Shown here in pieces: positions 1-64,000 of a stretch of DNA of 64,000 nucleotides (position 1 is the stretch's first letter; every line of letters starts with the position of its first letter). The position numbers and the translations under genes are program-made. The DNA is from Micromonospora sp. DSM 45708. Lineage in GTDB: Bacteria; Actinomycetota; Actinomycetes; Mycobacteriales; Micromonosporaceae. The stretch lies in the NCBI RefSeq assembly GCF_039566955.1, contig NZ_CP154796.1:1798001-1862000 (forward strand). Direction: 5' to 3'. The notes beneath the pieces are model-generated. The model saw only the letters and a program-made list of their open reading frames with translations, did not search any database and was not told where the DNA came from.

Positions 1-32
1 CACCAGTACCAGCCGGGCGGCGGGCGGGCGCA

Positions 33-3000
33 TTGACCACGGCGGGCGGCTCCTACGAGACCCGGGACGGATCCACCCAGTACAACGCGCCTGGTGGCTC
101 CGTGGTCGTCTACAACCAGTCACCGAGCCCGACCGCCGCTGGGTCCGGGTACGTCGGCTGGGAGGTCCCAGGACTCGGGGGCCGTCGCCCGGTCGACCGC
201 CCGGACCTGACCGCCGAGCTGATCGGCTACCTGATGGAGGGCTCGGGAACAGCGGTTGGGGTAACCACAGCACTGCATGGTGCAGGCGGGTTCGGCAAGA
301 CGACCCTCGCTACGTATGTCTGCTCCGGCCAGGCGCTTCGCGAGAGATTCCCCGGTGGGTTGTTGTGGGTGACGGTTGGTCAGGACAAGAGTGGCGCCGA
401 GTTGCTTTCTCTCGTTAACGACCTTTGCAATCGTCTCGGCGGTGGCGCGCTTGGCACCCTTGAACAGGCCGGCAGTCGTCTGGGCTATCTGCTTGATCAG
501 CATCCACCGACCCTGCTGGTACTCGACGATGTGTGGGAAGAAGCAGCGCTCGGACCGTTCATGATCGGTGGTCGGAGCTGCACTCGGCTCATCACCACAC
601 GCATCCCGACTGTCATCCCTGACGGTGCACACTTCGTGCGCGTTGATCAGATGGAGCAACGAGAGTCAGTTGCGGTTCTAACCGCCGGCTTGCCTGGCAT
701 GCCTTCGCACGAACGAAGGCGGCTCCTTGAACTGACCGGACGGTGGCCCTTACTGCTCGGTCTCGTCAACGCTCAGCTGCGGCATGCCGTGCAACGCGGA
801 GACAACCTGCCCGCTGCCGCCGCCGAGGCGGTGCGGCGGCTCTCCGAACACGGACCCGCCACTCTCGACGTCACCCGATCTGCAGCCAGGAGCCGAGCAG
901 TCGACGCCACCGTCCGGGCCAGTATGGATCTACTCAGCGACGGCAGCCGGAAACGCTACAGGGAGTTGGCCATCTTTGCCGAAGACGTCGACATTCCGTT
1001 CCACGAGATGTCCACGCTGTGGAGCGCCACTGCCGACTACGACGAGCGCGCCGTAGTCAAGGCAGTCGAGGAAATGGTGGAGTTGTCGCTGTTCGCCGCG
1101 TATCGATTCACCGAACGTGCGGTTCGTCTCCATGATGTACTTCGGCAGTACCTACGGCATCTGTCCGGAGACGACAGCATCCGTGCGCTCAACTCAGTCT
1201 TCCTCCGCTCCTATCAGACCGAGGCAGGCCTGACGAAAGAGAAAGGCCCCGTGCCGTGGTGGGCGCTGCCCGATAGTTGTGACTACCTGTGGCAGCACCT
1301 CGCCTACCACCTAGCCGAGAGTGATGACACCGAGGATCTTGACACGCTGCTGACCGACCTTCGGTGGCTGGTCGAGAAGAGCCGCCGATATGACGTGGCT
1401 GCGGTCGAGGCCGATCTAGCTCGGGTAGACACGCCGCTGGCCGCCGGTCTGAAGGCGGCCCTCGGGCGGGACGCCCACGTCCTTCAGCCCATCACCAAAG
1501 ACCGATCGTACCCCGCTGTCATCATCAGTCGGCTCGCCGGTGTACCGGAACTTTCCGAGGTGATCACCCGTTATCAGGCGTCCGTGATTCCTGGTTTGGT
1601 CGCCATCGAAAACTTTTGGCCATTACCCGACCAGAACGCCGCCCTGGTGCGTGTCGTCACTGACGGTGTAACGCAGATCAGCGGTTCAGAGCTGTCGCCA
1701 GACGCGAAATACGTTGCCACCGTTGGTGCGGGGCCAGATGTGACGGTCTGGAGTCGGGACACCGGACAGCGGATTTACATTCTGTCGGGGCATCTCGATG
1801 CAGTCACCGACTGTGCCTACTCGCCCGACCAACTCACCTTGTACACCACCAGCTCAGACGGGACGGTAAGGGTCTGGGACCTATTGTCCCGCCGGAATCG
1901 CACGGTCTTGAACGGGCACACGGCGAAATTGAACGGCTGCGCCCTCTCGGCTGACGGCTCAAAGCTGTTGACCTTCGGCGATGATCGAACTGCCCGAATC
2001 TGGGACACCGGCACGAATTCGGAACTGCTGACGTACGGTGGGCACTCGGACAGAGTGCTCTCCGGTTCCTTTTCCCCTGACGGGCAATGGGTGCTGACCA
2101 CCAGCGCGGACGGTCAACTCCGGCGCTGGGCCACGGAAGCCGGTACGGAGATCGGGGCCTGGACCGGACATGTCGGTATGGCGACCTCCTGTGCGATCGC
2201 TCCTGACGGCTCCTGGTTCGTCACTTCAGGGGAGGATGAGATGGTTCGGGTGTGGAAGGTCTCCACGCCCCACGCATTCGTCGAATTGCCTGGCCACCGG
2301 GGCCGGGTCAATGCCGTCGCTGTTTCACCGTCCGGCGAGTTCATCGTCAGTGGCGGAGATGACCGCACAGTTCGAGTCTGGGAGGCCAGTCGGCGGGCGA
2401 TACGGACTGTGCTCTACGGTCATAGCTGGTATGTCACGGATTGCGCATTCAGTAACGATGGACGATGGCTGCTCTCGGCTGGGTGGGACCGGTCAACGCG
2501 ACTCTGGGACACAAGCCTCCCGGCCGCCGATCTACCGGAACCGGCCGCCCGCGCGCGCACCAGCTCCTGCGCATCGACATCGAGCGGGGACCTGCTGCTG
2601 ACCGGCGCTCGCGACGGCGAACTACAACTATGGACAGTCGAGCAGTGCACCCACCGTACTCTCGGGCGAGGCGCCGCGATTGTGGCGGCAGACCTGAGCC
2701 CTGACGGTGCCTACGCGGTCGCAGCCGACTCGGTCGGAGGCCTGACCGTGTGGGACGTGAGTACCGGGGCGCAGCACGTGCTGTTGCCGCAGGCCGAGAG
2801 CAGGATTGAGTGCTGCCGGTTCTCCCCTGACGGGCGTCACATCGCGGCCGGCACTCAAAATGGCACAGTGACCGTATGGGCCATGCCCGAGCGCACTGTT
2901 ACCAGGGTCTTCGGCGGCCACGACAACTGGGTGGCAGACTGCGCCTTCAGTCCCGACGGTGTCTGGCTCGCTTCAGTCGGCTGGGACTCCGAGGTGCAGG

Positions 3001-3503
3001 TGGGCCTTGTGACAGGCACGCAATACCCCTTCAAGCTGCCGAGGCGCCACAGTGGCGCGATCCATTGCTGCGCGATAACGCCGTCGGGAAGAGAGTTGAT
3101 CACCGGGGGCGCCGACGGCCAGCTTCAAGTGTGGTTATTGCCCACCGGAGTTCCAACAATCACGGTTCGCGCCCATGCCAACACTATTCGAGCCTGTGCG
3201 CTCAGTAGCGATGGCCAATACTTGCTGACGGGTAGCGATGACGGCTCCGTGCGGGTGTGGACTTGGGGCGATTTCGTGAATATTGCTTCCATGCAGGTGG
3301 CCGGTCCCATCATGGATGTCGCCTGGTGTGGCCCCGACCGGAGGCTCTGCGTGGTAGGCGACATGGGCGTTCATGTGTTCCATCTGGTGCAGCATCCTGC
3401 TATCCCGCATGCCCGACAGCCACTCGATCAGAATGCGCCCGACTCTCAATCAAGCGCCTTCACCGCTGACGGTGGCGGGCAACGCTCGGCTTGCCCTGAC
3501 TGA
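33..3503 (+). CDS. NB-ARC (STAND) NTPase with 14 WD40 repeats
   Basis: A signal-transduction ATPase of the STAND class, probably a sensor that oligomerises on ligand binding. The P-loop is GAGGFGKTT at residues 83-91 and the Walker B strand is LLVLDDVW at 161-168. A winged-helix and MHD-like stretch (VRLHDVLRQYL) lies near residue 365. From about residue 545 to the end I count 14 blades of the form FSPDG...DGTVRVWD, enough for two seven-bladed propellers. The listed start is a TTG with no clear Shine-Dalgarno sequence, and the frame stays open to the left edge of the window, so the true N-terminus may lie outside. The N-terminus (TRDGSTQYNAPGGSVVVYNQ) has no recognised effector domain. In bacteria such proteins act in defence or development; the CHAT, DUF900 and GmrSD genes downstream favour defence, which is inference. 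Confidence 0.9.
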   Translation: MTTAGGSYETRDGSTQYNAPGGSVVVYNQSPSPTAAGSGYVGWEVPGLGGRRPVDRPDLTAELIGYLMEGSGTAVGVTTALHGAGGFGKTTLATYVCSGQALRERFPGGLLWVTVGQDKSGAELLSLVNDLCNRLGGGALGTLEQAGSRLGYLLDQHPPTLLVLDDVWEEAALGPFMIGGRSCTRLITTRIPTVIPDGAHFVRVDQMEQRESVAVLTAGLPGMPSHERRRLLELTGRWPLLLGLVNAQLRHAVQRGDNLPAAAAEAVRRLSEHGPATLDVTRSAARSRAVDATVRASMDLLSDGSRKRYRELAIFAEDVDIPFHEMSTLWSATADYDERAVVKAVEEMVELSLFAAYRFTERAVRLHDVLRQYLRHLSGDDSIRALNSVFLRSYQTEAGLTKEKGPVPWWALPDSCDYLWQHLAYHLAESDDTEDLDTLLTDLRWLVEKSRRYDVAAVEADLARVDTPLAAGLKAALGRDAHVLQPITKDRSYPAVIISRLAGVPELSEVITRYQASVIPGLVAIENFWPLPDQNAALVRVVTDGVTQISGSELSPDAKYVATVGAGPDVTVWSRDTGQRIYILSGHLDAVTDCAYSPDQLTLYTTSSDGTVRVWDLLSRRNRTVLNGHTAKLNGCALSADGSKLLTFGDDRTARIWDTGTNSELLTYGGHSDRVLSGSFSPDGQWVLTTSADGQLRRWATEAGTEIGAWTGHVGMATSCAIAPDGSWFVTSGEDEMVRVWKVSTPHAFVELPGHRGRVNAVAVSPSGEFIVSGGDDRTVRVWEASRRAIRTVLYGHSWYVTDCAFSNDGRWLLSAGWDRSTRLWDTSLPAADLPEPAARARTSSCASTSSGDLLLTGARDGELQLWTVEQCTHRTLGRGAAIVAADLSPDGAYAVAADSVGGLTVWDVSTGAQHVLLPQAESRIECCRFSPDGRHIAAGTQNGTVTVWAMPERTVTRVFGGHDNWVADCAFSPDGVWLASVGWDSEVQVGLVTGTQYPFKLPRRHSGAIHCCAITPSGRELITGGADGQLQVWLLPTGVPTITVRAHANTIRACALSSDGQYLLTGSDDGSVRVWTWGDFVNIASMQVAGPIMDVAWCGPDRRLCVVGDMGVHVFHLVQHPAIPHARQPLDQNAPDSQSSAFTADGGGQRSACPD

Positions 3504-3887
3504 CGGCAGGATGCGTCGTGCGCGTGCCCCATTCCCGCCGCAGTAGGCGGGAACCACGAGCTCGGCAGCGAGTCCGGCTCCGAGGGGCACCCGCCTCGTC
3601 GTGGTACGGGAGCAGAGCCTGCAACTTCGCCCGGGAGCCCTCGTGCAGTCCGGGTAGGGTGACCGTCGACCGATCGGGATGGCACCAACAACGCGCAACC
3701 CGAGGTGGGTGTCGGTTCGTGTCGATCAACCGACACGAACCCCCATGCCTGCGGCCAGCGGGCAGCGATGGGTAGGGGGCGCGCGCCGTTCCCTTGGTGA
3801 CGGGTGTCCTGCTGATGGGGGAGCGGAAGCGGTGGACTGGCGGCGCCCTGTCGGCCCCCGTTTACCCCGAAAACCCCCGCGCGTGGG

Positions 3888-4017
3888 TTGACAACCATTG
3901 ACAAGTAGCGATCATCGCTTGGTCATGTCTGCGCATCTCAGCGCCTACTTCTGACAGTCAATGACAAGCCAGATTCGGCCACGGAGGGTAGCAAGGGTTT
4001 TGACAACCAATGACAAG
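3888..4017. repeat. Three 18-bp direct repeats (TTGACAACCAWTGACAAG type)
   Basis: Copies at 3888-3905 (TTGACAACCATTGACAAG), 3951-3968 (CTGACAGTCAATGACAAG) and 4000-4017 (TTGACAACCAATGACAAG). Each copy is built from two TTGACAA-like halves. The spacing is 63 and 49 bp. Such arrays are typical of integrase arm sites, iterons or regulator operators; which one applies cannot be told here. Confidence 0.7.
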
Positions 4018-4094
4018 TCCTGAAAGGGCTCGACAAGAGGTTCTTCTGGGTTCAAGTCTCCTCTTTCCCACAACGGTTGCCTGGGCAACGGCCC

Positions 4095-4126
4095 TACAGT
4101 CACGGTAATCGATACGTGCAGGAGGA
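4095..4126. repeat. Dispersed 32-bp repeat, copy A
   Basis: TACAGTCACGGTAATCGATA followed by CGTGCAGGAGGA. It matches 13046-13077 with two differences, both in the centre (AT versus GC). The sequence just before both copies also contains a GGCAACG-like motif. It lies at the outer side of the ISL3/IS3 insertion. Confidence 0.75.
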
Positions 4127-4305
4127 CCGCCGACGGCGACAACCTCACGACCGCACGCCCATGCGGGCAGTGGGGCTTCGACCAGCATGTGAGCAGCCAC
4201 CCAGGCAAGGCATAAAGCTTCGTGCCTGTGTCAACGCCGCTTCAAACGGGGCTCTGGCACACATTTTGTGAGTCGCGCTCGCCGGTAGTTCGGGTTGGGT
4301 GCCAG

Positions 4306-4885
4306 GTGGAGATCATTCCGGCGTTGCTGCCGCACCTGACGGGCCTGCGGTTGGAAGCGGTGGTGGTTCGGGGCGTGACGGTCAGGATCGACGCAGCGAC
4401 GGAGACGGCGCGGGCGTCGTGCGGGGTCTGCGGTGCGTGGTCGACCATGGTGCATGGTCGCCATGTGCGGCGGTTGGCCGATGTCAGGTTGGGTGGCCAT
4501 GAGGTGTTGGTCGCGTTGACGGTCCGCCGATTCGCCTGCGTGAACGCCGGATGCGGGCGGCGAACGTTCGTCGAGCAGGTGCCGGGGTTGACCCGAAGGC
4601 ATGCCCGTCACGCCGTCATGGCGGCTGGTGACCTGGAGGCCGTCGCGGTGGCGTTGGGCGGTCGACCGGGCAGCCGGTTGGCGCATCGGTTGGGCGGCGT
4701 CGGTGTCCCGTTCGACGTTGATCCGGATGATCCGCCGTATGCCCGATCCTGCGCCGGTGACCCCGTCGGTGCTGGGCGTCGATGACTTCGCCCGCCGCCG
4801 AGGGCACCGATATGCGACGGTGCTGCTCGACATGCACACCCGCCGGCCGATTGACGTTCTGCCCGACCGCACCGCCGACACCCTC
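4306..4885 (+). pseudogene. ISL3-family transposase, N-terminal remnant (frameshifted, interrupted)
   Basis: The N-terminal part of a DDE transposase of the ISL3 (IS204/IS1001/IS1165) family. The GTG at 4306 gives VEIIPALLPHLTGLRLEAV, followed by the family's zinc-ribbon cysteines (CGVCGAW and CVNAGCGRRTF). At about 4700 the frame must shift by one base to continue as [18 protein letters not shown] and then the start of the catalytic domain ([19 protein letters not shown]). Translation is cut at 4885 by the IS3-family element, and no ISL3 C-terminus is found on its far side, so the copy lost its 3' part as well. The probable left end of the element is the GGGGCTCTGGCAC stretch near 4248. It cannot encode an active transposase. 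Confidence 0.8.
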
Positions 4886-4916
4886 TGTCAATCCCCTGGA
4901 ATCGTGGAGGGCTCCG

Positions 4917-5831
4917 TTATGCGGCCCGGGCCTCCAGGGCGCGGGTCTCTGATCGTTCGTAGTCGATGGGCGAGCGCCAGTCGCAGACGGAGTGCCGGCG
5001 GCGCCGGTTGTAGAAGTCGGTGATCCAGGTCGCGATCTTCAAGCGGGCTTCTGTGCGGGTGCGGAAGTGACGGCGGTGGACGTACTCGACCTTGATGGTG
5101 GAGAAGGTGGCCTCGGCGACGGCGTTGTCGAAGCACGACCCGACCCGCCCCATTGACTGGCGTACCTTCCAGCGGGCGCAGGCTCGGGTGAAGTCTGCCG
5201 AGGTGTATTCGCTGCCTCTGTCGCTGTGGAAGATCACCCCTTCGACGCTGCCGCCGCGGGTCACGGCGGCCATGTTCAGCGCCGCGACGACCAGCCCGGC
5301 GTCGTGGTGGGCGCCCATCGCGTAGCCGAGGATCCGACGCGAGTACAGGTCGATGACCGTGGCGAGGTAGAGCTTGCCCTCGTGGGTGCGGATCTCGGTC
5401 ATGTCGCCGCACCAGGCGACATCCGGCGCGGGCGCGGTGAACACCCGCTTGATGAGGTCCGGTGCGGCCGGACGCTTACCTTGGCGGGTCAGGCCCCGCC
5501 GGCGGCGCTTGACCCGGGCGGCCAAGCCCAGCTCGGCCATGAGCTGCGCGATCGTGTTGTCGGAGACCTGCCAGCCGGACTCGCGCAGCTCGATGCCGAT
5601 GCGAGGGCTGCCGTAGGTGCCGCCCGAGTCGTCGAACACCTTCTGAACGGCGTCCGCCAGCCGGGCACGCCGGTCATCGCGGGGCGTTGGCGGCCGGTCA
5701 CGCCACTTGTAGAACCAGGACTCGGACACCCCCAACGCCCGGCAGGCCAGCGCGTGCGGCACGTCATGCTCGGTCCTCTGGGAAGCGATGAAGGCGGCCA
5801 CGCTCACCGGCCCGTCGCTTCCTTGACCCAC
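4917..5831 (-). CDS. IS3-family transposase OrfB (DDE integrase domain)
   Basis: The catalytic subunit of the IS3 element. An HTH_21-like segment ([20 protein letters not shown]) precedes the retroviral-integrase-type core. The DDE triad is visible as WCGDMTEI (D143), [11 protein letters not shown] (D204) and [12 protein letters not shown] (E240), with the usual spacing, and the protein ends with the common [18 protein letters not shown] motif. It overlaps orfA by 28 bp in another frame. IS3 elements usually make an OrfAB fusion by programmed -1 frameshifting in such an overlap; I did not identify the slippery site. The length of 304 residues is normal, so the element may still be active. Confidence 0.93.
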
Positions 5832-6103
5832 AGGACCACGGATCGCTTGAGGACATCACGCTCCATCGCCAGCTCCGCGTTCTCCCGCCGCAACCGTGCC
5901 AGCTCCGCCCGCTCGTCCTCGGCCAGCTGCCCAGCAGCGGCCTCACCGCGAGTCTCGCGGTCCCTCTTCACCCAGTTGGCCAGGGTCCCGCTGTTGATCC
6001 CCAGGTCGCGGGCGACCTGAGCGATCGACTTGCCCGTCTCACGCACGATGCGCACCGCGCCCGCCCGGAACTCCGGATCGAACTGGCGTCTCGTCTCAGC
6101 CAT
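5804..6103 (-). CDS. IS3-family transposase OrfA (helix-turn-helix)
   Basis: A 99-residue DNA-binding subunit of the IS3 element. The HTH lies in the first 50 residues ([20 protein letters not shown], then [20 protein letters not shown]), and a leucine-zipper-like coiled coil follows ([20 protein letters not shown]). It recognises the element's inverted repeats and regulates or fuses with OrfB. The ATG lies about 50 bp inside the right inverted repeat, as normal for the family. Confidence 0.93.
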
Positions 6104-6152
6104 GAACCTCTATCCCTCAAGCTCTGGCCTCCACGCTACGAGGGGAAGGGCA

Positions 6153-6474
6153 CTCCCTCCATCACATGCCGCTCGGGCAGATCCAACTCACCTTCGCGAT
6201 GTCTACCTGACGCCCGGTGTCGCTAACCACCGTTTGGTTCTGCCGGTGCAGGTCACCGGCACCTGGCTGGACGCCAAGGACCCGCAGAGCAATGCCCAGG
6301 CGCTCCTCACCGGTACCGTCTGGGCTGAGCAGCTGTCCCTGCGCTGGTTGGCCGGATTGGAGCCCCAGGTTGTGACCCTCCGGGCCTACGCAGCGGCAGA
6401 AGAACTGATGGTCTCCCTCACCGACGACCAACTCATCTCCCTAGAGAGCACACGTGGCCTAATGACCCCCGACC
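6153..6474 (+). pseudogene. Unidentified gene fragment next to the IS3 element
   Basis: An open, protein-like stretch reading RDVYLTPGVANHRLVLPVQV, TGTVWAEQLSLRWLAGLEPQ and LRAYAAAEELMVSLTDDQLI. Codon choice is strongly G/C-ending, so it was once coding. I do not recognise the family. It lacks a start of its own: upstream it reads into the IS3 end and the ISL3 target. Around 6470 it runs without a stop into the transporter fragment that follows. It is therefore a 5'-truncated and probably 3'-truncated relic. Confidence 0.45.
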
Positions 6475-6760
6475 GGCGCCCCACCGCGCTGCTCGCGGTC
6501 ACCGTCGTCGCAGAGTTCGCCAGCACCTCCGCATGCCCCTCACTGGCCTGCTCGTCGCGCAGCTCGGCTGGCGCGGCGTGCTGCTCACGCTAGCCGCCGT
6601 CAATGGCGTAGCGACTGTGCCGCTGCACGCCCTCGCCATCGGTAAAGCGCCGCACGTCAGGAGACCCAGCCCGCCGCGTGACCGGACCACACCCCACGAC
6701 GTATCGCGGGCCGCGATACGCGATACCCGCTTCTGGTCCTCGCCGCCGCACCGGTGGACG
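6475..6760 (+). pseudogene. Major facilitator superfamily transporter fragment
   Basis: Two hydrophobic pieces in different frames form the middle of an MFS permease: TALLAVTVVAEFASTS in one frame, then after about 6530 PLTGLLVAQLGWRGVLLTLA and AAVNGVATVPLHALAIG in the next, followed by a loop and AAIRDTRFW, which in family members opens the next membrane segment. The LGWRG motif is common in actinobacterial MFS exporters. Both ends are missing and the joining frame is shifted, so no transporter can be made. Identification rests on pattern recall only. Confidence 0.5.
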
Positions 6761-7008
6761 GAAGTAAGAGCGGTGAGCGCGAGGCCTCATCCTCAAGCGT
6801 GATCACCGCGCGGCACCCGGCCAGATCCGGCCGCGAGAGGCGCGTCGCGATCCTCGCCCGCTGGCGTATCACGGCGAGCCGGTCCCGCTCGCCGGCACGC
6901 CGGGCGAAAGGCACCGGCGTCGAGGTCGCCCGGCGAGCGTTCCCGCAGCGCCACGAGTGAGATCGGTCAACGTGGCCGGAAGCACCTTGTCACCGGCCGG
7001 TAGACGGT

Positions 7009-7125
7009 TTACGAGTTCCCGAGCCGCCGGATCGACTCATCCAGGTAGGGCCTCAGGCTCGTGTCCCGCCGGTACGCGCGGAGCAAGTCGGTGGCCTCGT
7101 TCAGCTCCTGCCGCGCGTTACTCAC
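7009..7125 (-). CDS. 38-residue ORF overlapping the DUF900 hydrolase stop
   Basis: The GTG start shares a GTGA with the TGA stop of the hydrolase upstream (7122-7124), the usual arrangement for translational coupling. The product begins MSNARQELNEATDLLRAYRR and ends with ESIRRLGNS; it is charged, predicted helical and without cysteines or a membrane segment. Nearly every codon ends in G or C (about 35 of 37), as in real genes of this genome. I do not recognise a family. It could be a small partner or inhibitor of the hydrolase, or a short coupled peptide with no role. It is below the usual size cut-off for annotation. Confidence 0.5.
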   Translation of the reverse strand: MSNARQELNEATDLLRAYRRDTSLRPYLDESIRRLGNS

Positions 7126-8360
7126 GGCCGGATCGCCCAGAACGGCCCGTCCGTCGACATCATTGGGCTCAGGCCGGGCCGCTCGTGGGGCGGGTGATCA
7201 TGATGGATCATGAGGTGGATGTCGCCGACGATCGTGCGACGCTCCATCGCATAAGAGTGACCCATGAGACCGGTCTCGACCCGGCTCGCGTCGATGGTGT
7301 CAATTCCGTCGAGCACAACGAGGCCGATACCGCCGCGGCCCGCCCGAGGAGCGTTCGCGAGCGCGCGCGATCCGGAGGCGGCCATGGCCAGGTCACTGTC
7401 GTTGACGTACAGGGTGAACCGCTCGGCAGTGCCCGAGAAGTCGGCGACCCGGTCCCGGAACTGCTCCGCGTCGAGGTCCGGTGCGGCGAACACCACATGC
7501 CCCAGTTTGTAGCCGGCCAGTCTGCTGAGCGCCTCGGTGAGGATGCGGTTGCCCATACTGTGCGCGATGACGTGCACCCGACCACCCTCGGTGGACTCCA
7601 TGAGAGAGGTGAGGAACGCGCGGAAACGGCGCTGCGTGCCATCGGCGGCCGCGCCGTCGGCGACGTAGGCTGCGGGCGAGCCCGCGGATGGCCAGCTGTA
7701 GAGGACCGGTACGCCGCCGAAGTCCAGGTCGTAGGCGAGCTGCGCGGTACGCCGGACGGCATTGACGAACGATACGTTGTAGCCGTGCACGAAGATCAGC
7801 ACGTCACGGCCTGGTGCCCGGTCACGCATCCGGGCAACGGTGGCGGTGAGGCTCTTCGACTCCTCCATGCGTAAGCCCGTGTCTTCCGGCTTGCGGAACT
7901 TGAGGCGCCATCGCCGCTTCGGCCGGGGCAGCTTGCCCGTCCGATGGTCATCGGGAAGCGCGACCCACGCCCTGCCATATCGCAGCGTGCGGTCGCGGCC
8001 CGCGCCATAGACCTCCGCCGGCTCGTCGGTGGGTACGCGGTCGGTGGCGTATGCGATCTCGACCTCGCTGCGCCGCTCCGTCAGGGCCAGCGACTGTGGA
8101 GTTTCCACGCCGCGCCCTGGGCCGAGCATCGCCGCCAGGATCGCCGACTCGACGCGGCGGTGCAGATCGGGCGCCTCGCTCAGCACGGCGAGGATGCGAT
8201 TCTGCGCGCTCTCGACCTGGTCCGGGCTGGCGGCGTCCAACTCCCGCAAGGCGTCGATCAGAGCGGGCTCGATCGCGGCGGCCTCGGGCCCCGGCTCCTC
8301 TGGCCACACCGCACCGACGGCGTCGACCAAAACGCGTGACTCGTTCATCACATCGAGCAT
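7122..8360 (-). CDS. DUF900-family alpha/beta hydrolase
   Basis: A 412-residue serine hydrolase of the DUF900 (PF05990) type, probably an esterase or lipase. The oxyanion strand is VLIFVHGYNVSF (about 187-198), the nucleophile elbow is VIAHSMGN with Ser268, the acid is likely in FAAPDLDAEQF (near D295), and the histidine is in MGHSYAMER (H368). About 170 residues precede the hydrolase fold and are of unknown role; no signal peptide or membrane segment is seen, so it should be cytoplasmic. It lies on the same strand as, and 303 bp downstream of, the TPR-CHAT gene. A hairpin in the gap may separate the transcripts. Hydrolases of this fold serve as effectors in several anti-phage systems; a CHAT-activated role is inference. 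An in-frame ATG at 8348 is an alternative start. Confidence 0.88.
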   Translation of the reverse strand: MLDVMNESRVLVDAVGAVWPEEPGPEAAAIEPALIDALRELDAASPDQVESAQNRILAVLSEAPDLHRRVESAILAAMLGPGRGVETPQSLALTERRSEVEIAYATDRVPTDEPAEVYGAGRDRTLRYGRAWVALPDDHRTGKLPRPKRRWRLKFRKPEDTGLRMEESKSLTATVARMRDRAPGRDVLIFVHGYNVSFVNAVRRTAQLAYDLDFGGVPVLYSWPSAGSPAAYVADGAAADGTQRRFRAFLTSLMESTEGGRVHVIAHSMGNRILTEALSRLAGYKLGHVVFAAPDLDAEQFRDRVADFSGTAERFTLYVNDSDLAMAASGSRALANAPRAGRGGIGLVVLDGIDTIDASRVETGLMGHSYAMERRTIVGDIHLMIHHDHPPHERPGLSPMMSTDGPFWAIRP

Positions 8361-8614
8361 AGGCGGGTGGCACGTGACCCATCTGAAGGCCTCGGCGATG
8401 GCCTACGAGCTCTCACCCCCGCACCGCGTACGTGGCCGGCCGACGCGGCCGGCGTGGTCGGCTCCCCGCCGGGGAAACGGGACGAGGCGACCCCCGGCCT
8501 GTTTCTGTCACCACCTCGCCTCGATCAGCGGCTCGGCGGCGCCGACGCCCTACGGGCCGCCAGCTTTGGATGCTCGATCCGGACTCCAAGCTGCCGCAAG
8601 AGCTATAGGACGTT

Positions 8615-8636
8615 GGCAGCACTGCCCAGTGCTGCC
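8615..8636 (-). terminator. 9-bp perfect hairpin downstream of the CHAT gene
   Basis: GGCAGCACT, loop GCCC, AGTGCTGCC, placed 28 bp after the CHAT stop codon on the minus strand. There is no T-run, which is common for actinobacterial terminators. It could limit read-through into the DUF900 gene. Confidence 0.5.
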
Positions 8637-8663
8637 TGGCCGACCCGAGCCACCGGGCACCCT

Positions 8664-11600
8664 TCACCCATCGCGGGAGCTGGAATGCCCGTCCGACACG
8701 TCGTGGGCGCCGGGACCGATAACCACGAACGGTGCCCAGTGCGCCGGCTCGTTCGCAAACGGGACTCTCACCCACCGAAGCTGAAGGCGAGGCAGGTCGG
8801 CTTCGTCGGCGAAACGATTGATCTCCTCGATAGTCGAGTCGCGCAGCCAGGCCTGCGCCCTGGCCATGGCCTGCGCCGCCGACATCGGTCCTCGGCCAGC
8901 ATCCGAATCACCCTGGAAGTGGTAGATGTAGAAGCGGCCGACCAGCAGCGAGGCGACCTGGTCGCTCAAGTTCCACAACGTGCCGGCTACGGTGTCCGCG
9001 CCGGCGTACACCAGGCCCGTCGGCAGGCCGGTGGCCTCGTCGGGGGCATGTGCGACGTCGCTGACGGCGCTCTGACAGGCCGACGCGACAACGAGGCGCA
9101 CACCGGCCAGCGGTCGGACGTCAAAGAGTTCCCCCAAGGTCAGCATGTCATCGTTGGCCAGGAAAAGGCCCGACCGCAGCGGCTGGTCGATGTCGAAACT
9201 GCCGTGACAGGCCAGATGGACGTGGGTAGCCCCGGCCAGCTCCCGGACAAGCGCCGGCTTGGTGGCTTCCGGTCCGGTGAGCACGCTGCTGGTGCCGGGA
9301 AACAGTTGCCGCACGGCAGTTGCCTCAGCCACCGCGAAGGGCAGCTTCTCGAGCCCGCTCGGCTGCGGCTCTGCGACGCCGACTAGCCGGGCGTCTCCCG
9401 GCCGGTCGGCGGGCCGGGCCGCGAGCAGCGATCGGGCCGAGGGAGCGAACGACATCACTACGTCGTCCAGCAGATACCTGGTCTCGCCGTCTCGCCGGTA
9501 CCGCGCCGCGTGGACCGGAAGCACGCCGAGCAGCCCGGTGGCCACCATGACCACCTCGGCGATCCCGGCGGCGGTGAGGTGCCGCGCCACCTCGCCCAGG
9601 AACCGCTCGCCGAGCCGACCGATGAGGCGAGGCAGCAGGTCGTGGTCGTGGATCAGCGACTTCGCACCGGACAAGAGATCGACCAGCTCGTCCTCGGTGA
9701 GCGGACCGAACACGGCTTCCACTGGGCTGTTGCCCTCGACCAGCAGGGCGACGCTGCCGAACTCGGCAGTGATCAGGTAGACGATCGGTACGCCTGCCCC
9801 CGCCGCCCGGCGGGGGGCATCGTCGGGCTTATTCGCGAAGCCGGCGAACCCGGGCACGGCCCGGATCGCCTCGACTGCGGCATGCAGTTGCGCCTGGGCG
9901 TCAGCCAGGAGACCTCTCAGCTGGCGGCGTTCGTCCACGTCTTGCCAGGAGGCGCCGCGCTGTCTCGCCTCGGCCACCACTAGCCGGGCCACGGCGTTGC
10001 GGAAGGCGGTAGCCGCCGAGGGCGCGACGGCCTCGGGCGTGGACAGGTCGGCGCGATCGCGTTCAAGGAGCCGGCCAAGCTCTCGTGCCCGCGCGCCCTC
10101 GATAAGCGCCACGGCTTCGGTAGCCCGTCCGGCCCGGGCGAGGGTGTATGCCGCCTCGCGCGGTAGGCCAGCGATCCGGGTCAGTACGGCTTCCCGGCCG
10201 CCGGATAGCATCGTGGCGAAGTATCGGGTGTCGGCATCCGCAACAGCGGTGCTCAGTGCCTCGGCGGCGGCGGCCCAATCACCGCGCCTCCCTAGCAGCC
10301 GACCTAGCAGGGCCCCAGCCTCGTGTGCCTTCCCGGGCATGTCCACGGCGAGTACCCGGCGGAGCAGCCCCTCGGCGCGTTCTCCGTCGCCGTTCCGATC
10401 CCGGCGGCTCAAGGCCCGTGCCAGGCCGGTGGCCGACTCTGCCCACTCCGTCGGTGTGTCGTCGATCGGCCGTCCCGTCAGGCTCTCCTCGTGCAGCTGG
10501 ATGACCTTGTCATGATCCGGCGGCTGTTGCTGTGAGAGCGTCTCGGCGAGGTTGTAGAGGGCGCGGCTCCACTCCCGCATATCGCCGAGGTCGTGATAGA
10601 TCTCAGCCGCCGTGAGCCGTGCCGCGACGATTTCGTCAAAGTTCGCTTCAAGCGCGCCGGGCATCGCCGATATCGCGTTGGCGAGGTTGTCGACGGCCGC
10701 CGCGTGGGCCGCGGGTGCTTCCTCGATCGGAAGCGCCTCGAGCGCCTGCCGGTACAGGTCGAGCACCTCCTGCCATGTTTCCCGGTCGGAGTGCCGGGCG
10801 CTCATGGCCAGCAGGTCGGCTACGGCAGTCGCTGCCTCCGCCGCGTCGATCGGCCGATCCGTGGCACGGCACAGTTCGTAGGACTGCCTCGCATAGAACA
10901 GCGCCAGGTCGTGGTTGGCGTCGGGGTCCCCCAGCACGCGCCTGCCATAGCAGCGGCAGAGGTTAAGTAGCACGATCGCGGCGGTCACCGGGTCGTCCAG
11001 CAGGTTCAGGGAGCGTTCGAGGTGCCTGCGCGCCGCCTCCAGATTCTGCGGATCGTCGGCCAGATCGGGATCAGACAGCACCAGGCCGAGACCGGCGAGC
11101 GCCGTGGCATGCCCCACAGGTGACCTTTCCGGGGTGAGGACCGTAAGCGCGGCGGTGAATCGGCGGATGGCACGACGCAGGTTGCGGCGGCGGGCCACCG
11201 GGTACTCGGCATAGACGTTCGCGAGGGCGATCATAACCCGGCCCCAGTCGTCGGGGTCGGTCCGGCGGCGATACGACCGGAGAGCGCGGCGCAGGCAGGA
11301 CAGCGCCTCCTCCTTATTGCGCCGGGAGTCACCGGTTCGCAGGCGCCGCCATGCCATACCGGCCTCGGCGAGGGCTTCGGCTGCGAGCCTCTCGGTGCCG
11401 GGCGCATCGAGCAGGGCCGCCGCCTCCGTGGCCAGCCGGATCGCCATTTGATTGTCGGTGGTGCATCGGATCAGGAACAGCAGGTATCGCCCGCGGACGC
11501 GCGGCAACGTCGCGGCAGGAACCAGCTCGATGATGCGTTCCAGGAAGCCGTCATCTCCATCTGGCCCGGCCAGTACGTATCGCCGGACCAGGGTTTCCAA

Positions 11601-12746
11601 TCCGTCCGGCAGGATGGACTCCCCAGCCAGCTCCAACACCGTCTGCCACTCGTCCTCGACGGCCCGCCGCGCGGCTGATTCCGGATGGTCGGCGAGTCGG
11701 TAGATGCGGGCTGGCTGATCTCGCGTTGCAAGGACCAGCCCCATGAGGGTGCGAAGCTCGGGATGGCTTTCGATGAGGCGGTCAGCGGCGTCGTCCGAAT
11801 CTGCCTCGGCGAGCTGCCGGACAGCGGCTTTGGTGCGAGCGTATTCGATGATCTCGGCTACCGAGCGGCGTAGTTCGTCGTCGTGCTCATCCGCGAGTTT
11901 CTCCGCCAGTTCTGCGTAACGAACACATCCCGGCAAGTCGTCCCGCTTGGCGAGAAGGTGGGCCGCGTCGTAGGCGGATCCGGCGGCGTCGGCCGGCGCA
12001 CCGCTGGCGAGAAAGAGGCGTATCGCGCCGTCGTACAGGGTCAGGGCACCGTTGGCGTCTCCGTCGTTCGCTCTAATGCTCGCCAGCGTCCGGGTGGCCC
12101 TCGCCTCGGCCCGGTGGGCGCCGAGATCACGGAACAGGCTCTGCGCACGCTCGGTGTACCTTACTGCCCCGACCCGGTCACCGAGAGCGGCTACCGCCGG
12201 GGCCAGATCACTAAGAGTCCTGGCCTCGCCGAGCAGATCACCGACCGCGCTGTACGCCTCCGCGGCCCGGTGGAACAAGACCACGGCTTCGCCGGGTTCG
12301 CCCTCATCGCGGCGTAGTTGTGCATGGTGGGCCAGCGCCTTCGGGCGCAGACCGGGGTTTCCCGCTGCCTCCGCGCGACGGGCGACTTCCTCGAACGCCT
12401 GCTCCGCGCCCGCCGCGTCACCCAGATGCTGCAGGGCGATGCCGAGGTGGTGAGTGAAGGCGAGGTGGTCCCCGAGCTGATCAAGCCTGGGGGTCAGATC
12501 TCGCCCTCGACGGCTAACTTCCGCCAGTGCCGCCCAATCTCCACCCTCGCCTAGGAAAGGCGTCATCGCGTGTATCGCCGCCACCGCCTCCGCCCCAGAC
12601 ATCGTCTCGAGGTCCTCCCGCAGGTCGGGCCACGCCCGCTCAAACCAGGCAAGGACCTCGTGCCGGACGGCCGACTCGGGTGAGCCGACGACGGCCTCGA
12701 ACGCGGAGGCCAGGTCCCGCCACAGTTGCGCGCGGGCCTCGTCCAT
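8664..12746 (-). CDS. TPR-CHAT caspase-like protein (1360 residues)
   Basis: A giant sensor-protease-like protein. The N-terminal roughly 900 residues are helical TPR-type repeats (for example ALAHHAQLRRDEGEPGEAVV and LAGLGLVLSDPDLADDPQNL). The C-terminal 330 residues are a CHAT domain, a caspase/separase-fold peptidase, with the catalytic dyad in VHLACHGS (about H1181) and VVASACQSA (about C1224), and the typical AHWAPFVVIG end. The start at 12746 is chosen because GAGGAGGGA sits 4 bp before this ATG; the open frame extends 31 codons further without such a site. CHAT proteases cleave partner proteins to activate them, as in gasdermin and Craspase systems; no gasdermin-like or RAMP gene is seen here, so the DUF900 hydrolase next door is the obvious candidate partner. 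That link is inference. Confidence 0.92.
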   Translation of the reverse strand: MDEARAQLWRDLASAFEAVVGSPESAVRHEVLAWFERAWPDLREDLETMSGAEAVAAIHAMTPFLGEGGDWAALAEVSRRGRDLTPRLDQLGDHLAFTHHLGIALQHLGDAAGAEQAFEEVARRAEAAGNPGLRPKALAHHAQLRRDEGEPGEAVVLFHRAAEAYSAVGDLLGEARTLSDLAPAVAALGDRVGAVRYTERAQSLFRDLGAHRAEARATRTLASIRANDGDANGALTLYDGAIRLFLASGAPADAAGSAYDAAHLLAKRDDLPGCVRYAELAEKLADEHDDELRRSVAEIIEYARTKAAVRQLAEADSDDAADRLIESHPELRTLMGLVLATRDQPARIYRLADHPESAARRAVEDEWQTVLELAGESILPDGLETLVRRYVLAGPDGDDGFLERIIELVPAATLPRVRGRYLLFLIRCTTDNQMAIRLATEAAALLDAPGTERLAAEALAEAGMAWRRLRTGDSRRNKEEALSCLRRALRSYRRRTDPDDWGRVMIALANVYAEYPVARRRNLRRAIRRFTAALTVLTPERSPVGHATALAGLGLVLSDPDLADDPQNLEAARRHLERSLNLLDDPVTAAIVLLNLCRCYGRRVLGDPDANHDLALFYARQSYELCRATDRPIDAAEAATAVADLLAMSARHSDRETWQEVLDLYRQALEALPIEEAPAAHAAAVDNLANAISAMPGALEANFDEIVAARLTAAEIYHDLGDMREWSRALYNLAETLSQQQPPDHDKVIQLHEESLTGRPIDDTPTEWAESATGLARALSRRDRNGDGERAEGLLRRVLAVDMPGKAHEAGALLGRLLGRRGDWAAAAEALSTAVADADTRYFATMLSGGREAVLTRIAGLPREAAYTLARAGRATEAVALIEGARARELGRLLERDRADLSTPEAVAPSAATAFRNAVARLVVAEARQRGASWQDVDERRQLRGLLADAQAQLHAAVEAIRAVPGFAGFANKPDDAPRRAAGAGVPIVYLITAEFGSVALLVEGNSPVEAVFGPLTEDELVDLLSGAKSLIHDHDLLPRLIGRLGERFLGEVARHLTAAGIAEVVMVATGLLGVLPVHAARYRRDGETRYLLDDVVMSFAPSARSLLAARPADRPGDARLVGVAEPQPSGLEKLPFAVAEATAVRQLFPGTSSVLTGPEATKPALVRELAGATHVHLACHGSFDIDQPLRSGLFLANDDMLTLGELFDVRPLAGVRLVVASACQSAVSDVAHAPDEATGLPTGLVYAGADTVAGTLWNLSDQVASLLVGRFYIYHFQGDSDAGRGPMSAAQAMARAQAWLRDSTIEEINRFADEADLPRLQLRWVRVPFANEPAHWAPFVVIGPGAHDVSDGHSSSRDG

Positions 12747-13335
12747 CCCGTCCCTCCTCAGAACGTGCGGTTGAACGCCGCCAAGTTCCCGAACGGCTTG
12801 CCCATCCAAATACCGAGGACGGCTCAGCAGTCCAACCACGACCTCCTCTGAGTGGGGCCGCTGCCGCTCGAGCGTTAACGCTGGTGAAGGTATCGCTCAC
12901 CCGGTCTAGCGTCGAATTGGAGTGGACCGGTAGGGAATGAAGTCCCTACTCATGGCGGCGGTGACCGCAGCGGATGTCCACAGCTTGCTGCATCGAACTG
13001 GGTCCCAGCCCGGAAACGAGTGGGGCGGGAGTTAGGCAACGATCTTACAGTCACGGTAGCCGATACGTGCAGGAGGAGTGAAGTAGGAGCCTGGGCGCCT
13101 CGCCGGCCTGTCCGGCGTCGCTGAAACCTTCCGAGCTGCCGGGGAACCTCACGCATCTACGCCCCCACCGACCGACCTACGGACAGTCGCGGCAGGTTAC
13201 CGGGAATGGCTCAGTGACCCGCAGCCATGCTGCTCCCTCGGCTCACACTTCGGAGCGTCCGTCAGTGGTCAGGCTGTCGGAGCCCTTTGGCAGGATGGCA
13301 TAGGTCCCCGTCGTGGTTGAGTGGGAGTGGCACCA
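12747..13335. other. Divergent intergenic region of the CHAT and GmrSD genes
   Basis: About 590 bp that must contain the promoters of both genes. It holds copy B of the dispersed 32-bp repeat. No convincing protein is encoded; the open frames across the repeat share only the peptide that the repeat itself encodes on the minus strand (LLHVS.TVTV). Confidence 0.6.
13046..13077. repeat. Dispersed 32-bp repeat, copy B
   Basis: TACAGTCACGGTAGCCGATA followed by CGTGCAGGAGGA, 30 of 32 bases identical to 4095-4126 and in the same orientation. The two copies bracket a segment of about 9 kb containing the IS elements, the DUF900 gene and the CHAT gene. I do not recognise it as a known IS end. Confidence 0.75.
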
Positions 13336-15288
13336 GTGAAGGCAGACGCGCTGAGTCCTCGTCAGTTGTTCGACGGCAAGATGCACTACGAGATCCCGCC
13401 GTTCCAGCGGCCGTATGTCTGGAACGAGGAAGATCAGTGGGCGCCGCTGTGGGCTGACGTGGTTCGGGTCGCCGAGAGCCGTGTCGTCGCCGCCGGTGCC
13501 GAGCCGACTGTGCCACACCACTTCTTGGGCGCGGTTGTCTACGAGTCGAAGCCTCCGGTGGTTGGGGATGTCACTCGGCACATGGTGATCGACGGGCAGC
13601 AGCGCATGACCACGATCCAGCTCATGATTGATGCTGTCCAGGCGGCAGTTGCCGAGCGTGGGCACGACCTCCTCGCTGAGGACCTCGAAGAGCTGATTCT
13701 CAACCGCTCGTCGGCCCTCAGGGGCAAGCCCGAGCGCTTCAAGCTGTGGCCGTCCAAGCATGACCGACCTGCGTTCGAGCAGGCGATGGATCCCAAGCCC
13801 GGCTGGGAGGGGGAGCACCGGATCGTCTCTGCCCACGAGTTCTTCTCCAAGGAGGCTCACGCCTGGCTGACCGGGACGCCTGACGACGATGGCAACACGC
13901 CGCCGGGCTCCGAGCAGGCCCGTGCGGAGGCGCTGTCGGCAACGCTGCGCGATGGGCTGTACATCGTCGCGATCAATCTGACGGGCCACGACGACTCCCA
14001 GCTGATCTTCGAGACCTTGAACGACCGCGGGACGCCGCTGCTCAAGGCCGACCTGATCAAGAACTGGGTATTCCAGCGGGGTGTGAAGGCCGGCGCTGAC
14101 GTCGAGGACTGGTCGGAGACGCACTGGGTCGACTTCGACGATGACTGGTGGCGGGCCGAGATCGTGCAGGGCCGCCACCAGCGCTCCCGCATCGACATCT
14201 TCGTGCAGTACTGGCTCACCATGCGGTTGCGCGACGAGGTGAAGACCGAGCAGGTCTTCCGGGTGTTCACCGAGTACGCCGCGCCTTACATGTCCAGCCC
14301 TGGCGGCGCCGACAAGCTCCTGAGCGAATTTCGCAAGGATGCCGACACCTACCGCGCCTTGGCGAATCTCCCCGAGGACACGGCCCAGGGGTCGTTCTAC
14401 TCGCGGGTCATCGAGACGATGGGACTCGCCGCGACAAGCCCGCTGCTGCTGTGGCTGCTGTCGGACAACCATAAGGTGCCCGAGAAGCAGCTGGAGATCG
14501 CCCTCAAGGCACTGGAGAGCTGGGTCATGCGCCGGACGTTGCTCCGGATGACGATGAAGGACGTCAACAAGACCATGGTCTCCATCCTCAAGCTCCTCGA
14601 CCGGTCACCGATCGACACGGCGGGCGACACGGTCCGGAACTTCCTCGCGGACCAGCGGGCGGATGCGCGTCTGTGGCCTACTGACGCCACCATGAAGGCC
14701 GAGCTTCCCTCGCTCAAGCTCTATGGATACCTGCGCCAATCGCGTTTGCGCGTCGTACTGGAGGCGATCGAGAAGAAGCTTCGCACCAAGTTTCACGAGA
14801 ACATCGCGCTCCCGGCCAAGCTTGAGATCGAACACGTGATGCCCCGGTCGTGGCAGACCCACTGGAACCCTGAGCCGCGGCTCACGCCCGAGCAAGCAGC
14901 GGACCGTGACCGACGCATTCAGACCCTTGGCAACCTCACCCTGGTGGCGAAGAGCCTCAACGGCGCCCTGTCGAATCGGCCGTGGACCGACACGGAGGCT
15001 GCGGGCATGATCTCCGGAGGCGAGGCCGGCTTGGGCAAGCGCAGTCTCCTGGAGAAGTACAGCCTGCTGGTGTTGTCGAAGGACCTGATCAAGGACCATC
15101 CCGACGCGTGGCGTGATGCCGATATCGAGGCGCGGGCAGCGGAACTGACGGACCACATCTGCCAGGTGTGGACCGGGCCGCCCGCCGACACGCACGCAGG
15201 GGAAACGACGCAGCCAGGCGGCTCTTCGATACCTTCCCAACAGACCCGGGATGAACTGCCAACCAAGGTCGCCCACGACCCGACCTGA
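13336..15288 (+). CDS. GmrSD-type restriction protein (DUF262-DUF1524 fusion)
   Basis: A single-chain type IV restriction-like enzyme. The N-terminal DUF262 (GmrS-like, ParB-fold nucleotidase) shows FQRPYVWNEEDQW, VIDGQQRMTTIQLM and FETLNDRGTPLLKADLIKN. The C-terminal DUF1524 (GmrD-like, HNH/beta-beta-alpha-metal nuclease) shows LEIEHVMPRSW near residue 495 and RIQTLGNLTLVAKSLNGALS. In known members the pair uses NTP to cut DNA with modified cytosines. The GTG at 13336 is preferred over the GTG at 13321 because it gives the family-like MKADALSPRQLFDGKMHYEI and has GGGAGTGG just upstream. It is divergent from the CHAT gene and completes the defence-like cluster. No separate methylase is present, as expected for a type IV enzyme. 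Confidence 0.9.
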   Translation: MKADALSPRQLFDGKMHYEIPPFQRPYVWNEEDQWAPLWADVVRVAESRVVAAGAEPTVPHHFLGAVVYESKPPVVGDVTRHMVIDGQQRMTTIQLMIDAVQAAVAERGHDLLAEDLEELILNRSSALRGKPERFKLWPSKHDRPAFEQAMDPKPGWEGEHRIVSAHEFFSKEAHAWLTGTPDDDGNTPPGSEQARAEALSATLRDGLYIVAINLTGHDDSQLIFETLNDRGTPLLKADLIKNWVFQRGVKAGADVEDWSETHWVDFDDDWWRAEIVQGRHQRSRIDIFVQYWLTMRLRDEVKTEQVFRVFTEYAAPYMSSPGGADKLLSEFRKDADTYRALANLPEDTAQGSFYSRVIETMGLAATSPLLLWLLSDNHKVPEKQLEIALKALESWVMRRTLLRMTMKDVNKTMVSILKLLDRSPIDTAGDTVRNFLADQRADARLWPTDATMKAELPSLKLYGYLRQSRLRVVLEAIEKKLRTKFHENIALPAKLEIEHVMPRSWQTHWNPEPRLTPEQAADRDRRIQTLGNLTLVAKSLNGALSNRPWTDTEAAGMISGGEAGLGKRSLLEKYSLLVLSKDLIKDHPDAWRDADIEARAAELTDHICQVWTGPPADTHAGETTQPGGSSIPSQQTRDELPTKVAHDPT

Positions 15289-15775
15289 CTCGGCGGCGGA
15301 GGCCTCGTGCCGCGACGCGGTCTGGGCCCGCCGGCATGACGTCCTGCGCCGGCTGGCTCGCTCGGCCCGGGCCGAGGTGCAGGTGGTGGCGTTGACCGGG
15401 TTGGTTCGCGCCGGCCAGGATGCTGCCGTCGCCAGATACCTGGATGACGACGCGCCGTTGGCTCTGGCCGGGTCCGCCACCTAGGCATGGACGCGCGGGA
15501 TCGTTACCGTGCAGGCTTCCCCAGGCCGTCGAGTCGATGGGGCGATCGCCACCGCTGACCGACCCCAGCTTTGGCGGACGCCCTGCTGCTGCTTCGACTG
15601 CTCGACCACGAGAAGCTGAAGGTTTATGCCCAAGCGGTGCGGAGTCTGCGGCCGCTGGCCGCGGTCGTGGTGGGAGATGTGGCGACGTTGCTGCGGGGTC
15701 CACAGACGGCCCGCCACCACGCCCCGAACCCAACCGCATCGACAATGAACGATCACAAGCGCGGGGCCGGAACCC
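15289..15775 (+). pseudogene. Possible HEAT-like repeat protein remnant in two frames
   Basis: Two protein-like stretches follow the GmrSD gene. One reads RRHDVLRRLARSARAEVQVV and ALTGLVRAGQDAAVARYLDD up to a stop at 15484. The other, in a shifted frame from about 15571, reads ADALLLLRLLDHEKLKVYAQ and AVRSLRPLAAVV. Both have the helical, Leu/Ala-rich look of HEAT or armadillo repeats and may come from one decayed gene. There is no start with a ribosome site. This is a weak call from composition only. Confidence 0.3.
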
Positions 15776-16202
15776 CCGACATCAGCTGTGAACGATCGAG
15801 GCTAGGTCGACACGGTGGCGGACGGTGATGGCACCGCCGCTCTCGGTACCACATGGGCGGTTTGTGGCTACCAGTTGTGACGCCTCTTTACAGCGGAAGT
15901 TGACTTTCCTTACTGTCACGTCGCCGACAGGTACTGAACGGGGGCTCGGGTGAACCTGCGCAGGGCGTTAGCGACGTATTGGTGCGATGCCGCAACGACG
16001 GCCGCGCCCTCATCGACGAACCCGCGGTGCGGCTGCTGACCTCCTCTCCGCTGTGGTGATCCATGCACGTTGACAAGACCTGATCGTCGGCTCGGTGTCG
16101 AGCGTCTCCGCTCCTGCTGTACCTGATTGATCCTCACTCACTTTTCCCCGCGCACGGCCGGGGTTCTTCGGTGTGCCCACACACGCAGCAAGGAGTGCTT
16201 TG
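15776..16202. other. Intergenic region upstream of the LamG gene
   Basis: About 430 bp without a convincing gene. It includes a locally less G+C-rich segment around 15860-15930. The ribosome site of the LamG gene (AAGGAG, 16190-16195) marks its end. Confidence 0.6.
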
Positions 16203-19200
16203 GTGACAAGACCTGGAATCGTCCCCGAGCGGCGCCGTCGCGGCTTCGCCGCGTCGGCTGTCGCGCTGGCCCTGGTGGCCGTCGCCGGTCCGACCGCGAT
16301 ACCGTCGCCGGCTGGGGCGGAGCCGACGGTCCCCCAGCCGGCGGCTGTCCCGGAGGCACCCGCGCTCAGCGAGGTCGACGCCCTGGCGCAGGCCGGAAAG
16401 CTCAATGCGCCGGTCGAGGTGACCAGCCTCAAGACCGAGGATTCACGCGTGCTGGCGACCCCGCGGGGCACCCTAATGTTGGAGTCCTACGCGGAGCCGC
16501 AGTGGACCAGGGGCCGCGACGGCGGCCCGTGGCGGAAGATCGATACCCGGCTGGAGCGGCGGGCCGACGGGTCGGTGGCGCCGGTGGCGACGTTGACGGA
16601 CGTGACGTTTACCTCCGGTGGGAGCGGTCCGATGATCCGTATGCCCCTGGCCGAGGGGCAGGTGTCGCTGTCTTGGCCGGGAAACCTGCCGGCGCCGACG
16701 ATCGATGGTGACACCGCCGTGTACGAATCGGTGCTGCCGGAGGTGGACCTGCGGCTGCGGGCGCTGCGCGACGGGTTCACCTGGGCTCTGGTGGTCAAGT
16801 CGGCGCAGGCGGCGGCGAACCCGGCGTTGGACGAGTTGCGGTTCGCGCTGCACACCACGGGCACTCTCACCAAGCGGTCCCGGTCCGGCGGCGGGTTCGA
16901 GGTCGCCGACCGCAACGGGCGTTCCGTGCTGTCCGCCGGGGGCGCGCTGATGTGGGACTCGGCCGGGGTGGCCTCGGCCGCCCAGGGCGCCACGGGTCGG
17001 GCGGCGAACGGGTTCGCGGCGCAGGGCCGTCGTGAGGCGCTGCGGGTGGTGCCGGACCGGGCGCGTAAGGCGGAGATCCCGACCGGGGTCCAGGGAGAGG
17101 ATCTGGTGATCCGGCCGGACCGGTTGCTGCTGCGTGGAAAGGGCACGGTGTACCCGGTCGTCATCGACCCGTGGAGCACGATCGAGAAGACCCGGTGGGG
17201 TTACTCGAGCACCAACGACGCGACCCGCAACGACGGTGTGGCCCGGGTCGGCAAGGACCCTGAGGGGTCCGGCACGTACCGGTCCTACTTCTCGTTCAAG
17301 CTCACCTCGCTGTCCGGCAAGACGATCCGCGACGCGAAGTTCCTGACCGAGATGACGCACTCGTGGGACTGCGACAGCACGCCGGTGAACCTGTGGCGTA
17401 CGGCCGACATGGCGACCACCGGCAAGCAGGCCTGGTCCGGGCCGAGCTTCTCGAAGTGGCTGGAGGAACGTTCGGCGCACGCGCACAAGCCCTCGGGCGG
17501 CACGGGCTGCGACGACGACCCGCAGCCGGACAAGCCGATGGAGTTCTCCAGCCAGAACGTCATCGACGACATCAGCGCCAACCGCGGCCAGGACATCTAC
17601 ACGCTGGCCCTGTCGACCCGGCAGTCCGACGGATCGTCCGAGTCGACGAGCAACTGGTGGAAGAAGTTCGACCCGGTACAGACCAAGCTGACGATCGAGT
17701 ACAACACCAACCCCAACACCCCGACCGCGGCGCAACTGTCGACCCACGCCGGCTACACCGCACCGGCGCAGGCCTGCCTGACGGGCACGTCGCGCCCTGC
17801 GGTGCGCTCGGACTTCCCGTGGCTCAAGGCGACGGTGAGCGACCCGGACGGCAGTGGCGGCGGGAGTCTCTCCGGCGTCTTCACGCTCCAGAAGTTGGTG
17901 GGCAGCACCTGGACGAACGTGTCCGGCTGGCCGAAGACCGACTCCGGGGTCGCACCCGGCACCAAGGCCGAGCTGCAGTTGACCACAAAGACGGTCAACG
18001 GCGAGCTCTACCGCTGGCAGGTGCTGACCAAGGACACCCTCGGCGGGTCGTCGACCGCGTCACCGTGGTGCGAGTTCTCGGTCGACTACTCGGCGCCCGC
18101 CTCGACCCCGGCCGTCACGGCTGCGGACGGGTTGTACCCGGAGGCACCGCCGCGTGGCACCGATCTGGATTCGCATGGATCGCCCGGCTATTCGGGGCGG
18201 TTCACGTTCTCGGCCAACGGCGCGGCGGACGTCTACGACTACGTCTACCAGGTCAACGGCGGCCCGGAGATGACGGTACGGGCAAGCCAGCTGGGCGGCC
18301 CGGCGACGGTCTGGGTCACGCCGACCGTGCGGCTGGAGAACGTGGTAACAGTGCGCAGCCGCGACCAGGCCGGCAACCCCTCCGCCTCCTACGACTACGT
18401 CTTCTACGCCGGTGACCCCTCGGCCCCGGTCGCCCACTGGGCGATGGACGAGGGCTCCGGCACCACCCTCGCTAACAAGATCGACGGTGGGGCCGCGGCG
18501 ACGCTGGCCCCTTCGCCGAAGTGGGCGGACTCCCGCGTACTGGGTGTCCACAAGCAGTCCGGCAAAGACTGGGCGGTCGAACTTGACGGCGTCGACGACC
18601 AGGCGGTCACCGCAGGCCCAGTCGTTGACACCGCCCGCAGCTTCACTTTCGCTGCATGGGTTCGCGCCGATGCCGTCGGCGGAGTGGTTGTGGCGCAAGC
18701 TGGCGCCAACAAGAGCCCCTTCGAACTTCAGTACTTCCCCACCAAGCAACGGTGGTGCTTCACCAGCTATACCTCCGATATCGCGAACGCCTCGGTCACT
18801 CCCTCGCCAGCGTGCACTCCTGACCCGGTCCAGGTCGGGGCGTGGGTGCACCTGGCCGGTATCTATGATGCGGGCGCCAGCAGCCAGCTGTCGCTATACG
18901 TCAATGGCGTTCGCAGGGGCGTGGGTACGACCAGTGCCCCTGCCTGGACAGCTAGTGCCCCCCTGCTTATCGGTGCCGGGCGTAACGGATCACCGGTTGG
19001 TTGGTTCAGGGGTGCGATCAGCGAGGTCCGCGTCTGGGATCGAGCCATCGACCCGGCGATCGATCTGGTGGAACTCGTTCGTCCCGTCCGGGTGGGCCAA
19101 TGGGACATGGAGGACGATGATCAGGAGGAACCGCGGCAAGCTGGCGACTCGTCGGGCTATCAACGCCCGCTGACTTTGGCCGCGTCACCGTCTGCCGCTT

Positions 19201-19742
19201 GGACCGCGGACGGCTACGACTCGATGGGGCTGACCCTCGACGGTGTCTCCGGGGCCAGCCAGACCGACGGACCAGTACTGCGCACCGACCAGTCCTACAC
19301 CGTGTCCGCGTGGGCCCGCTACACGGGTGGAGCAGGCGCCCGAACCGTCATCGCTCAGGACGGAAAGAACGTGTCCAGTTCATTCCTGAGTTGTCGCAGC
19401 GACGCGACGGGAACGAAATGGTCAGTGATGACCCGCTCTGCCGACTCAACCTCGAGCTCGGCGTTTTACGTCATCGGAAGTGACTGCATACCCAACCAGT
19501 GGACCCACCTAGTTGCTGTCCAAGACGTCACGAGCAGGACGCTGAGCCTCTACGTCAACGGAGTCTTGGTTAAGCAGAGTGCCCAGACCTATGACCCATG
19601 GCATGGCGATGGCGCGCTGGCGATCGGCCGAGGACTGTGGCGCACTCCCGCCGACTACTTCGGTGGGCAGATCGACAGCGTCAAGGTGTGGCAGGGGGCG
19701 CTTAGCGCCGCCGAGGTCCAAGCCGTGTTCGCCGGATTCTGA
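16203..19742 (+). CDS. Secreted DNRLRE and double LamG domain protein
   Basis: A 1180-residue exported protein. The GTG at 16203 is chosen because AAGGAG lies 7 bp upstream; the frame's earlier GTG (16173) has no such site. A signal peptide is clear: RRRR, then AASAVALALVAVAGPTAIP and a cleavage-like AGAEP. A DNRLRE-like region (GTVYPVVIDPWS, then SSTNDATRNDGVARVGKDPE) lies at about 310-500, an FN3-like region follows, and two LamG/concanavalin-fold modules end the protein, each with HWAMDEGSGTT- or QWDMEDDD-type openings and LYVNGVRRG- or LYVNGVLVK-type strands. Such proteins are commonly encoded just before RHS toxin genes in Micromonosporaceae and Streptomyces; a role as a surface or delivery partner is plausible but not shown. 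A strong hairpin separates it from the RHS gene. Confidence 0.85.
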   Translation: MTRPGIVPERRRRGFAASAVALALVAVAGPTAIPSPAGAEPTVPQPAAVPEAPALSEVDALAQAGKLNAPVEVTSLKTEDSRVLATPRGTLMLESYAEPQWTRGRDGGPWRKIDTRLERRADGSVAPVATLTDVTFTSGGSGPMIRMPLAEGQVSLSWPGNLPAPTIDGDTAVYESVLPEVDLRLRALRDGFTWALVVKSAQAAANPALDELRFALHTTGTLTKRSRSGGGFEVADRNGRSVLSAGGALMWDSAGVASAAQGATGRAANGFAAQGRREALRVVPDRARKAEIPTGVQGEDLVIRPDRLLLRGKGTVYPVVIDPWSTIEKTRWGYSSTNDATRNDGVARVGKDPEGSGTYRSYFSFKLTSLSGKTIRDAKFLTEMTHSWDCDSTPVNLWRTADMATTGKQAWSGPSFSKWLEERSAHAHKPSGGTGCDDDPQPDKPMEFSSQNVIDDISANRGQDIYTLALSTRQSDGSSESTSNWWKKFDPVQTKLTIEYNTNPNTPTAAQLSTHAGYTAPAQACLTGTSRPAVRSDFPWLKATVSDPDGSGGGSLSGVFTLQKLVGSTWTNVSGWPKTDSGVAPGTKAELQLTTKTVNGELYRWQVLTKDTLGGSSTASPWCEFSVDYSAPASTPAVTAADGLYPEAPPRGTDLDSHGSPGYSGRFTFSANGAADVYDYVYQVNGGPEMTVRASQLGGPATVWVTPTVRLENVVTVRSRDQAGNPSASYDYVFYAGDPSAPVAHWAMDEGSGTTLANKIDGGAAATLAPSPKWADSRVLGVHKQSGKDWAVELDGVDDQAVTAGPVVDTARSFTFAAWVRADAVGGVVVAQAGANKSPFELQYFPTKQRWCFTSYTSDIANASVTPSPACTPDPVQVGAWVHLAGIYDAGASSQLSLYVNGVRRGVGTTSAPAWTASAPLLIGAGRNGSPVGWFRGAISEVRVWDRAIDPAIDLVELVRPVRVGQWDMEDDDQEEPRQAGDSSGYQRPLTLAASPSAAWTADGYDSMGLTLDGVSGASQTDGPVLRTDQSYTVSAWARYTGGAGARTVIAQDGKNVSSSFLSCRSDATGTKWSVMTRSADSTSSSAFYVIGSDCIPNQWTHLVAVQDVTSRTLSLYVNGVLVKQSAQTYDPWHGDGALAIGRGLWRTPADYFGGQIDSVKVWQGALSAAEVQAVFAGF

Positions 19743-19772
19743 CACCGAACGGCCATCGTCGATCTCGTGAAC

Positions 19773-19812
19773 GGTCCGGGCGCCATGCAGGGATGAGCGT
19801 GGCGCCCGGACC
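19773..19812 (+). terminator. 13-bp perfect hairpin between LamG and RHS genes
   Basis: GGTCCGGGCGCCA (19773-19785), a 14-nt loop, then TGGCGCCCGGACC (19800-19812). It lies 31 bp after the LamG stop and 62 bp before the RHS start. It is a likely terminator or attenuator, so the RHS gene may have its own promoter or be expressed by partial read-through. Confidence 0.7.
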
Positions 19813-19874
19813 ATCCAGCAACCTCCCGCGCGAGCCGGCGCGGGTCGGACATCCGTGACCTCCGAAGGGACCTG

Positions 19875-22800
19875 ATGAGAACTGCCAGAGCTGGTCGGCC
19901 GCACCGCAATCGCGGGCGAACGCCGGCCGTCAACACCATGGGGAGCGTTGCCCGACGCGCCCTCACCGTCGGTCTGGTCGCGCTGCTCGCCGCCGCGGTC
20001 GGCGGGCAGATTCCCGCCCAGGCGCAGCGCCCGGCCGGGGCTCCCCACCTTGAGCCGCAGCGGTATCCGTCCGCCCCGCTGCATGAAGTCAAGCGGACCA
20101 AGCCGACCACGGACGCCGGCGCCGCGCAGGTGAAGCGGCCCGCGCCGGTGTGGCCGAGCGCGTCTGCCGCCGAGGTGGCGTTGCCGGCGACCGCCGCTGG
20201 CGAACGATCGACGAAGGTCGCCGCCCGGGCCGGCACCCTTCCGGTGACGGTCCGGCCCGCCACCGGTCCGTCGACGGCTCGTTCGGCCGCATCCACTCCC
20301 GGCAAGGTGCGGGTGGAGGTGCTGTCGCGCACGGAGACCGCTGCGGCCGGGGTGAACGGGTTGCTTCTGCGGGTGGGTCGCTCGGACGGAACCCGCTCCG
20401 CCGGGCAGGTCGAGATCGGCGTCGACTACGCCGCCTTCGCCACCGCGTACGGTGCGGACTGGTCGTCGCGGCTGCGGCTTGAGCGGCTGCCCGAGTGCGC
20501 GCTGACCGCCCCCTCGACCAGGGACTGCGGGCCGGTCGCGTTGGGCTCGCGCAACAACGTCCGTACCCGGACGGTCTCGGCGACCATTTCGGCGGCCCCG
20601 GTGAGCCGGGCATTGTCACCGGCGGAGGCCAAGCGGCTCGGCGTCGCTCCAGCCGCCGCCAGTGCGGGGACACTTGTCGCCCTGACCAGCGGTCCGTCCG
20701 GCGGGGCGGGTAGTTTCACCGCGTCCAGCCTCAGCCCGTCCTCTTCGTGGGGCCACAGCGGTGCCACGGGTAGTTTCCAGTGGTCCTACCCGATGCGCAC
20801 GCCGCCTGGGCCGGGTGGGCCGTCGCCCTCCCTCACCGTCGGCTACTCGTCCCAGTCCGTGGATGGCCGGCATGCTGCGTCCAACAACCAGCCGGGCGCT
20901 TTCGGTGAGGGCTTCGACTATTCTCCCGGCTTCATCGAACGCCGTTACAAGGCATGCTCCGACGACATGGGCGGCAACGCCAACAACACGGTCAAGACCG
21001 GTGACCTGTGTTGGGGGCCGGACAACGCCGTGATGTCGCTCAACGGCAGTTCGGTCGAACTGCTCAAGGGCAGTGACGGCAATTGGCATCCGCGCAACGA
21101 GGACGGCTCGAAGATCGAGTTGGCCACCACGCCCGCCTACAGCAACGGCGACGACAACAACGAGTACTGGAAGGTCACGACCACCGACGGCACGCAGTAC
21201 TGGTTCGGCCGCCACCAGTTGCCGGGATGGTCGTCCGGGAAGCCCACGACGAACTCGGTGCTCACCGTCCCCGTGTACGGCAACAACCCGGGTGAGCCCT
21301 GCAACGCCGACACGTTCGCCGCCTCCGACTGCAACGGCAAGCGGCAGGCCTGGCGCTGGAACCTGGACTACGTCCAGGACATCCACGGCAACACCATGTC
21401 CTACTGGTGGGCCAAGGAGACCAACTACTACGCCAAGAACAAGGTCACCTCGACTCCGGTCGTCTACGACCGGGCTGGCTACCTGACCCGCATCGACTAC
21501 GGCAGCGACAACCGGGACAACAATGAGTACGCCGCCTCCTCGCCGTACGTCGAGAACGTCCCGGTCCGCATCGACCTGACGAACATCGACCGCTGCCTGG
21601 CCAACTGCACCACGAAGAACGACACCACCTGGCCGGACACCCCTTGGGACCAGGAGTGTCTCTCCTCCACCAAGCCCTGCCTCAACGGGTCGCCCACGTT
21701 CTGGTCGGCCAAGCGGACCACCGAGGTCCTGACCAAGGTGTGGAAGAGCAACGCGTACCAGAACGTCGACTCCTGGACGTTCCGGCAGTCCTTCCCGGAC
21801 CCGGGTGACGGAACCCGCGCCGGCCTGTGGCTGGAGGGCATCACGCACAAGGGCCTTAACGGCGGCACGGTCACCGCGCCGGAGGTGACCTTCGAACGAG
21901 TCCAAATGCAGAACCGGGTCGACGCGGCGGGCAGCGACTGGGCGCTCGCCATGAACTGGCACCGGGTCAAGCAGATCAACCTGGAGACCGGCGGCAAGAT
22001 CTTCGTCACCTACAGCGACCCGGAGTGCGTCAAGGACAGCAAGATGCCCTCGAAGAGCGCGCTGGACAGCAACACGCTGCTCTGCTATCCGGTCAAGTGG
22101 ACGCCACCCGGTTACACCGACAAGGTCACCGACTTCTTCCACAAGTACGTGGTGAAGGAGGTGCAACAGATCGACGAGGTCGGCGGAGCAAGGCCGGTGC
22201 GCACCGCCTACGACTATCTCAACGACAACGACGAACCGCTGTGGCACTACGAGGACGACACCGGCATCACCCCGGACGACACCCGTACCTGGTCGCAGTG
22301 GCGGGGATACCCGACGGTCGTCACCTACCTCGGTGAGGGCGTCGACCGCACCAAGACCGAGACCCTGTACTTCCGCGGCATGTACGGCGACAAGCTCGCC
22401 TCGGGCGGCACCCGCACCACCAAGGTGCAGGGCAGGGAGGGTGGTCCGGCCAACGACTACGAGCACTTCGCGGGCAGCCCTCGGGAGACCATCACCTGGC
22501 TCGGATCCACGGTCCTCGCCGCCACTGTCAACGACATGTGGCGCTCCGACCCACCGACCGCCACGCGTTCCGGCACACCGGTCGCGGAGGCCCGGTACGC
22601 CCGGATCGGCGCAACGCACGCCCGCGGGGCAACCGACGGCGGTGTCCGGCGGACCACGACCACCACCAGCTATGACGAATTCGGCATGCCGACCGACGTC
22701 GAGGACGGCGGAGACGACAGCAAGACCGGCGACGAAGCATGCGTGAAGACCGAGTACGGCCGTAACGCCACGAAGTGGTTGCTCGACCCGGTGCGGCGGA

Positions 22801-25800
22801 CGCACGGCTGGGTGGGCGGGTGCGGCACCACTCCCACCGCGGAGAACCAAATCACCGCGGACACCCGCTTCAGCTTCGACTCGCAGGCTTACGGTGCGGC
22901 GCCGACCAGCGGTCTGGCGACCGCGGTGGAGACGATCACGGGCTTCAGCGGCGGAACCCGGACGTACAAGAAGGTGTCATCGGCCACCTACGACGCCTAC
23001 GGGCGGGTCGACGCGAGCTTCGACATCGCCGGGGAGAAGACCGACACGGACTACGTGCCGGCATCCGGCGGGCCGGTCACGCAGGTCATCACCACGAACC
23101 CGCTGTTGTGGAAGAGCACCGTCAATCTCGACCCCGCCTTCGGTGTGCCGGTGAAGACCACCGACCCCAACAACCGGGTGACTGAGATCACCTACGATGC
23201 CATGGGTCGCACCACCGCGGTCTGGCTGCCCAACCGTGACCGCGCCATCTACGGGTCGGCACCCTCGAACAGCTACAGCTACACCCTGTCCAAGTCGCAG
23301 CCCTCGTTCATCACCACCAAGGCGTTGAACGCCGGCGGCGGCACCGACACCTCCTACCTTCTTCTCGACGGTCTGGGCCGCCCCCGGCAGGCACAGGAGT
23401 CGGCGTACGGCAGCGGCCGGATCCTGTCCGACACCTTCTACGACGCCGCCGGTCGTATCTACAAGGAGAACGCGGCCTACTTCGACGCCGGCGCCATCGA
23501 CACCACCATCATCAAGTTCCGCGACGACAAGGACGTGCCCAGCCAGACCAAGACCCTCTACGACACGGCCGGCCGCCCGATCCACTCACTCCTGCTCGGC
23601 ACCAACGCCGGCGTGCAGGTGGAGAAGGCCCGGACCTCCACGACCTACCACGGCGATCACACCACCGTGACGCCGCCGACGGGTGACGCGGCCACCACGG
23701 TGTGGACGGACCTGTACGGCCGGACCGAGAAGCTCTGGCAGTACCACGGTCCCACCGCGACCGGGACCTACGACGAAACCAGCTACACGTACCACCCGGT
23801 GGGGCAGCTGGCGACCGTCAAGGACCCGTCCGGCAACACCTGGTCCTACTCCTACGACATCCAGGGCCGGCCCACTTCCACCACCGACCCGGACACCGGC
23901 ACGTCGACCAGCAAGTACAACGACCTGGGCGAGCTGGAGCGGACCACCGACGCCCGCCCGGACACCCCGGACGTCTGGTACACCTACGACCGGATGGGGC
24001 GGCTGGCGACCACGCGCGAGGGCAGCCTGACCGGCCCGAAGCGGACGGAGTTCACCTACGACTCGCCGATCAAGGGCGCGACGAAGTCCGCTTCGCGCTG
24101 GATCGGCATCGAGGAGTACCGCAGCGAACTGGTGTCGGTGGACAAGATGGACCGACCCACCCAGACCAAGCTGACACTGCCCTCCTCGCAGGCCGGCTTC
24201 TGTGGCATCGGCGCGGTCACCTGCACCTTCACCTCGAAGGCCAGCTTCCTCGCCGACGGGTCACCCAACACCCTCACCATTCCGGCGGCCGGCGGGCTCA
24301 GCGAGGAGGTCCTCAACTACCAGTACGACAGCACGTACGCGCTGCTGGACAAGCTCGCCACCAACTACGGTGACGCCAGCTACTACGCGATCGAGTCCAA
24401 GTACACGAACCTGCACGAACTCAGCCTCATCACCCGGTCCACCCAGTTGACGGGCACCAAGTCTGTCCAGACGAAGAACACCTTCGACGCGGCTACCGGC
24501 CGTGTCAGCAGCGGCACCGTCCAGCGTTCGACCGCTCCGGTGCCCGTGTCGAACACCTCATACGAATACGACGCCAGCGGCAATGTCCTGAAGGTCGACG
24601 ACAACTCCGGTGCCCGCCCCCGCGACACCCAGTGCTTCGCCTACGACCACCAACGCCGACTGACCGAGGCTTGGACCCCGGCCTCCTACGACTGCGGCGC
24701 GAAGCCGCAGAACGAGTCGGAGTTGGGTGGCCCGGCACCGTACTGGCAGCAGTGGTCGTTCGGCGCTCCGGACGACCCGCAGGGGCGCGTCGGCAACCGC
24801 CTGACCCAGATCGAGCGCGGCACGCCGACCGGCACGGTCACCACCTCCTACTCCTACCCGGCGGCCAAAGCGGCGCAGCCGCACCGACTCGACGGTTGGA
24901 GCAGGACCGACAACACCGGCACGACCACCGGCTCATACACCTATGACGAAGTCGGCAACATGAAGACCCGCCCCGGAAAATCGGGGCAACAGACCATGAG
25001 CTGGGACGTCGAGGGACGCCTGGCCTCGGTGACGGACAGCGCCGGAACCAACTCCTACATCTACGACGCCGGCGGCAACCGGCTCATCGCCACCGACCCC
25101 ACCGGCAGCACGCTGTTCCTCGGCGACCAGGAGGTGCGCAAGAACGGCACCAACGGCCAGGTGAGCGCCACCCGGTACTACGGTTTCAACGGCGAGGTCA
25201 TCGCCCAGCGCACCGTCACGGGCATCACCTGGTTGGCCAGCGACCACCAGGGAACCTCCCAGGTCAGCATCGCCAACGACACCAACCAGACCATCACCCA
25301 ACGCCGCCAGACGCCCTACGGCGCCCCGCGCGGCGCCGCGGTCACCTGGCCGAACCAACAGGGATTCCTCAGCGGCTACCAGGACCCCACAGGTCTGACG
25401 CACCTGGGCGCCCGGGAGTACGACCCGTCCATCGGGCGGTTCATCTCCGCCGACCCGATCAACGACATCGGCAACCCGCAGCAGATGCAGGCGTACGCCT
25501 ACGCCTCCAACAATCCCACCACCTACGCCGACCCCAGCGGCGAGATCATCCCCGAGTACGCGGGGATCGACACACCCAAGGGCCTCTGCCCGCGCACTAT
25601 CGACGGATACGCCTGCCAGGACGTTGTCGAGAAGTACAAGCCACAGTCGACCCGTCGTGACCCCGGGCTGTTCAACAACAAGGTGTTGCACGATGCGGCG
25701 GGGGTGGTGTCCTGGGTGCCGGTCCTCGGCTCGGGAGCCGACGCTGCCGATGCCGCCCTCTATCTCCACGAAGGCGACACGAAGTCGGCCGTCGTCACGA

Positions 25801-26873
25801 TGGCTCCAGGACCGCCGGTCTGCAAGTTCGTGAAACGGGCCTGCAAGTGGGTCAGTGAACAGCTCGGCAGGAAGGCGGAGAAGAAGGCCGCCAAAATCTT
25901 GAGCAAGGAGGCGTTGGAACGCCTCACCCCCAAGATCAACCCGCGTCAGGAGATGGCCGAGATGGCCATGCTCAAGGCCGAGGCGCGGGCCAAGGATCTC
26001 GCAAAGGTCAAGCCGAAGGCACCACCCGCTCCCGCGAAGAAACCGGACCCGGGCACGAAGGGCAAGCCCGCAACCAAGAACACCGACGCGCCGCCGGAGA
26101 AGTCGTGCAAGCACAGCTTCGCCCCCGACACCCCCGTTCTCATGGCCGACGGGGAGAGCAAACCAATCGCCGAGGTCGCCGAAGGCGAGGAGGTCCTCGC
26201 CTATGATCCGGCGACGGGTACCACCAGCGCGGAACCCGTCGACGCCGTCCACATCAACGAGGACGAGGCGCTGACCGATCTCTCGGTCCGAGACGGTGAG
26301 GGCAAGTTCGTCACCCTGCACACCACGCAACACCACCCCTTCTGGAGCGAGAGCCGCGACCGGTGGGTCGAGGCGGCCGATCTCCAACCGACGGAGGAGT
26401 TGTTGTCGCCGGACGGGGTCGCCGTCACGGTGGCGAAGGTCGACAACTTCAACGGGCAGCGAACGATGCACGACCTCACTGTCCGTCGCGTCCACACGTA
26501 CTATGTGATGGCCGGACGCGCGCCTGTTCTTGTGCACAACTGTGACGTGATGCCGGTGCGCGATTTAGCCAAAAGTGACATGTCCCACCCGCTGCGTGAT
26601 GACAAGCTGATCCAGATAGAGGCACTGGACGACTCTGCCCTGTTGAGGGCTGTCAACACCCCCAGTGATGGGACTGCCGTACTGATCACTAAATCCAGAG
26701 ACCTGCTGATGGATGGGCATCACCGCGTCGCGGAGTTGGTGCGCCGGGCTGGTGCTCCGGATAGTACAATTACATGGGATACTCGTGTGCGTGTTGACGT
26801 ATTTGAGCGCGACTTACGCCGCTTCCCCTTCGAGCGGCGGCAGTCGATCGGTAGCCTATTCCCAGAGGAGTAG
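19875..26873 (+). CDS. RHS-repeat polymorphic toxin with Hint domain and ParB-like tip
   Basis: A 2332-residue secreted RHS protein. It begins with a long signal peptide (hydrophobic core RALTVGLVALLAAAVGG). YD/RHS repeats (such as YTYDEVGNMKTR and SYIYDAGGNRL) fill most of the chain and end at about residue 1870 with the RHS core signature LGAREYDPSIGRFISADPI. A hydrophobic and lysine-rich linker follows, then a Hint (intein-like autoprocessing) domain at about 2076-2224, from HSFAPDTPVLMADGESKP to the terminal PVLVHNC. The last 108 residues are the variable toxin. They contain LLMDGHHRVAELVRRAG, which matches the ParB/Srx-like nuclease motif; toxins of this fold (Tox-ParBL1) are known in polymorphic toxin systems. 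The Hint domain should release the tip, and the RHS shell should encapsulate it. AAGGGA precedes the ATG. The gene is followed after 2 bp by the immunity candidate. Confidence 0.9.
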   Translation: MRTARAGRPHRNRGRTPAVNTMGSVARRALTVGLVALLAAAVGGQIPAQAQRPAGAPHLEPQRYPSAPLHEVKRTKPTTDAGAAQVKRPAPVWPSASAAEVALPATAAGERSTKVAARAGTLPVTVRPATGPSTARSAASTPGKVRVEVLSRTETAAAGVNGLLLRVGRSDGTRSAGQVEIGVDYAAFATAYGADWSSRLRLERLPECALTAPSTRDCGPVALGSRNNVRTRTVSATISAAPVSRALSPAEAKRLGVAPAAASAGTLVALTSGPSGGAGSFTASSLSPSSSWGHSGATGSFQWSYPMRTPPGPGGPSPSLTVGYSSQSVDGRHAASNNQPGAFGEGFDYSPGFIERRYKACSDDMGGNANNTVKTGDLCWGPDNAVMSLNGSSVELLKGSDGNWHPRNEDGSKIELATTPAYSNGDDNNEYWKVTTTDGTQYWFGRHQLPGWSSGKPTTNSVLTVPVYGNNPGEPCNADTFAASDCNGKRQAWRWNLDYVQDIHGNTMSYWWAKETNYYAKNKVTSTPVVYDRAGYLTRIDYGSDNRDNNEYAASSPYVENVPVRIDLTNIDRCLANCTTKNDTTWPDTPWDQECLSSTKPCLNGSPTFWSAKRTTEVLTKVWKSNAYQNVDSWTFRQSFPDPGDGTRAGLWLEGITHKGLNGGTVTAPEVTFERVQMQNRVDAAGSDWALAMNWHRVKQINLETGGKIFVTYSDPECVKDSKMPSKSALDSNTLLCYPVKWTPPGYTDKVTDFFHKYVVKEVQQIDEVGGARPVRTAYDYLNDNDEPLWHYEDDTGITPDDTRTWSQWRGYPTVVTYLGEGVDRTKTETLYFRGMYGDKLASGGTRTTKVQGREGGPANDYEHFAGSPRETITWLGSTVLAATVNDMWRSDPPTATRSGTPVAEARYARIGATHARGATDGGVRRTTTTTSYDEFGMPTDVEDGGDDSKTGDEACVKTEYGRNATKWLLDPVRRTHGWVGGCGTTPTAENQITADTRFSFDSQAYGAAPTSGLATAVETITGFSGGTRTYKKVSSATYDAYGRVDASFDIAGEKTDTDYVPASGGPVTQVITTNPLLWKSTVNLDPAFGVPVKTTDPNNRVTEITYDAMGRTTAVWLPNRDRAIYGSAPSNSYSYTLSKSQPSFITTKALNAGGGTDTSYLLLDGLGRPRQAQESAYGSGRILSDTFYDAAGRIYKENAAYFDAGAIDTTIIKFRDDKDVPSQTKTLYDTAGRPIHSLLLGTNAGVQVEKARTSTTYHGDHTTVTPPTGDAATTVWTDLYGRTEKLWQYHGPTATGTYDETSYTYHPVGQLATVKDPSGNTWSYSYDIQGRPTSTTDPDTGTSTSKYNDLGELERTTDARPDTPDVWYTYDRMGRLATTREGSLTGPKRTEFTYDSPIKGATKSASRWIGIEEYRSELVSVDKMDRPTQTKLTLPSSQAGFCGIGAVTCTFTSKASFLADGSPNTLTIPAAGGLSEEVLNYQYDSTYALLDKLATNYGDASYYAIESKYTNLHELSLITRSTQLTGTKSVQTKNTFDAATGRVSSGTVQRSTAPVPVSNTSYEYDASGNVLKVDDNSGARPRDTQCFAYDHQRRLTEAWTPASYDCGAKPQNESELGGPAPYWQQWSFGAPDDPQGRVGNRLTQIERGTPTGTVTTSYSYPAAKAAQPHRLDGWSRTDNTGTTTGSYTYDEVGNMKTRPGKSGQQTMSWDVEGRLASVTDSAGTNSYIYDAGGNRLIATDPTGSTLFLGDQEVRKNGTNGQVSATRYYGFNGEVIAQRTVTGITWLASDHQGTSQVSIANDTNQTITQRRQTPYGAPRGAAVTWPNQQGFLSGYQDPTGLTHLGAREYDPSIGRFISADPINDIGNPQQMQAYAYASNNPTTYADPSGEIIPEYAGIDTPKGLCPRTIDGYACQDVVEKYKPQSTRRDPGLFNNKVLHDAAGVVSWVPVLGSGADAADAALYLHEGDTKSAVVTMAPGPPVCKFVKRACKWVSEQLGRKAEKKAAKILSKEALERLTPKINPRQEMAEMAMLKAEARAKDLAKVKPKAPPAPAKKPDPGTKGKPATKNTDAPPEKSCKHSFAPDTPVLMADGESKPIAEVAEGEEVLAYDPATGTTSAEPVDAVHINEDEALTDLSVRDGEGKFVTLHTTQHHPFWSESRDRWVEAADLQPTEELLSPDGVAVTVAKVDNFNGQRTMHDLTVRRVHTYYVMAGRAPVLVHNCDVMPVRDLAKSDMSHPLRDDKLIQIEALDDSALLRAVNTPSDGTAVLITKSRDLLMDGHHRVAELVRRAGAPDSTITWDTRVRVDVFERDLRRFPFERRQSIGSLFPEE

Positions 26874-26875
26874 CT

Positions 26876-27241
26876 GTGATTCTCGATCTTGACGACCCGC
26901 GCGTAGGCGCATATTTGGTCGACGCTGAGGAGCTTCGACGCATCAATGCGGAGTCATTCAAATACGGATGGGGTGCCCGGTGGAGCGACGAAGCCAGGCT
27001 GATGAATGCGATTGATCAGTCTGCCAGGCACGTTATCGTGCCGCTCCTAAAAAATGGAGGCAAACCGGATTCTTTTCGATGCTACCTGTGGTACTTGCTT
27101 CCCCGCTCTAATGAACGGATGTGTGCTCTAGTCGACGTCTCCGCGGATCTGCTGGATACGCTTCAGCGGATGGATCGGCGCGAGTTGGAAGCACTGGTGG
27201 CGATGCTGTTCTCCGGGCTTGATATTTCGCCGACAGAATAA
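26876..27241 (+). CDS. Candidate immunity protein for the RHS toxin
   Basis: A 121-residue cytoplasmic protein with no signal or membrane segment, starting at a GTG 2 bp after the RHS stop, so translation is probably coupled. The sequence (LDDPRVGAYLVDAEELRRIN and then HVIVPLLKNGGKPDSFRCYL) matches no family I know. Its position directly after a polymorphic toxin tip is the standard place for an immunity gene. Its codon use is visibly less G/C-biased than the RHS shell (for example the run CCTAAAAAATGG), and the same is true of the toxin tip, which points to joint acquisition. The function is inferred from position only. Confidence 0.65.
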   Translation: MILDLDDPRVGAYLVDAEELRRINAESFKYGWGARWSDEARLMNAIDQSARHVIVPLLKNGGKPDSFRCYLWYLLPRSNERMCALVDVSADLLDTLQRMDRRELEALVAMLFSGLDISPTE

Positions 27242-27271
27242 TAATTCCGGGCCAGCGCTTGAGTAGATCAG

Positions 27272-27302
27272 CGGCCCCTGCGTCGAAACGATGCAGGGGC
27301 CG
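27272..27302 (+). terminator. Hairpin terminator after the toxin-immunity pair
   Basis: CGGCCCCTGC pairs with GCAGGGGCCG (10 bp), and the intervening GTCGAAACGAT can extend the stem (TCG/CGA plus one G-T pair) to leave an AAA loop. It lies 31 bp after the immunity stop. Confidence 0.8.
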
Positions 27303-27546
27303 TCTGAGTTTAGCCCATTGGACGAGCTCCCCGTTCCAAGTGAGGAGGCAGCCAGGCTGAGGTCGACCGGCCCGGCCAGGTCGTGCCCGCCGGATGGCCA
27401 AGCTGCTGAGTGACCAGGGGATTCGAGCCGGATCCGCAGGTGGAGACTAACTTGATCTTTAACCCGTTCGACGGGGACGGGGATTCGCCGTCTTCGTTTT
27501 CTTAAGCGTCTTTCCGGGCAAGGGCAGTGTTGAGGTTGGGCGGTCA

Positions 27547-27636
27547 ATGAAGTGGCGCGGACTTGCTGCAGCCAGGAAAGGCGCAATAGCCGTTGGCGCC
27601 CTGTGTGTAGGGGTGTCGCTGGCCGGTTTTCGTTGA
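27547..27636 (+). other. 29-residue signal-peptide-like ORF
   Basis: It starts MKWRGLAAARKGAIAVGALC and ends VGVSLAGFR, then stops. A basic N-region followed by an Ala/Gly/Val-rich core is what an actinobacterial signal peptide looks like. The upstream sequence has no good ribosome site. It is either the stump of a secreted-protein gene cut by rearrangement or chance. The rest of 27303-27546 shows no gene. Confidence 0.25.
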
Positions 27637-27644
27637 TGCTCGCG

Positions 27645-27711
27645 CGGTGGGGCGGTGTTTAGTGTTTGAATTCAGTCCGGTGGTCGGACCAAGCTTGTTC
27701 GGCTGTCGGAC
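27645..27711. repeat. 67-bp repeat, copy A (3' end of the winged-helix gene)
   Basis: Same-orientation match to 30011-30077 with about 7 differences (roughly 90% identity). It covers the last codons of the winged-helix gene, including the WSDHRT.FKH-type ending, plus the flank beyond its stop codon. Confidence 0.85.
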
Positions 27712-28048
27712 TAGCGCTGGTTCTGTGGTCGGACCAGTCGGCGGCTGTGATGGAATTCGCAGTCGATAGGTTGGCCTTGGCTTTCTTGCTTCGGGCTTCG
27801 TCCACTTTTGGTCTGTGGCGCACGACCCAGCCCAGCTCTTCGAGTTCGTTGAGCCAGACGGCGATGGTGGAGCGGGCCATGCCTGTTGCCCGTTCCAGGT
27901 CTGTCAGGCTGAGGGAGAACTGCGCAGGGATTACTGCGGTTGAGTGATCCGACCATGTCAAGAGTGTGAGGATGAGGTGGCGTCCGGAAGGGCCGAGGGG
28001 ACACTCAGCATCTCGAACTGCGCGTTCTATTGCCCATCGCTCTGCCAT
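27659..28048 (-). CDS. Winged-helix DNA-binding protein
   Basis: A 129-residue protein. Residues 20-80 read as a winged helix: SGRHLILTLLTWSDHSTAVI, then LSLTDLERATGMARSTIAVW and LNELEELGWVVRHRPKVDE. This resembles the HTH_36/GntR-like domains of plasmid and integrative-element replication or control proteins in actinobacteria. The C-terminal tail repeats a short peptide (DWSDHRTSASP, then AWSDHRTEFKH). The IS5 element sits only 60 bp upstream of its start, so its native promoter may be displaced. No partner gene remains; it may be an orphan of a lost integrative element. Confidence 0.65.
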   Translation of the reverse strand: MAERWAIERAVRDAECPLGPSGRHLILTLLTWSDHSTAVIPAQFSLSLTDLERATGMARSTIAVWLNELEELGWVVRHRPKVDEARSKKAKANLSTANSITAADWSDHRTSASPTAEQAWSDHRTEFKH

Positions 28049-28108
28049 GCGTACGCCCTCCCGTCGCCACGCGCTGTCGTGGAAGCTCTGGTGTCATCCG
28101 GCACCTAA

Positions 28109-29056
28109 GAGGGCATCTGATCTCGGTTGGCGAGGTTGGTCCGATTAGGTGGTTTCGTTTCGCCAGGTTGGGGTGGATTCTCCGGTGAGGTAGCGGCTCA
28201 TTGTGTTAGCCATGGCCCAGTGGATCATCGTCCGGGTGCGGTGCGGGAGGGTCTCGTAGTCGCGGACGAGTCGTCGATGCTGCATGAGCCAGCCGAAGGT
28301 TCGTTCCACGACCCACCGGCGTGGCTGGACGTGGAAGCCCTTGCCTGCCGGGCGGGGTACCACCTCGACGTCGATGCCCAGCCGGGCGCCGTGCGCCCGG
28401 ACCGCGGTGTTGGAGCCGCCGTCGACCCACGCCTTGACCACGGTCGGATGGTCGGCCGAAACGGTGTCGAGCAGATGCCGGCCGCCGGCGGAGTCCTGGA
28501 CCGACGCGGCGGTGACGATCACCGCCAGAAGCAGACCGAGGGTGTCGGTGGCGATGTGCCGCTTGCGTCCCTTGATCTTCTTCGCGGCGTCAATGCCTTG
28601 GCTGGACTCAGCGATGTTGCTGGAGGTCTTCACGCTCTGCGAGTCCAGGACCACCGCCGTCGGGCTCCCTCGACGTCCTCGCGCGACTCGGACGCGTTCC
28701 CGCAGCAGGTCGTGGATGCGCTGGGTGGTCCCGTCCGCCTCCCACTTGGCGTAGTAGTCGTACACCGTTTTCGCCGGCGGAAGGTCATGCGGCAGGTACT
28801 CCCACGCGATCCCCGTCCTGGCCACGTAGAGGATCGCGTTGACGATCTCCCGCAGGTCATGCGCCGGCCTGCTGATCCCCAACCCCACCCGCGCTGCCCG
28901 CCACGCGGTCAGGACTGGCTCGATCAACGCCCACCGCTCATCCGACAAGTCCGACCGATACCCACGCCGCTGCACACCCACGCCGCAATCAACGACCCAC
29001 AGCGGCCCACGCCACGACCGAACGTGAAATAACCGCTACACGGATCAGATGCCCTC
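28109..29056 (-). mobile_element. Complete IS5-family insertion sequence (948 bp)
   Basis: Perfect 14-bp inverted repeats, GAGGGCATCTGATC at 28109-28122 and its complement at 29043-29056, flanked by the direct repeat TAA (28106-28108 and 29057-29059). One transposase gene on the minus strand fills it. It appears intact. Confidence 0.92.
28145..28981 (-). CDS. IS5-family transposase
   Basis: A 278-residue DDE transposase of the single-ORF IS5 type. The N-terminal DUF4096-like domain reads LSDERWALIEPVLTAW and WEYLPHDLPPAKTVYDYYAKW. The catalytic residues are in VVLDSQSVKTS (D113), KAWVDGGSN (D187) and the C-terminal RRWVVERTFGWLMQHRRLVR (E in VERTFGW). The spacing and the end of the protein are normal for the family, so it is probably functional. 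Confidence 0.95.
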   Translation of the reverse strand: MGVQRRGYRSDLSDERWALIEPVLTAWRAARVGLGISRPAHDLREIVNAILYVARTGIAWEYLPHDLPPAKTVYDYYAKWEADGTTQRIHDLLRERVRVARGRRGSPTAVVLDSQSVKTSSNIAESSQGIDAAKKIKGRKRHIATDTLGLLLAVIVTAASVQDSAGGRHLLDTVSADHPTVVKAWVDGGSNTAVRAHGARLGIDVEVVPRPAGKGFHVQPRRWVVERTFGWLMQHRRLVRDYETLPHRTRTMIHWAMANTMSRYLTGESTPTWRNETT

Positions 29057-29114
29057 TAAGCCCCGTGACGGTAGAAGCGCGTGGGTCTGCTGCACCGATA
29101 GGCGACAGTTTCAG

Positions 29115-29525
29115 TCAGGCGGCCTGACTGGCCGGTCGGGTCATGATGGTCTCGTACTCGATAGGGGTCAACCGGGACAGGGATCGTTGGCGTCGGCGGC
29201 GGTGGTAGGTCCGTTCGATCCAGGTCACGATCGCGGCCCTCAGTTGCTGCCGGGTCGTCCAGGTCCGGCGGTCGAGGACGTTGTTCTGCAGCAGGCCGAA
29301 GAACGACTCCATGGCGGCGTTGTCGCCGGCGGCGCCGACTCTGCCCATCGACCCGATCATGTGGTGCTGGTTGAGGGCACGGACGAACTTCCGGCTGCGA
29401 AATTGCGACCCGCGGTCGGTGTGCAGCACGCAGCCGGCCACGTCACCACGACGGGCTACAGCGTTGTGCAGGGCGTTGACCGCCAGCCTCGACTTCATCC
29501 GCGAGTCGATGGAGTACTGGCTGGC
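29115..29525 (-). pseudogene. IS3-family OrfB remnant (C-terminal part)
   Basis: The last 135 or so residues of an IS3 OrfB: GYSID-type start (YSIDSRMKSRLAVNALHNAV), second aspartate in CVLHTDRGSQFRSRKF, glutamate in NAAMESFFGLLQNNVLDRR, and the usual ending RRQRSLSRLTPIEYETIM. The N-terminal half, including the first catalytic aspartate and all of OrfA, is missing; the homology breaks near 29525. It belongs to a different IS3 group from the copy at 4.9-6.2 kb. It is inactive. Confidence 0.85.
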
Positions 29526-30010
29526 CCATGGCAGAGCCGTCAAATGACGGCCGCGCCCGAGAACGCAGAGGCCGACGTGTGGTCGGGCATGAGACGCTCT
29601 CGGGGGCTGAACATAGCAATTCTTGAAGCCGGATTCTGTCCATCATGGCGCGATGACGATCTGCGTAATCGGCGTCGTTTCGCGTGGGGTTACGGTATCG
29701 ATCACCCCACCGACACGAACCCTCGTCCCTACGGTAGGCGGGTCGCGTTGCGCGACTGCGATGTAGTGGGCCTGTGATCGCACGATCGGCGTCAGCATCA
29801 GCGCTTGGCAGGAATTTGTTGCTGGGAAGTCAGTACTGTCTACGTCAGCAGATCGTGGGCAGGACGTCGTCCCAGGCTGTCAGCTCGGCGATGAGCTCCT
29901 AAGCGGCACTGAGCGCCGGCAGGAGCAGTTCGCCCGCCTCACCATCGAGGACGGGACGGTCGAGCGCGGCGCGATAAGCGCGGGACAACTCGGCGCGGTG
30001 AATCCTCGGG
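29526..30010. other. Gene-free stretch between the IS3 remnant and the CRISPR relic
   Basis: About 485 bp. A short minus-strand open stretch near 29900-30003 (ELSRAYRAALDRPVLDGEAG) may be the tail of a lost gene. Nothing else is recognisable. Confidence 0.5.
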
Positions 30011-30077
30011 CGGTGGGGCGATGTTTGGTGTTTGAATCCGGTCCGGTGGTCGGACCAGGTTTGTCCGGCTGTCGGAC
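30011..30077. repeat. 67-bp repeat, copy B, abutting the CRISPR relic
   Basis: About 90% identical to 27645-27711. Its last base (30077) is immediately followed by the first CRISPR repeat (30078), so the duplicated segment and the CRISPR sequence were joined at this point. Confidence 0.85.
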
Positions 30078-30339
30078 GGATCACCCTACGTGCCGCGGGG
30101 AGCAGCCCGAGGTCATCGTGTTCGACAACCTGATGGACGGATCACCCCCGCGGCGCGGGGAGTAGCTCGGGTACAGTCCGGAAAGATCTTGGCTTAGAGG
30201 ATCACCCCCCGCGTGCGCGGGGAGCAGCAAGGAGTGGGCCCGCTGGACCTGCTCCCCGCGCACCGGGGGGGTGATCCCGTCGCCGCGGCGCCGGCGATGC
30301 CGAGGGCGATCTGCTCCCCGCGCACGCGGGGGTGATACC
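30078..30339. CRISPR. Degenerate type I-E-like CRISPR relic, repeats in both orientations
   Basis: Five repeats of the GGATCACCCCCGCGTGCGCG + GGGAGCAG type. Three are forward: 30078-30105, 30139-30165 (27 nt, one base short) and 30199-30227. Two are reverse-complemented: 30249-30277 and 30311-30339. Spacers are exactly 33 nt at 30106-30138, 30166-30198 and 30278-30310; the piece between the opposing repeats (30228-30248) is only 21 nt. Repeat 1 is the most diverged (CCCTACGTGCCG in the middle). After the last repeat another spacer-length piece follows, but no further repeat. No cas gene or leader is in the window. The repeat form and 33-nt spacers match type I-E arrays of actinobacteria. Confidence 0.88.
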
Positions 30340-30411
30340 CCGGCTGATCCCGGTCTCGGCCCTTGCCAAGGCCCGTCACCCGGACGTTCCCGCCGAGTTC
30401 GCGCAGGCCGC

Positions 30412-31010
30412 GGCGCGTCGTGGGCGTTGGCCGCGCTGGCACTGCTCCTCGCGGCCGTCGTCCTCGGCCGCGGGACGCTGCCATGGTGGGCAACCGCTGG
30501 TGCGGTGATCAGCCCGCTGGCCGCCACGGCGCTGCTTGGGGCGTACCCGATGATGTCGGTGGTGATCTGCGCGGCCACCAGCCTGGCCGCGGGCCTGGCG
30601 ATCCGCGAGTCGGTACCGGTGTGGAGCGCCGCGCTCGGCGCGGCGCTGTTCGTGATCAGCCTGCTGGCCGGGCACCGCGCCCCGCGTCCGATGCCCGCGC
30701 TGGCCGTGCTCGGCGTCGCCGCACTGCTGGACGTTGCCTACGGCCTGGCGGCGGGTGGGGGGCCGGTCTGCTCATGCTCGCCCTGGTCGTCGCCCTGCCG
30801 TGGGCGCTCGGGCGCATCCTGCGCCAGCAGAACCAGCTCGTGGTGCTCAGCGCCGAGCAGGCCCGGCTTCAAGAGCGCGCGCATCGCCCACGACATGCAC
30901 GACACGCTCGGGCACGAGCTCAGCCTGCTCGCGCTGCGCGCCGCGGCCCTGGAGATGGCGCCCGAACTGGACGATCGGCACCGGGCCGTGATGCTCAAAC
31001 CAAGGCATCG
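30412..31010 (+). pseudogene. NarL/DesK-type sensor histidine kinase, frameshifted and truncated
   Basis: A membrane sensor part reads LAALALLLAAVVLG, TAGAVISPLAATALLGAYPM and MSVVICAATSLAAGLAIRES. Near 30760 the frame shifts to GLLMLALVVALPWALGRIL and QQNQLVVLSAEQARLQER, then near 30880 it shifts again to the dimerisation/phosphoacceptor helix ARIAHDMHDTLGHELSLLAL (HisKA_3, His in the AHDMHD motif). The sequence ends near VMLKP, so the ATP-binding domain is absent. No partner response regulator is present. With two frameshifts and a missing catalytic domain it is dead. Confidence 0.8.
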
Positions 31011-31094
31011 CGGGCTTCAATCGATCTTCGCGGGGAGGCCGAGCCGGCCGGATGGGCCGAGCCACGCCCTCACACTCGCAACTGGCGCTCGTAC

Positions 31095-31141
31095 GCCCGA
31101 GGCGGGTGGCCGTCGTTCGGTGACGGCCACCCGCCTCGGGC
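31095..31141 (-). terminator. 20-bp perfect hairpin after the lipase gene
   Basis: GCCCGAGGCGGGTGGCCGTC (31095-31114), loop GTTCGGT, and the exact complement at 31122-31141. It lies about 70 bp beyond the lipase stop and also beyond the end of the kinase relic, so it can serve both directions. Confidence 0.85.
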
Positions 31142-31211
31142 GGGTTGGTGTGCGACAGTCCGGCCGGTGCTGCCTCAGCATCGCGGTCGGTCGGGCCGGT
31201 CGGGTCCTCCC

Positions 31212-32096
31212 CTACCAGCGCCACCAGTAGTAGAGGGAGTTGTTGGCCGAGCGTGCCGGCGGGGCGCCCCAGCCCTGCGACCAGTTGGTTTCGTAGTAGT
31301 TCTTGTAACGCTGGTAGTAGCTGCCGCTCACCACCTGGTGGACGTTGCTGTGTTCGAGTCCCTGGTTCGCGTCGTAGCGAAGATAGTGGCCGGCGGTCAT
31401 GCCGAGCGCGGACTCGGTTGAGATGGTGTCGTCGTCGTCCGAGCCGATCAGGGTCCAGTCGGTGCCCTGTGCTGACTGCGGACTCTGGTAGAGCGCGTTG
31501 AGCAACGCGGAGCCGGGGGACATCTCGACGCACTGCCGGTATCCGTAGGTGGCCGCGCAGGCGCTCGCCCGGTTCGTGCCCCGGTGTGGCGTGCCGATGG
31601 TCACGACGTCCTCGATGTAAAGGTACGGGGGCCACCCGCTGCCCTTGGCGGCCACACCGGTCAGCGCCGAGCGGACGATGAGTCCGCCCATGGAGTGAGC
31701 TATGACGTCGACCGAGATGTTGTTCTTCGAGAAGGAGGTGTAGATGTTCCAGGCCAGGAGGCGACCCAGCTCGTAGATGGAGACATCACGATCTCCGTTC
31801 TCCCGGATGACCGTGTTGCAGCCGTTGTCGCCCTTGTAGAAGCTCACCGTGTGGTACGAGCCCTTCCAGCCCCACGAGCGCATGGCATCCGCCGTCGGCT
31901 TCCAGTAACCCTCCCAGCAGTGGTGGCCGGGATCGCGCCCGAGCAGGTCGAAGGTGAACCCGGGCACGAAGTAGACAGGTTCGTTGAAGCTGTCGTCGCG
32001 AGCGGGCGCCGCGTGCGCGGCAGCGCCGGCGCCCACCACTCCCACGACCGTAGCCAGTGCCGCTGTCGCGACGAGCGCCAACATTTTCTTCAGCAA
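31212..32096 (-). CDS. Secreted alpha/beta hydrolase (lipase/esterase)
   Basis: A 294-residue exported esterase of the bacterial lipase type. The TTG at 32096 is preferred: GGAGG lies 6 bp upstream and it gives the signal peptide MLKKMLALVATAALATVVGV ending AAAHA. The ATG at 32084 is a weaker option and the far upstream ATG (32138) has no site. The fold is marked by PVYFVPGFTFDLLG (oxyanion side), VDVIAHSMGGLIVRSAL with the nucleophile serine, and TIGTPHRGTN after the active strand. The catalytic Asp and His are likely in the GTDWTLIGSDDDD and SNVHQVV segments. Several cysteines suggest disulphides outside the cell. It is read divergently from the NB-ARC regulator that follows. Confidence 0.88.
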   Translation of the reverse strand: MLKKMLALVATAALATVVGVVGAGAAAHAAPARDDSFNEPVYFVPGFTFDLLGRDPGHHCWEGYWKPTADAMRSWGWKGSYHTVSFYKGDNGCNTVIRENGDRDVSIYELGRLLAWNIYTSFSKNNISVDVIAHSMGGLIVRSALTGVAAKGSGWPPYLYIEDVVTIGTPHRGTNRASACAATYGYRQCVEMSPGSALLNALYQSPQSAQGTDWTLIGSDDDDTISTESALGMTAGHYLRYDANQGLEHSNVHQVVSGSYYQRYKNYYETNWSQGWGAPPARSANNSLYYWWRW

Positions 32097-32260
32097 GTCT
32101 GACCTCCGAGGGGTGGATGATGATGATGGTCTGCTCATCGCAGCACCGGAGGCGGAAGGAACTCAATGCGTCGATGCGTGCGGAACCGTGCCGAACAGCC
32201 TCGGACGCGGTATCTGAACCCGCTGGTCAACGCATTCTCCAGGTATGAGTCAGGACTGTC

Positions 32261-34903
32261 GTGAAAGGACGGCTGGTTGTGCCGACTACTCCACCGCCGA
32301 GTCCCGATGAGGTCAGCAGCACCGCGGAGTTCGTCGCGGCCCTACGCCGATTGAGAGACTGGTCGGGGCAGACCTATCGGCAACTCACGCGTCGCGCGCA
32401 GACTGCCGGCGACATCCTGCCCCCGAGCACGACGGTGACCATGCTGAGCCGCCCCAGCCTTCCCCGAGAAGAGTTGGTCTCGGCGTTCGTCCGGGCTTGC
32501 GGGCTCGACGAAGCCGCTGCCGCTCGTTGGGTAGCCGTCCGTGGTGCCCTCGCGTCCAACTCCACCTCCGGCGGGGGCACACCGCCGATTCCACACGAAG
32601 GCCGGTGGCGCGCTCCCGAACGCGACGTCGTTCCGGCCATGCTGCCCACGGACATCGCCGATTTCACCGGACGCGAAGAGCACGTCACGGCGTTGTGTCA
32701 GCATTTGCTGGGCCTGGATCAGGACACCCGTCGTCACCATGCCACGCCCGTCGCGACCATCAGCGGTATGGGCGGCGTGGGCAAGACAACTCTCGCAGTG
32801 CACGTCGGGCATCGGCTGACCGCGGCGTATCCGGATGGCCAGCTCTATGTGAACCTGCGTGGAGTCGAGACGTCACCGCTGCGGTCCGGCGACGTACTGG
32901 CGAAGTTCCTCCGCGCGCTGGGCGTGGACAGCCGGATGATTCCCGCCGACGAGGCTGAGCGCGCCGAACTGTTCCGTACCCACCTCGCCGGCCGGCGGGT
33001 GCTGCTGTTGCTGGACAACGCCGCCAGCGAGGAGCAGGTCCGACCCGTCATCCCAGGGACCGCGACATGCGCGGTGTTGATTACCAGCCGATCGCGGCTG
33101 GCGGGCATCGAGGGCGCGCGGCGAGTCGACGTGGATGTGTTTCCACCGGCCGCCGCGCTGCGGCTGCTGGCCGCTGTCGCCGGGGGCGACCGAGTCACCG
33201 CAGAGCACCTCGATGCGATGCAGATCGTCACCCTGTGCGGCGGGCTACCGCTCGCGATCCGCGTGGCTGGGGCCCGGCTCGCCGGCCGACCCGCCTGGCG
33301 TCTCGGACATCTGGCGACGATGCTCGACGACGAGCGACGACGCCTGGACTGGCTGGCAACCGGCGACCTGGCCGTTCGCGCCTCGTTGACGTTGAGTTAC
33401 CAAGCGCTCGATGAGCGGGCACGTGGGCTGTTGCGTCTTCTGAGCGTCTTCGACCTGCCGGACTTCCCAGCGTGGTTTGTCGCGGTCGTGCTCGAGGAAA
33501 CGCTGGCGAGCGGTACCGCACATGCCGAGGCGCTGGTGGACGCCCAACTGCTCAATGCCATCGGCACCGATGTCTGCGGCCAGCAGCGGTACCGGATTCA
33601 TGATCTGGTCCGGCTGTTCGCGAGGGAACGCGCCACTGAGGAGGAGACCGGCGAGGCCGTGGTGGAGGCCCTGCGTCGTGGTTTCGGTGGGTGGCTCGCC
33701 GTCGCCGAGCGGATGGCCAGGCACATGCCGGGGCCCTGCTACGCGGCGATCAGTGGTCCGGCCCGGCGCCCGCTGATGGACTGGTCCCACCCGGACCTGT
33801 CGGCTCCCGATCCAGGACTGTGGTTCGACGCCGAACGGGCGACGCTGCTCTCCACCATCCGGCAAGCATGCGTGCTCGGTTATGACGACGTCGCGTTCGA
33901 CCTGGCCGGATGCATGGAGAAGTACTTCGACGTGCGCGGCATGTACCGCGACTGGGCCGACGTCAACGCCGAGGTCATGTCCGTGTGCCAGGCCGCGGGC
34001 AACCGCCTGGGTGAGGCGGTCATGCTACGCGGACTCATCGACCTCACCACGTGGATCGACGACCGGCCGTCCGGCGACGCCATGTCCCGCCAGCATGACG
34101 AAGCGGCGCGACTGCTGGAGATGTTCACCCAGCTGCGGCACGAGCCGGGCATGTCCGACGCCGCGGTGATGTGTGCGTGGGCACTCGTGGCCGCCGGCGA
34201 CCATTCCGCAGCCGCTGCCCGTGCCAGAGAGGCTCTGCAACTCGCCGAACGGTCGGATCATCGAGGCGGCCGGATCCGAGCTCGCCTCGCGCTGTCCCTC
34301 ATCAGCTACGAGCAGGGACGATTCGCCGACGCCGCGTTGCTCACCGAGATGCTCGACGAGGCACGTGCGTTGAACAATCCGCGCTGGGTCGCGACCGTAC
34401 TGCAGTTCGCCGGCACCGCGCTTGCCGATCTCGGTCACTTCGTACGCAGTCACCAGATGCTGCACGAGTCGCTGAGCATCGCCCAACGCCACGGCGACAC
34501 CTACACCGAGGTGTTCACGCTTGTCGGCTTGGCCCGCCTCTACCTGCGGCGGGGAGCGTCGACAGCACGGGAGACGGCCGAGGCGGCGGTGAGGCTCAGC
34601 CGCGCATACCACATGACCCACCACCTGGCCGAGGCGCTGCTCCTTCTGGGCGAGATCGAGTTGACCGAGGACCACCCCGCGGAGGCGATCGACCGCCTGG
34701 AGGAGTCCGTCGCGCTCTGGAGGACACGTGGCTGGCATTCGCTGCACGCCACGGCACTCGAACGCCTCGGCCACGCCTACGCGCGCACTGGTTCGCCAGC
34801 CGCCCAGCAGGCGTTCGACGAGGCCCGCGCGATCTCCGCCCGCCTCGTCACCGCCGAGCATGCCTCACCACCGACTCTGCTGCCCCCGCCGGACGCGGAC
34901 TGA
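32261..34903 (+). CDS. AfsR-like NB-ARC-TPR transcriptional regulator
   Basis: An 880-residue STAND regulator. The N-terminal 100 residues look like a degenerate HTH (EFVAALRRLRDWSGQTYRQL). The NB-ARC has its P-loop in ISGMGGVGKTTLAVHVGHRL (about 166-185), Walker B in RRVLLLLDNA (about 246) and an MHD-type motif YRIHDLVRLFARERA (about 446). The C-terminal 400 residues are TPR-like (for example AMVCAWALVAAGDHSAAAAR-type and AEALLLLGEIELTEDHPAEA). It lacks the winged-helix plus BTAD domain of true SARPs. The GTG at 32261 is uncertain; the GTG at 32279 has AAAGGA about 10 bp upstream. It probably controls neighbouring genes; the three secreted-protein genes just downstream, behind a 33-bp dyad, are candidates. 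Confidence 0.85.
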   Translation: MKGRLVVPTTPPPSPDEVSSTAEFVAALRRLRDWSGQTYRQLTRRAQTAGDILPPSTTVTMLSRPSLPREELVSAFVRACGLDEAAAARWVAVRGALASNSTSGGGTPPIPHEGRWRAPERDVVPAMLPTDIADFTGREEHVTALCQHLLGLDQDTRRHHATPVATISGMGGVGKTTLAVHVGHRLTAAYPDGQLYVNLRGVETSPLRSGDVLAKFLRALGVDSRMIPADEAERAELFRTHLAGRRVLLLLDNAASEEQVRPVIPGTATCAVLITSRSRLAGIEGARRVDVDVFPPAAALRLLAAVAGGDRVTAEHLDAMQIVTLCGGLPLAIRVAGARLAGRPAWRLGHLATMLDDERRRLDWLATGDLAVRASLTLSYQALDERARGLLRLLSVFDLPDFPAWFVAVVLEETLASGTAHAEALVDAQLLNAIGTDVCGQQRYRIHDLVRLFARERATEEETGEAVVEALRRGFGGWLAVAERMARHMPGPCYAAISGPARRPLMDWSHPDLSAPDPGLWFDAERATLLSTIRQACVLGYDDVAFDLAGCMEKYFDVRGMYRDWADVNAEVMSVCQAAGNRLGEAVMLRGLIDLTTWIDDRPSGDAMSRQHDEAARLLEMFTQLRHEPGMSDAAVMCAWALVAAGDHSAAAARAREALQLAERSDHRGGRIRARLALSLISYEQGRFADAALLTEMLDEARALNNPRWVATVLQFAGTALADLGHFVRSHQMLHESLSIAQRHGDTYTEVFTLVGLARLYLRRGASTARETAEAAVRLSRAYHMTHHLAEALLLLGEIELTEDHPAEAIDRLEESVALWRTRGWHSLHATALERLGHAYARTGSPAAQQAFDEARAISARLVTAEHASPPTLLPPPDAD

Positions 34904-34982
34904 GCCCCGACCGGAGAGCGAATCTGGCGTAGGGAGTGGTCGCCCAGCAGCGGGCCAACTGTCGGAGGGCGCGCGGTCAGCC

Positions 34983-35015
34983 GCGTTCGGTGGTGTTCCG
35001 AACACAGCCGAACGC
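34983..35015. promoter_or_regulatory. 33-bp near-perfect dyad upstream of secreted-protein genes
   Basis: GCGTTCGG-TG-GTGTTC-C-GAACAC-AG-CCGAACGC: an inner GTGTTC/GAACAC palindrome nested inside a GCGTTCGG/CCGAACGC palindrome, with only the two spacer bases unmatched. It lies 80 bp after the regulator stop and 83 bp before the first secreted-protein start. It could be an operator (two half-site pairs) or a terminator; no T-run follows. Confidence 0.6.
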
Positions 35016-35097
35016 AGAATCCGTTGTGACGCTTCTCGTCAGCTGATGCGATGACCACACATCTCCGAACCGCCCTCTTCGAGAGGAACGTGATCAC

Positions 35098-35562
35098 GTG
35101 CGAATCACCACAGGGCTGCGGCGCGTATTCGTGACCGCTTTGGTCGTCCTGCTCAGCCCGGTCGTACTCGTCCAACCGGCGCACGCCGACGCGGAACGCT
35201 GCGTGGACAACTGGAGCGGCAACCTGTGCCTGCAAACGACCAACTCCGGTGCCACCGTGTCCAGGGCCAAGGCCATCCTGAGGTTCCACTCCTGGCAATG
35301 CGGCGGCACGTACGGGACGGACCGGTACGACACCGACATGCACTTTACGCTCTGGGGGACCCGGAGCAACGGTTCCAGCTTTGCCATGAGCGGCTCGGGT
35401 GCCTGCGACGTCAACGGCACATACGCCCGCGCGGCGGAGGCGGAGTACAAGACCTTCGTCGTCAACACGACGTTCAAGTCGCGGTCCAAGCTGTGCCTGC
35501 GGGCCGACTTCCAGTCGCCCACGTCCGGCGACGACAACTACGCCTGCTACATCGTGCCGTGA
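35098..35562 (+). CDS. Small secreted protein, unknown family
   Basis: A 154-residue exported protein. The GTG start follows GAGAGGAA. The signal peptide is RRVFVTALVVLLSPVVLVQP with an AHADA cleavage site. The mature part has six or more cysteines (for example ERCVDNWSGNLCLQTT and LCLRADFQSP) and Gly/Ser/Thr-rich strands, suggesting a small disulphide-bonded beta fold. I do not recognise the family. It is first in a run of three secreted genes on the same strand (gaps of 37 and 21 bp), likely one operon. Confidence 0.8.
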   Translation: MRITTGLRRVFVTALVVLLSPVVLVQPAHADAERCVDNWSGNLCLQTTNSGATVSRAKAILRFHSWQCGGTYGTDRYDTDMHFTLWGTRSNGSSFAMSGSGACDVNGTYARAAEAEYKTFVVNTTFKSRSKLCLRADFQSPTSGDDNYACYIVP

Positions 35563-35599
35563 GCAACGTTCCCCCGTACGGAAGGAAGGTCACCTCATC

Positions 35600-36016
35600 A
35601 TGCGTCTGACGGCGCGCGTCGCGACGGTGCTCTCTTTGGCTGCTGCAGCCGTGGCCACGGCTGCAGCGCCGGCCGCGGCGGAACAGCGGACGGCATACTG
35701 CGGCGACACCTATGGCCCTGATAAAGGCTGGCACCAGTGTGGGATCGCGACATTCGACGACCCCGGCAACATCGAGAAGATAACGGTCATGGACCAGAAC
35801 AGGGACGGTCACAGCGTTGTCGCCGTCTGGCAGAACCAGTCGACCGGTGCGTACAGCAACGTGTGGCACGTCGACGGCGTCGGGAACAGCACGGTGGAAT
35901 ACGTCGACTACCTCGCCGAGGGCACGCCGGTGCGCTTCAAGGTGTGTGCCGGCGAAGGCGGCAGTCTGCAGATTCTCAGTTCGACCTGCAGCCAGTGGAT
36001 TAGCCTCACCGCGTAG
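35600..36016 (+). CDS. Small secreted protein, unknown family
   Basis: A 138-residue exported protein. ATG at 35600 with GGAAGGAAGG about 10 bp upstream. Signal peptide MRLTARVATVLSLAAAAVAT ending PAAAEQ. The mature part (QRTAYCGDTYGPDKGWHQCG, later VVAVWQNQSTGAYSNVWHVD) carries four cysteines and many aromatic residues and looks like a small beta-sandwich. No family recognised. Second gene of the three-gene secreted cluster. Confidence 0.8.
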   Translation: MRLTARVATVLSLAAAAVATAAAPAAAEQRTAYCGDTYGPDKGWHQCGIATFDDPGNIEKITVMDQNRDGHSVVAVWQNQSTGAYSNVWHVDGVGNSTVEYVDYLAEGTPVRFKVCAGEGGSLQILSSTCSQWISLTA

Positions 36017-36037
36017 CCCATCCGGAGGAGCACCCCT

Positions 36038-36523
36038 ATGCGCTACCAACATCGTCTTGCCGCCCGGCTCGCGCTCGTCGCCACCGGGATCGTCGCCACC
36101 CTGCTGCTCGGCGCTGCCCCGGCATCCGCCGCGGAGGGCGACATCAGGGTCAGCAACTCGTCCTCGCCCTACAGCGAATGCTGGTACGACGGATTCGACG
36201 GCAGCTGGAGCGGTGACGCCAGCTCGTCCGGTTCCAGGATCACGTTCAACATCTGTTGGAGCGGTAACCATGCCGTAGTCGACGGCGCGGTGTATGACAC
36301 CGCACCGGACGGTCGGGCGGGCCGGGCCTGGCTGCAGTACCAATACTGGAACAACCCCATCGAAGGCTGGCGTTGGCACGCGCCGGTCCTGCTCGCCACC
36401 ACGTCCGGCGGCCAGGGTGCCGTGCGGTACTTTAGCGGCAACAGCGACCTGCTCAATGTCCGCAACTATCAGATCAGGACCTGCGCCGGGCCTGGCACCG
36501 ACCGGTGCAGCAACTGGCGATAG
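36038..36523 (+). CDS. Small secreted protein, unknown family
   Basis: A 161-residue exported protein starting at an ATG with GGAGGA 9 bp upstream. Signal peptide LAARLALVATGIVATLLLGA ending ASAAEG. The mature part has four cysteines and a Trp/Tyr-rich body (ECWYDGFDGSWSGD, AWLQYQYWNNPIEGWRWHAP). Family not recognised. Third and last gene of the cluster; an 11-bp inverted repeat follows about 40 bp downstream. Confidence 0.8.
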   Translation: MRYQHRLAARLALVATGIVATLLLGAAPASAAEGDIRVSNSSSPYSECWYDGFDGSWSGDASSSGSRITFNICWSGNHAVVDGAVYDTAPDGRAGRAWLQYQYWNNPIEGWRWHAPVLLATTSGGQGAVRYFSGNSDLLNVRNYQIRTCAGPGTDRCSNWR

Positions 36524-36563
36524 CCCGTTACCTCCAGATGTCTCCGGCCGAGACGCCTTCACC

Positions 36564-36625
36564 GCCCGGCTCGGTATGACGCGTCCCCGCCGTACGGCTG
36601 ACCGGGGGTCGTCGCCGAGCCGGGC
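36564..36625 (+). terminator. 11-bp inverted repeat after the secreted cluster
   Basis: GCCCGGCTCGG (36564-36574) and CCGAGCCGGGC (36615-36625), 40 nt apart. A long loop makes it a weaker terminator candidate. The rest of 36524-36897 shows no gene. Confidence 0.4.
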
Positions 36626-36897
36626 AGTGTCGGTGAGATGTCGGGCCCGTAACTCTCGTTCTGTGTGCCCATGCCTACCTCGCCGTCACCGCCGCGCAGG
36701 CACCACCCGACCCTTCGACCACATCCATCGATGGTCACGATGGCGACGCCGACACCAATACCGCGCCAGAACAGCCCACTACCAGCGAAGACACCAACTT
36801 CACCAGATGCGGCTGGAGTACCAGGATGCGGCCCTCGCACCGTGACGGCGGCCATCCGCAGTGCGCGCTCTCGCCGTGGTCGTCTGGCCGGTCCGGG

Positions 36898-38029
36898 TCA
36901 TGAACCGCATGCTCTCACGACCCGATCGCCGGCCCCGCGGGGCCGGCCGCCACCTAGACCGGCGCGTGCCCGAGCTACAGCCGTAGATCGCGTCGCCGGT
37001 ATCGGCGCAGGCCGGTCACCACGGCAAGGGCCGCTGTCGCGGATCATGGCGGCCATCGCGGGCCAGGCCGGCACCGCCGAGGGCACGGCCGCGAGATGGG
37101 TGTACGGCGACAGCCCGCCCACCCAGCCCGGCGCGTCGACGCTGTCGGCGACGACCGTGAGCAGGAACCCGCCGACGGTCGGCACCACGCCCCACGCCAC
37201 CACACCCTGCGGCGCGTGACCGACAGCGAGGACCGCGGCGGCGAGACTGAGCAGCGCGACCGGCAGGACGTTCCAGGTGCCGGCGAGCGCCACCGGCAGC
37301 GGCAGGGCCGCGCCAACCAGAGTCGTGCCCAGCCACGCCGCCGCCCCGGCGACGGCGACGAGGACCGCCGCGCCCGCCGCGGTTGTGAGGAGCTCGGCGC
37401 CGAGCAGTCGGGTGCGGGTCGCCGGCCCGGCGTACAGCAGGGTCAGGCGTCCACTGGTCTCCGCTGAGGCGAACGCGGCGAGACGGACCGCGGTGAACGC
37501 GCCGACCGGCGACCTCGGCGAGTTGGTGGGAGCAGAGGAAGACCGTCTGCCCGTTGTCGCGAGCGACCGCGACAGCGCGCCGGAACTGGACTTCCATCAG
37601 GGGATCCAGGCCGCTGATCGGCTCGTCGAGAACCAGCAGCGGGGCGCGGGTGGCGAACGCCGCGACCAGGGCGACCTTCTGCCGGTTGCCGGTGGAGTAG
37701 GCGCGGGCCGGGGTGGACAGGTCGAGGGCGAAGCGTTGCACCAGCTCGTCGCGGTAGGCGCGGTCGACTCCCGGCCCGGTGGCGGCGAGCAGTTCCAGGG
37801 TTTCCGCGCCGGTGAGCTGCGGCCACAAGGCCACGTCGGCCGGCACGTACGCCAGCAGCCGGTGCGCCGCGGCGACGTCCGCCGCGTCGGCGTCGAAGAT
37901 CCAGGCCCTCCCGGCGGTGGGCCGGGCCAGGCCGAGCAGCAGCCGGATCGTGGTGGACTTCCCGGCGCCGTTGGGGCCGAGGAACCGAACACCTCACCGG
38001 CCGACACTGCGAGGTCCAGCCCGTCGAGG
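36898..38029 (-). pseudogene. ABC exporter ATPase fused to its permease by deletion
   Basis: Reading on the minus strand, an ABC ATPase starts near 38029 (LLDLDGLDLAVSAGEVFG). One frameshift near 37985 is needed to reach the Walker A LGPNGAGKSTTIRLLLGLA, and another frame carries VPADVALWPQLTGAETLELL, YSTGNRQKVALVAAF (signature), LLVLDEPISGLDPLM (Walker B) and FLCSHQLAEVA (H-switch). Right after the H-switch, at about 37510, the sequence jumps to the C-terminal half of a membrane permease: RLLGAELLTTAAGAAVLVAV, then ALAGTWNVLPVALLSLAAAV and HAPQGVVAWGVVPTVGGFLL. The ATPase end and the permease N-terminal half are missing. An in-frame stop also precedes the ATPase. It resembles tetronasin/polyketide-type exporters. 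Confidence 0.75.
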
Positions 38030-38189
38030 TCCAGCAGCCGCCCTTAGCGTTTGGTCAGGTGCTGGGTGCTGGGTGCGGATGGCGGGTGCGGCCACGGCTG
38101 CTTCCGGTCGACGACGTGTCACCACTGCCGACCAGGCTTCCCGGCGCACCGGACCTCACGGTACGCCGCTATGTCACGCCCGAACAGAG

Positions 38190-38813
38190 CAGCACGGCCG
38201 GTCTGCCGCTCGCTGCCGTCGCGCCCTGTCCAACTTCCCGGCCTGGCGGGTCGCCGGCGCCGCGGTCCGCGCCGACCTGCGCGGCCTGGCCCCCCTGGTC
38301 GGCATCCAAACGGAATACAGCCTGGCCGAACGATCCGCCGAGCGGGAGCTGTTGCCGATGGCGCAGGCTCACGGTCTGGGCATGGTCCTCTACTCCCCGC
38401 TGGCCGGAGGCCTGCTCACCGGCAAGTACCGGCAGGGCCAACGAGGCCGGCTGACCGCCCGAGGCGACGCGATCGAGGGCACCGCGCAGCGCACCGCCAT
38501 CGTCGATGCCGTACTGGCGGTCGCCGAGGAACTCGACGCCAGTGCGGTCCAGGTCTCCCTGGCCTGGTTGCGTCACCGGGCCGCACTGGCCACCACCGCC
38601 CTGATCCCGATCGTCGGCCCGCGCACCCTGACCCAGCTGGAGGAATACCTGACGTCTCTCGATCTCGACCTCGGCGAACAGCACTACCGACACCTGGACG
38701 AGGTCAGTGCGATTCGGCCCGGAACCCCGCACGAGGACGTCACCGCCGCACTGAACAACGGCGTCGACGGGGACCGCACCCTGCTCGACTCCCCCCTCAT
38801 TCCCGCCATCTAG
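38190..38813 (+). pseudogene. Aldo/keto reductase, N-terminally truncated
   Basis: The C-terminal two thirds of an AKR: SNFPAWRVAGAAVRADLRGL, VGIQTEYSLAERSAERELLP, LYSPLAGGLLTGKYR, LAWLRHRAALATTALIPIVG (cofactor-binding PIVGPRT) and the end LDEVSAIRPGTPHEDVTAAL. The catalytic Asp-Tyr-Lys-His part of the barrel is missing; upstream sequence is unrelated and partly runs into the ABC relic. There is no proper start. It cannot be an active reductase. Confidence 0.8.
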
Positions 38814-38969
38814 GGCGTACGATCCGCGCCGGCGGCGGCCCGGGACTGTCGTCGCTGTGCGGGTGGGCGTCCAGCAGGCGTGGCAAGGAACCAGCGAACC
38901 CGTCCATGGAGTCCATGGGTCTGCTGCACCAGCAGGTGACAGATGTAGTCACGCGGCCTGACGCGGCCG

Positions 38970-39204
38970 ACTCACCGCCTTCGGCATCACCCAGGTCGTC
39001 CTTGCCGTCGGCGCCCACGCCGGACTGCCCAGCCTGCGCCTGCACCGGCTGCGCCACACCTACGCCACCCGTCTCCGGCAAGGTGGCGCCGACCCGCCCC
39101 AGGCTCAAGCCCTGCTCGGCCACGCCTCCCTCGACGCCACCGCCCGCTACTTCCGCGCCGGCGCCGCCGAACAGGCCGCCCTCGTCGAGCGCATCTTCGA
39201 CTGA
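38970..39204 (+). pseudogene. Tyrosine recombinase, C-terminal remnant
   Basis: The last 75 or so residues of a XerC/phage-type integrase: LRLHRLRHTYATRLRQGG (the H-x-x-R motif), QALLGHASLDATARYFRAGA (GH and the nucleophile Tyr) and the end EQAALVERIFD followed by a stop. The N-terminal core-binding domain and first catalytic Arg are absent. It may mark the edge of a former integrated element. Confidence 0.75.
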
Positions 39205-39232
39205 ATCCACCACGGTCACGAACTACTTAAGT

Positions 39233-39268
39233 CCACGACCCCCGGGTCTGAGGCCCGGAAGGTCGTGG
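39233..39268. repeat. Bipartite hairpin CCACGACC...GGTCGTGG
   Basis: Outer arms CCACGACC and GGTCGTGG enclose CCCGGGTCTGAGGCCCGG, which itself folds. It follows the integrase remnant by 28 bp; it may be a terminator or part of a lost element end. Confidence 0.5.
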
Positions 39269-39358
39269 TGGTTAGCTCCAAACCGCAAGGCATCCTCTGA
39301 CTTTTCGGAGACTTCGCCACGCGGGACCGCCGCCGGGTTGAGCGCGGTGGCCGTGTGA

Positions 39359-39398
39359 GCGAAACGGCGGGGCTCTATGAGGGGCCCCGCCATTTCGC
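39359..39398. terminator. Hairpin between integrase remnant and small secreted gene
   Basis: GCGAAA-c-GGCGGGGC pairs with GCCCCGCC-a-TTTCGC. It sits 11 bp beyond the stop of the minus-strand secreted gene and is likely its terminator; the outer A/T part gives it a T-run-like flank on both strands. Confidence 0.7.
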
Positions 39399-39409
39399 GG
39401 CGTCTTGTG

Positions 39410-39718
39410 TTACCTGAGTTCCCAGGTTCCGCTGGCGATGTCTTCGCTTCCGCTGCAGTACGCGATGGAGAACCCAGTGTTGGCGTCCTTCCACGTGCCG
39501 TAGGTCGTCCGGTAGTTGGTGTCACCCGAGTAGCAGCGCGCCTTGGCGCGATACTGCCCAGTGCCCTGGAAGCAGACGACCGACCAGGTGTTGAACCCGT
39601 TGATGTCGTACGAGCCCTGGCAGTTCGAGGGCTTGGCTTGGGCGGGCGTAGCGACGGCCAGAGCCAGGGCGCCGCCAACTACGACGGCCTGCAGGGCCGC
39701 CCTCATCTTGATCTTCAT
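39410..39718 (-). CDS. Small secreted protein (102 residues)
   Basis: The ATG follows AAAGGA by 9 bp. Signal peptide MRAALQAVVVGGALALAVAT with a PAQAKP cleavage site. The mature part of about 70 residues has four cysteines (NCQGSYDINGFNTWSVVCFQ, RCYSGDTNYRTTYGTW, YCSGS), consistent with two disulphides. It resembles the abundant short secreted proteins of Micromonospora and Streptomyces but I cannot name a function. The upstream 180 bp are unusually A+T-rich for this window and probably hold its promoter. Confidence 0.8.
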   Translation of the reverse strand: MKIKMRAALQAVVVGGALALAVATPAQAKPSNCQGSYDINGFNTWSVVCFQGTGQYRAKARCYSGDTNYRTTYGTWKDANTGFSIAYCSGSEDIASGTWELR

Positions 39719-39915
39719 CGCAATAGATCCTTTCCCCGTATGGATTTCCTCATGGAGATTTACTGGCCGCGGTCACGGCCATTCCGAGTGTTGCGGAATG
39801 GCAGATCCGTCCGCAATGGAATGATCTGCGGTCACGAGTTGACAATGCCAATTAGTTGTGGCCGCATCGCTCACCTATAGTAATTTGCGCCGGGCGCCAC
39901 TAGCTAATAATAAAT

Positions 39916-40276
39916 TTAGCAGCGAACCCAGGCGCGGAAGGCTGCCGAGGGGCCAAGCGGGGGGAGTAACGAAGGCGTACCGCACAAATGAGTCGTTACC
40001 CTCCCGGCCATAGGGAACCGAGATGCAGGAGCCGTCCCCGGCATTCGCGACATCGATCTTGACCCTGTCAGTTCCAGTACCGCCGGAGCAGTTATACCAG
40101 GTGCCATAGATGGTTTTTGGATCGGGAGCACCGTACGATCCTCCTGTTCCTCCGTCACTCCGCCCCGAGCAAGGGTTTGGCTCCGCACTCGCTGGTACAG
40201 CAAGCAGGCCGAGTCAAAGGGTCACGCCGGCGCCAACTGCCGCAGTTCGGCCTATTGTGCGGGAATGTTCGAGCAT
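39916..40276 (-). pseudogene. Decayed small secreted protein gene with TGA in the signal peptide
   Basis: From the ATG at 40276 the frame reads MLEHSRTIGRTAAVGAGVTL, then TGA (40214-40216), then LGLLAVPASAEPNPCSGRSD and on to KTIYGTWYNCSGGTGTDRVK and GDGSCISVPYGREGND. The stop falls in the hydrophobic core of an otherwise normal signal peptide. Near 40000 a frame change is needed to reach the likely original C-terminus AAFRAWVRC. Conserved YGTWYNC/SC..VPYG pieces suggest a relative of the small secreted proteins nearby. The promoter-like A+T-rich region lies on its far side. Confidence 0.65.
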
Positions 40277-40453
40277 GTGATGCCTCCCGTGTTGGGGTGA
40301 ACGCCCTCCATCTACAGTTCAGTAAGAAAGCGATATCGTCAATGCAATGACGTTGACGACGGATGCCGGGATGTTGACGATGGATGCCAGGACCAGATCC
40401 GTGTCCCGACCCGGCGGCGTCGGCCGGCCGCGGAAGCGACCCGACTCGCTCAC

Positions 40454-41319
40454 CGACGCAGCATCACCGATCCCACGGACCTGGCCTACTACCTGTGCTT
40501 CGGCCCGGCCGGGACGCCCGACGAGGACCTGATCCGCATCGCCGGGACCCGGTGGGCGATCGAGGAGTGCGTCCAGACCGCCAAGACCGAGGTCGGACCG
40601 GATCATTACCAGGTGCGTCGGTACGACGCCTGGTGCCGGCACATAACCCACATCCCGGTGTTCCAGCCACAGCCGCAGCGACTTCGACTGGCCGTAGGCC
40701 TCGTCCATGGTCACCCACCCCACCGGCACCCCGGCGTCGAAGGCTCGGGCCAGCATCGCCTGGGCCATCTGCACCTTCGTGGCGAACTCGACGTCGTCCG
40801 GGATCCCGGCGGCTCGGCACCGGTCCCGGTCATCGGTCCACGACGCCGGAAGGTAGAGCTGCCGATCGACCAGCGCGTGACACTTCGACGAGCGGTAAGC
40901 CAGGAACGTCCCGACCTGGCAGTTCTCCGTCCGGCCAGCGGTGCCGGAATACTGCCGCTGCACCCCGGCCGACCGGGTGCCCTTCTTCAGGAACCCGGTG
41001 TCGTCAACGATCAACACACCAGTCGGGTCGCCAAGGTGCTCGACCACGTAGCCCCGCACGTCGTCACGCACCGCATCGACGTCCCAGCCCGCCCACCGCA
41101 ACAGCCTCTGCATCCCGTCCAGCGACCCATCACCGGCCTGCTCAGCAGAGCCCAGCCGTTCTTACGGCCCAGACCCGAGACCAGCCCGCACAGGTACTGA
41201 CGCGCACGCCGCCGCGGCTCAGAACGGCGAAACCGAGGCCCGATCCGCGCATGCAACCGGTCCAACTCGCCATGCCACTGATCGACATCAATGTCCGTCA
41301 CAGCCAGACCAACGAACAC
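40454..41319 (-). pseudogene. IS701-family transposase with internal inversion and frameshift
   Basis: The N-terminal part is on the minus strand from about 41319: VTDIDVDQWHGELDRLHARI, a one-base deletion near 41150 (GWAL.. to EQAGDGSLDG), then GVLIVDDTGFLKKGTRSAGV and VTMDEAYGQSKSLRLWLEHR (DDE residues). At about 40650 homology breaks, and the C-terminal part appears on the plus strand from 40454: RRSITDPTDLAYYLCFGPAG, RIAGTRWAIEECVQTAKTEV and DHYQVRRYDAWCRHITH. So the 3' part is inverted relative to the 5' part and the piece between is lost. It cannot be active. Confidence 0.85.
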
Positions 41320-41638
41320 GAGCCGAAGGCGATTCGCCTACTGCCGTTGCAGTATTAACGCTGGTAGTGAGGCGAGTAGCTCCTCGTCGGTGATGTGGTA
41401 GACGAACGCATCCCCGTCGGTAACGGGAGTAACGGCGGTATGGGCGACGAGGTGTTACCGGTAGCCCAGTCTGACGCTGGCGGCGGCCTCGACCGAACCG
41501 GAGAAGTCTGCCGGCCGGCGGCGGTGCCGGCCGGGACAGCAGCCGGCAGCCGGGCAGGCTGCATCAGCGGGAACGACGTGTCTTCGAGGGCGAGGCTGGC
41601 GACTCAGGCCGTGCCCCGCGCGGTGTCGAGCCGGGCTG
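41320..41638. other. Gene-free stretch between IS701 remnant and GH43-like gene
   Basis: About 320 bp. It starts with what may be the outer end of the IS701 copy (ACTGCCGTTGCAGT palindrome near 41340-41353). A G+C-rich CCGGC-rich segment follows. No gene recognised. Confidence 0.5.
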
Positions 41639-42664
41639 TCACAGGAACGCGCCGACGCGCGGCGTCGCGCCGTCCCAGCGGAAGATCGCGGCGTACAGCG
41701 CGCGGCGGGCGGTGCTGGGCAGCGAACCGTCTGCCTGCTGTCGGCACGGCGCGGTGCCGGCGCAGATCCATCCGTGCAGGAAGATCCGCTGCTCGTCGTC
41801 GACCAACGCGGGGACGAGGTCGGCGCCGCCCGGGCCGCAGATCCCGGTGCCGCCGGTGGTGAGCAGCGGGCGCTCCGTCCTGCCGTGGAAGTCCCACCGG
41901 TCGGTGGAGGTGAGATAGACGGTGGCGTAGCTGCAGTTCTGGTAGCCGTACCGGGAGGCGAACAGCACGAATGTGGAGCCGCGTTGGCGCAGCACCGGGT
42001 TCTCGATGATCCCGTCGCTGCGGACCAGTTCGCGGCTGATGGTGCCGACCCCGCGGGTGCCGGTGTCGTCGACCCGCAGCATCCGGATCGACGAGGGTGT
42101 CTGCTGCGTCTTGTAGAGCACGAACCGGTGGCCGTCGGCGTCCTCGAAGGGCGACGGGTCGATCACGCCGGCGGCGGCGACCGGCCGTCCGGGCACCGCG
42201 TCGTCGGCGTCGTGCGCGCCACCCGGGCAGATCAGGGGCGCGGCGCCGACCGGGGTGTACGACCCGGTGGCGGTGTCGGCGGTGGCGGCGCCGATGCACC
42301 GCTGCCCGTCCTTGCCCTTGGCCGGCGCCGAGTAGTAGAGCACCCACCCGGTGGCGGTATGGACCGCGTCCGGCGCCCACACCGCGCCGCTCTCGGCCCA
42401 GTCGGGCACCGAACCGAGCACCGCGCCCAGGTCGCTCCACGGCCCCGACGCGGTGTCAGCCCGGTACGCCGGGGCACGGCCACCGGTGGCGAACACGACG
42501 AAGGCGTCGCCCTGTCTGACCACTCCGGGATCGGCGATCCCGCCGGCCGGCGCGTACACCGGTTGCGGGGTGGCGGCCGCGGCGGGTGCGGCGGCGACGC
42601 CTACCGCGACCATCGCCGCCAGGACGGCGGCCAGGAACGGGCGTCGGGTCCCTCGTGGACGCAT
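41639..42664 (-). CDS. Secreted GH43-like beta-propeller glycoside hydrolase
   Basis: A 341-residue exported protein. ATG at 42664 follows GAGGAG; the frame is open 23 codons further up but without a site. Signal peptide RRPFLAAVLAAMVAVGVAAA ending AAAATP. A five-bladed propeller of the GH43/GH62 type is suggested by AGGIADPGVVRQGDAFVVFA (catalytic-base Asp position), SGAVWAPDAVHTATGWVLYY, GVIDPSPFEDADGHRFVLYK (second Asp) and SDGIIENPVLRQRG (Glu). It probably cuts arabinan, xylan or a related side chain; the substrate cannot be told. It is divergent from the secreted DNase I-fold gene, sharing a 220-bp promoter region. Confidence 0.8.
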   Translation of the reverse strand: MRPRGTRRPFLAAVLAAMVAVGVAAAPAAAATPQPVYAPAGGIADPGVVRQGDAFVVFATGGRAPAYRADTASGPWSDLGAVLGSVPDWAESGAVWAPDAVHTATGWVLYYSAPAKGKDGQRCIGAATADTATGSYTPVGAAPLICPGGAHDADDAVPGRPVAAAGVIDPSPFEDADGHRFVLYKTQQTPSSIRMLRVDDTGTRGVGTISRELVRSDGIIENPVLRQRGSTFVLFASRYGYQNCSYATVYLTSTDRWDFHGRTERPLLTTGGTGICGPGGADLVPALVDDEQRIFLHGWICAGTAPCRQQADGSLPSTARRALYAAIFRWDGATPRVGAFL

Positions 42665-42884
42665 GGGTCTCCTCGGCGCGACAGCGGTGCGGCGGGTGGT
42701 GTCGGTGGGCACGGCCGAGCGTGCCGGTAGCACCGCCGTCTGTCAACAATTGCCATTCAGTTCGGCCAATGTGGTGCTAATGTGCAGCTGCGGTAGCCGA
42801 GCTGCCCGGCCGGCGGCGATCCGGGCGATCCCCCCATCCGAGCCGCGACGCGCCGGTCCGCACCCCTCGGGAAGGGATTGCCCC

Positions 42885-43760
42885 ATGCAACACAGAAGAC
42901 GGTGGTCGGCACGCCGCGCGGGCGCCCTCGTCGGCACGGCCGTGCTGCTGGTGAGCCTGGTGCCGGCGGCTCCCGCCGCCGCCGCGAACGCCACCTTCAG
43001 GGCGGCGACGCTGAACATCCTCTACGAGCTCAACCAGGCCCAGTTCACCCAGGACCTGCAACTGATCACGTCCCGGGCGGACCTGGTCGGCCTCAACGAG
43101 GTGGGCAACCGCCGGGCGTTCCTGCAGGACTGGGCCGCCGCGAACGGCTGGTGGCTGTACGCGCCCGAGCCGACCCAGGCGGCCAACGAGGCGCTGCTGG
43201 CCCGCAAGAGCATGTTCGACCTGCTCGACAAGGGGTCGAACTTCGTGTGCGACACCAACGGACCGGGCGAGGTGCCACCGGCCCGGTACAACAACTGGGT
43301 CCGCTACCGGCACAAGCTGACCGGGCGCAGCGTCTTCCACCTCAACGCGCACGCCAACGCCAGCATCGAGAGCGGCGGGCGGCCCGAGGACCTGCCGCGT
43401 ACCCGCTGCGCCGAGCAGCAGTTCCAGGCTCTCAAGGACCTGGCGGCCAGCAAGAAGGACGCCGGCCAGGTCATCGTCAGCGGTGACCTCAACGTCGACT
43501 TCAGCGCCGACCGCGCCTACGGGTACGCGAAGTTCCCGTGGCAGGTCTTCGAAGCCAACGAACTGCCCAACCTGCGGTCCTGCTACAACCTCTACGGAGA
43601 GAAGGGGACCGGGACGCACGGCAACCGGCACATCGACTACATCTACTTCTGGAAGCGTGTCGAGGAATACCGCGAGATGTGGATGACCGACTATGCCATC
43701 GTGGGCGGCACCAATTCCGACCACAACGGGGTGGTCGCCACCTTCAGCATCGCGCCGTGA
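42885..43760 (+). CDS. Secreted endonuclease/exonuclease/phosphatase-fold protein
   Basis: A 291-residue exported protein. ATG at 42885 with GAAGGGA about 10 bp upstream. Signal peptide RRAGALVGTAVLLVSLVPAA ending AAAANA. The DNase I-like metal centre is visible: AATLNILYEL, DLVGLNEVGNR (Glu), VIVSGDLNVDF (Asp, Asn) and GGTNSDHNGVVATFSI (Asp-His pair). It could be an extracellular nuclease or phosphodiesterase; sphingomyelinase-like specificity has not been excluded. No partner gene nearby apart from the divergent GH43-like gene. Confidence 0.85.
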   Translation: MQHRRRWSARRAGALVGTAVLLVSLVPAAPAAAANATFRAATLNILYELNQAQFTQDLQLITSRADLVGLNEVGNRRAFLQDWAAANGWWLYAPEPTQAANEALLARKSMFDLLDKGSNFVCDTNGPGEVPPARYNNWVRYRHKLTGRSVFHLNAHANASIESGGRPEDLPRTRCAEQQFQALKDLAASKKDAGQVIVSGDLNVDFSADRAYGYAKFPWQVFEANELPNLRSCYNLYGEKGTGTHGNRHIDYIYFWKRVEEYREMWMTDYAIVGGTNSDHNGVVATFSIAP

Positions 43761-43850
43761 TCCCCGGGGGCGGTGTCCCGACGAGCCCGCGGTCGTGACC
43801 GGGACCGGCGTCGTGGTCGCCGACCCGGCTCAGGGCCGGGCGGGTCAGCC

Positions 43851-44040
43851 CAGCGCGAGCGGCAGTCGTCCGGCCAGCCGGCCGAGTGCGACTTGCTCCG
43901 CGTCGGTCGACGGTGGCCACGGGCCGGGTCGGCTTGCGGTCGGCGAGGAACACCGGTCCGCGAGCGCGGCCGGCGAGTAGCCGGGGCAGCAGCATGGCGG
44001 CGCTGGTCTGCCAGAACACCCACTGCAGTGGTGTCGCCGC
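43851..44040 (-). pseudogene. Tyrosine integrase fragment
   Basis: A short minus-strand stretch, LQWVFWQTSAAMLLPRLLAG and RGPVFLADRKPTRPVATVDR, resembles the segment before the catalytic HxxR box of an actinobacterial tyrosine integrase family as I remember it. The frame breaks soon after. Nothing else of the gene remains. Tentative. Confidence 0.35.
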
Positions 44041-44104
44041 GGGCGCACGAGCTGGCCGGCATTCTGCCGCTCCGCTCGGTCCACGCCGTGGCAGCAGCGG
44101 CACG

Positions 44105-44185
44105 ACAGCCAACCGCGAGCAGAACAAGGCGATCCGAGAATGGGCCAAACGAGCCGGTTCCTCCTCCACCCCTGCCCGTTGCTGA
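44105..44185 (+). pseudogene. Possible Lsr2 C-terminal DNA-binding fragment
   Basis: NREQNKAIREWAKRAG is close to the Lsr2 C-terminal DNA-binding motif (…IREWAK.NG…), but the sequence then diverges and stops within ten residues. Too short to be functional. The remaining part of 43761-44536 has only shifting open frames and no other recognisable gene. Confidence 0.3.
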
Positions 44186-44536
44186 GGGTGTGCCGGCGTT
44201 GTCGAATACGTACTCGGGCTGGCAGTCACTCGCCGATGATGTGGTCAGGCAGCGCTGCTGGGATCATAAGCTGTCGGCGGCAGTGAAGGCGGCCTACCGT
44301 GCAGCAGCCACTCGCGGTGAGGTCCTGACTCCGCCTTACGGGCCGACGGCGTCCGCTCATGCCGAGAGATCAGTGCGCGTCATCAGACCCGTGAGAGGCA
44401 TCCACGCGCGCGATGCTTTAGGCTGCGCGATTTGGTGATCGTCAGCTACGGGGCTTGGCTCGACCGGCGGGTGACTCTGCGGAGGCTAGGGCCACTGGCG
44501 GAGGATCGATACAGGCGTTCCAGACGGGGACCGGAA

Positions 44537-45535
44537 ATGACTGCTGAACGAAAATTCGCTGACGCCAAAACCTTGACCCCAGTGATGCGGGAGGTCTTCG
44601 GCACTGACCGCCGCATCGCCGCCGTCGACCGCCTACTCAATGGCACCAAGAAGGGTGTCTACCGCATCATGCTGGACGACGCCACGAGCGTGATCGTCTA
44701 CGCCTGGAATGCCGATGAGGACTACTGGGACGGGCTTCTCCCGGATGGCCACGACGACCCGTCGAACCCGTTCGCTCACACCTCGGGTATCGACTTCTTC
44801 GAGGGTGCCACCCGTCGACTGGAATCGGTCGGAGTTCGTTCGCCGCGGCTGTTGCTCGCCGACCGAAGCAAGGACTTCTACCCGGCCGACATCGCCGTCG
44901 CTGAGGACGTCCGCGGCGGAACGCTGGAGGCGCTGCTGGAACGCGACCCGGACGCAGGCCGGCATACGCTCGCGCAGCTCTCGGACATGCTTCGGCGTAT
45001 GCATGCCTACCGCGCGCCGGCGTTCGGGCGGGTCGCGTGGATCGACAGCGGAGGAGCACCGCCGGACAGGACCTGCGAGCAGGCCTACCTGGAACGCGCG
45101 CTGGTGAACATTGCCACCGCCGTGCCCCGCGATGCCCGCGCGGCCGAAGGTGAGGCAATGCTGGAGGGGAAGCTCCGCACTCTGCACGCCGCACTCGGCC
45201 CGCGCGCAGAACACGGCGTGGTCCACGGTGAACTCTGCGCGGAACACACGCTCGTCGGGCTGGACGGGGAGCCCGTCATCATCGACATCGAGGGCCTGAT
45301 GTACACCGACATCGAAGTAGACCACTGCTGGATGCGGATGCGCTTCGGCCCGCACTACGAGGCGCTCCGCAACCCGGACCTCGACCCGCAGCGTGTCAAG
45401 TACTACCAGTACGTCAGCCATCTAGACCTGGTCGGCGGCCCGTTCCGTATCGCCGAGGGCGACTTCCCGAACCGGGAGTGGATGCTCGACGTTGCGGACT
45501 TCCACCTCCAGAAGGCGCTCGCCTACGAGACATGA
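44537..45535 (+). CDS. Aminoglycoside phosphotransferase-fold protein
   Basis: A 332-residue kinase-fold protein (APH/choline kinase superfamily). ATG at 44537 is preferred to the upstream start at 44432, which adds a basic, non-homologous lead. The N-lobe strands are NGTKKGVYRIMLDDATSVIV. The hinge is ADIAVAEDVRGGTLEALLER. The Brenner-like loop reads GVVHGELCAEHTLVG where most members have HGDLH..N, and the metal-binding motif reads VIIDIEGLMYTD where IDWE/FD is usual. So the catalytic Asp is Glu and the Asn is His. That either marks a divergent subfamily or a loss of phosphotransfer. The substrate is unknown; a role in antibiotic resistance should not be assumed. Confidence 0.8.
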   Translation: MTAERKFADAKTLTPVMREVFGTDRRIAAVDRLLNGTKKGVYRIMLDDATSVIVYAWNADEDYWDGLLPDGHDDPSNPFAHTSGIDFFEGATRRLESVGVRSPRLLLADRSKDFYPADIAVAEDVRGGTLEALLERDPDAGRHTLAQLSDMLRRMHAYRAPAFGRVAWIDSGGAPPDRTCEQAYLERALVNIATAVPRDARAAEGEAMLEGKLRTLHAALGPRAEHGVVHGELCAEHTLVGLDGEPVIIDIEGLMYTDIEVDHCWMRMRFGPHYEALRNPDLDPQRVKYYQYVSHLDLVGGPFRIAEGDFPNREWMLDVADFHLQKALAYET

Positions 45536-45593
45536 GTCGGCCGTGGGCGGAGCGCGTCCGGGCCAGTCGGTGGCCTACGGGTACGGTTTCAGG

Positions 45594-46017
45594 GTGCTTG
45601 TCGGTGCTGCGCGACCGTTGATTTTTGTCGATGTTGACGGTGTGCTCATTCCGTTCCGGGCTCGGTCGCCGGGCGCACGCCGTTTCGGCAGCGGGGTAGG
45701 TGACGCTGTTGATGGCTTTGGCAATCCGCTGCTGGATCGGCTTGATCCAGTTGACGGCGGGCGTCTGCTCGCTCTGCCGGGCGAGTTGGTCTGGGCGAGC
45801 ACGTGGATGGCGGAGGCGAACGAGGTCGTCGCGCCGCGGCTTGGCCTTCCGGTGCTTGCGGTCGTGGACTGGTCTGACGACGACGAGGAGCTGGGGCGCG
45901 ATGTGCATTGGAAGACTGTGCACCTGGCGCGGTGGGCGGCCGGACGTGCGTTCGTCTGGCTCGATGATGAGATCACGGACGCCGATCGGCCTTGGGTTGC
46001 CGCCCACTACTCGCAGC
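45594..46017 (+). pseudogene. HAD-domain protein, 3'-truncated
   Basis: The N-terminal 140 residues of a HAD-superfamily hydrolase of the short actinobacterial type. ARPLIFVDVDGVLIPF holds the DxD nucleophile motif, LVWASTWMAEANEVV follows motif II position, and RAFVWLDDEITDADRPWV holds the acidic motif IV. After AAHYSQP, at about 46017, homology stops and an integrase fragment begins in another frame. The start is uncertain (GTG 45594 or GTG 45570). The few residues after motif IV are lost, so residual activity is possible but the protein would carry an unrelated tail. Confidence 0.65.
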
Positions 46018-46020
46018 CGG

Positions 46021-46445
46021 AACATCGCCGACTTGGGCGAGGAGCACGGCCACCGGGTCCTACGGGTGCGCGGCAAGGGCGGCAAGGTCGTGCTCGTCCC
46101 GCTGCCACCCGCGGTCGCCCGAGCCATCGACCGGGCCGTCGATGAGCGCACCAGCGGGCCGCTCCTGCGCAATATCCATGGTGGGCGGATGGACCGACAC
46201 GCCGCCACTCGTCGGCTCAAGCACCTGGCCCACATCGCGGGGATCCGGATGCCGAGGATGCACCCCCACATGCTGCGCCACACGTTGGTGACCACCATGC
46301 TCGACGCCGGCGTCAGCCTGCTCGACGTGCAGATCGCCGCTCGTCACGCCGACCCGCGTACCACCATGCGCTACGACCGAGCCCGCAAGAACCTCGACCG
46401 GCACCCCAACTACATCCTCGCCGCCTACATGGCCTCCGGGACGTG
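46021..46445 (+). pseudogene. Tyrosine integrase, C-terminal catalytic half
   Basis: It begins NIADLGEEHGHRVLRVRGKG and continues VPLPPAVARAIDRAVDER, MHPHMLRHTLVTTMLDAGVS (H-x-x-R), DVQIAARHADPRTTMRYDRA (H and nucleophile Tyr) and the end DRHPNYILAAYMASGT. The family normally stops there, but here the frame runs on into unrelated residues. The N-terminal half is absent; the fragment starts exactly where the HAD gene breaks. The first catalytic Arg is probably also missing. Confidence 0.8.
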
Positions 46446-46769
46446 GCCAGCGCTAGCGGCTTTGCCGAGATACGTGCATCTGATCATGCTTGGTCGAGAG
46501 TTGTTGATCTGCAAGTGCGGGCGCGTTCGGCAGGTCGAGGAGGCCGCTGGCGGGGCTCAATCTTCATCGGCGGCTCCAGGCGCCGTTCGGGTTTCGGTCG
46601 GCCCGCTCGCCTGATTGTGGTTTGGCGACCGCCGCGGCCGGATGTGCATTGATCGCCCCAGAATGTGTCTCGGTCGGCGCCCGGATTGACAGGCGTCGTG
46701 TGTTAGCGGTTGACGGCGAGCTCTACCTTGGATGCCATCGACTCTCCCAATACTTCCGCTGGAGTGCTG
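46446..46769. other. Gene-free stretch after the integrase fragment
   Basis: About 320 bp with no recognisable gene. The integrase frame stays open to 46614 without family-like sequence. GGAGTG before 46770 is the ribosome site of the next gene. Confidence 0.5.
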
Positions 46770-47138
46770 ATGTCGTTGCCCGCTGGACAGGGATCTCGGG
46801 CGTCGGGCCTACGGGCGTTCGTGGCCGCGATTCTTGCCGTCGTTGGCGTGATCAGCTGCATCCTCGGCTTCGTTCACAGCTTGCGGGATGTAGAGCGGTT
46901 CTCCGCCGAGATTGGGGACTGCGTAGCCGGGGCGGCGGTAGAGGACACGCGCATCGTCGCCTGTGACGATCCGACTGCGCGCAGGCGAGTGGTGTACCGC
47001 GAGATAAGGCCGAGCCCGGTGACAGAGGAAGTCCTCAATGAGACGTGCTCCGGCTCTCCGGCAGCCGACGACGTCCTCTGGAAGACTTTCGAGGACGGCC
47101 AAGTGCTGATCCTGTGCCTCGAAACCTTGAGACCATAA
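46770..47138 (+). CDS. LppU/SCO3897-like single-pass membrane protein
   Basis: A 122-residue protein. ATG at 46770 with GGAG 6 bp upstream is chosen over the ATG at 46710. One membrane segment (LRAFVAAILAVVGVISCILG) is followed by an extracytoplasmic domain with the family's cysteine pattern: EIGDCVAG, RIVACDDPTARRRVVY, NETCSG and LILCLETL, giving two likely disulphides. LppU-type proteins are common, uncharacterised actinobacterial envelope proteins. It stands alone; the next gene starts 113 bp later. Confidence 0.7.
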   Translation: MSLPAGQGSRASGLRAFVAAILAVVGVISCILGFVHSLRDVERFSAEIGDCVAGAAVEDTRIVACDDPTARRRVVYREIRPSPVTEEVLNETCSGSPAADDVLWKTFEDGQVLILCLETLRP

Positions 47139-47251
47139 CCCGTCCAAGTGATCACCTCGCTCGCCTCTGGAGCCACCAGGGCGGGCCAACGCCTGCCCTT
47201 TCTGGCTGACTCAGTCTGATCACATGCCGCTGTTCGCCGTATCCTCACCAG

Positions 47252-47710
47252 GTGGCAGAGGCCGACGTTACAGATGGTGTCATCGATCGGCTGCTTTCAG
47301 CGCTGGCTGCGCAACTTGCCCTGTCGGAGGGGCAGGCTCTGTCCGGCGGCGCGGCCGAGGCGCTCGCCGATCTGAGCAGAGCCGAGGCCGAGCACATTTT
47401 CGGCCAAGCCGGCCATCTCGTCCACTACGGCGCAGACACTGAACCGCTGGAGTCCCTCATACACGCGATCTCGGCCGTCCTCCGCACCGAGACCCCGGCA
47501 GACGCTCCGTTCAAGCCGGGCGACGAGGTCCGACTCCTGGGCGCACTGCCGGAAGCTCTCTCCAAATACGACGAGACGTGGCTCCGGCAGATCAGCTTCA
47601 CCGTGCGCTACGCCGGCCGAGGCCTGATGGTCGACGTGCAGTCGGATCTGACCGAGGATTACATAGTCGCGACTGTGCCTGCGGCTGCGGTCGAACGCAT
47701 CCCGAGGTAG
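47252..47710 (+). CDS. Hypothetical protein (152 residues)
   Basis: A cytoplasmic protein of unknown family: LLSALAAQLALSEGQALSGG, helical, acidic, then a C-terminal strand-rich part (GDEVRLLGALPEALSKYDET). No ribosome site precedes the GTG; TATCCT lies 7 bp before it, so the message could be leaderless, which is common in actinobacteria. G/C-ending codons support coding. It might belong with the next two genes, which are also small proteins of unknown role. Confidence 0.6.
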   Translation: MAEADVTDGVIDRLLSALAAQLALSEGQALSGGAAEALADLSRAEAEHIFGQAGHLVHYGADTEPLESLIHAISAVLRTETPADAPFKPGDEVRLLGALPEALSKYDETWLRQISFTVRYAGRGLMVDVQSDLTEDYIVATVPAAAVERIPR

Positions 47711-47830
47711 CCGACGCCGCATCCGCTCATGCCGCTGATCAGACGTCACAATGGGTAAGGACCGCAGCGTCGAGCCGTCCGGTCGTGTCGAGGAGAGTGC
47801 GCCGACCTGGACGTCGCTACGCTGCTGCAT

Positions 47831-48505
47831 GTGAGCTACGACCTGTACTTCTGGCCGTCCGGGGCAGCAGAGAATTCCCGGAGGTTGGCTGATCGGCTCG
47901 CGGACGGGAAGGCCGACGGTCTTGTGCCGGATAAGCGCGTCCTGGCTTTCCGCGCCGAGCTGCTACGCCGCTGGCCGGACCTTGCCGACATGATCGCTCC
48001 GTGGCATCACGATCTGAGTTGGCGGCAGCCATGGGGCCGCACCGACCTCGCCGATCGATTCGTCGGAGTGACCCTGCCCTACCGCTGGGAAGACACCAGC
48101 GCACTCCCTGTACTGGCCGTTGCGTATGGGCTCGACTCGTACGACCCGCAGTTGGAGAAGCTGGCGTCGCCCGGGTCGCTGCCACAGAAAAGGGGAGTTC
48201 GCGACGACGTGGCGAGGGTCGAGGGATGGGTGACCGAGGAACACGTCGTGCAGTTGCTTCGGCGAATCAGCGCCTACATCGGCTACGCGTATGACGATCT
48301 GGACGAGGCAGCACTGACCGGCGCGTTCGGTGACACGAACGACGAAGGAGGCGACGGCTGGTTCGAGTACCCGCTGGCAGGCAGGCCCACGCTGGTAATC
48401 CGGCTGGCGCAGTCACCGGGTAGCGCAGTGGCCAGTGTCCGCGTCGAGGGCGCCATGGATCTGCTGCTGGCCACACGGATAGAGACGCTGCTGGACCTGC
48501 TATAG
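47831..48505 (+). CDS. Hypothetical protein (224 residues)
   Basis: It starts at a GTG with MSYDLYFWPSGAAENSRRLA, a start also seen in a widespread actinobacterial family of unknown function. It has an aromatic-rich middle (APWHHDLSWRQPWGRT, LPVLAVAYGLDSYDPQLEKL) and an acidic C-terminus. No signal, membrane or catalytic motif is seen. No Shine-Dalgarno sequence precedes the start. Proteins of this look are often immunity-type or stand-alone; the function is unknown. Confidence 0.7.
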   Translation: MSYDLYFWPSGAAENSRRLADRLADGKADGLVPDKRVLAFRAELLRRWPDLADMIAPWHHDLSWRQPWGRTDLADRFVGVTLPYRWEDTSALPVLAVAYGLDSYDPQLEKLASPGSLPQKRGVRDDVARVEGWVTEEHVVQLLRRISAYIGYAYDDLDEAALTGAFGDTNDEGGDGWFEYPLAGRPTLVIRLAQSPGSAVASVRVEGAMDLLLATRIETLLDLL

Positions 48506-48587
48506 CGACTCCTAGAGCAACAAGCCGTGCGGCGTCCGGATCTGCCGCGAGGCGCGCGCTGACAGGACGAGTTATGGGCAGGATTGG

Positions 48588-49265
48588 CTACGAGTCCTGA
48601 ACGAGGAAACACCCGTGCCGGCCGTCGGTGGAGATGAACGCGAACGCCACCGGTGCGGCGCCGAGGTTGAGGTAAAACGGCTTCCAGTTCGTCTCGAGGC
48701 GCAGTAGGGGTCGCCACGGCCCGCTCGTGGGCCAGTCGTGCTCGTTGAGCATCAGCGCCGTCCCGCCGATCTTGTCCTGGTCCAGTGCCTGGAAGTAGCG
48801 GTCCCGTTCGTCTGGCGGCAGCGCCATGTAGGCGTCGTACGGCAGGTGCTCGGGGTCCTCACCGCGGATCAGCTCGACGGTGTACTCCGCTGGCGACCCA
48901 TCGCGGTGGTAGAGCGTTGGGCCGCTGGTCAGTGGGCTGGTCGGCCCGTCGAAGACGCCGCCGGGCTGGATGATGACGGCGTTCTCGCCACCGTCGGGCA
49001 AGATGACGTCCGGGTCGAAGTCCTCCACGTCGCTGCCGTGGTCGCCATGGGTGACGAACACGTAGGCCAGCCGCCCCGGGCCGGCACCGGCGAACTCGGG
49101 CTCCAACGCGATCTGGCAGACGAACCGCATCGGGGTGCCCCAGCCTTGGCTCACCGGCCACTGCGATCCGGTGAGCCAGACGGGCTGACCGCCGAACTTG
49201 GTGACCGGCTCGGTCACCGGCGCCTTGGCTTGGTGATAGTTCGCGATCCGCCGTACGGCAGCCAT
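48588..49265 (-). CDS. DUF1963/YwqG-like protein
   Basis: A 225-residue cytoplasmic protein. The ATG at 49265 is preferred to the upstream 49310 because the extra residues look like unrelated leader; no ribosome site is evident. The family features are TKFGGQPVWLTGSQWP, MRFVCQIALEPEF and a Trp/Asp-rich end (NEHDWPTSGPWRPLLRLETN). The biochemical role of the family is not established. It is convergent with the preceding gene. Confidence 0.65.
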   Translation of the reverse strand: MAAVRRIANYHQAKAPVTEPVTKFGGQPVWLTGSQWPVSQGWGTPMRFVCQIALEPEFAGAGPGRLAYVFVTHGDHGSDVEDFDPDVILPDGGENAVIIQPGGVFDGPTSPLTSGPTLYHRDGSPAEYTVELIRGEDPEHLPYDAYMALPPDERDRYFQALDQDKIGGTALMLNEHDWPTSGPWRPLLRLETNWKPFYLNLGAAPVAFAFISTDGRHGCFLVQDS

Positions 49266-49640
49266 GGCGGCGACGGTAGCAGACAGCCCCAACACCCGGC
49301 CCGCAGCCAATCATGGCAGCGCTGGTCGCGTGAGGGCAGGTCGACAGCGACGATGGCCGGTAGGTACACCATCGACCTCGACCTGTTCCTGGCCGTATCG
49401 TCCACGTGCGTCGGCGCTCACTGTTATCGATGTGGCAACGAAGGCGGACGTTGGACGCGGTTGAGCATTGCTGTCAAGTCGCGGCTGGCGGTTCGTGCGG
49501 CCTGGAGGGATCATCGCCTCTCGACGTGCCCGACCTGGACCTGCCCAACAAGGGGACCCGAGGGGTTCGGCCAGGAGAGCGGCGAGTGGCGGGCTGGCTT
49601 CGAGCGGGAGCGCGAGGAGTGGGAGCGGGAGTACGCCGAG
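49266..49640. other. Stretch without a clear gene
   Basis: About 375 bp. The plus-strand frame at 49560-49640 reads ESGEWRAGFEREREEWEREY, a charged helical stretch that leads into the 18-bp tandem repeat; it may be the tail of a lost coiled-coil protein but has no start. Confidence 0.4.
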
Positions 49641-49703
49641 GCCCACGACCGCTGGGAGGCCCACGACCACTCGGAGCCCACGGCCGCTGGGAGGCCCACG
49701 GCA
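49641..49703. repeat. Imperfect 18-bp tandem repeat (GCCCACGACCGCTGGGAG)
   Basis: Units at 49641-49658, 49659-49676 and 49677-49693 (17 bp), then a partial unit. The first two encode AHDRWE and AHDHSE on the plus strand. The last unit contributes the left arm of the hairpin that follows. Confidence 0.65.
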
Positions 49704-49734
49704 GGCAGGTCCTCGCCAGCCGTGCCGTGGGCCT
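49692..49734 (-). terminator. 12-bp perfect hairpin after the beta-helix gene
   Basis: AGGCCCACGGCA (49692-49703) and TGCCGTGGGCCT (49723-49734) with a 19-nt loop, ending 12 bp beyond the stop of the minus-strand beta-helix gene. Confidence 0.7.
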
Positions 49735-49746
49735 GTGACCCGAGCG

Positions 49747-50910
49747 TCAGTAGGTGTTGTTCGCCGTGGTCAGCCGGGTCTCGCCAGCCGGCAGCGCCGG
49801 GCAGCCCGCGGCGCCGGCCCAGGTCGCGCCCGCCGGGTAGAGGTACCAGGTCGGCAGGTTGGCGCTGCTGCCGATCAGGTACGTGCCGAGGTCGTTGTTG
49901 GTGAACCGGTTGTGGTACGACGAGCATTCGCCCGCGTCCACGTTGACCTCCTCCAGGTAGTGCGCGGACGGCGGCGTCGACGAGCGCGGGAAGCCGTTCG
50001 CCCCGAACACGTTGGCGTCGAAGGTGTTGAAGTCGCTGCCGTCCCGTAGCTTGACTGGATCGCTGCTGACCCCGGTCACGTTGTTGCCGGTGAACGTGTT
50101 GTGCGAGCTCTTGTGCGTGATGTAGATGGCGTGGATGTAGCTGTTCTCACTGTTGCGCAGGTTCACGAAGTGGTTGTTGGCTATCCGGTTGCCCGACGAC
50201 TCGGTGAGCACGATCCCGCCGTACCCGCACCGCGGCCAGTCCGCGTCACCGCAGATGCCACCGGTGTACGCATTGCCCAGCGAGGTGAGGACCATGCCGA
50301 ACACGGTGTTGCCGTCCAGGCCGCGCGCCGACGGCAGGCCCGGCCCGGAGGACGGGTGGTATCCGCCGCCACAGGACCCGGCCGATCCGTCCAGCGAGAT
50401 GCCGCCGCTCGAGTAGTACTGCGCCTGCAGGTAGTAGAACCGCAGGCCGGAGGTGCCACCGGCGTTGAGCGCCCCGCCAGCGCAGGCGTAGAACCAGTAG
50501 CCGTCGATGTACCGATTGGAGCCGCTGGCCCGCGCGTTCTGGAACACCGGCCGCGCGGCGATCGAGTCGGCGCCCTCGCCGATCTCGTAGTCGTCCGGCA
50601 TGAACGAGATCGTGTGCCCCGGCCGGTACGTCTGCCAGATCGTCTGCTGGGCCACGTAGGTGCCGGCGTGGATGCGAACCTCGACGTCCTGGTCGGAGGG
50701 GCCGGCCGCGACGAGCTGCTCGACGCGCTCGAGCGTTCTCACCGCGGCGGCCGGGGTGTCACCCGCGGCCGAGTCCGATCCGGACGCGTTCATGTAGATG
50801 GTCTGGGTGCCCGCGGCGGCGGCCGGCGTGGCGGGCAGGAGGGCGGTCAGGCTGAGTGCGGCGGCGGCCACGGCGAACCGCCCCGCCTTCCGCACGTTGT
50901 CTCGAGACAT
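49747..50910 (-). CDS. Secreted right-handed beta-helix protein
   Basis: A 387-residue exported protein with signal peptide GRFAVAAAALSLTALLPATP ending AAAAGT. The mature part is a parallel beta-helix: MNASGSDSAAGDTPAAAVRT (the usual opening of these proteins), GNRIANNHFVNLRNSENSYI, THKSSHNTFTGNNVTGVSSD and SDFNTFDANVFGANGF coils. This fold is typical of polysaccharide lyases and glycoside hydrolases, but I cannot place the catalytic residues. Seven or more cysteines suggest disulphides. The ATG lies just after CGAGACA-type sequence without a strong ribosome site. Confidence 0.8.
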   Translation of the reverse strand: MSRDNVRKAGRFAVAAAALSLTALLPATPAAAAGTQTIYMNASGSDSAAGDTPAAAVRTLERVEQLVAAGPSDQDVEVRIHAGTYVAQQTIWQTYRPGHTISFMPDDYEIGEGADSIAARPVFQNARASGSNRYIDGYWFYACAGGALNAGGTSGLRFYYLQAQYYSSGGISLDGSAGSCGGGYHPSSGPGLPSARGLDGNTVFGMVLTSLGNAYTGGICGDADWPRCGYGGIVLTESSGNRIANNHFVNLRNSENSYIHAIYITHKSSHNTFTGNNVTGVSSDPVKLRDGSDFNTFDANVFGANGFPRSSTPPSAHYLEEVNVDAGECSSYHNRFTNNDLGTYLIGSSANLPTWYLYPAGATWAGAAGCPALPAGETRLTTANNTY

Positions 50911-51947
50911 GGACTGAGACTATGACCCGGCCGCGCCGGCGCAGCCCCGCCACGAGAGGCGCCGCATCCTCTTCTGCCGCTGACACAGCGTGGCATTTGT
51001 GAGTTGGCCCGGAGGACAACCGGGTCGCGGTAGCACATCGGGAACACCGGAGCTCGTCGGTCGCTGACCGGGCGTCGGCCATAGCTCCAAGGGCGCTCGG
51101 GCCGGCAGCCTGTCGATCGGTTGCCGACAACCTGCAGGACCCGGCTGTCCCGGTTCGACGGCAGCAGCCCTGTGACGAGCCCGGCATCGGGGGAGCAGGT
51201 TGGGAGCAACGGGGTGCACTGAACGGCACTCAACCGCATCGAACGGCACCCACTGGCGCGCAACTGCACCCACCCCTGTCTGCGGCTTCGCGATTTTGCA
51301 GGTCAGAGTGGGTGCGGCGTCCTGTTTCACACCTGAGCGCTCAGCAGTTGTGCACAACAGTAGACAGTAATCTATGCCGCCTGGTGGGGGAGTGTGTGCA
51401 GGTCAGGGCCGTAAGAAGCCGCTGGATGGCCTGGCCTTACAAGTGGAGCAGGTTGGGTGGAAGTCGGCGAAGTGGTCTCTGCGCACGAAGTGCTCGCCGG
51501 CGCCGGGCAAGGTCCAAAGGATCTGAGCGGTGATGTGGTCGGGCGGTTCGGTGTGACCTCCCAGAGCAGACCGAAGTGGTCAGCGCTGCTGAAGCGACGG
51601 CTATGGGCGGCTGGGGATTCGGGGTCGACGGCTGGAGTCGGCCGGCGACCGAGCGAGATGATCTATTGCCATCTATGTATTCGGCTGTCTGTCGGTCTGG
51701 CGTCGTCCTGAGTTCCGGAAGATCGATCCCACTGGCAACGGCCTGACCAAGGACTTCTGCTCGGTGACCACTTCGGCGCGCCCGAAAGCGGTCAGTGTCG
51801 CGGCTCCGCTTCACAGGCCGGCGACGTCCGCACGTGCCGATGGAAGCGCACCTGGTCTTGTTGTCGGGAAGGGCAGTGTGTTGCCTGATGACCGGCGTGG
51901 ACGGTAGCGGCGGATGGGGCGCAACCTGGGTTCGGCGACCACGCTTG
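50911..51947. other. 1-kb stretch without a recognisable gene
   Basis: Neither strand has a protein-like frame. A repeated CGAACGGCAC/GAACGGCAC motif with GGGTGC/CACCCAC pieces occurs at 51190-51320. Locally lower G+C around 51350-51420 and 51640-51700. It may be debris of lost elements. Confidence 0.5.
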
Positions 51948-52121
51948 TCAGGTGACTTTGGCGTCGAGTGGGTCGGCCGCTTCCTCGAGTGTGGTTGCGA
52001 ATGCGTCTGGCGGGATCCTGGCGACGAAGACCCTCCCGAGGTCTTCCGGGAAGGGATGGGTCGGCCGCCAGAACGCGAAGACGATCACGAGATCGCCGTC
52101 CATCCAGGCGTACCGTGACAC
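51948..52121 (-). pseudogene. C-terminal fragment of an unidentified protein
   Basis: On the minus strand a protein-like end reads RYAWMDGDLVIVFAFWRPTH, PFPEDLGRVFVARIPPDAFA and TTLEEAADPLDAKVT before a stop. Codon third positions are G/C-rich. No start is apparent except the internal ATG (MDGDL). I do not recognise the family. Confidence 0.35.
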
Positions 52122-52349
52122 GTTGCCTCGGACTGGCCGACGCCGACCTTGCCGCGGTGCGTAGGTGGCTCGAAAAGCGTGGAGCGACCGGTTGGTCAGC
52201 TGCGCGGATCTGCCGCGCCCCGCGCGTCACGGAACGTAGCCAGTTGACGCCCGGGTGAGGCATCCGGACGTGCCGAATGCAGGGCATCCATCACGTCGTC
52301 CGGTCACGCCGGTGCTCCGTCTGGCACCTGACGCAGGCAAGATTGACCG

Positions 52350-52797
52350 ATGGTGATCGTAAGACGGTTCGACAACGCCGATGCCCTTGCCGTGGCGGGC
52401 CTCATCGAACGCTGCCTACGTGAGGTCAACAGTCATGACTATCCGAGCGAGGTGATCGAGCGGATGTGCGAACACTTCACCGAACATCGCATCAAGGAAC
52501 TCGCCACACAACGGCAGATGTTCGTCGCCGACGAAAGTGGGATCATCGGCACCGTCTCCCGTGACGGCAACAAGGTCTACACCATGTTCGTGCACCCCCG
52601 GGCCGCCGGTCACGGCATAGGACGGCTCCTCATGCGCCACATCGAGGCGCTGGCCCTGATCGACGGCTACGACCACAATGGAAACCGGCGCGAGTATCAC
52701 AGCGCACGACTTCTACCGCCGGCTTGGCTACATAGACGTCCGCTCCACTGAGACAGACTTTGGCTTCAACTACGTCCTGCGCCGCGATCTGCCCTGA
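52350..52797 (+). pseudogene. GNAT N-acetyltransferase with one-base frameshift
   Basis: The first frame gives a GNAT fold: VIVRRFDNADALAVAGLIER, KVYTMFVHPRAAGHGIGRLL (acetyl-CoA motif A, R/H-G-x-G) and MRHIEALALIDGYDH. After an extra A near 52677 the other frame gives METGASITAHDFYRRLGYID and STETDFGFNYVLRRDLP with a stop at 52797, which is the expected C-terminus. Removing one base restores a normal 148-residue protein, so this is a recent mutation or a sequencing error. The substrate is unknown. Confidence 0.75.
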
Positions 52798-52863
52798 GGG
52801 GAACGGCCACCAAGCCCGACGGTGGGTACGCGCTCATGCCGCTCGGCGAGCGCGGAGGGCAGC

Positions 52864-53334
52864 TCAGTCGAACCAGTTGAAGAGCAGGTCACCGAGCCGG
52901 CTCGGTTGGTGGTAGGCGACATCCTGGCGTTCCTCTTCGGTAAGTAGATACAGGTGTCGGTCTTCAAGCGGCTGATTCAGCTCCGCCGTGGTGGCCAGCC
53001 GCAGCGCTGCGCGGCGGTAGATCTCCCCGCCGGGGACGTCAACGAACATCGCGTTGACCATGTGGGGATCTTGTCGTTCAGCTCCAGCGACCAGGAACGC
53101 CGCAGCGTTGAAGAGGATGCTCAAGGGCCTGCCATCACGAAGTCGCACACCGAGCCGGTAGTGGTTTCGGCCGGTCGTCGGCTCCTCGACCGAGGTTGTG
53201 ACCACACCGCCGACTGCCCTGGTGCTGGCGTACACCATGGCCAGCCAGGTGGCACTGGCCGCCTGATCGGGGTGCGGTTTGGTCACTCGCGCCTGGAGCA
53301 GTTGGGTGATTTCCACGCAGGGATCATCCGGCAT
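52864..53334 (-). CDS. Hypothetical protein (156 residues)
   Basis: Cytoplasmic, no known motif. The middle reads TTGRNHYRLGVRLRDGRPLS and ILFNAAAFLVAGAERQDPHM; the end is LYLLTEEERQDVAYHQPSRL. The composition is typical of a real gene. The ATG at 53334 has only weak upstream purines. Convergent with the GNAT gene. Confidence 0.6.
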   Translation of the reverse strand: MPDDPCVEITQLLQARVTKPHPDQAASATWLAMVYASTRAVGGVVTTSVEEPTTGRNHYRLGVRLRDGRPLSILFNAAAFLVAGAERQDPHMVNAMFVDVPGGEIYRRAALRLATTAELNQPLEDRHLYLLTEEERQDVAYHQPSRLGDLLFNWFD

Positions 53335-53474
53335 TCCGGCGTAGAAGGCGCCATCTCAGGAACGGACGCCCCCACGCTGTGTTGGGGCCAGCCCTCGTGC
53401 ACGCATCTGCCGCCACCCGTGCGCGTCGCCTTCATGGCCTGCCTGCATGGGCTGAGGGCCGTTAGGCTGCACGT

Positions 53475-53801
53475 ATGGTCCGGGATGAACTGTTGCGGCT
53501 ACGGGCGAGGGCGGAGGCTGAGGCGGCGACGCTGGCCCAGGATCTGGAGGTGCTGTTCCTGGCATCGCGGGATTCAAATGCTGACGACGAGCACGACCCG
53601 GAGGGCGCCACCATCGGCTTCGAACGCGCCCAGTTGACCGCGCTGCTGGCCGGGGCGCGAGCGCGGATTGTCGACGTTGACGACGCGCTGCGTCGGGTGG
53701 ACGCGGCGACCTACGGCGTCTGCGAACGATGTGGGCAGCCGATCGGCGATGAACGGCTCGCCGCGCGGCCGTTCGCCCGCTTCTGCATGGCATGCGCGTA
53801 G
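53475..53801 (+). CDS. TraR/DksA-family zinc-finger protein
   Basis: A 108-residue protein of the DksA/TraR C4 type. A helical N-terminal hairpin (LRARAEAEAATLAQDLEVLF, then LTALLAGARARIVDVDDALR) is followed by the zinc finger YGVCERCGQPIGDERLAARP and FCMACA, with four cysteines. Family members enter the secondary channel of RNA polymerase and change promoter response; in actinobacteria short versions of this kind are common and little studied. Confidence 0.85.
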   Translation: MVRDELLRLRARAEAEAATLAQDLEVLFLASRDSNADDEHDPEGATIGFERAQLTALLAGARARIVDVDDALRRVDAATYGVCERCGQPIGDERLAARPFARFCMACA

Positions 53802-54928
53802 GGCATCAAGGAAAGTGCACACGGGGGTGCTCATTAATTCCAGCAAAGCGTTTATGCGGGCCACGACAAGATGCGCTCAATGCCGCGATCCGCGCGGTTC
53901 CTGGCGTAACGGAGGCTCAGCCGGCGGCCGAGTGCTCGTGACACCGGTCGCCGGCGGTGTCCGGCAGTAGGACGCACCCGCACACCTGGCACGTTCCCCA
54001 GCGGCCGTACCAGGATTCCGTACGCCGGAATCGGGCGATGGCGCCGGCGGGCCGGCCGCCGCCCGGCCCGCCTGGGGTCTACCGGTAGTCGGCGGAGACC
54101 CGACAGGCCCTGCCGTCGACGGAGACCGGGCCGCCGTGGGGCAGGATCCACTGTGGTCTGGTGTGGCGAGCGGGATGCCGACGCGGACGACCGCCTCCGG
54201 GTTGTGGCGCGTCGGCAAAGGCGGGGCGCGGTGGATCTACGGTCCGCATCGGCACGGCACGGTTATTGGCCCGTGTGTCGCGCGGAACTGACCGAGGAGC
54301 ACGTGAGGAGCGGTGTCCGAGGGTCAGGCCGTACCCTGGCGGTTGATCCGCCCCTCCCGGGCCGTCTTTGACCGGCTGTGGTCGCGCTCGGTGCCGGCTG
54401 ATCCGGTCGCGGTGCGCTCGTGCCGCTGATCCGGCGAGTGCTCCACCGTGGCCCCCTGTCGGCCCCGTGCTCCGCTGCCTGGGTGCCGGCGGCCCCGCGC
54501 TGACTCGCCGCCGCTGTCATGCTTGTTTCGCTGTTGGCTACCCATGCCGGGTGGATACCCGGCGCCTGGGCGCCCATGCTTGGGTGCGGGACGGCTTCGT
54601 GAGCGGGAAACCGGTCGCGCCTACGGTGCGCCCACCGCGCGCGGCGCTGTTCGGGGCGGGCAGGGCGGCGGCGGTCTCGGCGATCATCCTGGTCATCTGG
54701 GCGTCGGAGAGCAGAGCAGGCGCGGCGTTCCCGGGGGTGGCGAGGGCAAGGATGCCCCAACATCCCGACTGCGGACAGAAAGTGACGGCACGGCTCGAAG
54801 GAGCCCCGCGTGAAGAGACTCGCTCACGCCGTACGGCAATTGTTCCGGAACGTGTCGGCGGCGGCTGGATCCCGGCGGGACGCACCCGGGACGGGCGCCC
54901 GGCGGTGGACCCGGCCGCCGCCACCGTG
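53802..54928. other. 1.1-kb stretch without a recognisable gene
   Basis: Very G+C-rich, with many long but unprotein-like frames on both strands. A minus-strand piece around 53950-54130 (ILPHGGPVSVDGRACRVSAD) looks weakly coding. It is likely relic DNA. Confidence 0.4.
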
Positions 54929-55213
54929 CTCGGCTGGTGGTGGCGGCGAGAGGGCCGGCTGCGTACGGTCACCCAGGATGACGACGCCACCCAACTCGGT
55001 CGGGATGCCTCGGCCTCCCGGCTGCTCGCCGACATCGGGGCGGACACCGCCGTGGTCACTCTGCTGCAGTTCTCCACCGCCCTCTGCGCCCCCTGCCGGA
55101 CTACCCGCCGGCTGCTGGCGGACGTCGGACGCCAGCTCGACAGGATCCAGGTCGTGGAGGTGGACGCCGAGCGTCACCTCGACGCGTGCCGGGAACTCGA
55201 CGTCTGGCGCTGA
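54929..55213 (+). pseudogene. Thioredoxin-like protein, 3'-truncated
   Basis: VLGWWWRREGRLRTVTQDDD leads into a thioredoxin fold: DTAVVTLLQFSTALCAPCRT holds the CxPC active site (CAPC), followed by LDRIQVVEVDAERHLDACRE and LDVWR then a stop. Family members continue with the cis-proline TPTVLVLD strand and the last helix, which are missing. The Trp-rich start suggests a membrane-anchored form whose anchor is lost or upstream. The break coincides with the truncated end of the luciferase-like gene on the other strand. Confidence 0.7.
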
Positions 55214-55251
55214 ACCTGGTTCGGGATGTACCAGAGGAACTCGATGCTCAT
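55211..55251 (-). pseudogene. Luciferase-like monooxygenase, first 13 codons only
   Basis: MSIEFLWYIPNQVQ is the typical N-terminus of actinobacterial LLM-class flavin monooxygenases. After this the frame enters the antisense of the thioredoxin fragment and homology ends. So the genes were joined 3' to 3' by a deletion or inversion at about 55213. Confidence 0.5.
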
Positions 55252-55312
55252 CGGTGGGTTTCCCCGCTCGGGGGGCGGAGCGGCGGTGGCCGCCCCGCCC
55301 CGGTGGGTCCGG

Positions 55313-56545
55313 TCAGCGGAACAGCCGTGGCGCGTTGCGCAGCGTGTGCGCGGCCACATCGCGGCCGAGCCGGACGCCGGCCTCGTCCGCGGCCCGGGTG
55401 TGGATGCCCGACCACACCCGGGCGTCGACGTTCTCCCTGGTGGGTTGCTGCCAGTCGCGGTAGGTCCGGGTGGTGCCGGGTTGGCTCGGGCTGGTGATGG
55501 TGTACGGCTCGCGGGCCTGCGGACCCAGCAGGGCGGTGAGCACCTGCTCGGCGGCGCCGGCGTAGGTGTTGTGCCCGCTCGGGTAGTCCGGGTGCGCGGG
55601 CGTGGTGTGCAGCGGCGTCCAGGCCGCATCACCGTCTGCGCCGGCCCGGATGGCGGTGACCGGTCGCCAGCGGAGGTGGGCGTACTTGGCGTCGGAGGTC
55701 GCGATCTGGGTGTCGACGAGCGCGACGTGGAAGATGGCCACGAGGCTCGCCCGCCCGGCGACCGGCCCGGTGGACTGCGCGAGCGCGGCGCGCAGGATCC
55801 CGGTGTAGAGGGTCAGTGAGGCGCCGAGCCAGAAGGTCGCCGTGTCGGTCTGCTGCGGTGTGCGTACCGCGCTGTCCATCGCCCCGTACGCCCGGACCTC
55901 GGCGAGGTCCGCCCGGTAGCGCTCCGAGTCCAGCGCGGGCGGTGGACCGGGCCGGTACCGGTCCGGGCGGTCGAGCAGGAACGGCCGGGCGAAGCGGGTT
56001 CCGGCCTGCTGGGCGGGGGAGAAGCTCGGTGGGGTGGGCTGCCAGGTGCCCGGCCCCGGTTCGGGGTTCGGATACGCCGGATTGACGGAGGCGGGGTCGA
56101 GCCCGTCGCCCGTCCGCTGGGCCAGCAGCGAGCGTGCCTCGGCGCGGCCGGTGGCCGTGCCGCGGTCCTTGGCCCGCCCGTCGGGGATCCGGTCCAGCGT
56201 GGTCCGCAGCGCCGTGTCGAGCGCGGCGGCGCCCTCGGGTATCAGGGTGCTCAGCGCGGTGTGGACGGCGGACGCGAGCGCGGCGTCCCGGTAGTGGCCG
56301 GGGTTTCCGGTGGGCGCGGTGCGGGTGGCGCGGGCGGCGGCGAGCCAGCTGATCGCCCACGCGCGGCTGTTGGTGACCTGCGGCCGGGTGCCGGTGGCGA
56401 CGGCGGTCGCGGTGGCGTCGTACCACTCCAGAACGGTGTCGGTCGTGGTGGCGGCGGCCGGCGCGGCGGGCAGGCCGGCCACCAGGACGGCGGCGACGAT
56501 CACCGTCACAGCGCGGCGCCAGCCGCGGGGGCTCGACAGGGTCAT
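55313..56545 (-). CDS. Secreted vanadium-dependent haloperoxidase-like phosphatase
   Basis: A 410-residue exported protein of the PAP2/vanadium haloperoxidase superfamily. ATG at 56545 has AAGGAG 9 bp upstream; the frame is open much further but without a site. Signal peptide GWRRAVTVIVAAVLVAGLPA ending AAATT. The metal-oxyanion site is formed by AKYAHLRWRPVTAIR, HPDYPSGHNTYAG and VWSGIHTRAADEAGVRLGRD, with the conserved Arg, Ser-Gly-His and Arg/His residues in place. Such proteins are either haloperoxidases or acid phosphatases; the sequence alone does not decide. Confidence 0.85.
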   Translation of the reverse strand: MTLSSPRGWRRAVTVIVAAVLVAGLPAAPAAATTTDTVLEWYDATATAVATGTRPQVTNSRAWAISWLAAARATRTAPTGNPGHYRDAALASAVHTALSTLIPEGAAALDTALRTTLDRIPDGRAKDRGTATGRAEARSLLAQRTGDGLDPASVNPAYPNPEPGPGTWQPTPPSFSPAQQAGTRFARPFLLDRPDRYRPGPPPALDSERYRADLAEVRAYGAMDSAVRTPQQTDTATFWLGASLTLYTGILRAALAQSTGPVAGRASLVAIFHVALVDTQIATSDAKYAHLRWRPVTAIRAGADGDAAWTPLHTTPAHPDYPSGHNTYAGAAEQVLTALLGPQAREPYTITSPSQPGTTRTYRDWQQPTRENVDARVWSGIHTRAADEAGVRLGRDVAAHTLRNAPRLFR

Positions 56546-56607
56546 GATGCGTGACTCCTTGCGTGGGAAGAAAGGGAACCGGAGGGAAGGCGGCGCGCCT
56601 CGGCCGC

Positions 56608-57063
56608 TCACCGGGGCGGTCCGGCGGCGGGTGGCGTGGTCCCGCCGCGCCGGCGGCGCGGCGGGTCGGCCAGCGACAGCGGCTGGTAGCCGGCGTCGGC
56701 GGGGTTCAGGGCGGAGCCGGGCGGGACGATGGCGTCGATGCGGTCGAGCACGTCGGGGGAGAGCGTCACCTTGGCGGCCGGGTTCGGGTCGAACCGGGCC
56801 GGGAACCGGTCGGCCCGGCGGGAGATCGGGGCGTCGAGCCCGCCGTGGTAGCGCCCGGACAGCCATCCGCCGGCGAGCGGGTTCCACGGGGTCACGGCCA
56901 ACCCGTACCGCTGGGCCAGCGGCAGCAACTCCCGCTCGACCTCGCGGGCGAGGATCGAGTACGGCGGCTGCTCACTCACGACGCGCCCCCGGCCGCGCCG
57001 CTGGGCGATCCACTGGCCCTCCACGATCGCGGACGGCGTGGGCGGTTCGGCGATGACAGTCAT
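56608..57063 (-). pseudogene. Aldo/keto reductase with N-terminal and internal deletions
   Basis: From the ATG at 57063 (after CAGGAAGAG): SAIVEGQWIAQRRGRG, SEQPPYSILAREVERELLPL, LAVTPWNPLAGGWLSGRYHG and FPARFDPNPAAK, then directly VTLSPDVLDRIDAIVPPGSA and LNPADAGYQP. In intact members about 60 residues including the NADP-binding IIGPRT stretch lie between AAK and VTLSPD, and about 150 catalytic residues precede the start. Both are missing, yet the frame is uninterrupted. It is non-functional as a reductase. Confidence 0.75.
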
Positions 57064-57467
57064 GACGCTCTTCCTGTCGATTGCGCTACCGGGCGTGCTG
57101 GGCCCGGGCAGGTGTGGGTGCGACGCGGCAACGAGTCGGCCGTCGATCGATCCCCGGAGACGCGGGCGGACGTCGTCGCGCCGGGCGGCGCGACGGTGGA
57201 GGGAGGTCGGGGGTGCGCGCTCAGCGGCAGCAGCCGCACGCGGCGGTCCAGCCACGGCAACATCCCCGCGACACCGCGACCGCGGTGGCGTCGAGCGGGG
57301 CCCGTTGGCTGATCACGGTCTGTACATTAATCCTCAATCCCTACAGATTGAATAGGGATTTCAGTCGTTGGGACGCCGGCTCTTCTGCCTCGCGGGCATG
57401 ACGGCATTAGGTGATGGTCAGCACGGCGGGCGATGATTGCCTGTGGCGTACGTGAGGGGGTGGTGAG
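57064..57467. other. Intergenic region upstream of the SpoIIE-type phosphatase
   Basis: About 400 bp without a gene. G+C falls sharply at 57320-57370, where a palindrome (listed separately) lies; this is the likely promoter zone for the plus-strand phosphatase. Confidence 0.5.
57336..57360. promoter_or_regulatory. Palindrome AATCCCTA-N9-TAGGGATT
   Basis: Eight-base perfect arms at 57336-57343 and 57353-57360 in the only A+T-rich patch of this intergenic region. It fits a dimeric repressor operator; it lies about 110 bp before the phosphatase start and 270 bp before the reductase relic. Confidence 0.5.
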
Positions 57468-59480
57468 GTGGACGACTGGCTGCCCGACGCTCAGGTGCTC
57501 GCCATGCTGGACCTGGAACCGCAGGGCTGGATGCTGGCTCGGGCCGTGCGCGATGGTGACGTGATCGCTGATTTCGAGCTGGTCTTCATCAACGACGCCG
57601 GTTGCCGGATGGTCGGTCGACATCGCGCCGAGTTGGTGGGCCGCCGCTACCGGCAGTTGTGGCCGGAGACCGTGCACGACGGAACACTGCCGTTCTACCG
57701 GTCGGTGGTGCAGACCGGGAGCCCGGCTGTGCGGATGGTGTACTACGAGCGGGCATCCATCGCCGGGCACTTCGAGTTCCGCGTAGGCCCGTACCGCGAC
57801 GGGATCATGGTGCGCTGCGTCGACTTGCGGCAGGTGCGGGTGTCGCCGGAGTCGGCCGGTGCGGTGCGGTTGTACGACATGCTCGACACCGCGTTTGACG
57901 GGTTCACGGTGCTTCGTCCCGTACGGGCGGCCGACGGAGAGGTCCTCGACTTCGTCTGTGAGTACGTCAACCAGCAAGGGGCCAAGATGACCGGCCGCAC
58001 CGTGGAGGACGCGATCGGCCATCCGCTCAGCGAGATCGCCGCCCACAGCTGGGAGAGCGGCCTGTTCGACCGTTACCGTGCGGCGGCCGACACGGGGAAG
58101 CCGTGGCGGCAGGAGCTGAGCTATCCCGAGATCGGCCAGGTATGGGAGATCAAGGTCGGGCGCACGGGCGGCGGTCATGTGGCGGTGTCGTTCCGGGAGA
58201 TCACCGAGCAGGTCGACCGGCAGCGACAGTTGGTCGAGATCGCGGCCCGCGCCGAGCAGGCGGCAGCTCGCGCCCGCAGCCTGGAGTGCGTGACCGGGGC
58301 GTTGGTCGCGGCGAACACGACAGCGCAGGTCTACGCCGCCATCGGCTCGGTGCTGCGCCCCTCGGCCGGCGGGCAGGGCCTGGCGTTGCTCCTGCGCCAG
58401 GAACAGTCCCTCCACCTCGCCTATCACGCCGGCTACGAACCGGAGGTCGTCGCTCGGCTGCGTGAGCTGCCGGTCGAGCATCCCTACCCGGCGGCCACCG
58501 TCGCCCGTACCGGGCAGCCGTGTTACCTGACCTCACCGGCGCAGTTCGACGCCGCCCAGCCCGACGCGGACTCGGCCGTCCCGCCCGGCAACCGGCAGGC
58601 GTGGGCGTTTCTCCCCCTGACCGTCGCCGGTGAGGTGCTGGGTACGCTCGTCGTCGGCTATCGGGAGCCGCGGGATTTCGACCCGGACACCAGATCGACG
58701 CTCACGGCGCTGGCGGCGCTGGGAGCCCAGGCGTTGCAGCGGGCGATGCTGTTCGAGACCAGCATGTCGATCGCCTCCGAGCTCCAGCACGCCCTGCTGC
58801 CGGCGACGCTGCCGACCACCGCGGGACTGCGGCACGCCGCCCGGTACCTGCCGTGGACACGGGGCGCCGAGGTGGGCGGCGACTGGTACGACATCATTCC
58901 CATCAGTGACGGGATCGTCGGGGTCGTGATCGGCGACGTCGCCGGACACAACACCGCCGCCGCCGCGGCGATGGGACAGGTCCGAGACGCCCTACGCGCG
59001 TACGCGATGGCCGGACAGCGACCATCCACCGTCATGACCAACACCAACCATCTCATCCGCGCCGTGCGGCTGGACGCCATGGCGACGTGTTGTTACCTGC
59101 GGCTGGACGTCGCCCGGGGCACTGCCACCGGCGTCCTCGCCGGGCACCCGCCCCCCATCCTGCGTGACGCGCACACCACCACCCTGCTCGGCCTCCGCAC
59201 GCAGGCTCCGCTGGGTGTCTCGGACTCGGTCGTCTACCGCGAGAGCAGCTTCGACTTCCCGCCGGCGGCGACGATGGTGCTGTACACCGACGGGCTGGTG
59301 GAGGACCGCAGCCATCCACTTGACCGCGGCCTGGAGGAACTGTGCGCGGCAGTACGCGGCGCACCCCGCCTCGACCCGGCCGACATCCTCGATCACATCC
59401 TCCGCAGCGACGTGGGACCCCGGCCGCGGCGTGATGACGTCGCCCTGCTCTGTCTCACCCGAGAACCGCTCGACAGTTGA
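57468..59480 (+). CDS. PAS-GAF-SpoIIE (PP2C-type) serine phosphatase
   Basis: A 670-residue sensor phosphatase. Two PAS-like modules (about 15-125 and 135-245: FELVFINDAGCRMVGRHRAE and LDFVCEYVNQQGAKMTGRTV), a short coiled coil (RQRQLVEIAARAEQAAARAR), a GAF domain (about 275-430) and a PP2C/SpoIIE domain (about 445-665) with the metal-binding motifs EVGGDWYDI, VVIGDVAGHN and LYTDGLVED. The GTG start has GGGGGTGG upstream. In partner-switching systems such phosphatases dephosphorylate a STAS protein to free it; the RsbW-like and STAS genes directly downstream are the probable targets. The missing cognate sigma factor is notable. Confidence 0.9.
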   Translation: MDDWLPDAQVLAMLDLEPQGWMLARAVRDGDVIADFELVFINDAGCRMVGRHRAELVGRRYRQLWPETVHDGTLPFYRSVVQTGSPAVRMVYYERASIAGHFEFRVGPYRDGIMVRCVDLRQVRVSPESAGAVRLYDMLDTAFDGFTVLRPVRAADGEVLDFVCEYVNQQGAKMTGRTVEDAIGHPLSEIAAHSWESGLFDRYRAAADTGKPWRQELSYPEIGQVWEIKVGRTGGGHVAVSFREITEQVDRQRQLVEIAARAEQAAARARSLECVTGALVAANTTAQVYAAIGSVLRPSAGGQGLALLLRQEQSLHLAYHAGYEPEVVARLRELPVEHPYPAATVARTGQPCYLTSPAQFDAAQPDADSAVPPGNRQAWAFLPLTVAGEVLGTLVVGYREPRDFDPDTRSTLTALAALGAQALQRAMLFETSMSIASELQHALLPATLPTTAGLRHAARYLPWTRGAEVGGDWYDIIPISDGIVGVVIGDVAGHNTAAAAAMGQVRDALRAYAMAGQRPSTVMTNTNHLIRAVRLDAMATCCYLRLDVARGTATGVLAGHPPPILRDAHTTTLLGLRTQAPLGVSDSVVYRESSFDFPPAATMVLYTDGLVEDRSHPLDRGLEELCAAVRGAPRLDPADILDHILRSDVGPRPRRDDVALLCLTREPLDS

Positions 59481-59562
59481 AGACCGACACGCTCACGCTG
59501 GGCCCGCTCGTCGTACCTCCTCCGCTCTCCGGACGACGACCGGATGTTGTGCGTGACCGGCG

Positions 59563-59603
59563 GCCCAGGCGCTGCCGCCGGACGCCGGCAGGTGTGCCTG
59601 GGC
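59563..59603 (+). terminator. Hairpin between phosphatase and RsbW-like genes
   Basis: GCCCAGGC (59563-59570) and GCCTGGGC (59596-59603) enclose CTGCC/GGCAG inner pairing. It lies 83 bp after the phosphatase stop and 32 bp before the next start, so the RsbW gene may have separate or attenuated expression. Confidence 0.5.
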
Positions 59604-59634
59604 GTACCGCATCGGCGACGTGTAGCTTCCGATC

Positions 59635-60099
59635 ATGGGCATCGGCGGTACGGACGACGTGGGTGCCGGGTTGAACACCGCTCACGGCGCCGGTGACGTG
59701 ACGTTGTTGTCGGAAGAGATCACCGCCGCCCGGGTGACGGTGCTGCGTCACGCGGTCGCCGCGGCAGCCCGTTCGGCGGGTCTGGTGGGCGACGGGCTGG
59801 AGGACTTCGTGTTGGCGGTACACGAGTTGGTCACCAACGTGGTGCGCCATGGCGGGGGCAGTGGCGAGGTGCGTCTGTGGCAGCGCCACGACCTCCTGAC
59901 CTGCGAGGTCAGCGACGACGGGCCGGGGTTGGGTGAGATGACCGTGGCCCTGCCGTCACCGGGGGAGGTCGGCCACCGGGGACTGTGGCTGGCACAGCAG
60001 CTCACCGAGGGGCTGATGATCGACAACTCCGGTCAGGGAACGATTGCCTCGGTGACAGCGCAGCTACGTCCCCGATTGACCGGGCACGAGGAAGGGTGA
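59635..60099 (+). CDS. RsbW-like anti-sigma factor / serine kinase
   Basis: A 154-residue GHKL ATPase. The N-box is VLAVHELVTNVVRHGGG, the G1 box is VSDDGPGLGEM and the G2 box is GHRGLWLAQQLTEGL. Such kinases bind a sigma factor or phosphorylate a STAS antagonist. The first 25 residues are Gly-rich and not conserved; a GTG at 59697 could be the true start. Its stop overlaps the region just before the STAS gene, so the two are co-translated. Confidence 0.85.
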   Translation: MGIGGTDDVGAGLNTAHGAGDVTLLSEEITAARVTVLRHAVAAAARSAGLVGDGLEDFVLAVHELVTNVVRHGGGSGEVRLWQRHDLLTCEVSDDGPGLGEMTVALPSPGEVGHRGLWLAQQLTEGLMIDNSGQGTIASVTAQLRPRLTGHEEG

Positions 60100-60101
60100 C
60101 A

Positions 60102-60443
60102 GTGGCCGCGGAGCATCCCTGGCACTGGCGGGTCGACGTCGGCGCCGATCGTCGCGTCCTGACGCTGACCGGTGAGATCGACATCTCGGGCGCCGACCGG
60201 CTCGACGAGCTGCTGCACGAGACCATCGACCAGGCCGGGATGGTGATGGTGGATGTGGCGGGGTTGACCTTCATCGACTCGACCGTGCTCAGCATCCTGA
60301 TCGGCGCGCACCACCACGCCGCCGATCGGGGAGTGGATCTCGCTCTGGTCAACGCGGCTGGGCAGGTCCGCCGGGTCCTCGACATGACCGGCATCATGAA
60401 GCTGTTCGGCCGGGCGGCAGACCTGCCGTCCACCGCGATCTGA
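60102..60443 (+). CDS. STAS-domain anti-sigma factor antagonist
   Basis: A 113-residue RsbV/SpoIIAA-like protein. GTG at 60102 with GGAAGG 7 bp upstream (the GTG at 60096 overlaps the previous stop but has no spacing). RVLTLTGEIDISGADRLDEL opens the fold and LTFIDSTVLSILIGAHHHAA carries the phosphorylatable Ser (DST). It is the expected substrate of the RsbW-like kinase and of one or both SpoIIE phosphatases around it. It starts 2 bp after the kinase gene. Confidence 0.9.
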   Translation: MAAEHPWHWRVDVGADRRVLTLTGEIDISGADRLDELLHETIDQAGMVMVDVAGLTFIDSTVLSILIGAHHHAADRGVDLALVNAAGQVRRVLDMTGIMKLFGRAADLPSTAI

Positions 60444-60503
60444 ACGCGAGGGCTGAGGTGTCACCCGCGAGGCTGCCGGCGCGACACGGGAGCCGGGGAA
60501 TAG

Positions 60504-61697
60504 TCAGCCGCGACCTGTCGTGGGCGCACAGAAGCGGACCATGAGCACGGTGGCGTCGTCCTGGAGCCGGTCATCCTGGTAGGCGAGGATCGCGTGGACG
60601 AGACGCCGGGCGGTCTCTGGCAGCGGCAGCCCGTCAGCCAGGGCGCGGACGGCGAAGTCGACCAGCCGCTCGGTGCCGAACCGTTCCCCGTCGGCGGAAC
60701 GGGCCTCGGTGATGCCGTCGGTGTAGAAGAGCACGTCGTCGCCGGGTTCGAGGGCTTCCTCGACCACCAACGGGGGGTGCCGGTCGCCGAGGGCCACGGG
60801 CAGGGCGGTGGGCGTGGGTAGGACGGTGGCGACCCGGCCGCGTCGGAGCACCAGCCCGCCCGGGTGTCCGGCGGAGATGACCCGCAGCCGGCCGGTGCGC
60901 TGGTCGAGCTCGGCCAGTACCCCGGTGATCAGCCCGCGCCGGTCGTGGTCACGTACCGCGGTGTCGATGTGGTGGTAGGTCTTGACCAGGTCGAGACCGC
61001 CCCGACGTGCGTTGCGGTACGCGGCCAGGGCCAGGCTGGCGAGCATCACGGCGCGCATCCCACCACTGGAGCCGTGCCCGACGGCGTCGAACAGGGCGAG
61101 GTGGGCGGTGTCGCCGTTGACCGCGTAGTCGAAGGCGTCGCCACCCACGTCGTAGCAGGGCTCCAGAATCCCGCTGATGATCAGGTTGCCGGTGGAAAAG
61201 GTGAGCGGTGGCAGCTGGGCGCGCAGCATTTCGGCTGGCAGGCGCATCGGCGCCTGGCGGCGGACCTGCTCGATCGTGTCGCTGTAGTGCGACCGTGTGA
61301 TCACCAGCTCGGCGAGCAGGGAAGCGACCGCTTCGAACGCGACCACGGCGGAGTCAGGCACGACGGCTGCGGCGGTCACCTCCGCGACGCCCACGCGCTC
61401 CAGACCGTTGAGCAGCGGCAGCCACAACCGTGCGCCGCCGTCGACGGGTCCGCCGAAGGACTGCAGCATGCTGAACGCCCGGCCGGCCAGGCTGCCCTCG
61501 ACTGTCAGAGCGTCCCGGTGCGGTGCGTCCGGGCCGGGCAGGGGAAGCAGTTGACGCTGCTCGTGGTCGACCACGTAGAGGATCATGTCGTCGGCGCCGA
61601 GCTGTTGGGCGGCCCGCCGTGCCATCCCCGGCAGGTCCTCGGACCGGGCGTGGTGCGCCTGCCGCAGCAAGTCTCCCAGCGCGTCCCGCTCGCCCAT
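60504..61697 (-). CDS. SpoIIE (PP2C-type) phosphatase with GAF-like sensor
   Basis: A 397-residue phosphatase on the opposite strand, convergent with the STAS gene (60-bp gap). ATG at 61697 after GAAGG. The first 150 residues are a GAF-like domain (ADDMILYVVDHEQRQLLPLP). The catalytic domain shows YDVGGDAFDYAV, LFDAVGHGSSGGMRAVM, VISAGHPGGLVL and VLFYTDGITEAR, with a full set of metal-binding aspartates. It is a second candidate phosphatase for the same STAS protein, allowing two inputs. The frame is open upstream but carries no conserved sequence. Confidence 0.9.
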   Translation of the reverse strand: MGERDALGDLLRQAHHARSEDLPGMARRAAQQLGADDMILYVVDHEQRQLLPLPGPDAPHRDALTVEGSLAGRAFSMLQSFGGPVDGGARLWLPLLNGLERVGVAEVTAAAVVPDSAVVAFEAVASLLAELVITRSHYSDTIEQVRRQAPMRLPAEMLRAQLPPLTFSTGNLIISGILEPCYDVGGDAFDYAVNGDTAHLALFDAVGHGSSGGMRAVMLASLALAAYRNARRGGLDLVKTYHHIDTAVRDHDRRGLITGVLAELDQRTGRLRVISAGHPGGLVLRRGRVATVLPTPTALPVALGDRHPPLVVEEALEPGDDVLFYTDGITEARSADGERFGTERLVDFAVRALADGLPLPETARRLVHAILAYQDDRLQDDATVLMVRFCAPTTGRG

Positions 61698-61803
61698 GCC
61701 CACGACCTTCGCCTCCGCCCACGCGGGGCTGCCTGACCGGTCAGAGTACGCGGGCGTTCCACCGCGTGGGCTGCTGCCGCCGCCTTGACCCGCAGAAGCG
61801 CCG

Positions 61804-62148
61804 TCAGCGAGACAGCCGCGCACCTCGACGACATCTGTCGGGAGAGCCAGCGCTGGATCCGCCCGGCCCAACGGGCGCTCCTGGCCGCCGCGCGATCCGG
61901 TGTGCGGGTTTCTGGGCGAGCCGTCCCGTTCCGCGACGCGCGGCGTCGAACAGGAGTAGCTTCCCGGCGGTCTGCCCGAGCGCCAGTGCGAGGACGGCGA
62001 CCAGGGCGTGGCTGCCACGGTGTCCGGCGACGAAGTAGTTGGGGCTGAGCACGGGCCAGCACAGGAACGCCAGCGACAGCATCGTGTCCAGCACGACGAC
62101 GCCCGTGCCCATGACCCTTCGCATGACATACGCGATCCTGAACAGCAC
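61804..62148 (-). pseudogene. Membrane protein fragment (VTT/DedA-like?)
   Basis: MLFRIAYVMRRVMGTGVVVL, DTMLSLAFLCWPVLSPNYFV and ALVAVLALALGQTAGKLLLF are hydrophobic and resemble the start of a SNARE-associated (VTT) membrane protein, with the ALGQTAGKLLLF stretch as the best match. After GTGRLAQK the frame loses protein character. It is about half the normal length. Weak identification. Confidence 0.35.
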
Positions 62149-62235
62149 CCGCGATGCCGACCCGCTCCGCGCCGCTCCCCGGGTCGGAACGACGATCGTC
62201 CGGCCCGGCGTGCGCCTGCCGGGCCGGACGAGCCG

Positions 62236-63423
62236 TCAACGCACCGAGAACCACAGGTCCTGCGGGCGGTGGTCGGAGAGCCGCTCGGCGGAGACCAGTC
62301 GGTAGCGGTGCACGTCGACCGCACCTCGGGTGAACGTCCAGTCGATCCGCCAGAACGGCAGGGGCAGGCCGGCGAGCGGGCTGTCCCAACTGAAGTTCAT
62401 CGGCGCGTCGAAGCGCCAACTCAGGGGCAGCACCTGGGTGCCCTCGTCGGACGCGTCGCGGGTGACGGCACGCAGCCCGTCGAGTGTGCCCATCGCCGAG
62501 GTGGCGTTGAAGTCGCCGGAGACTATCGACGGGTTCGGGTTGCGCCGCACATCCTCGGTGACGGCCGCGACCTCCTCCTGCCGCCAGGTGAACTTGCGCC
62601 GGTAGTACCCGTCGAGGTCGACCTGCGGGTGCAGGAAGTCGAGGTCGATCGCGGTCGGCACGGTGACGTGCACGTTGTAGACCGAGACCGTCCGCTCGCC
62701 GACACGCAGGTCGGTCCGGAGCACCTTGTCCCGCGCGAAGACCTCGGCGAAGGGGGTGCCGGCGGGCAGCCGGGCGGCCGGTCCGAACAGCGGCTTCGCC
62801 ACGATCGGAAACCGGGAGATCGTGACCAACTCGCTGCTGCGCGCGATGTGGTAGCCGGGGAATTCGGCGCGTAGCTTCTCGTCGTCGTCCACCGGGAGGT
62901 AGCCGGCCTCGGCGCTGCCCGGCAGCCAGACCACATGCTCCTGTAGCAGGTAGACGTCGGCGTTCTGTCGACGGAGGAAGGCGAACTGCGCCTCGGGGTC
63001 GCGGTTGCTCATCCCCCAGTAGTTCGTGTTCCAGGTGAAGAGGTGGACCGCGCCAACCGGCACCGGTCGCGCGTCGCGCAGCAGCGCGGCCGGATAGACG
63101 CCGAGCTGGTCGACACCGGGGAGCAGGCCCGCCACGGCGAGCGCCACGGCCCAGTGCCGGCGACGACCGCAGGCCGCCGCCGCAGCGGCAGCCAGCAGCA
63201 GTGGTGCCAGCACCAGCAGCACCGGCGGGGCCGAGTCCAGCAGGATCGACCAGTGCCACCGCCCGGTCGCCACCCGACGGGTCACCGTGAAGGCCAGGAA
63301 GAGCGCGCCGACGCCGACGACGCCCCAGCCGTAGCCGAGGCGCAGCGCGCGGGCGACCCGTCGACCGCGTGACGCCGGTGCCGGGGGCGCCCCGACAACC
63401 TCGGCTTCGCGTGTGGTGGTCAT
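62236..63423 (-). CDS. Membrane endonuclease/exonuclease/phosphatase-family protein
   Basis: A 395-residue protein. The start at 63423 is set by the ATGA overlap with the stop of the glycosyltransferase gene upstream. Three membrane segments lie in the first 120 residues (WGVVGVGALFLAFTVT, VLLVLAPLLLAAAAAAACG, HWAVALAVAGLLPGVDQLG). The extracytoplasmic DNase I-fold domain shows FTWNTNYWGM, DVYLLQEHV (Glu), SIVSGDFNATS and LSDHRPQDLWFSV (Asp-His). Proteins of this build are phosphodiesterase- or phosphatase-like; coupling to a glycosyltransferase suggests a cell-envelope or lipid-linked sugar role (inference). Confidence 0.85.
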   Translation of the reverse strand: MTTTREAEVVGAPPAPASRGRRVARALRLGYGWGVVGVGALFLAFTVTRRVATGRWHWSILLDSAPPVLLVLAPLLLAAAAAAACGRRRHWAVALAVAGLLPGVDQLGVYPAALLRDARPVPVGAVHLFTWNTNYWGMSNRDPEAQFAFLRRQNADVYLLQEHVVWLPGSAEAGYLPVDDDEKLRAEFPGYHIARSSELVTISRFPIVAKPLFGPAARLPAGTPFAEVFARDKVLRTDLRVGERTVSVYNVHVTVPTAIDLDFLHPQVDLDGYYRRKFTWRQEEVAAVTEDVRRNPNPSIVSGDFNATSAMGTLDGLRAVTRDASDEGTQVLPLSWRFDAPMNFSWDSPLAGLPLPFWRIDWTFTRGAVDVHRYRLVSAERLSDHRPQDLWFSVR

Positions 63424-64000
63424 GGGGCGACCTCCTGGTAGAGGCTGCGGAAGCGAGGGCGTAGCAGCCATTCGATCAACCCGGTGGCGAGACCGGCGAC
63501 GACTGCGGTGTTCATCAGCAGATGCGCGGCCGTGAAGAACACGACGAAGCCCCAGCCGCGCTCGCGTCGCACGAAGACGTACTGGCCCAGATCGCTTCCG
63601 ACGAAGCCGCCGAGGAGGACGACCGTCAGCAGGGCGAGCGGGGGAAACAGGACCGCGGCCGGCACGCTCAGCAACGTCGCCGCCGCCAGGACCGCCGCGG
63701 CGGCCCGGCCGCCCGTCTCCATGCCCTGCATGGCACGGCCGCGCCGCAGGTAGAACGGCACCCGCAACCGGCTGCGCCGGAACGCCTTGCGCAGGATGGG
63801 CGCCATCCGACTCTCGTCGGACAACCGGCCGCGGACCTTCGAGGTCAACAGCATCGGGTACGACCGCGACAGCCGCTCCGCGTGGTCGATCTCCTCGGTC
63901 TGCCGCAGCGCGGGGTTGAACCAGCCGGCTCGGTCGAACGCCTCGCGGGTGACCGCGCCGAGGGCGTAGAACCCGCCGCTGACCAGCCCTTCCGCGCTCT
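63420..64000 (-). CDS. Family 2 glycosyltransferase, C-terminal part (runs off the right edge)
   Basis: The last 193 residues of a membrane GT2. VSGGFYALGAVTREAFDRAG and WFNPALRQTEEIDHAERLSR (acidic catalytic and acceptor region), then RVPFYLRRGRAMQGMETGG, and three C-terminal membrane segments (AAAVLAAATLLSVPAAVLF, PPLALLTVVLLGGFVG, WGFVVFFTAAHLLMNTAVVA). The 5' part, including the nucleotide-sugar DxD motif, lies beyond the window. It is upstream of and overlapped (ATGA) with the exonuclease/endonuclease/phosphatase-fold gene, so both are translated together. Confidence 0.85.
   Translation of the reverse strand, partial: SAEGLVSGGFYALGAVTREAFDRAGWFNPALRQTEEIDHAERLSRSYPMLLTSKVRGRLSDESRMAPILRKAFRRSRLRVPFYLRRGRAMQGMETGGRAAAAVLAAATLLSVPAAVLFPPLALLTVVLLGGFVGSDLGQYVFVRRERGWGFVVFFTAAHLLMNTAVVAGLATGLIEWLLRPRFRSLYQEVAP

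Follow-up and report, generated by a model that had tools for sequence, protein, structure and literature searches.

The cluster of CRISPR repeats lying head to head in the genome of Micromonospora sp. DSM 45708 is probably the remnant of a collapsed type I-E locus, in which two outward-transcribed arrays flanked the cas operon. It lies in a 64,000-nt stretch of contig NZ_CP154796.1 (positions 1,798,001 to 1,862,000), which is called the window throughout and to which positions refer unless another genome is named.

Results

Type I-E-Like Repeats Change Orientation at a 21-nt Junction

Five I-E-like repeats were located at 30078-30339, R1 to R3 in one orientation and R4 and R5 in the opposite one; on the plus strand R1-R3 read GGATCACCC...GGGGAGCAG, and R4-R5 are the reverse complement of this (Table 1). 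The first-pass annotation had described three forward and two reverse I-E-like repeats with 33-nt spacers and a 21-nt junction, and all of them were found at their places. The repeats fit the type I-E form of 28-29 nt with a CCCCGC..GCGGGG core and differ by one to four edits from the consensus of the repeats found beside type I-E cas genes of the genus. The three complete spacers are all different and exactly 33 nt each, as are 1003 of the 1051 spacers counted in relatives.

Table 1. Features of the relic and of its flanks; for repeats and spacers the strand is the presumed crRNA-sense strand.
Feature	Position	Strand	Description
Left flank	30002-30077	-	Copy of the 3′ end of a helix-turn-helix (HTH) gene, 76 nt, 88% identical to window 27636-27711
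R1	30078-30105	-	4 edits from the consensus of relatives, most degenerate; trailer end of left array piece
Spacer 1	30106-30138	-	33 nt; target in phage DnaB-like helicase gene
R2	30139-30165	-	2 edits from the consensus of relatives
Spacer 2	30166-30198	-	33 nt; no target found
R3	30199-30227	-	1 edit from the consensus of relatives; leader-proximal end of left array piece
Junction	30228-30248		21 nt, meeting point of the two array pieces
R4	30249-30277	+	2 edits from the consensus of relatives; leader-proximal end of right array piece
Spacer 3	30278-30310	+	33 nt, G+C-rich; weak matches only
R5	30311-30338 (or 30339)	+	1 edit from the consensus, as 28 or 29 nt; trailer end of right array piece
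Right flank	30338-30990	+	3′ end of a CubicO-type serine hydrolase gene, then 5′ part of a sensor kinase gene

The crRNA-sense strand of type I-E repeats reads CTGCTCCCC...GTGATCC, so that R1-R3 would be transcribed leftward and R4-R5 rightward, with the leader ends facing each other and the trailers pointing outward. This assignment agrees with the leader positions in the arrays of relatives. The presence of three forward and two reverse repeats, where a type I-E array has a single repeat orientation, indicates two array pieces and not one array. The earlier proposal of a head-to-head joining of two array pieces was borne out. Its premise of a constant direction in normal arrays is correct for a single array, but opposed arrays do lie side by side in one relative (G006). 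The 21-nt junction presumably represents the remains of one or two cut spacers; it had no exact match in viral contigs. R3 and R4 together form an inverted repeat with 29-nt arms, 93% complementary, around the 21-nt loop.

In order to separate the array from chance, the consensus of relatives was aligned to the window. The five best places were R1-R5, with scores of 52, 50, 45, 43 and 32, and the best score in any of 40 dinucleotide shuffles of the window was 30. R1 alone, at 32, is barely above an unrelated peak of 31 at 25566 and was accepted because of its spacing and of spacer 1, not on score alone. When a model built from the five repeats was run against the 7.0 Mb genome, the next match had only an E-value of 0.38 (scored for 150 of the 9116 first-look candidates). 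With up to three mismatches allowed, 33 of the 101 genomes searched contain this repeat, the present one among them and many with tens of copies. By sequence, some of the single matches among the 33 are not arrays; a reversed control pattern gave no match in the same 101-genome table. A known structured RNA was rejected, as the window had no Rfam match.

A Spacer Matches Streptomyces Phages Next to an AAG PAM

Spacer 1 is identical over 33 of 33 nt, exactly the width of the spacer, to DnaB-like helicase genes of Streptomyces phages in at least 11 phage records (E-value 3e-7 in the combined search, 8e-9 when searched alone); in the records where taxonomy was read, it was Arquatrovirinae. AA lies directly upstream of the protospacer and, with its first base G, gives an AAG PAM in all five exact-match records read; these are phage Janus plus four viral contigs, of which one has the length of Janus. 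Phage Joe, with one mismatch to spacer 1, also has AA upstream; in a Propionibacterium phage, which differs at four positions, AT stands there. The type I-E system of Streptomyces avermitilis is reported to use an AAG PAM (PMC4762764). The PAM lies on the side that agrees with leftward transcription of R1-R3. This exact phage match, flanked by AAG where the PAM is expected, establishes the cluster as a genuine CRISPR array relic, not a product of chance.

The search of spacers against phages and plasmids, which the first-pass annotation had called for, was less informative beyond spacer 1. Spacer 2 had no convincing match in phages or plasmids, and two sub-patterns of it were absent from viral contigs; in the crRNA sense it starts with T, as do 87 of the 1051 spacers of relatives. 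Spacer 3 had a best phage match of 26/27 nt (E-value 6e-4), amid many partial G+C-rich matches, and plasmid matches with E-values of 6e-3 at best. The combined array search of plasmids gave matches that were attributed mostly to the repeats of other arrays and to chance similarity of G+C-rich sequence. Against the fetched loci, all 33 cas loci included, the spacers gave short partial matches, the phage loci and one spacer of the relative G024 excepted. An orphan array directed against cas genes was rejected, because in these loci no spacer matched a cas gene beyond such short stretches. The G024 spacer lies beside cas3 (L067, 13953-13985), is by reading 29/33 identical to spacer 1 and adjoins a repeat that shares the CACCCT variant of R1; the two may reflect a helicase target taken twice or a distant common origin.

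Cas1, Cas7e and a Leader Were Not Found

The first-pass annotation had noted the absence of cas genes, and this could be extended from the window to the genome for the two Cas families searched: neither Cas1 nor Cas7e was found in 7.0 Mb. Within the window, tblastn with I-E Cas proteins gave a single match, to 42 aa of Cas7 at 8053-8178 (E-value 0.002), which was set aside as chance. The first-pass annotation had asked for the main array and cas operon of the genome as a comparison; no other such repeats were found in it.

The leader motif CAGGTCANNAAG, defined on the arrays of relatives described below, was absent from the window and the genome at up to three mismatches, and no leader was found at either end of the relic. 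It was not seen within two mismatches beside R3 or R4, and a leader remnant in the junction was rejected: the best 12-nt motif match at most 45 nt away has three mismatches for R3 and four for R4. With genuine repeats and spacers and no matching cas genes, the object is an orphan relic. It is most likely without function, given that no leader, Cas1 or Cas7e was found and that its repeats are mutated. In such a state it can acquire no spacers, most likely serves no effector complex and is decaying; it might still be transcribed by chance and used by Cas proteins of other families.

Divergent Array Pairs Flank the cas Genes in Most Two-Array Loci of the Genus

Of 160 genomes of the genus, 31 contained Cas7e, with 33 places in total, and 129 did not. 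Arrays on both sides of cas were detected in 24 of the 33 I-E loci fetched; among the nine others (G185, G163, G049, G193, G151, the second locus of G139, G116, G141 and G037) some stretches are cut off by a contig end or by the fetch limit. When the nearest array on either side of cas was considered, 18 of the 24 loci had the order forward-cas-reverse, with arrays diverging outward and leaders facing cas. The remaining six ran in the same direction (three forward-forward, three reverse-reverse), and the convergent order reverse-forward did not occur. The leader motif, at up to two mismatches, stood at the assigned leader end of 46 of the 48 arrays and at the trailer end of none; the two arrays lacking it at the leader end were the right one of G109 and the left one of the second locus of G168. 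In the 18 divergent loci the inner array ends, between which the cas genes lie, are separated by 9.0-16.3 kb. No relative among the loci fetched had the spacers of the relic on the two sides of a cas operon.

Most actinomycete I-E systems are described as having two arrays transcribed in opposite directions (PMC4762764), whereas a broad survey reports that I-E array pairs have almost exclusively one orientation (PMC12814883). The genus studied here follows the former statement, contrary to the general one of the latter.

A separate configuration was seen in G006 (L059, 9842-10525), where two I-E arrays lie tail to tail. About six reverse repeats are followed by five forward ones, and each outer side carries leader-like sequence; this is the opposite of the arrangement in the window.

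The Relic Abuts Truncated Genes on Both Sides

Both outer ends of the relic directly abut other genes, as trailer ends would. The HTH gene whose 3′ end recurs in the left flank lies at 27659-28048, and the copy is cut exactly at the start of R1. The homologous stretches of G139 and G017 run on past the point where the array starts here. On the right, the CubicO-type and sensor kinase genes are truncated and have internal losses. Compared with G051 (L079), this flank aligns over 64 nt at 89% and over 581 nt at 92% identity; in G051 both genes are open, their proteins belong to PF00144 and HisKA_3/HATPase_c by Pfam, and no repeat was found there. The 16 nt from 30338 onward are identical to the CubicO-type gene of G051 and co-linear with the next aligned stretch, and none of 200,000 random 16-mers of the window matched that gene. 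Decay of the outer repeats followed the earlier expectation for R1, which had been called most decayed as befits a trailer end; R5, the other trailer end, has a single edit.

At none of the 33 cas loci of the genus were the genes that flank the relic found nearby, and no intact locus at this site turned up among relatives, which are represented by one genome per species. The relatives matching the right flank, at best 77% identical (G110), have neither an array nor a trace of the CubicO-type gene at the site.

To the left of the relic lie an IS4/5-type transposase gene (28145-28981) and, at 29115-29543, a fragment of a transposase integrase core. A rearrangement linked to insertion sequences might have brought together array fragments from two separate places. 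This reading, which we hold to be unlikely, would fit the nearby transposase genes, the flanks made of truncated genes of different origin and the many scattered arrays of several relatives, G006 among them. Yet the junction consists of 21 nt and carries no transposase end, all five repeats are of one repeat type, and random joining is expected to produce the orientation that collapse of a cas locus gives in only part of the cases.

As an observation apart, the region 27659-30077, with the HTH gene, the transposase gene, the integrase-core fragment and the duplicated HTH 3′ end, has the make-up of a scrap region of mobile DNA. Further left, 19875-26873 holds an ORF of 2332 aa, RHS/YD-repeat-like, whose C-terminal stretch appears Hint-like by eye.

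A Second Head-to-Head Relic Is Joined Through a Chimeric Repeat

A comparable, independent relic was found in G011, a genome of the genus that lacks Cas7e as well, at G011:C32:729855-729977, and no Cas protein match was obtained in the 12 kb around it. It consists of a forward remnant, 33 nt, a chimeric repeat, 32 nt and a reverse repeat. The chimeric repeat, GGATCACCCCGCGTGCGCGGGGATGATCC, has a left half in forward and a right half in reverse orientation. The left remnant is weak (score 22), so that it is the chimera, the reverse repeat and the spacing which support the case of G011. Like the relic of the window it is head to head; unlike it, it is joined via one chimeric repeat instead of via a cut spacer. 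Such a chimera is as expected if two arrays recombined through their shared palindromic core. Inversion through two cores would also give a chimera, but with a reciprocal second one, and none was seen in G011.

The chimeric-repeat pattern occurred in seven of the 160 genus genomes, with an array at the site in G011 only. In the other six, five genomes had no alignment peak of at least 26 and one had a single peak of 26. These six matches without an array indicate that palindromes with such ends arise by chance. A search of the same 160 genomes for the head-to-head-type pattern gave three matches, with a fused array in the present genome only; the two others were rejected, as G163 proved to have a spacer inside a one-way array and G166 a site without repeats. 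Across 84,980 genomes the head-to-head pattern, which admitted a single repeat sequence without mismatch and a single gap range, returned two stretches, neither of them a fused array; the scan may omit the record of the present genome and misses array pairs that are farther apart or of other repeat types. The stretch of Streptomyces beijiangensis was rejected as a hairpin, and that of Kitasatospora griseola as a spacer containing an inverted half repeat. This last spacer (NZ_BMRI01000041.1, L104, about 7397-7428) sits in a one-way I-E array, as if array DNA had been captured. Among the side observations is also a decayed relic of one orientation in G023 (L015, 880-1020), which has three degenerate forward repeats at 60 and 50 nt spacing in a genome without Cas7e.

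Discussion

That the two-array layout once stood at this place and was lost by one fusing deletion is what we infer from the layout found in relatives and from the features of the relic. In the ancestral locus, the cas operon would have lain between two outward-transcribed arrays, each with a leader at its cas-facing end. A deletion from the leader-proximal spacers of one array to those of the other would have removed both leaders together with the cas genes and fused the array stumps head to head, with the 21-nt junction representing the remains of the cut spacer or spacers. Since the forward-then-reverse order is already present around cas in 18 of the 24 loci, one deletion would be enough; made between two inner spacers, it would result in full repeats on both sides, facing leader ends, no leader and a junction shorter than a spacer. 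Several findings count against this reading, namely the six of 24 two-array loci that are not divergent, the missing intact locus at the site together with flanks that lie beside none of the 33 cas loci, the hardly decayed R5 (one edit at a trailer end), spacer 2 with its T start in the crRNA sense and no target, and the one-orientation statement for I-E pairs in PMC12814883.

The first-pass annotation had instead proposed joining by inversion, or an inverted array end. In this scenario the leader end of a single array would have been inverted and then trimmed; forward and then reverse repeats would likewise follow, the palindromic repeat cores could recombine in inverted orientation, and opposed arrays do exist in the genus (G006). 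We regard it as improbable and not as the best reading of the locus, where one deletion is enough. After R5 the rest of the cut spacer would be expected, and the CubicO-gene sequence stands directly there instead. A 21-nt junction would need an extra deletion, and no leader motif within three mismatches was left anywhere in the genome. Inversion through the cores should also leave chimeric repeats, and R3 and R4 are not chimeric. An inverted duplication of one array was rejected, because the spacers on the two sides differ.

Hairpin-forming inverted repeats are a known kind of trouble for assemblers, and R3 and R4, a 29-nt inverted repeat around a 21-nt loop, could be such a mis-assembled hairpin. 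We give this artefact very little probability, as the genome is a single contig, the spacers on the two sides differ and a comparable relic exists in G011. It is hardly conceivable that the repeats are a palindromic element unrelated to CRISPR, strongly palindromic as they are and in spite of the chance palindromes with the same ends in six of the seven chimera-pattern genomes, given their 33-nt periodicity, their identity to real I-E repeats and the phage protospacer of spacer 1, exact and with its PAM, which already refutes it.

The relic has its nearest intact counterpart in S. avermitilis (PMC4762764). The two-array I-E system of this species shares with the relic the CCCCGC..GCGGGG core architecture and the AAG PAM, with one array downstream in cas direction and one upstream transcribed the other way. 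It has an intact, active cas operon and leaders, whereas the relic consists of five fused repeats for which no leader, Cas1 or Cas7e was found. The degraded and cas-less loci of Escherichia and Salmonella resemble the relic in having cas deleted and few relic repeats left; the portion of that paper available (PMC2886076) makes no mention of oppositely oriented fused stumps, in which the relic differs. Orphan I-F arrays of E. coli are, like the relic, small arrays left after cas loss, but their spacers match cas genes (PMC8616872), whereas spacer 1 of the window matches phage. The minimal CRISPRs of CreTA, too, have very few degenerate CRISPR repeats; CreA, however, is described as Cas-dependent and as having two flanking repeats (PMC8501985), and no Cas7e was found in the present genome.

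As an object, the relic is an orphan CRISPR relic, and its head-to-head fusion together with the chimera of G011 is a variant for which no description was found: among the literature matches listed, mostly non-subscription, none was recognised that describes head-to-head or inverted arrays after cas loss.

More tentatively, divergent I-E arrays might provide a ready-made means of excising the cas operon that they flank, although we consider this possibility rather doubtful at present. Owing to the palindromic core, opposed forward and reverse repeats would share a core in direct orientation, and recombination between them would remove both leaders and all cas genes and leave a head-to-head stump; the join would be a chimeric repeat in the case of G011 and would lie within spacers in that of the window. 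Repeated excision, if true, would help to explain the absence of Cas7e in 129 of 160 genomes, and its scars would be recognisable.

Loss of a cas operon usually goes unseen, as the whole locus vanishes. The head-to-head relic is a recognisable scar, and scars of this kind can be counted and placed on a phylogenetic tree. If such scars have other causes, the relic is a curiosity, a small inert orphan array. If most of them derive from deletion between divergent arrays, the loss of cas genes in actinomycetes would follow predictably from the way the arrays are laid out.
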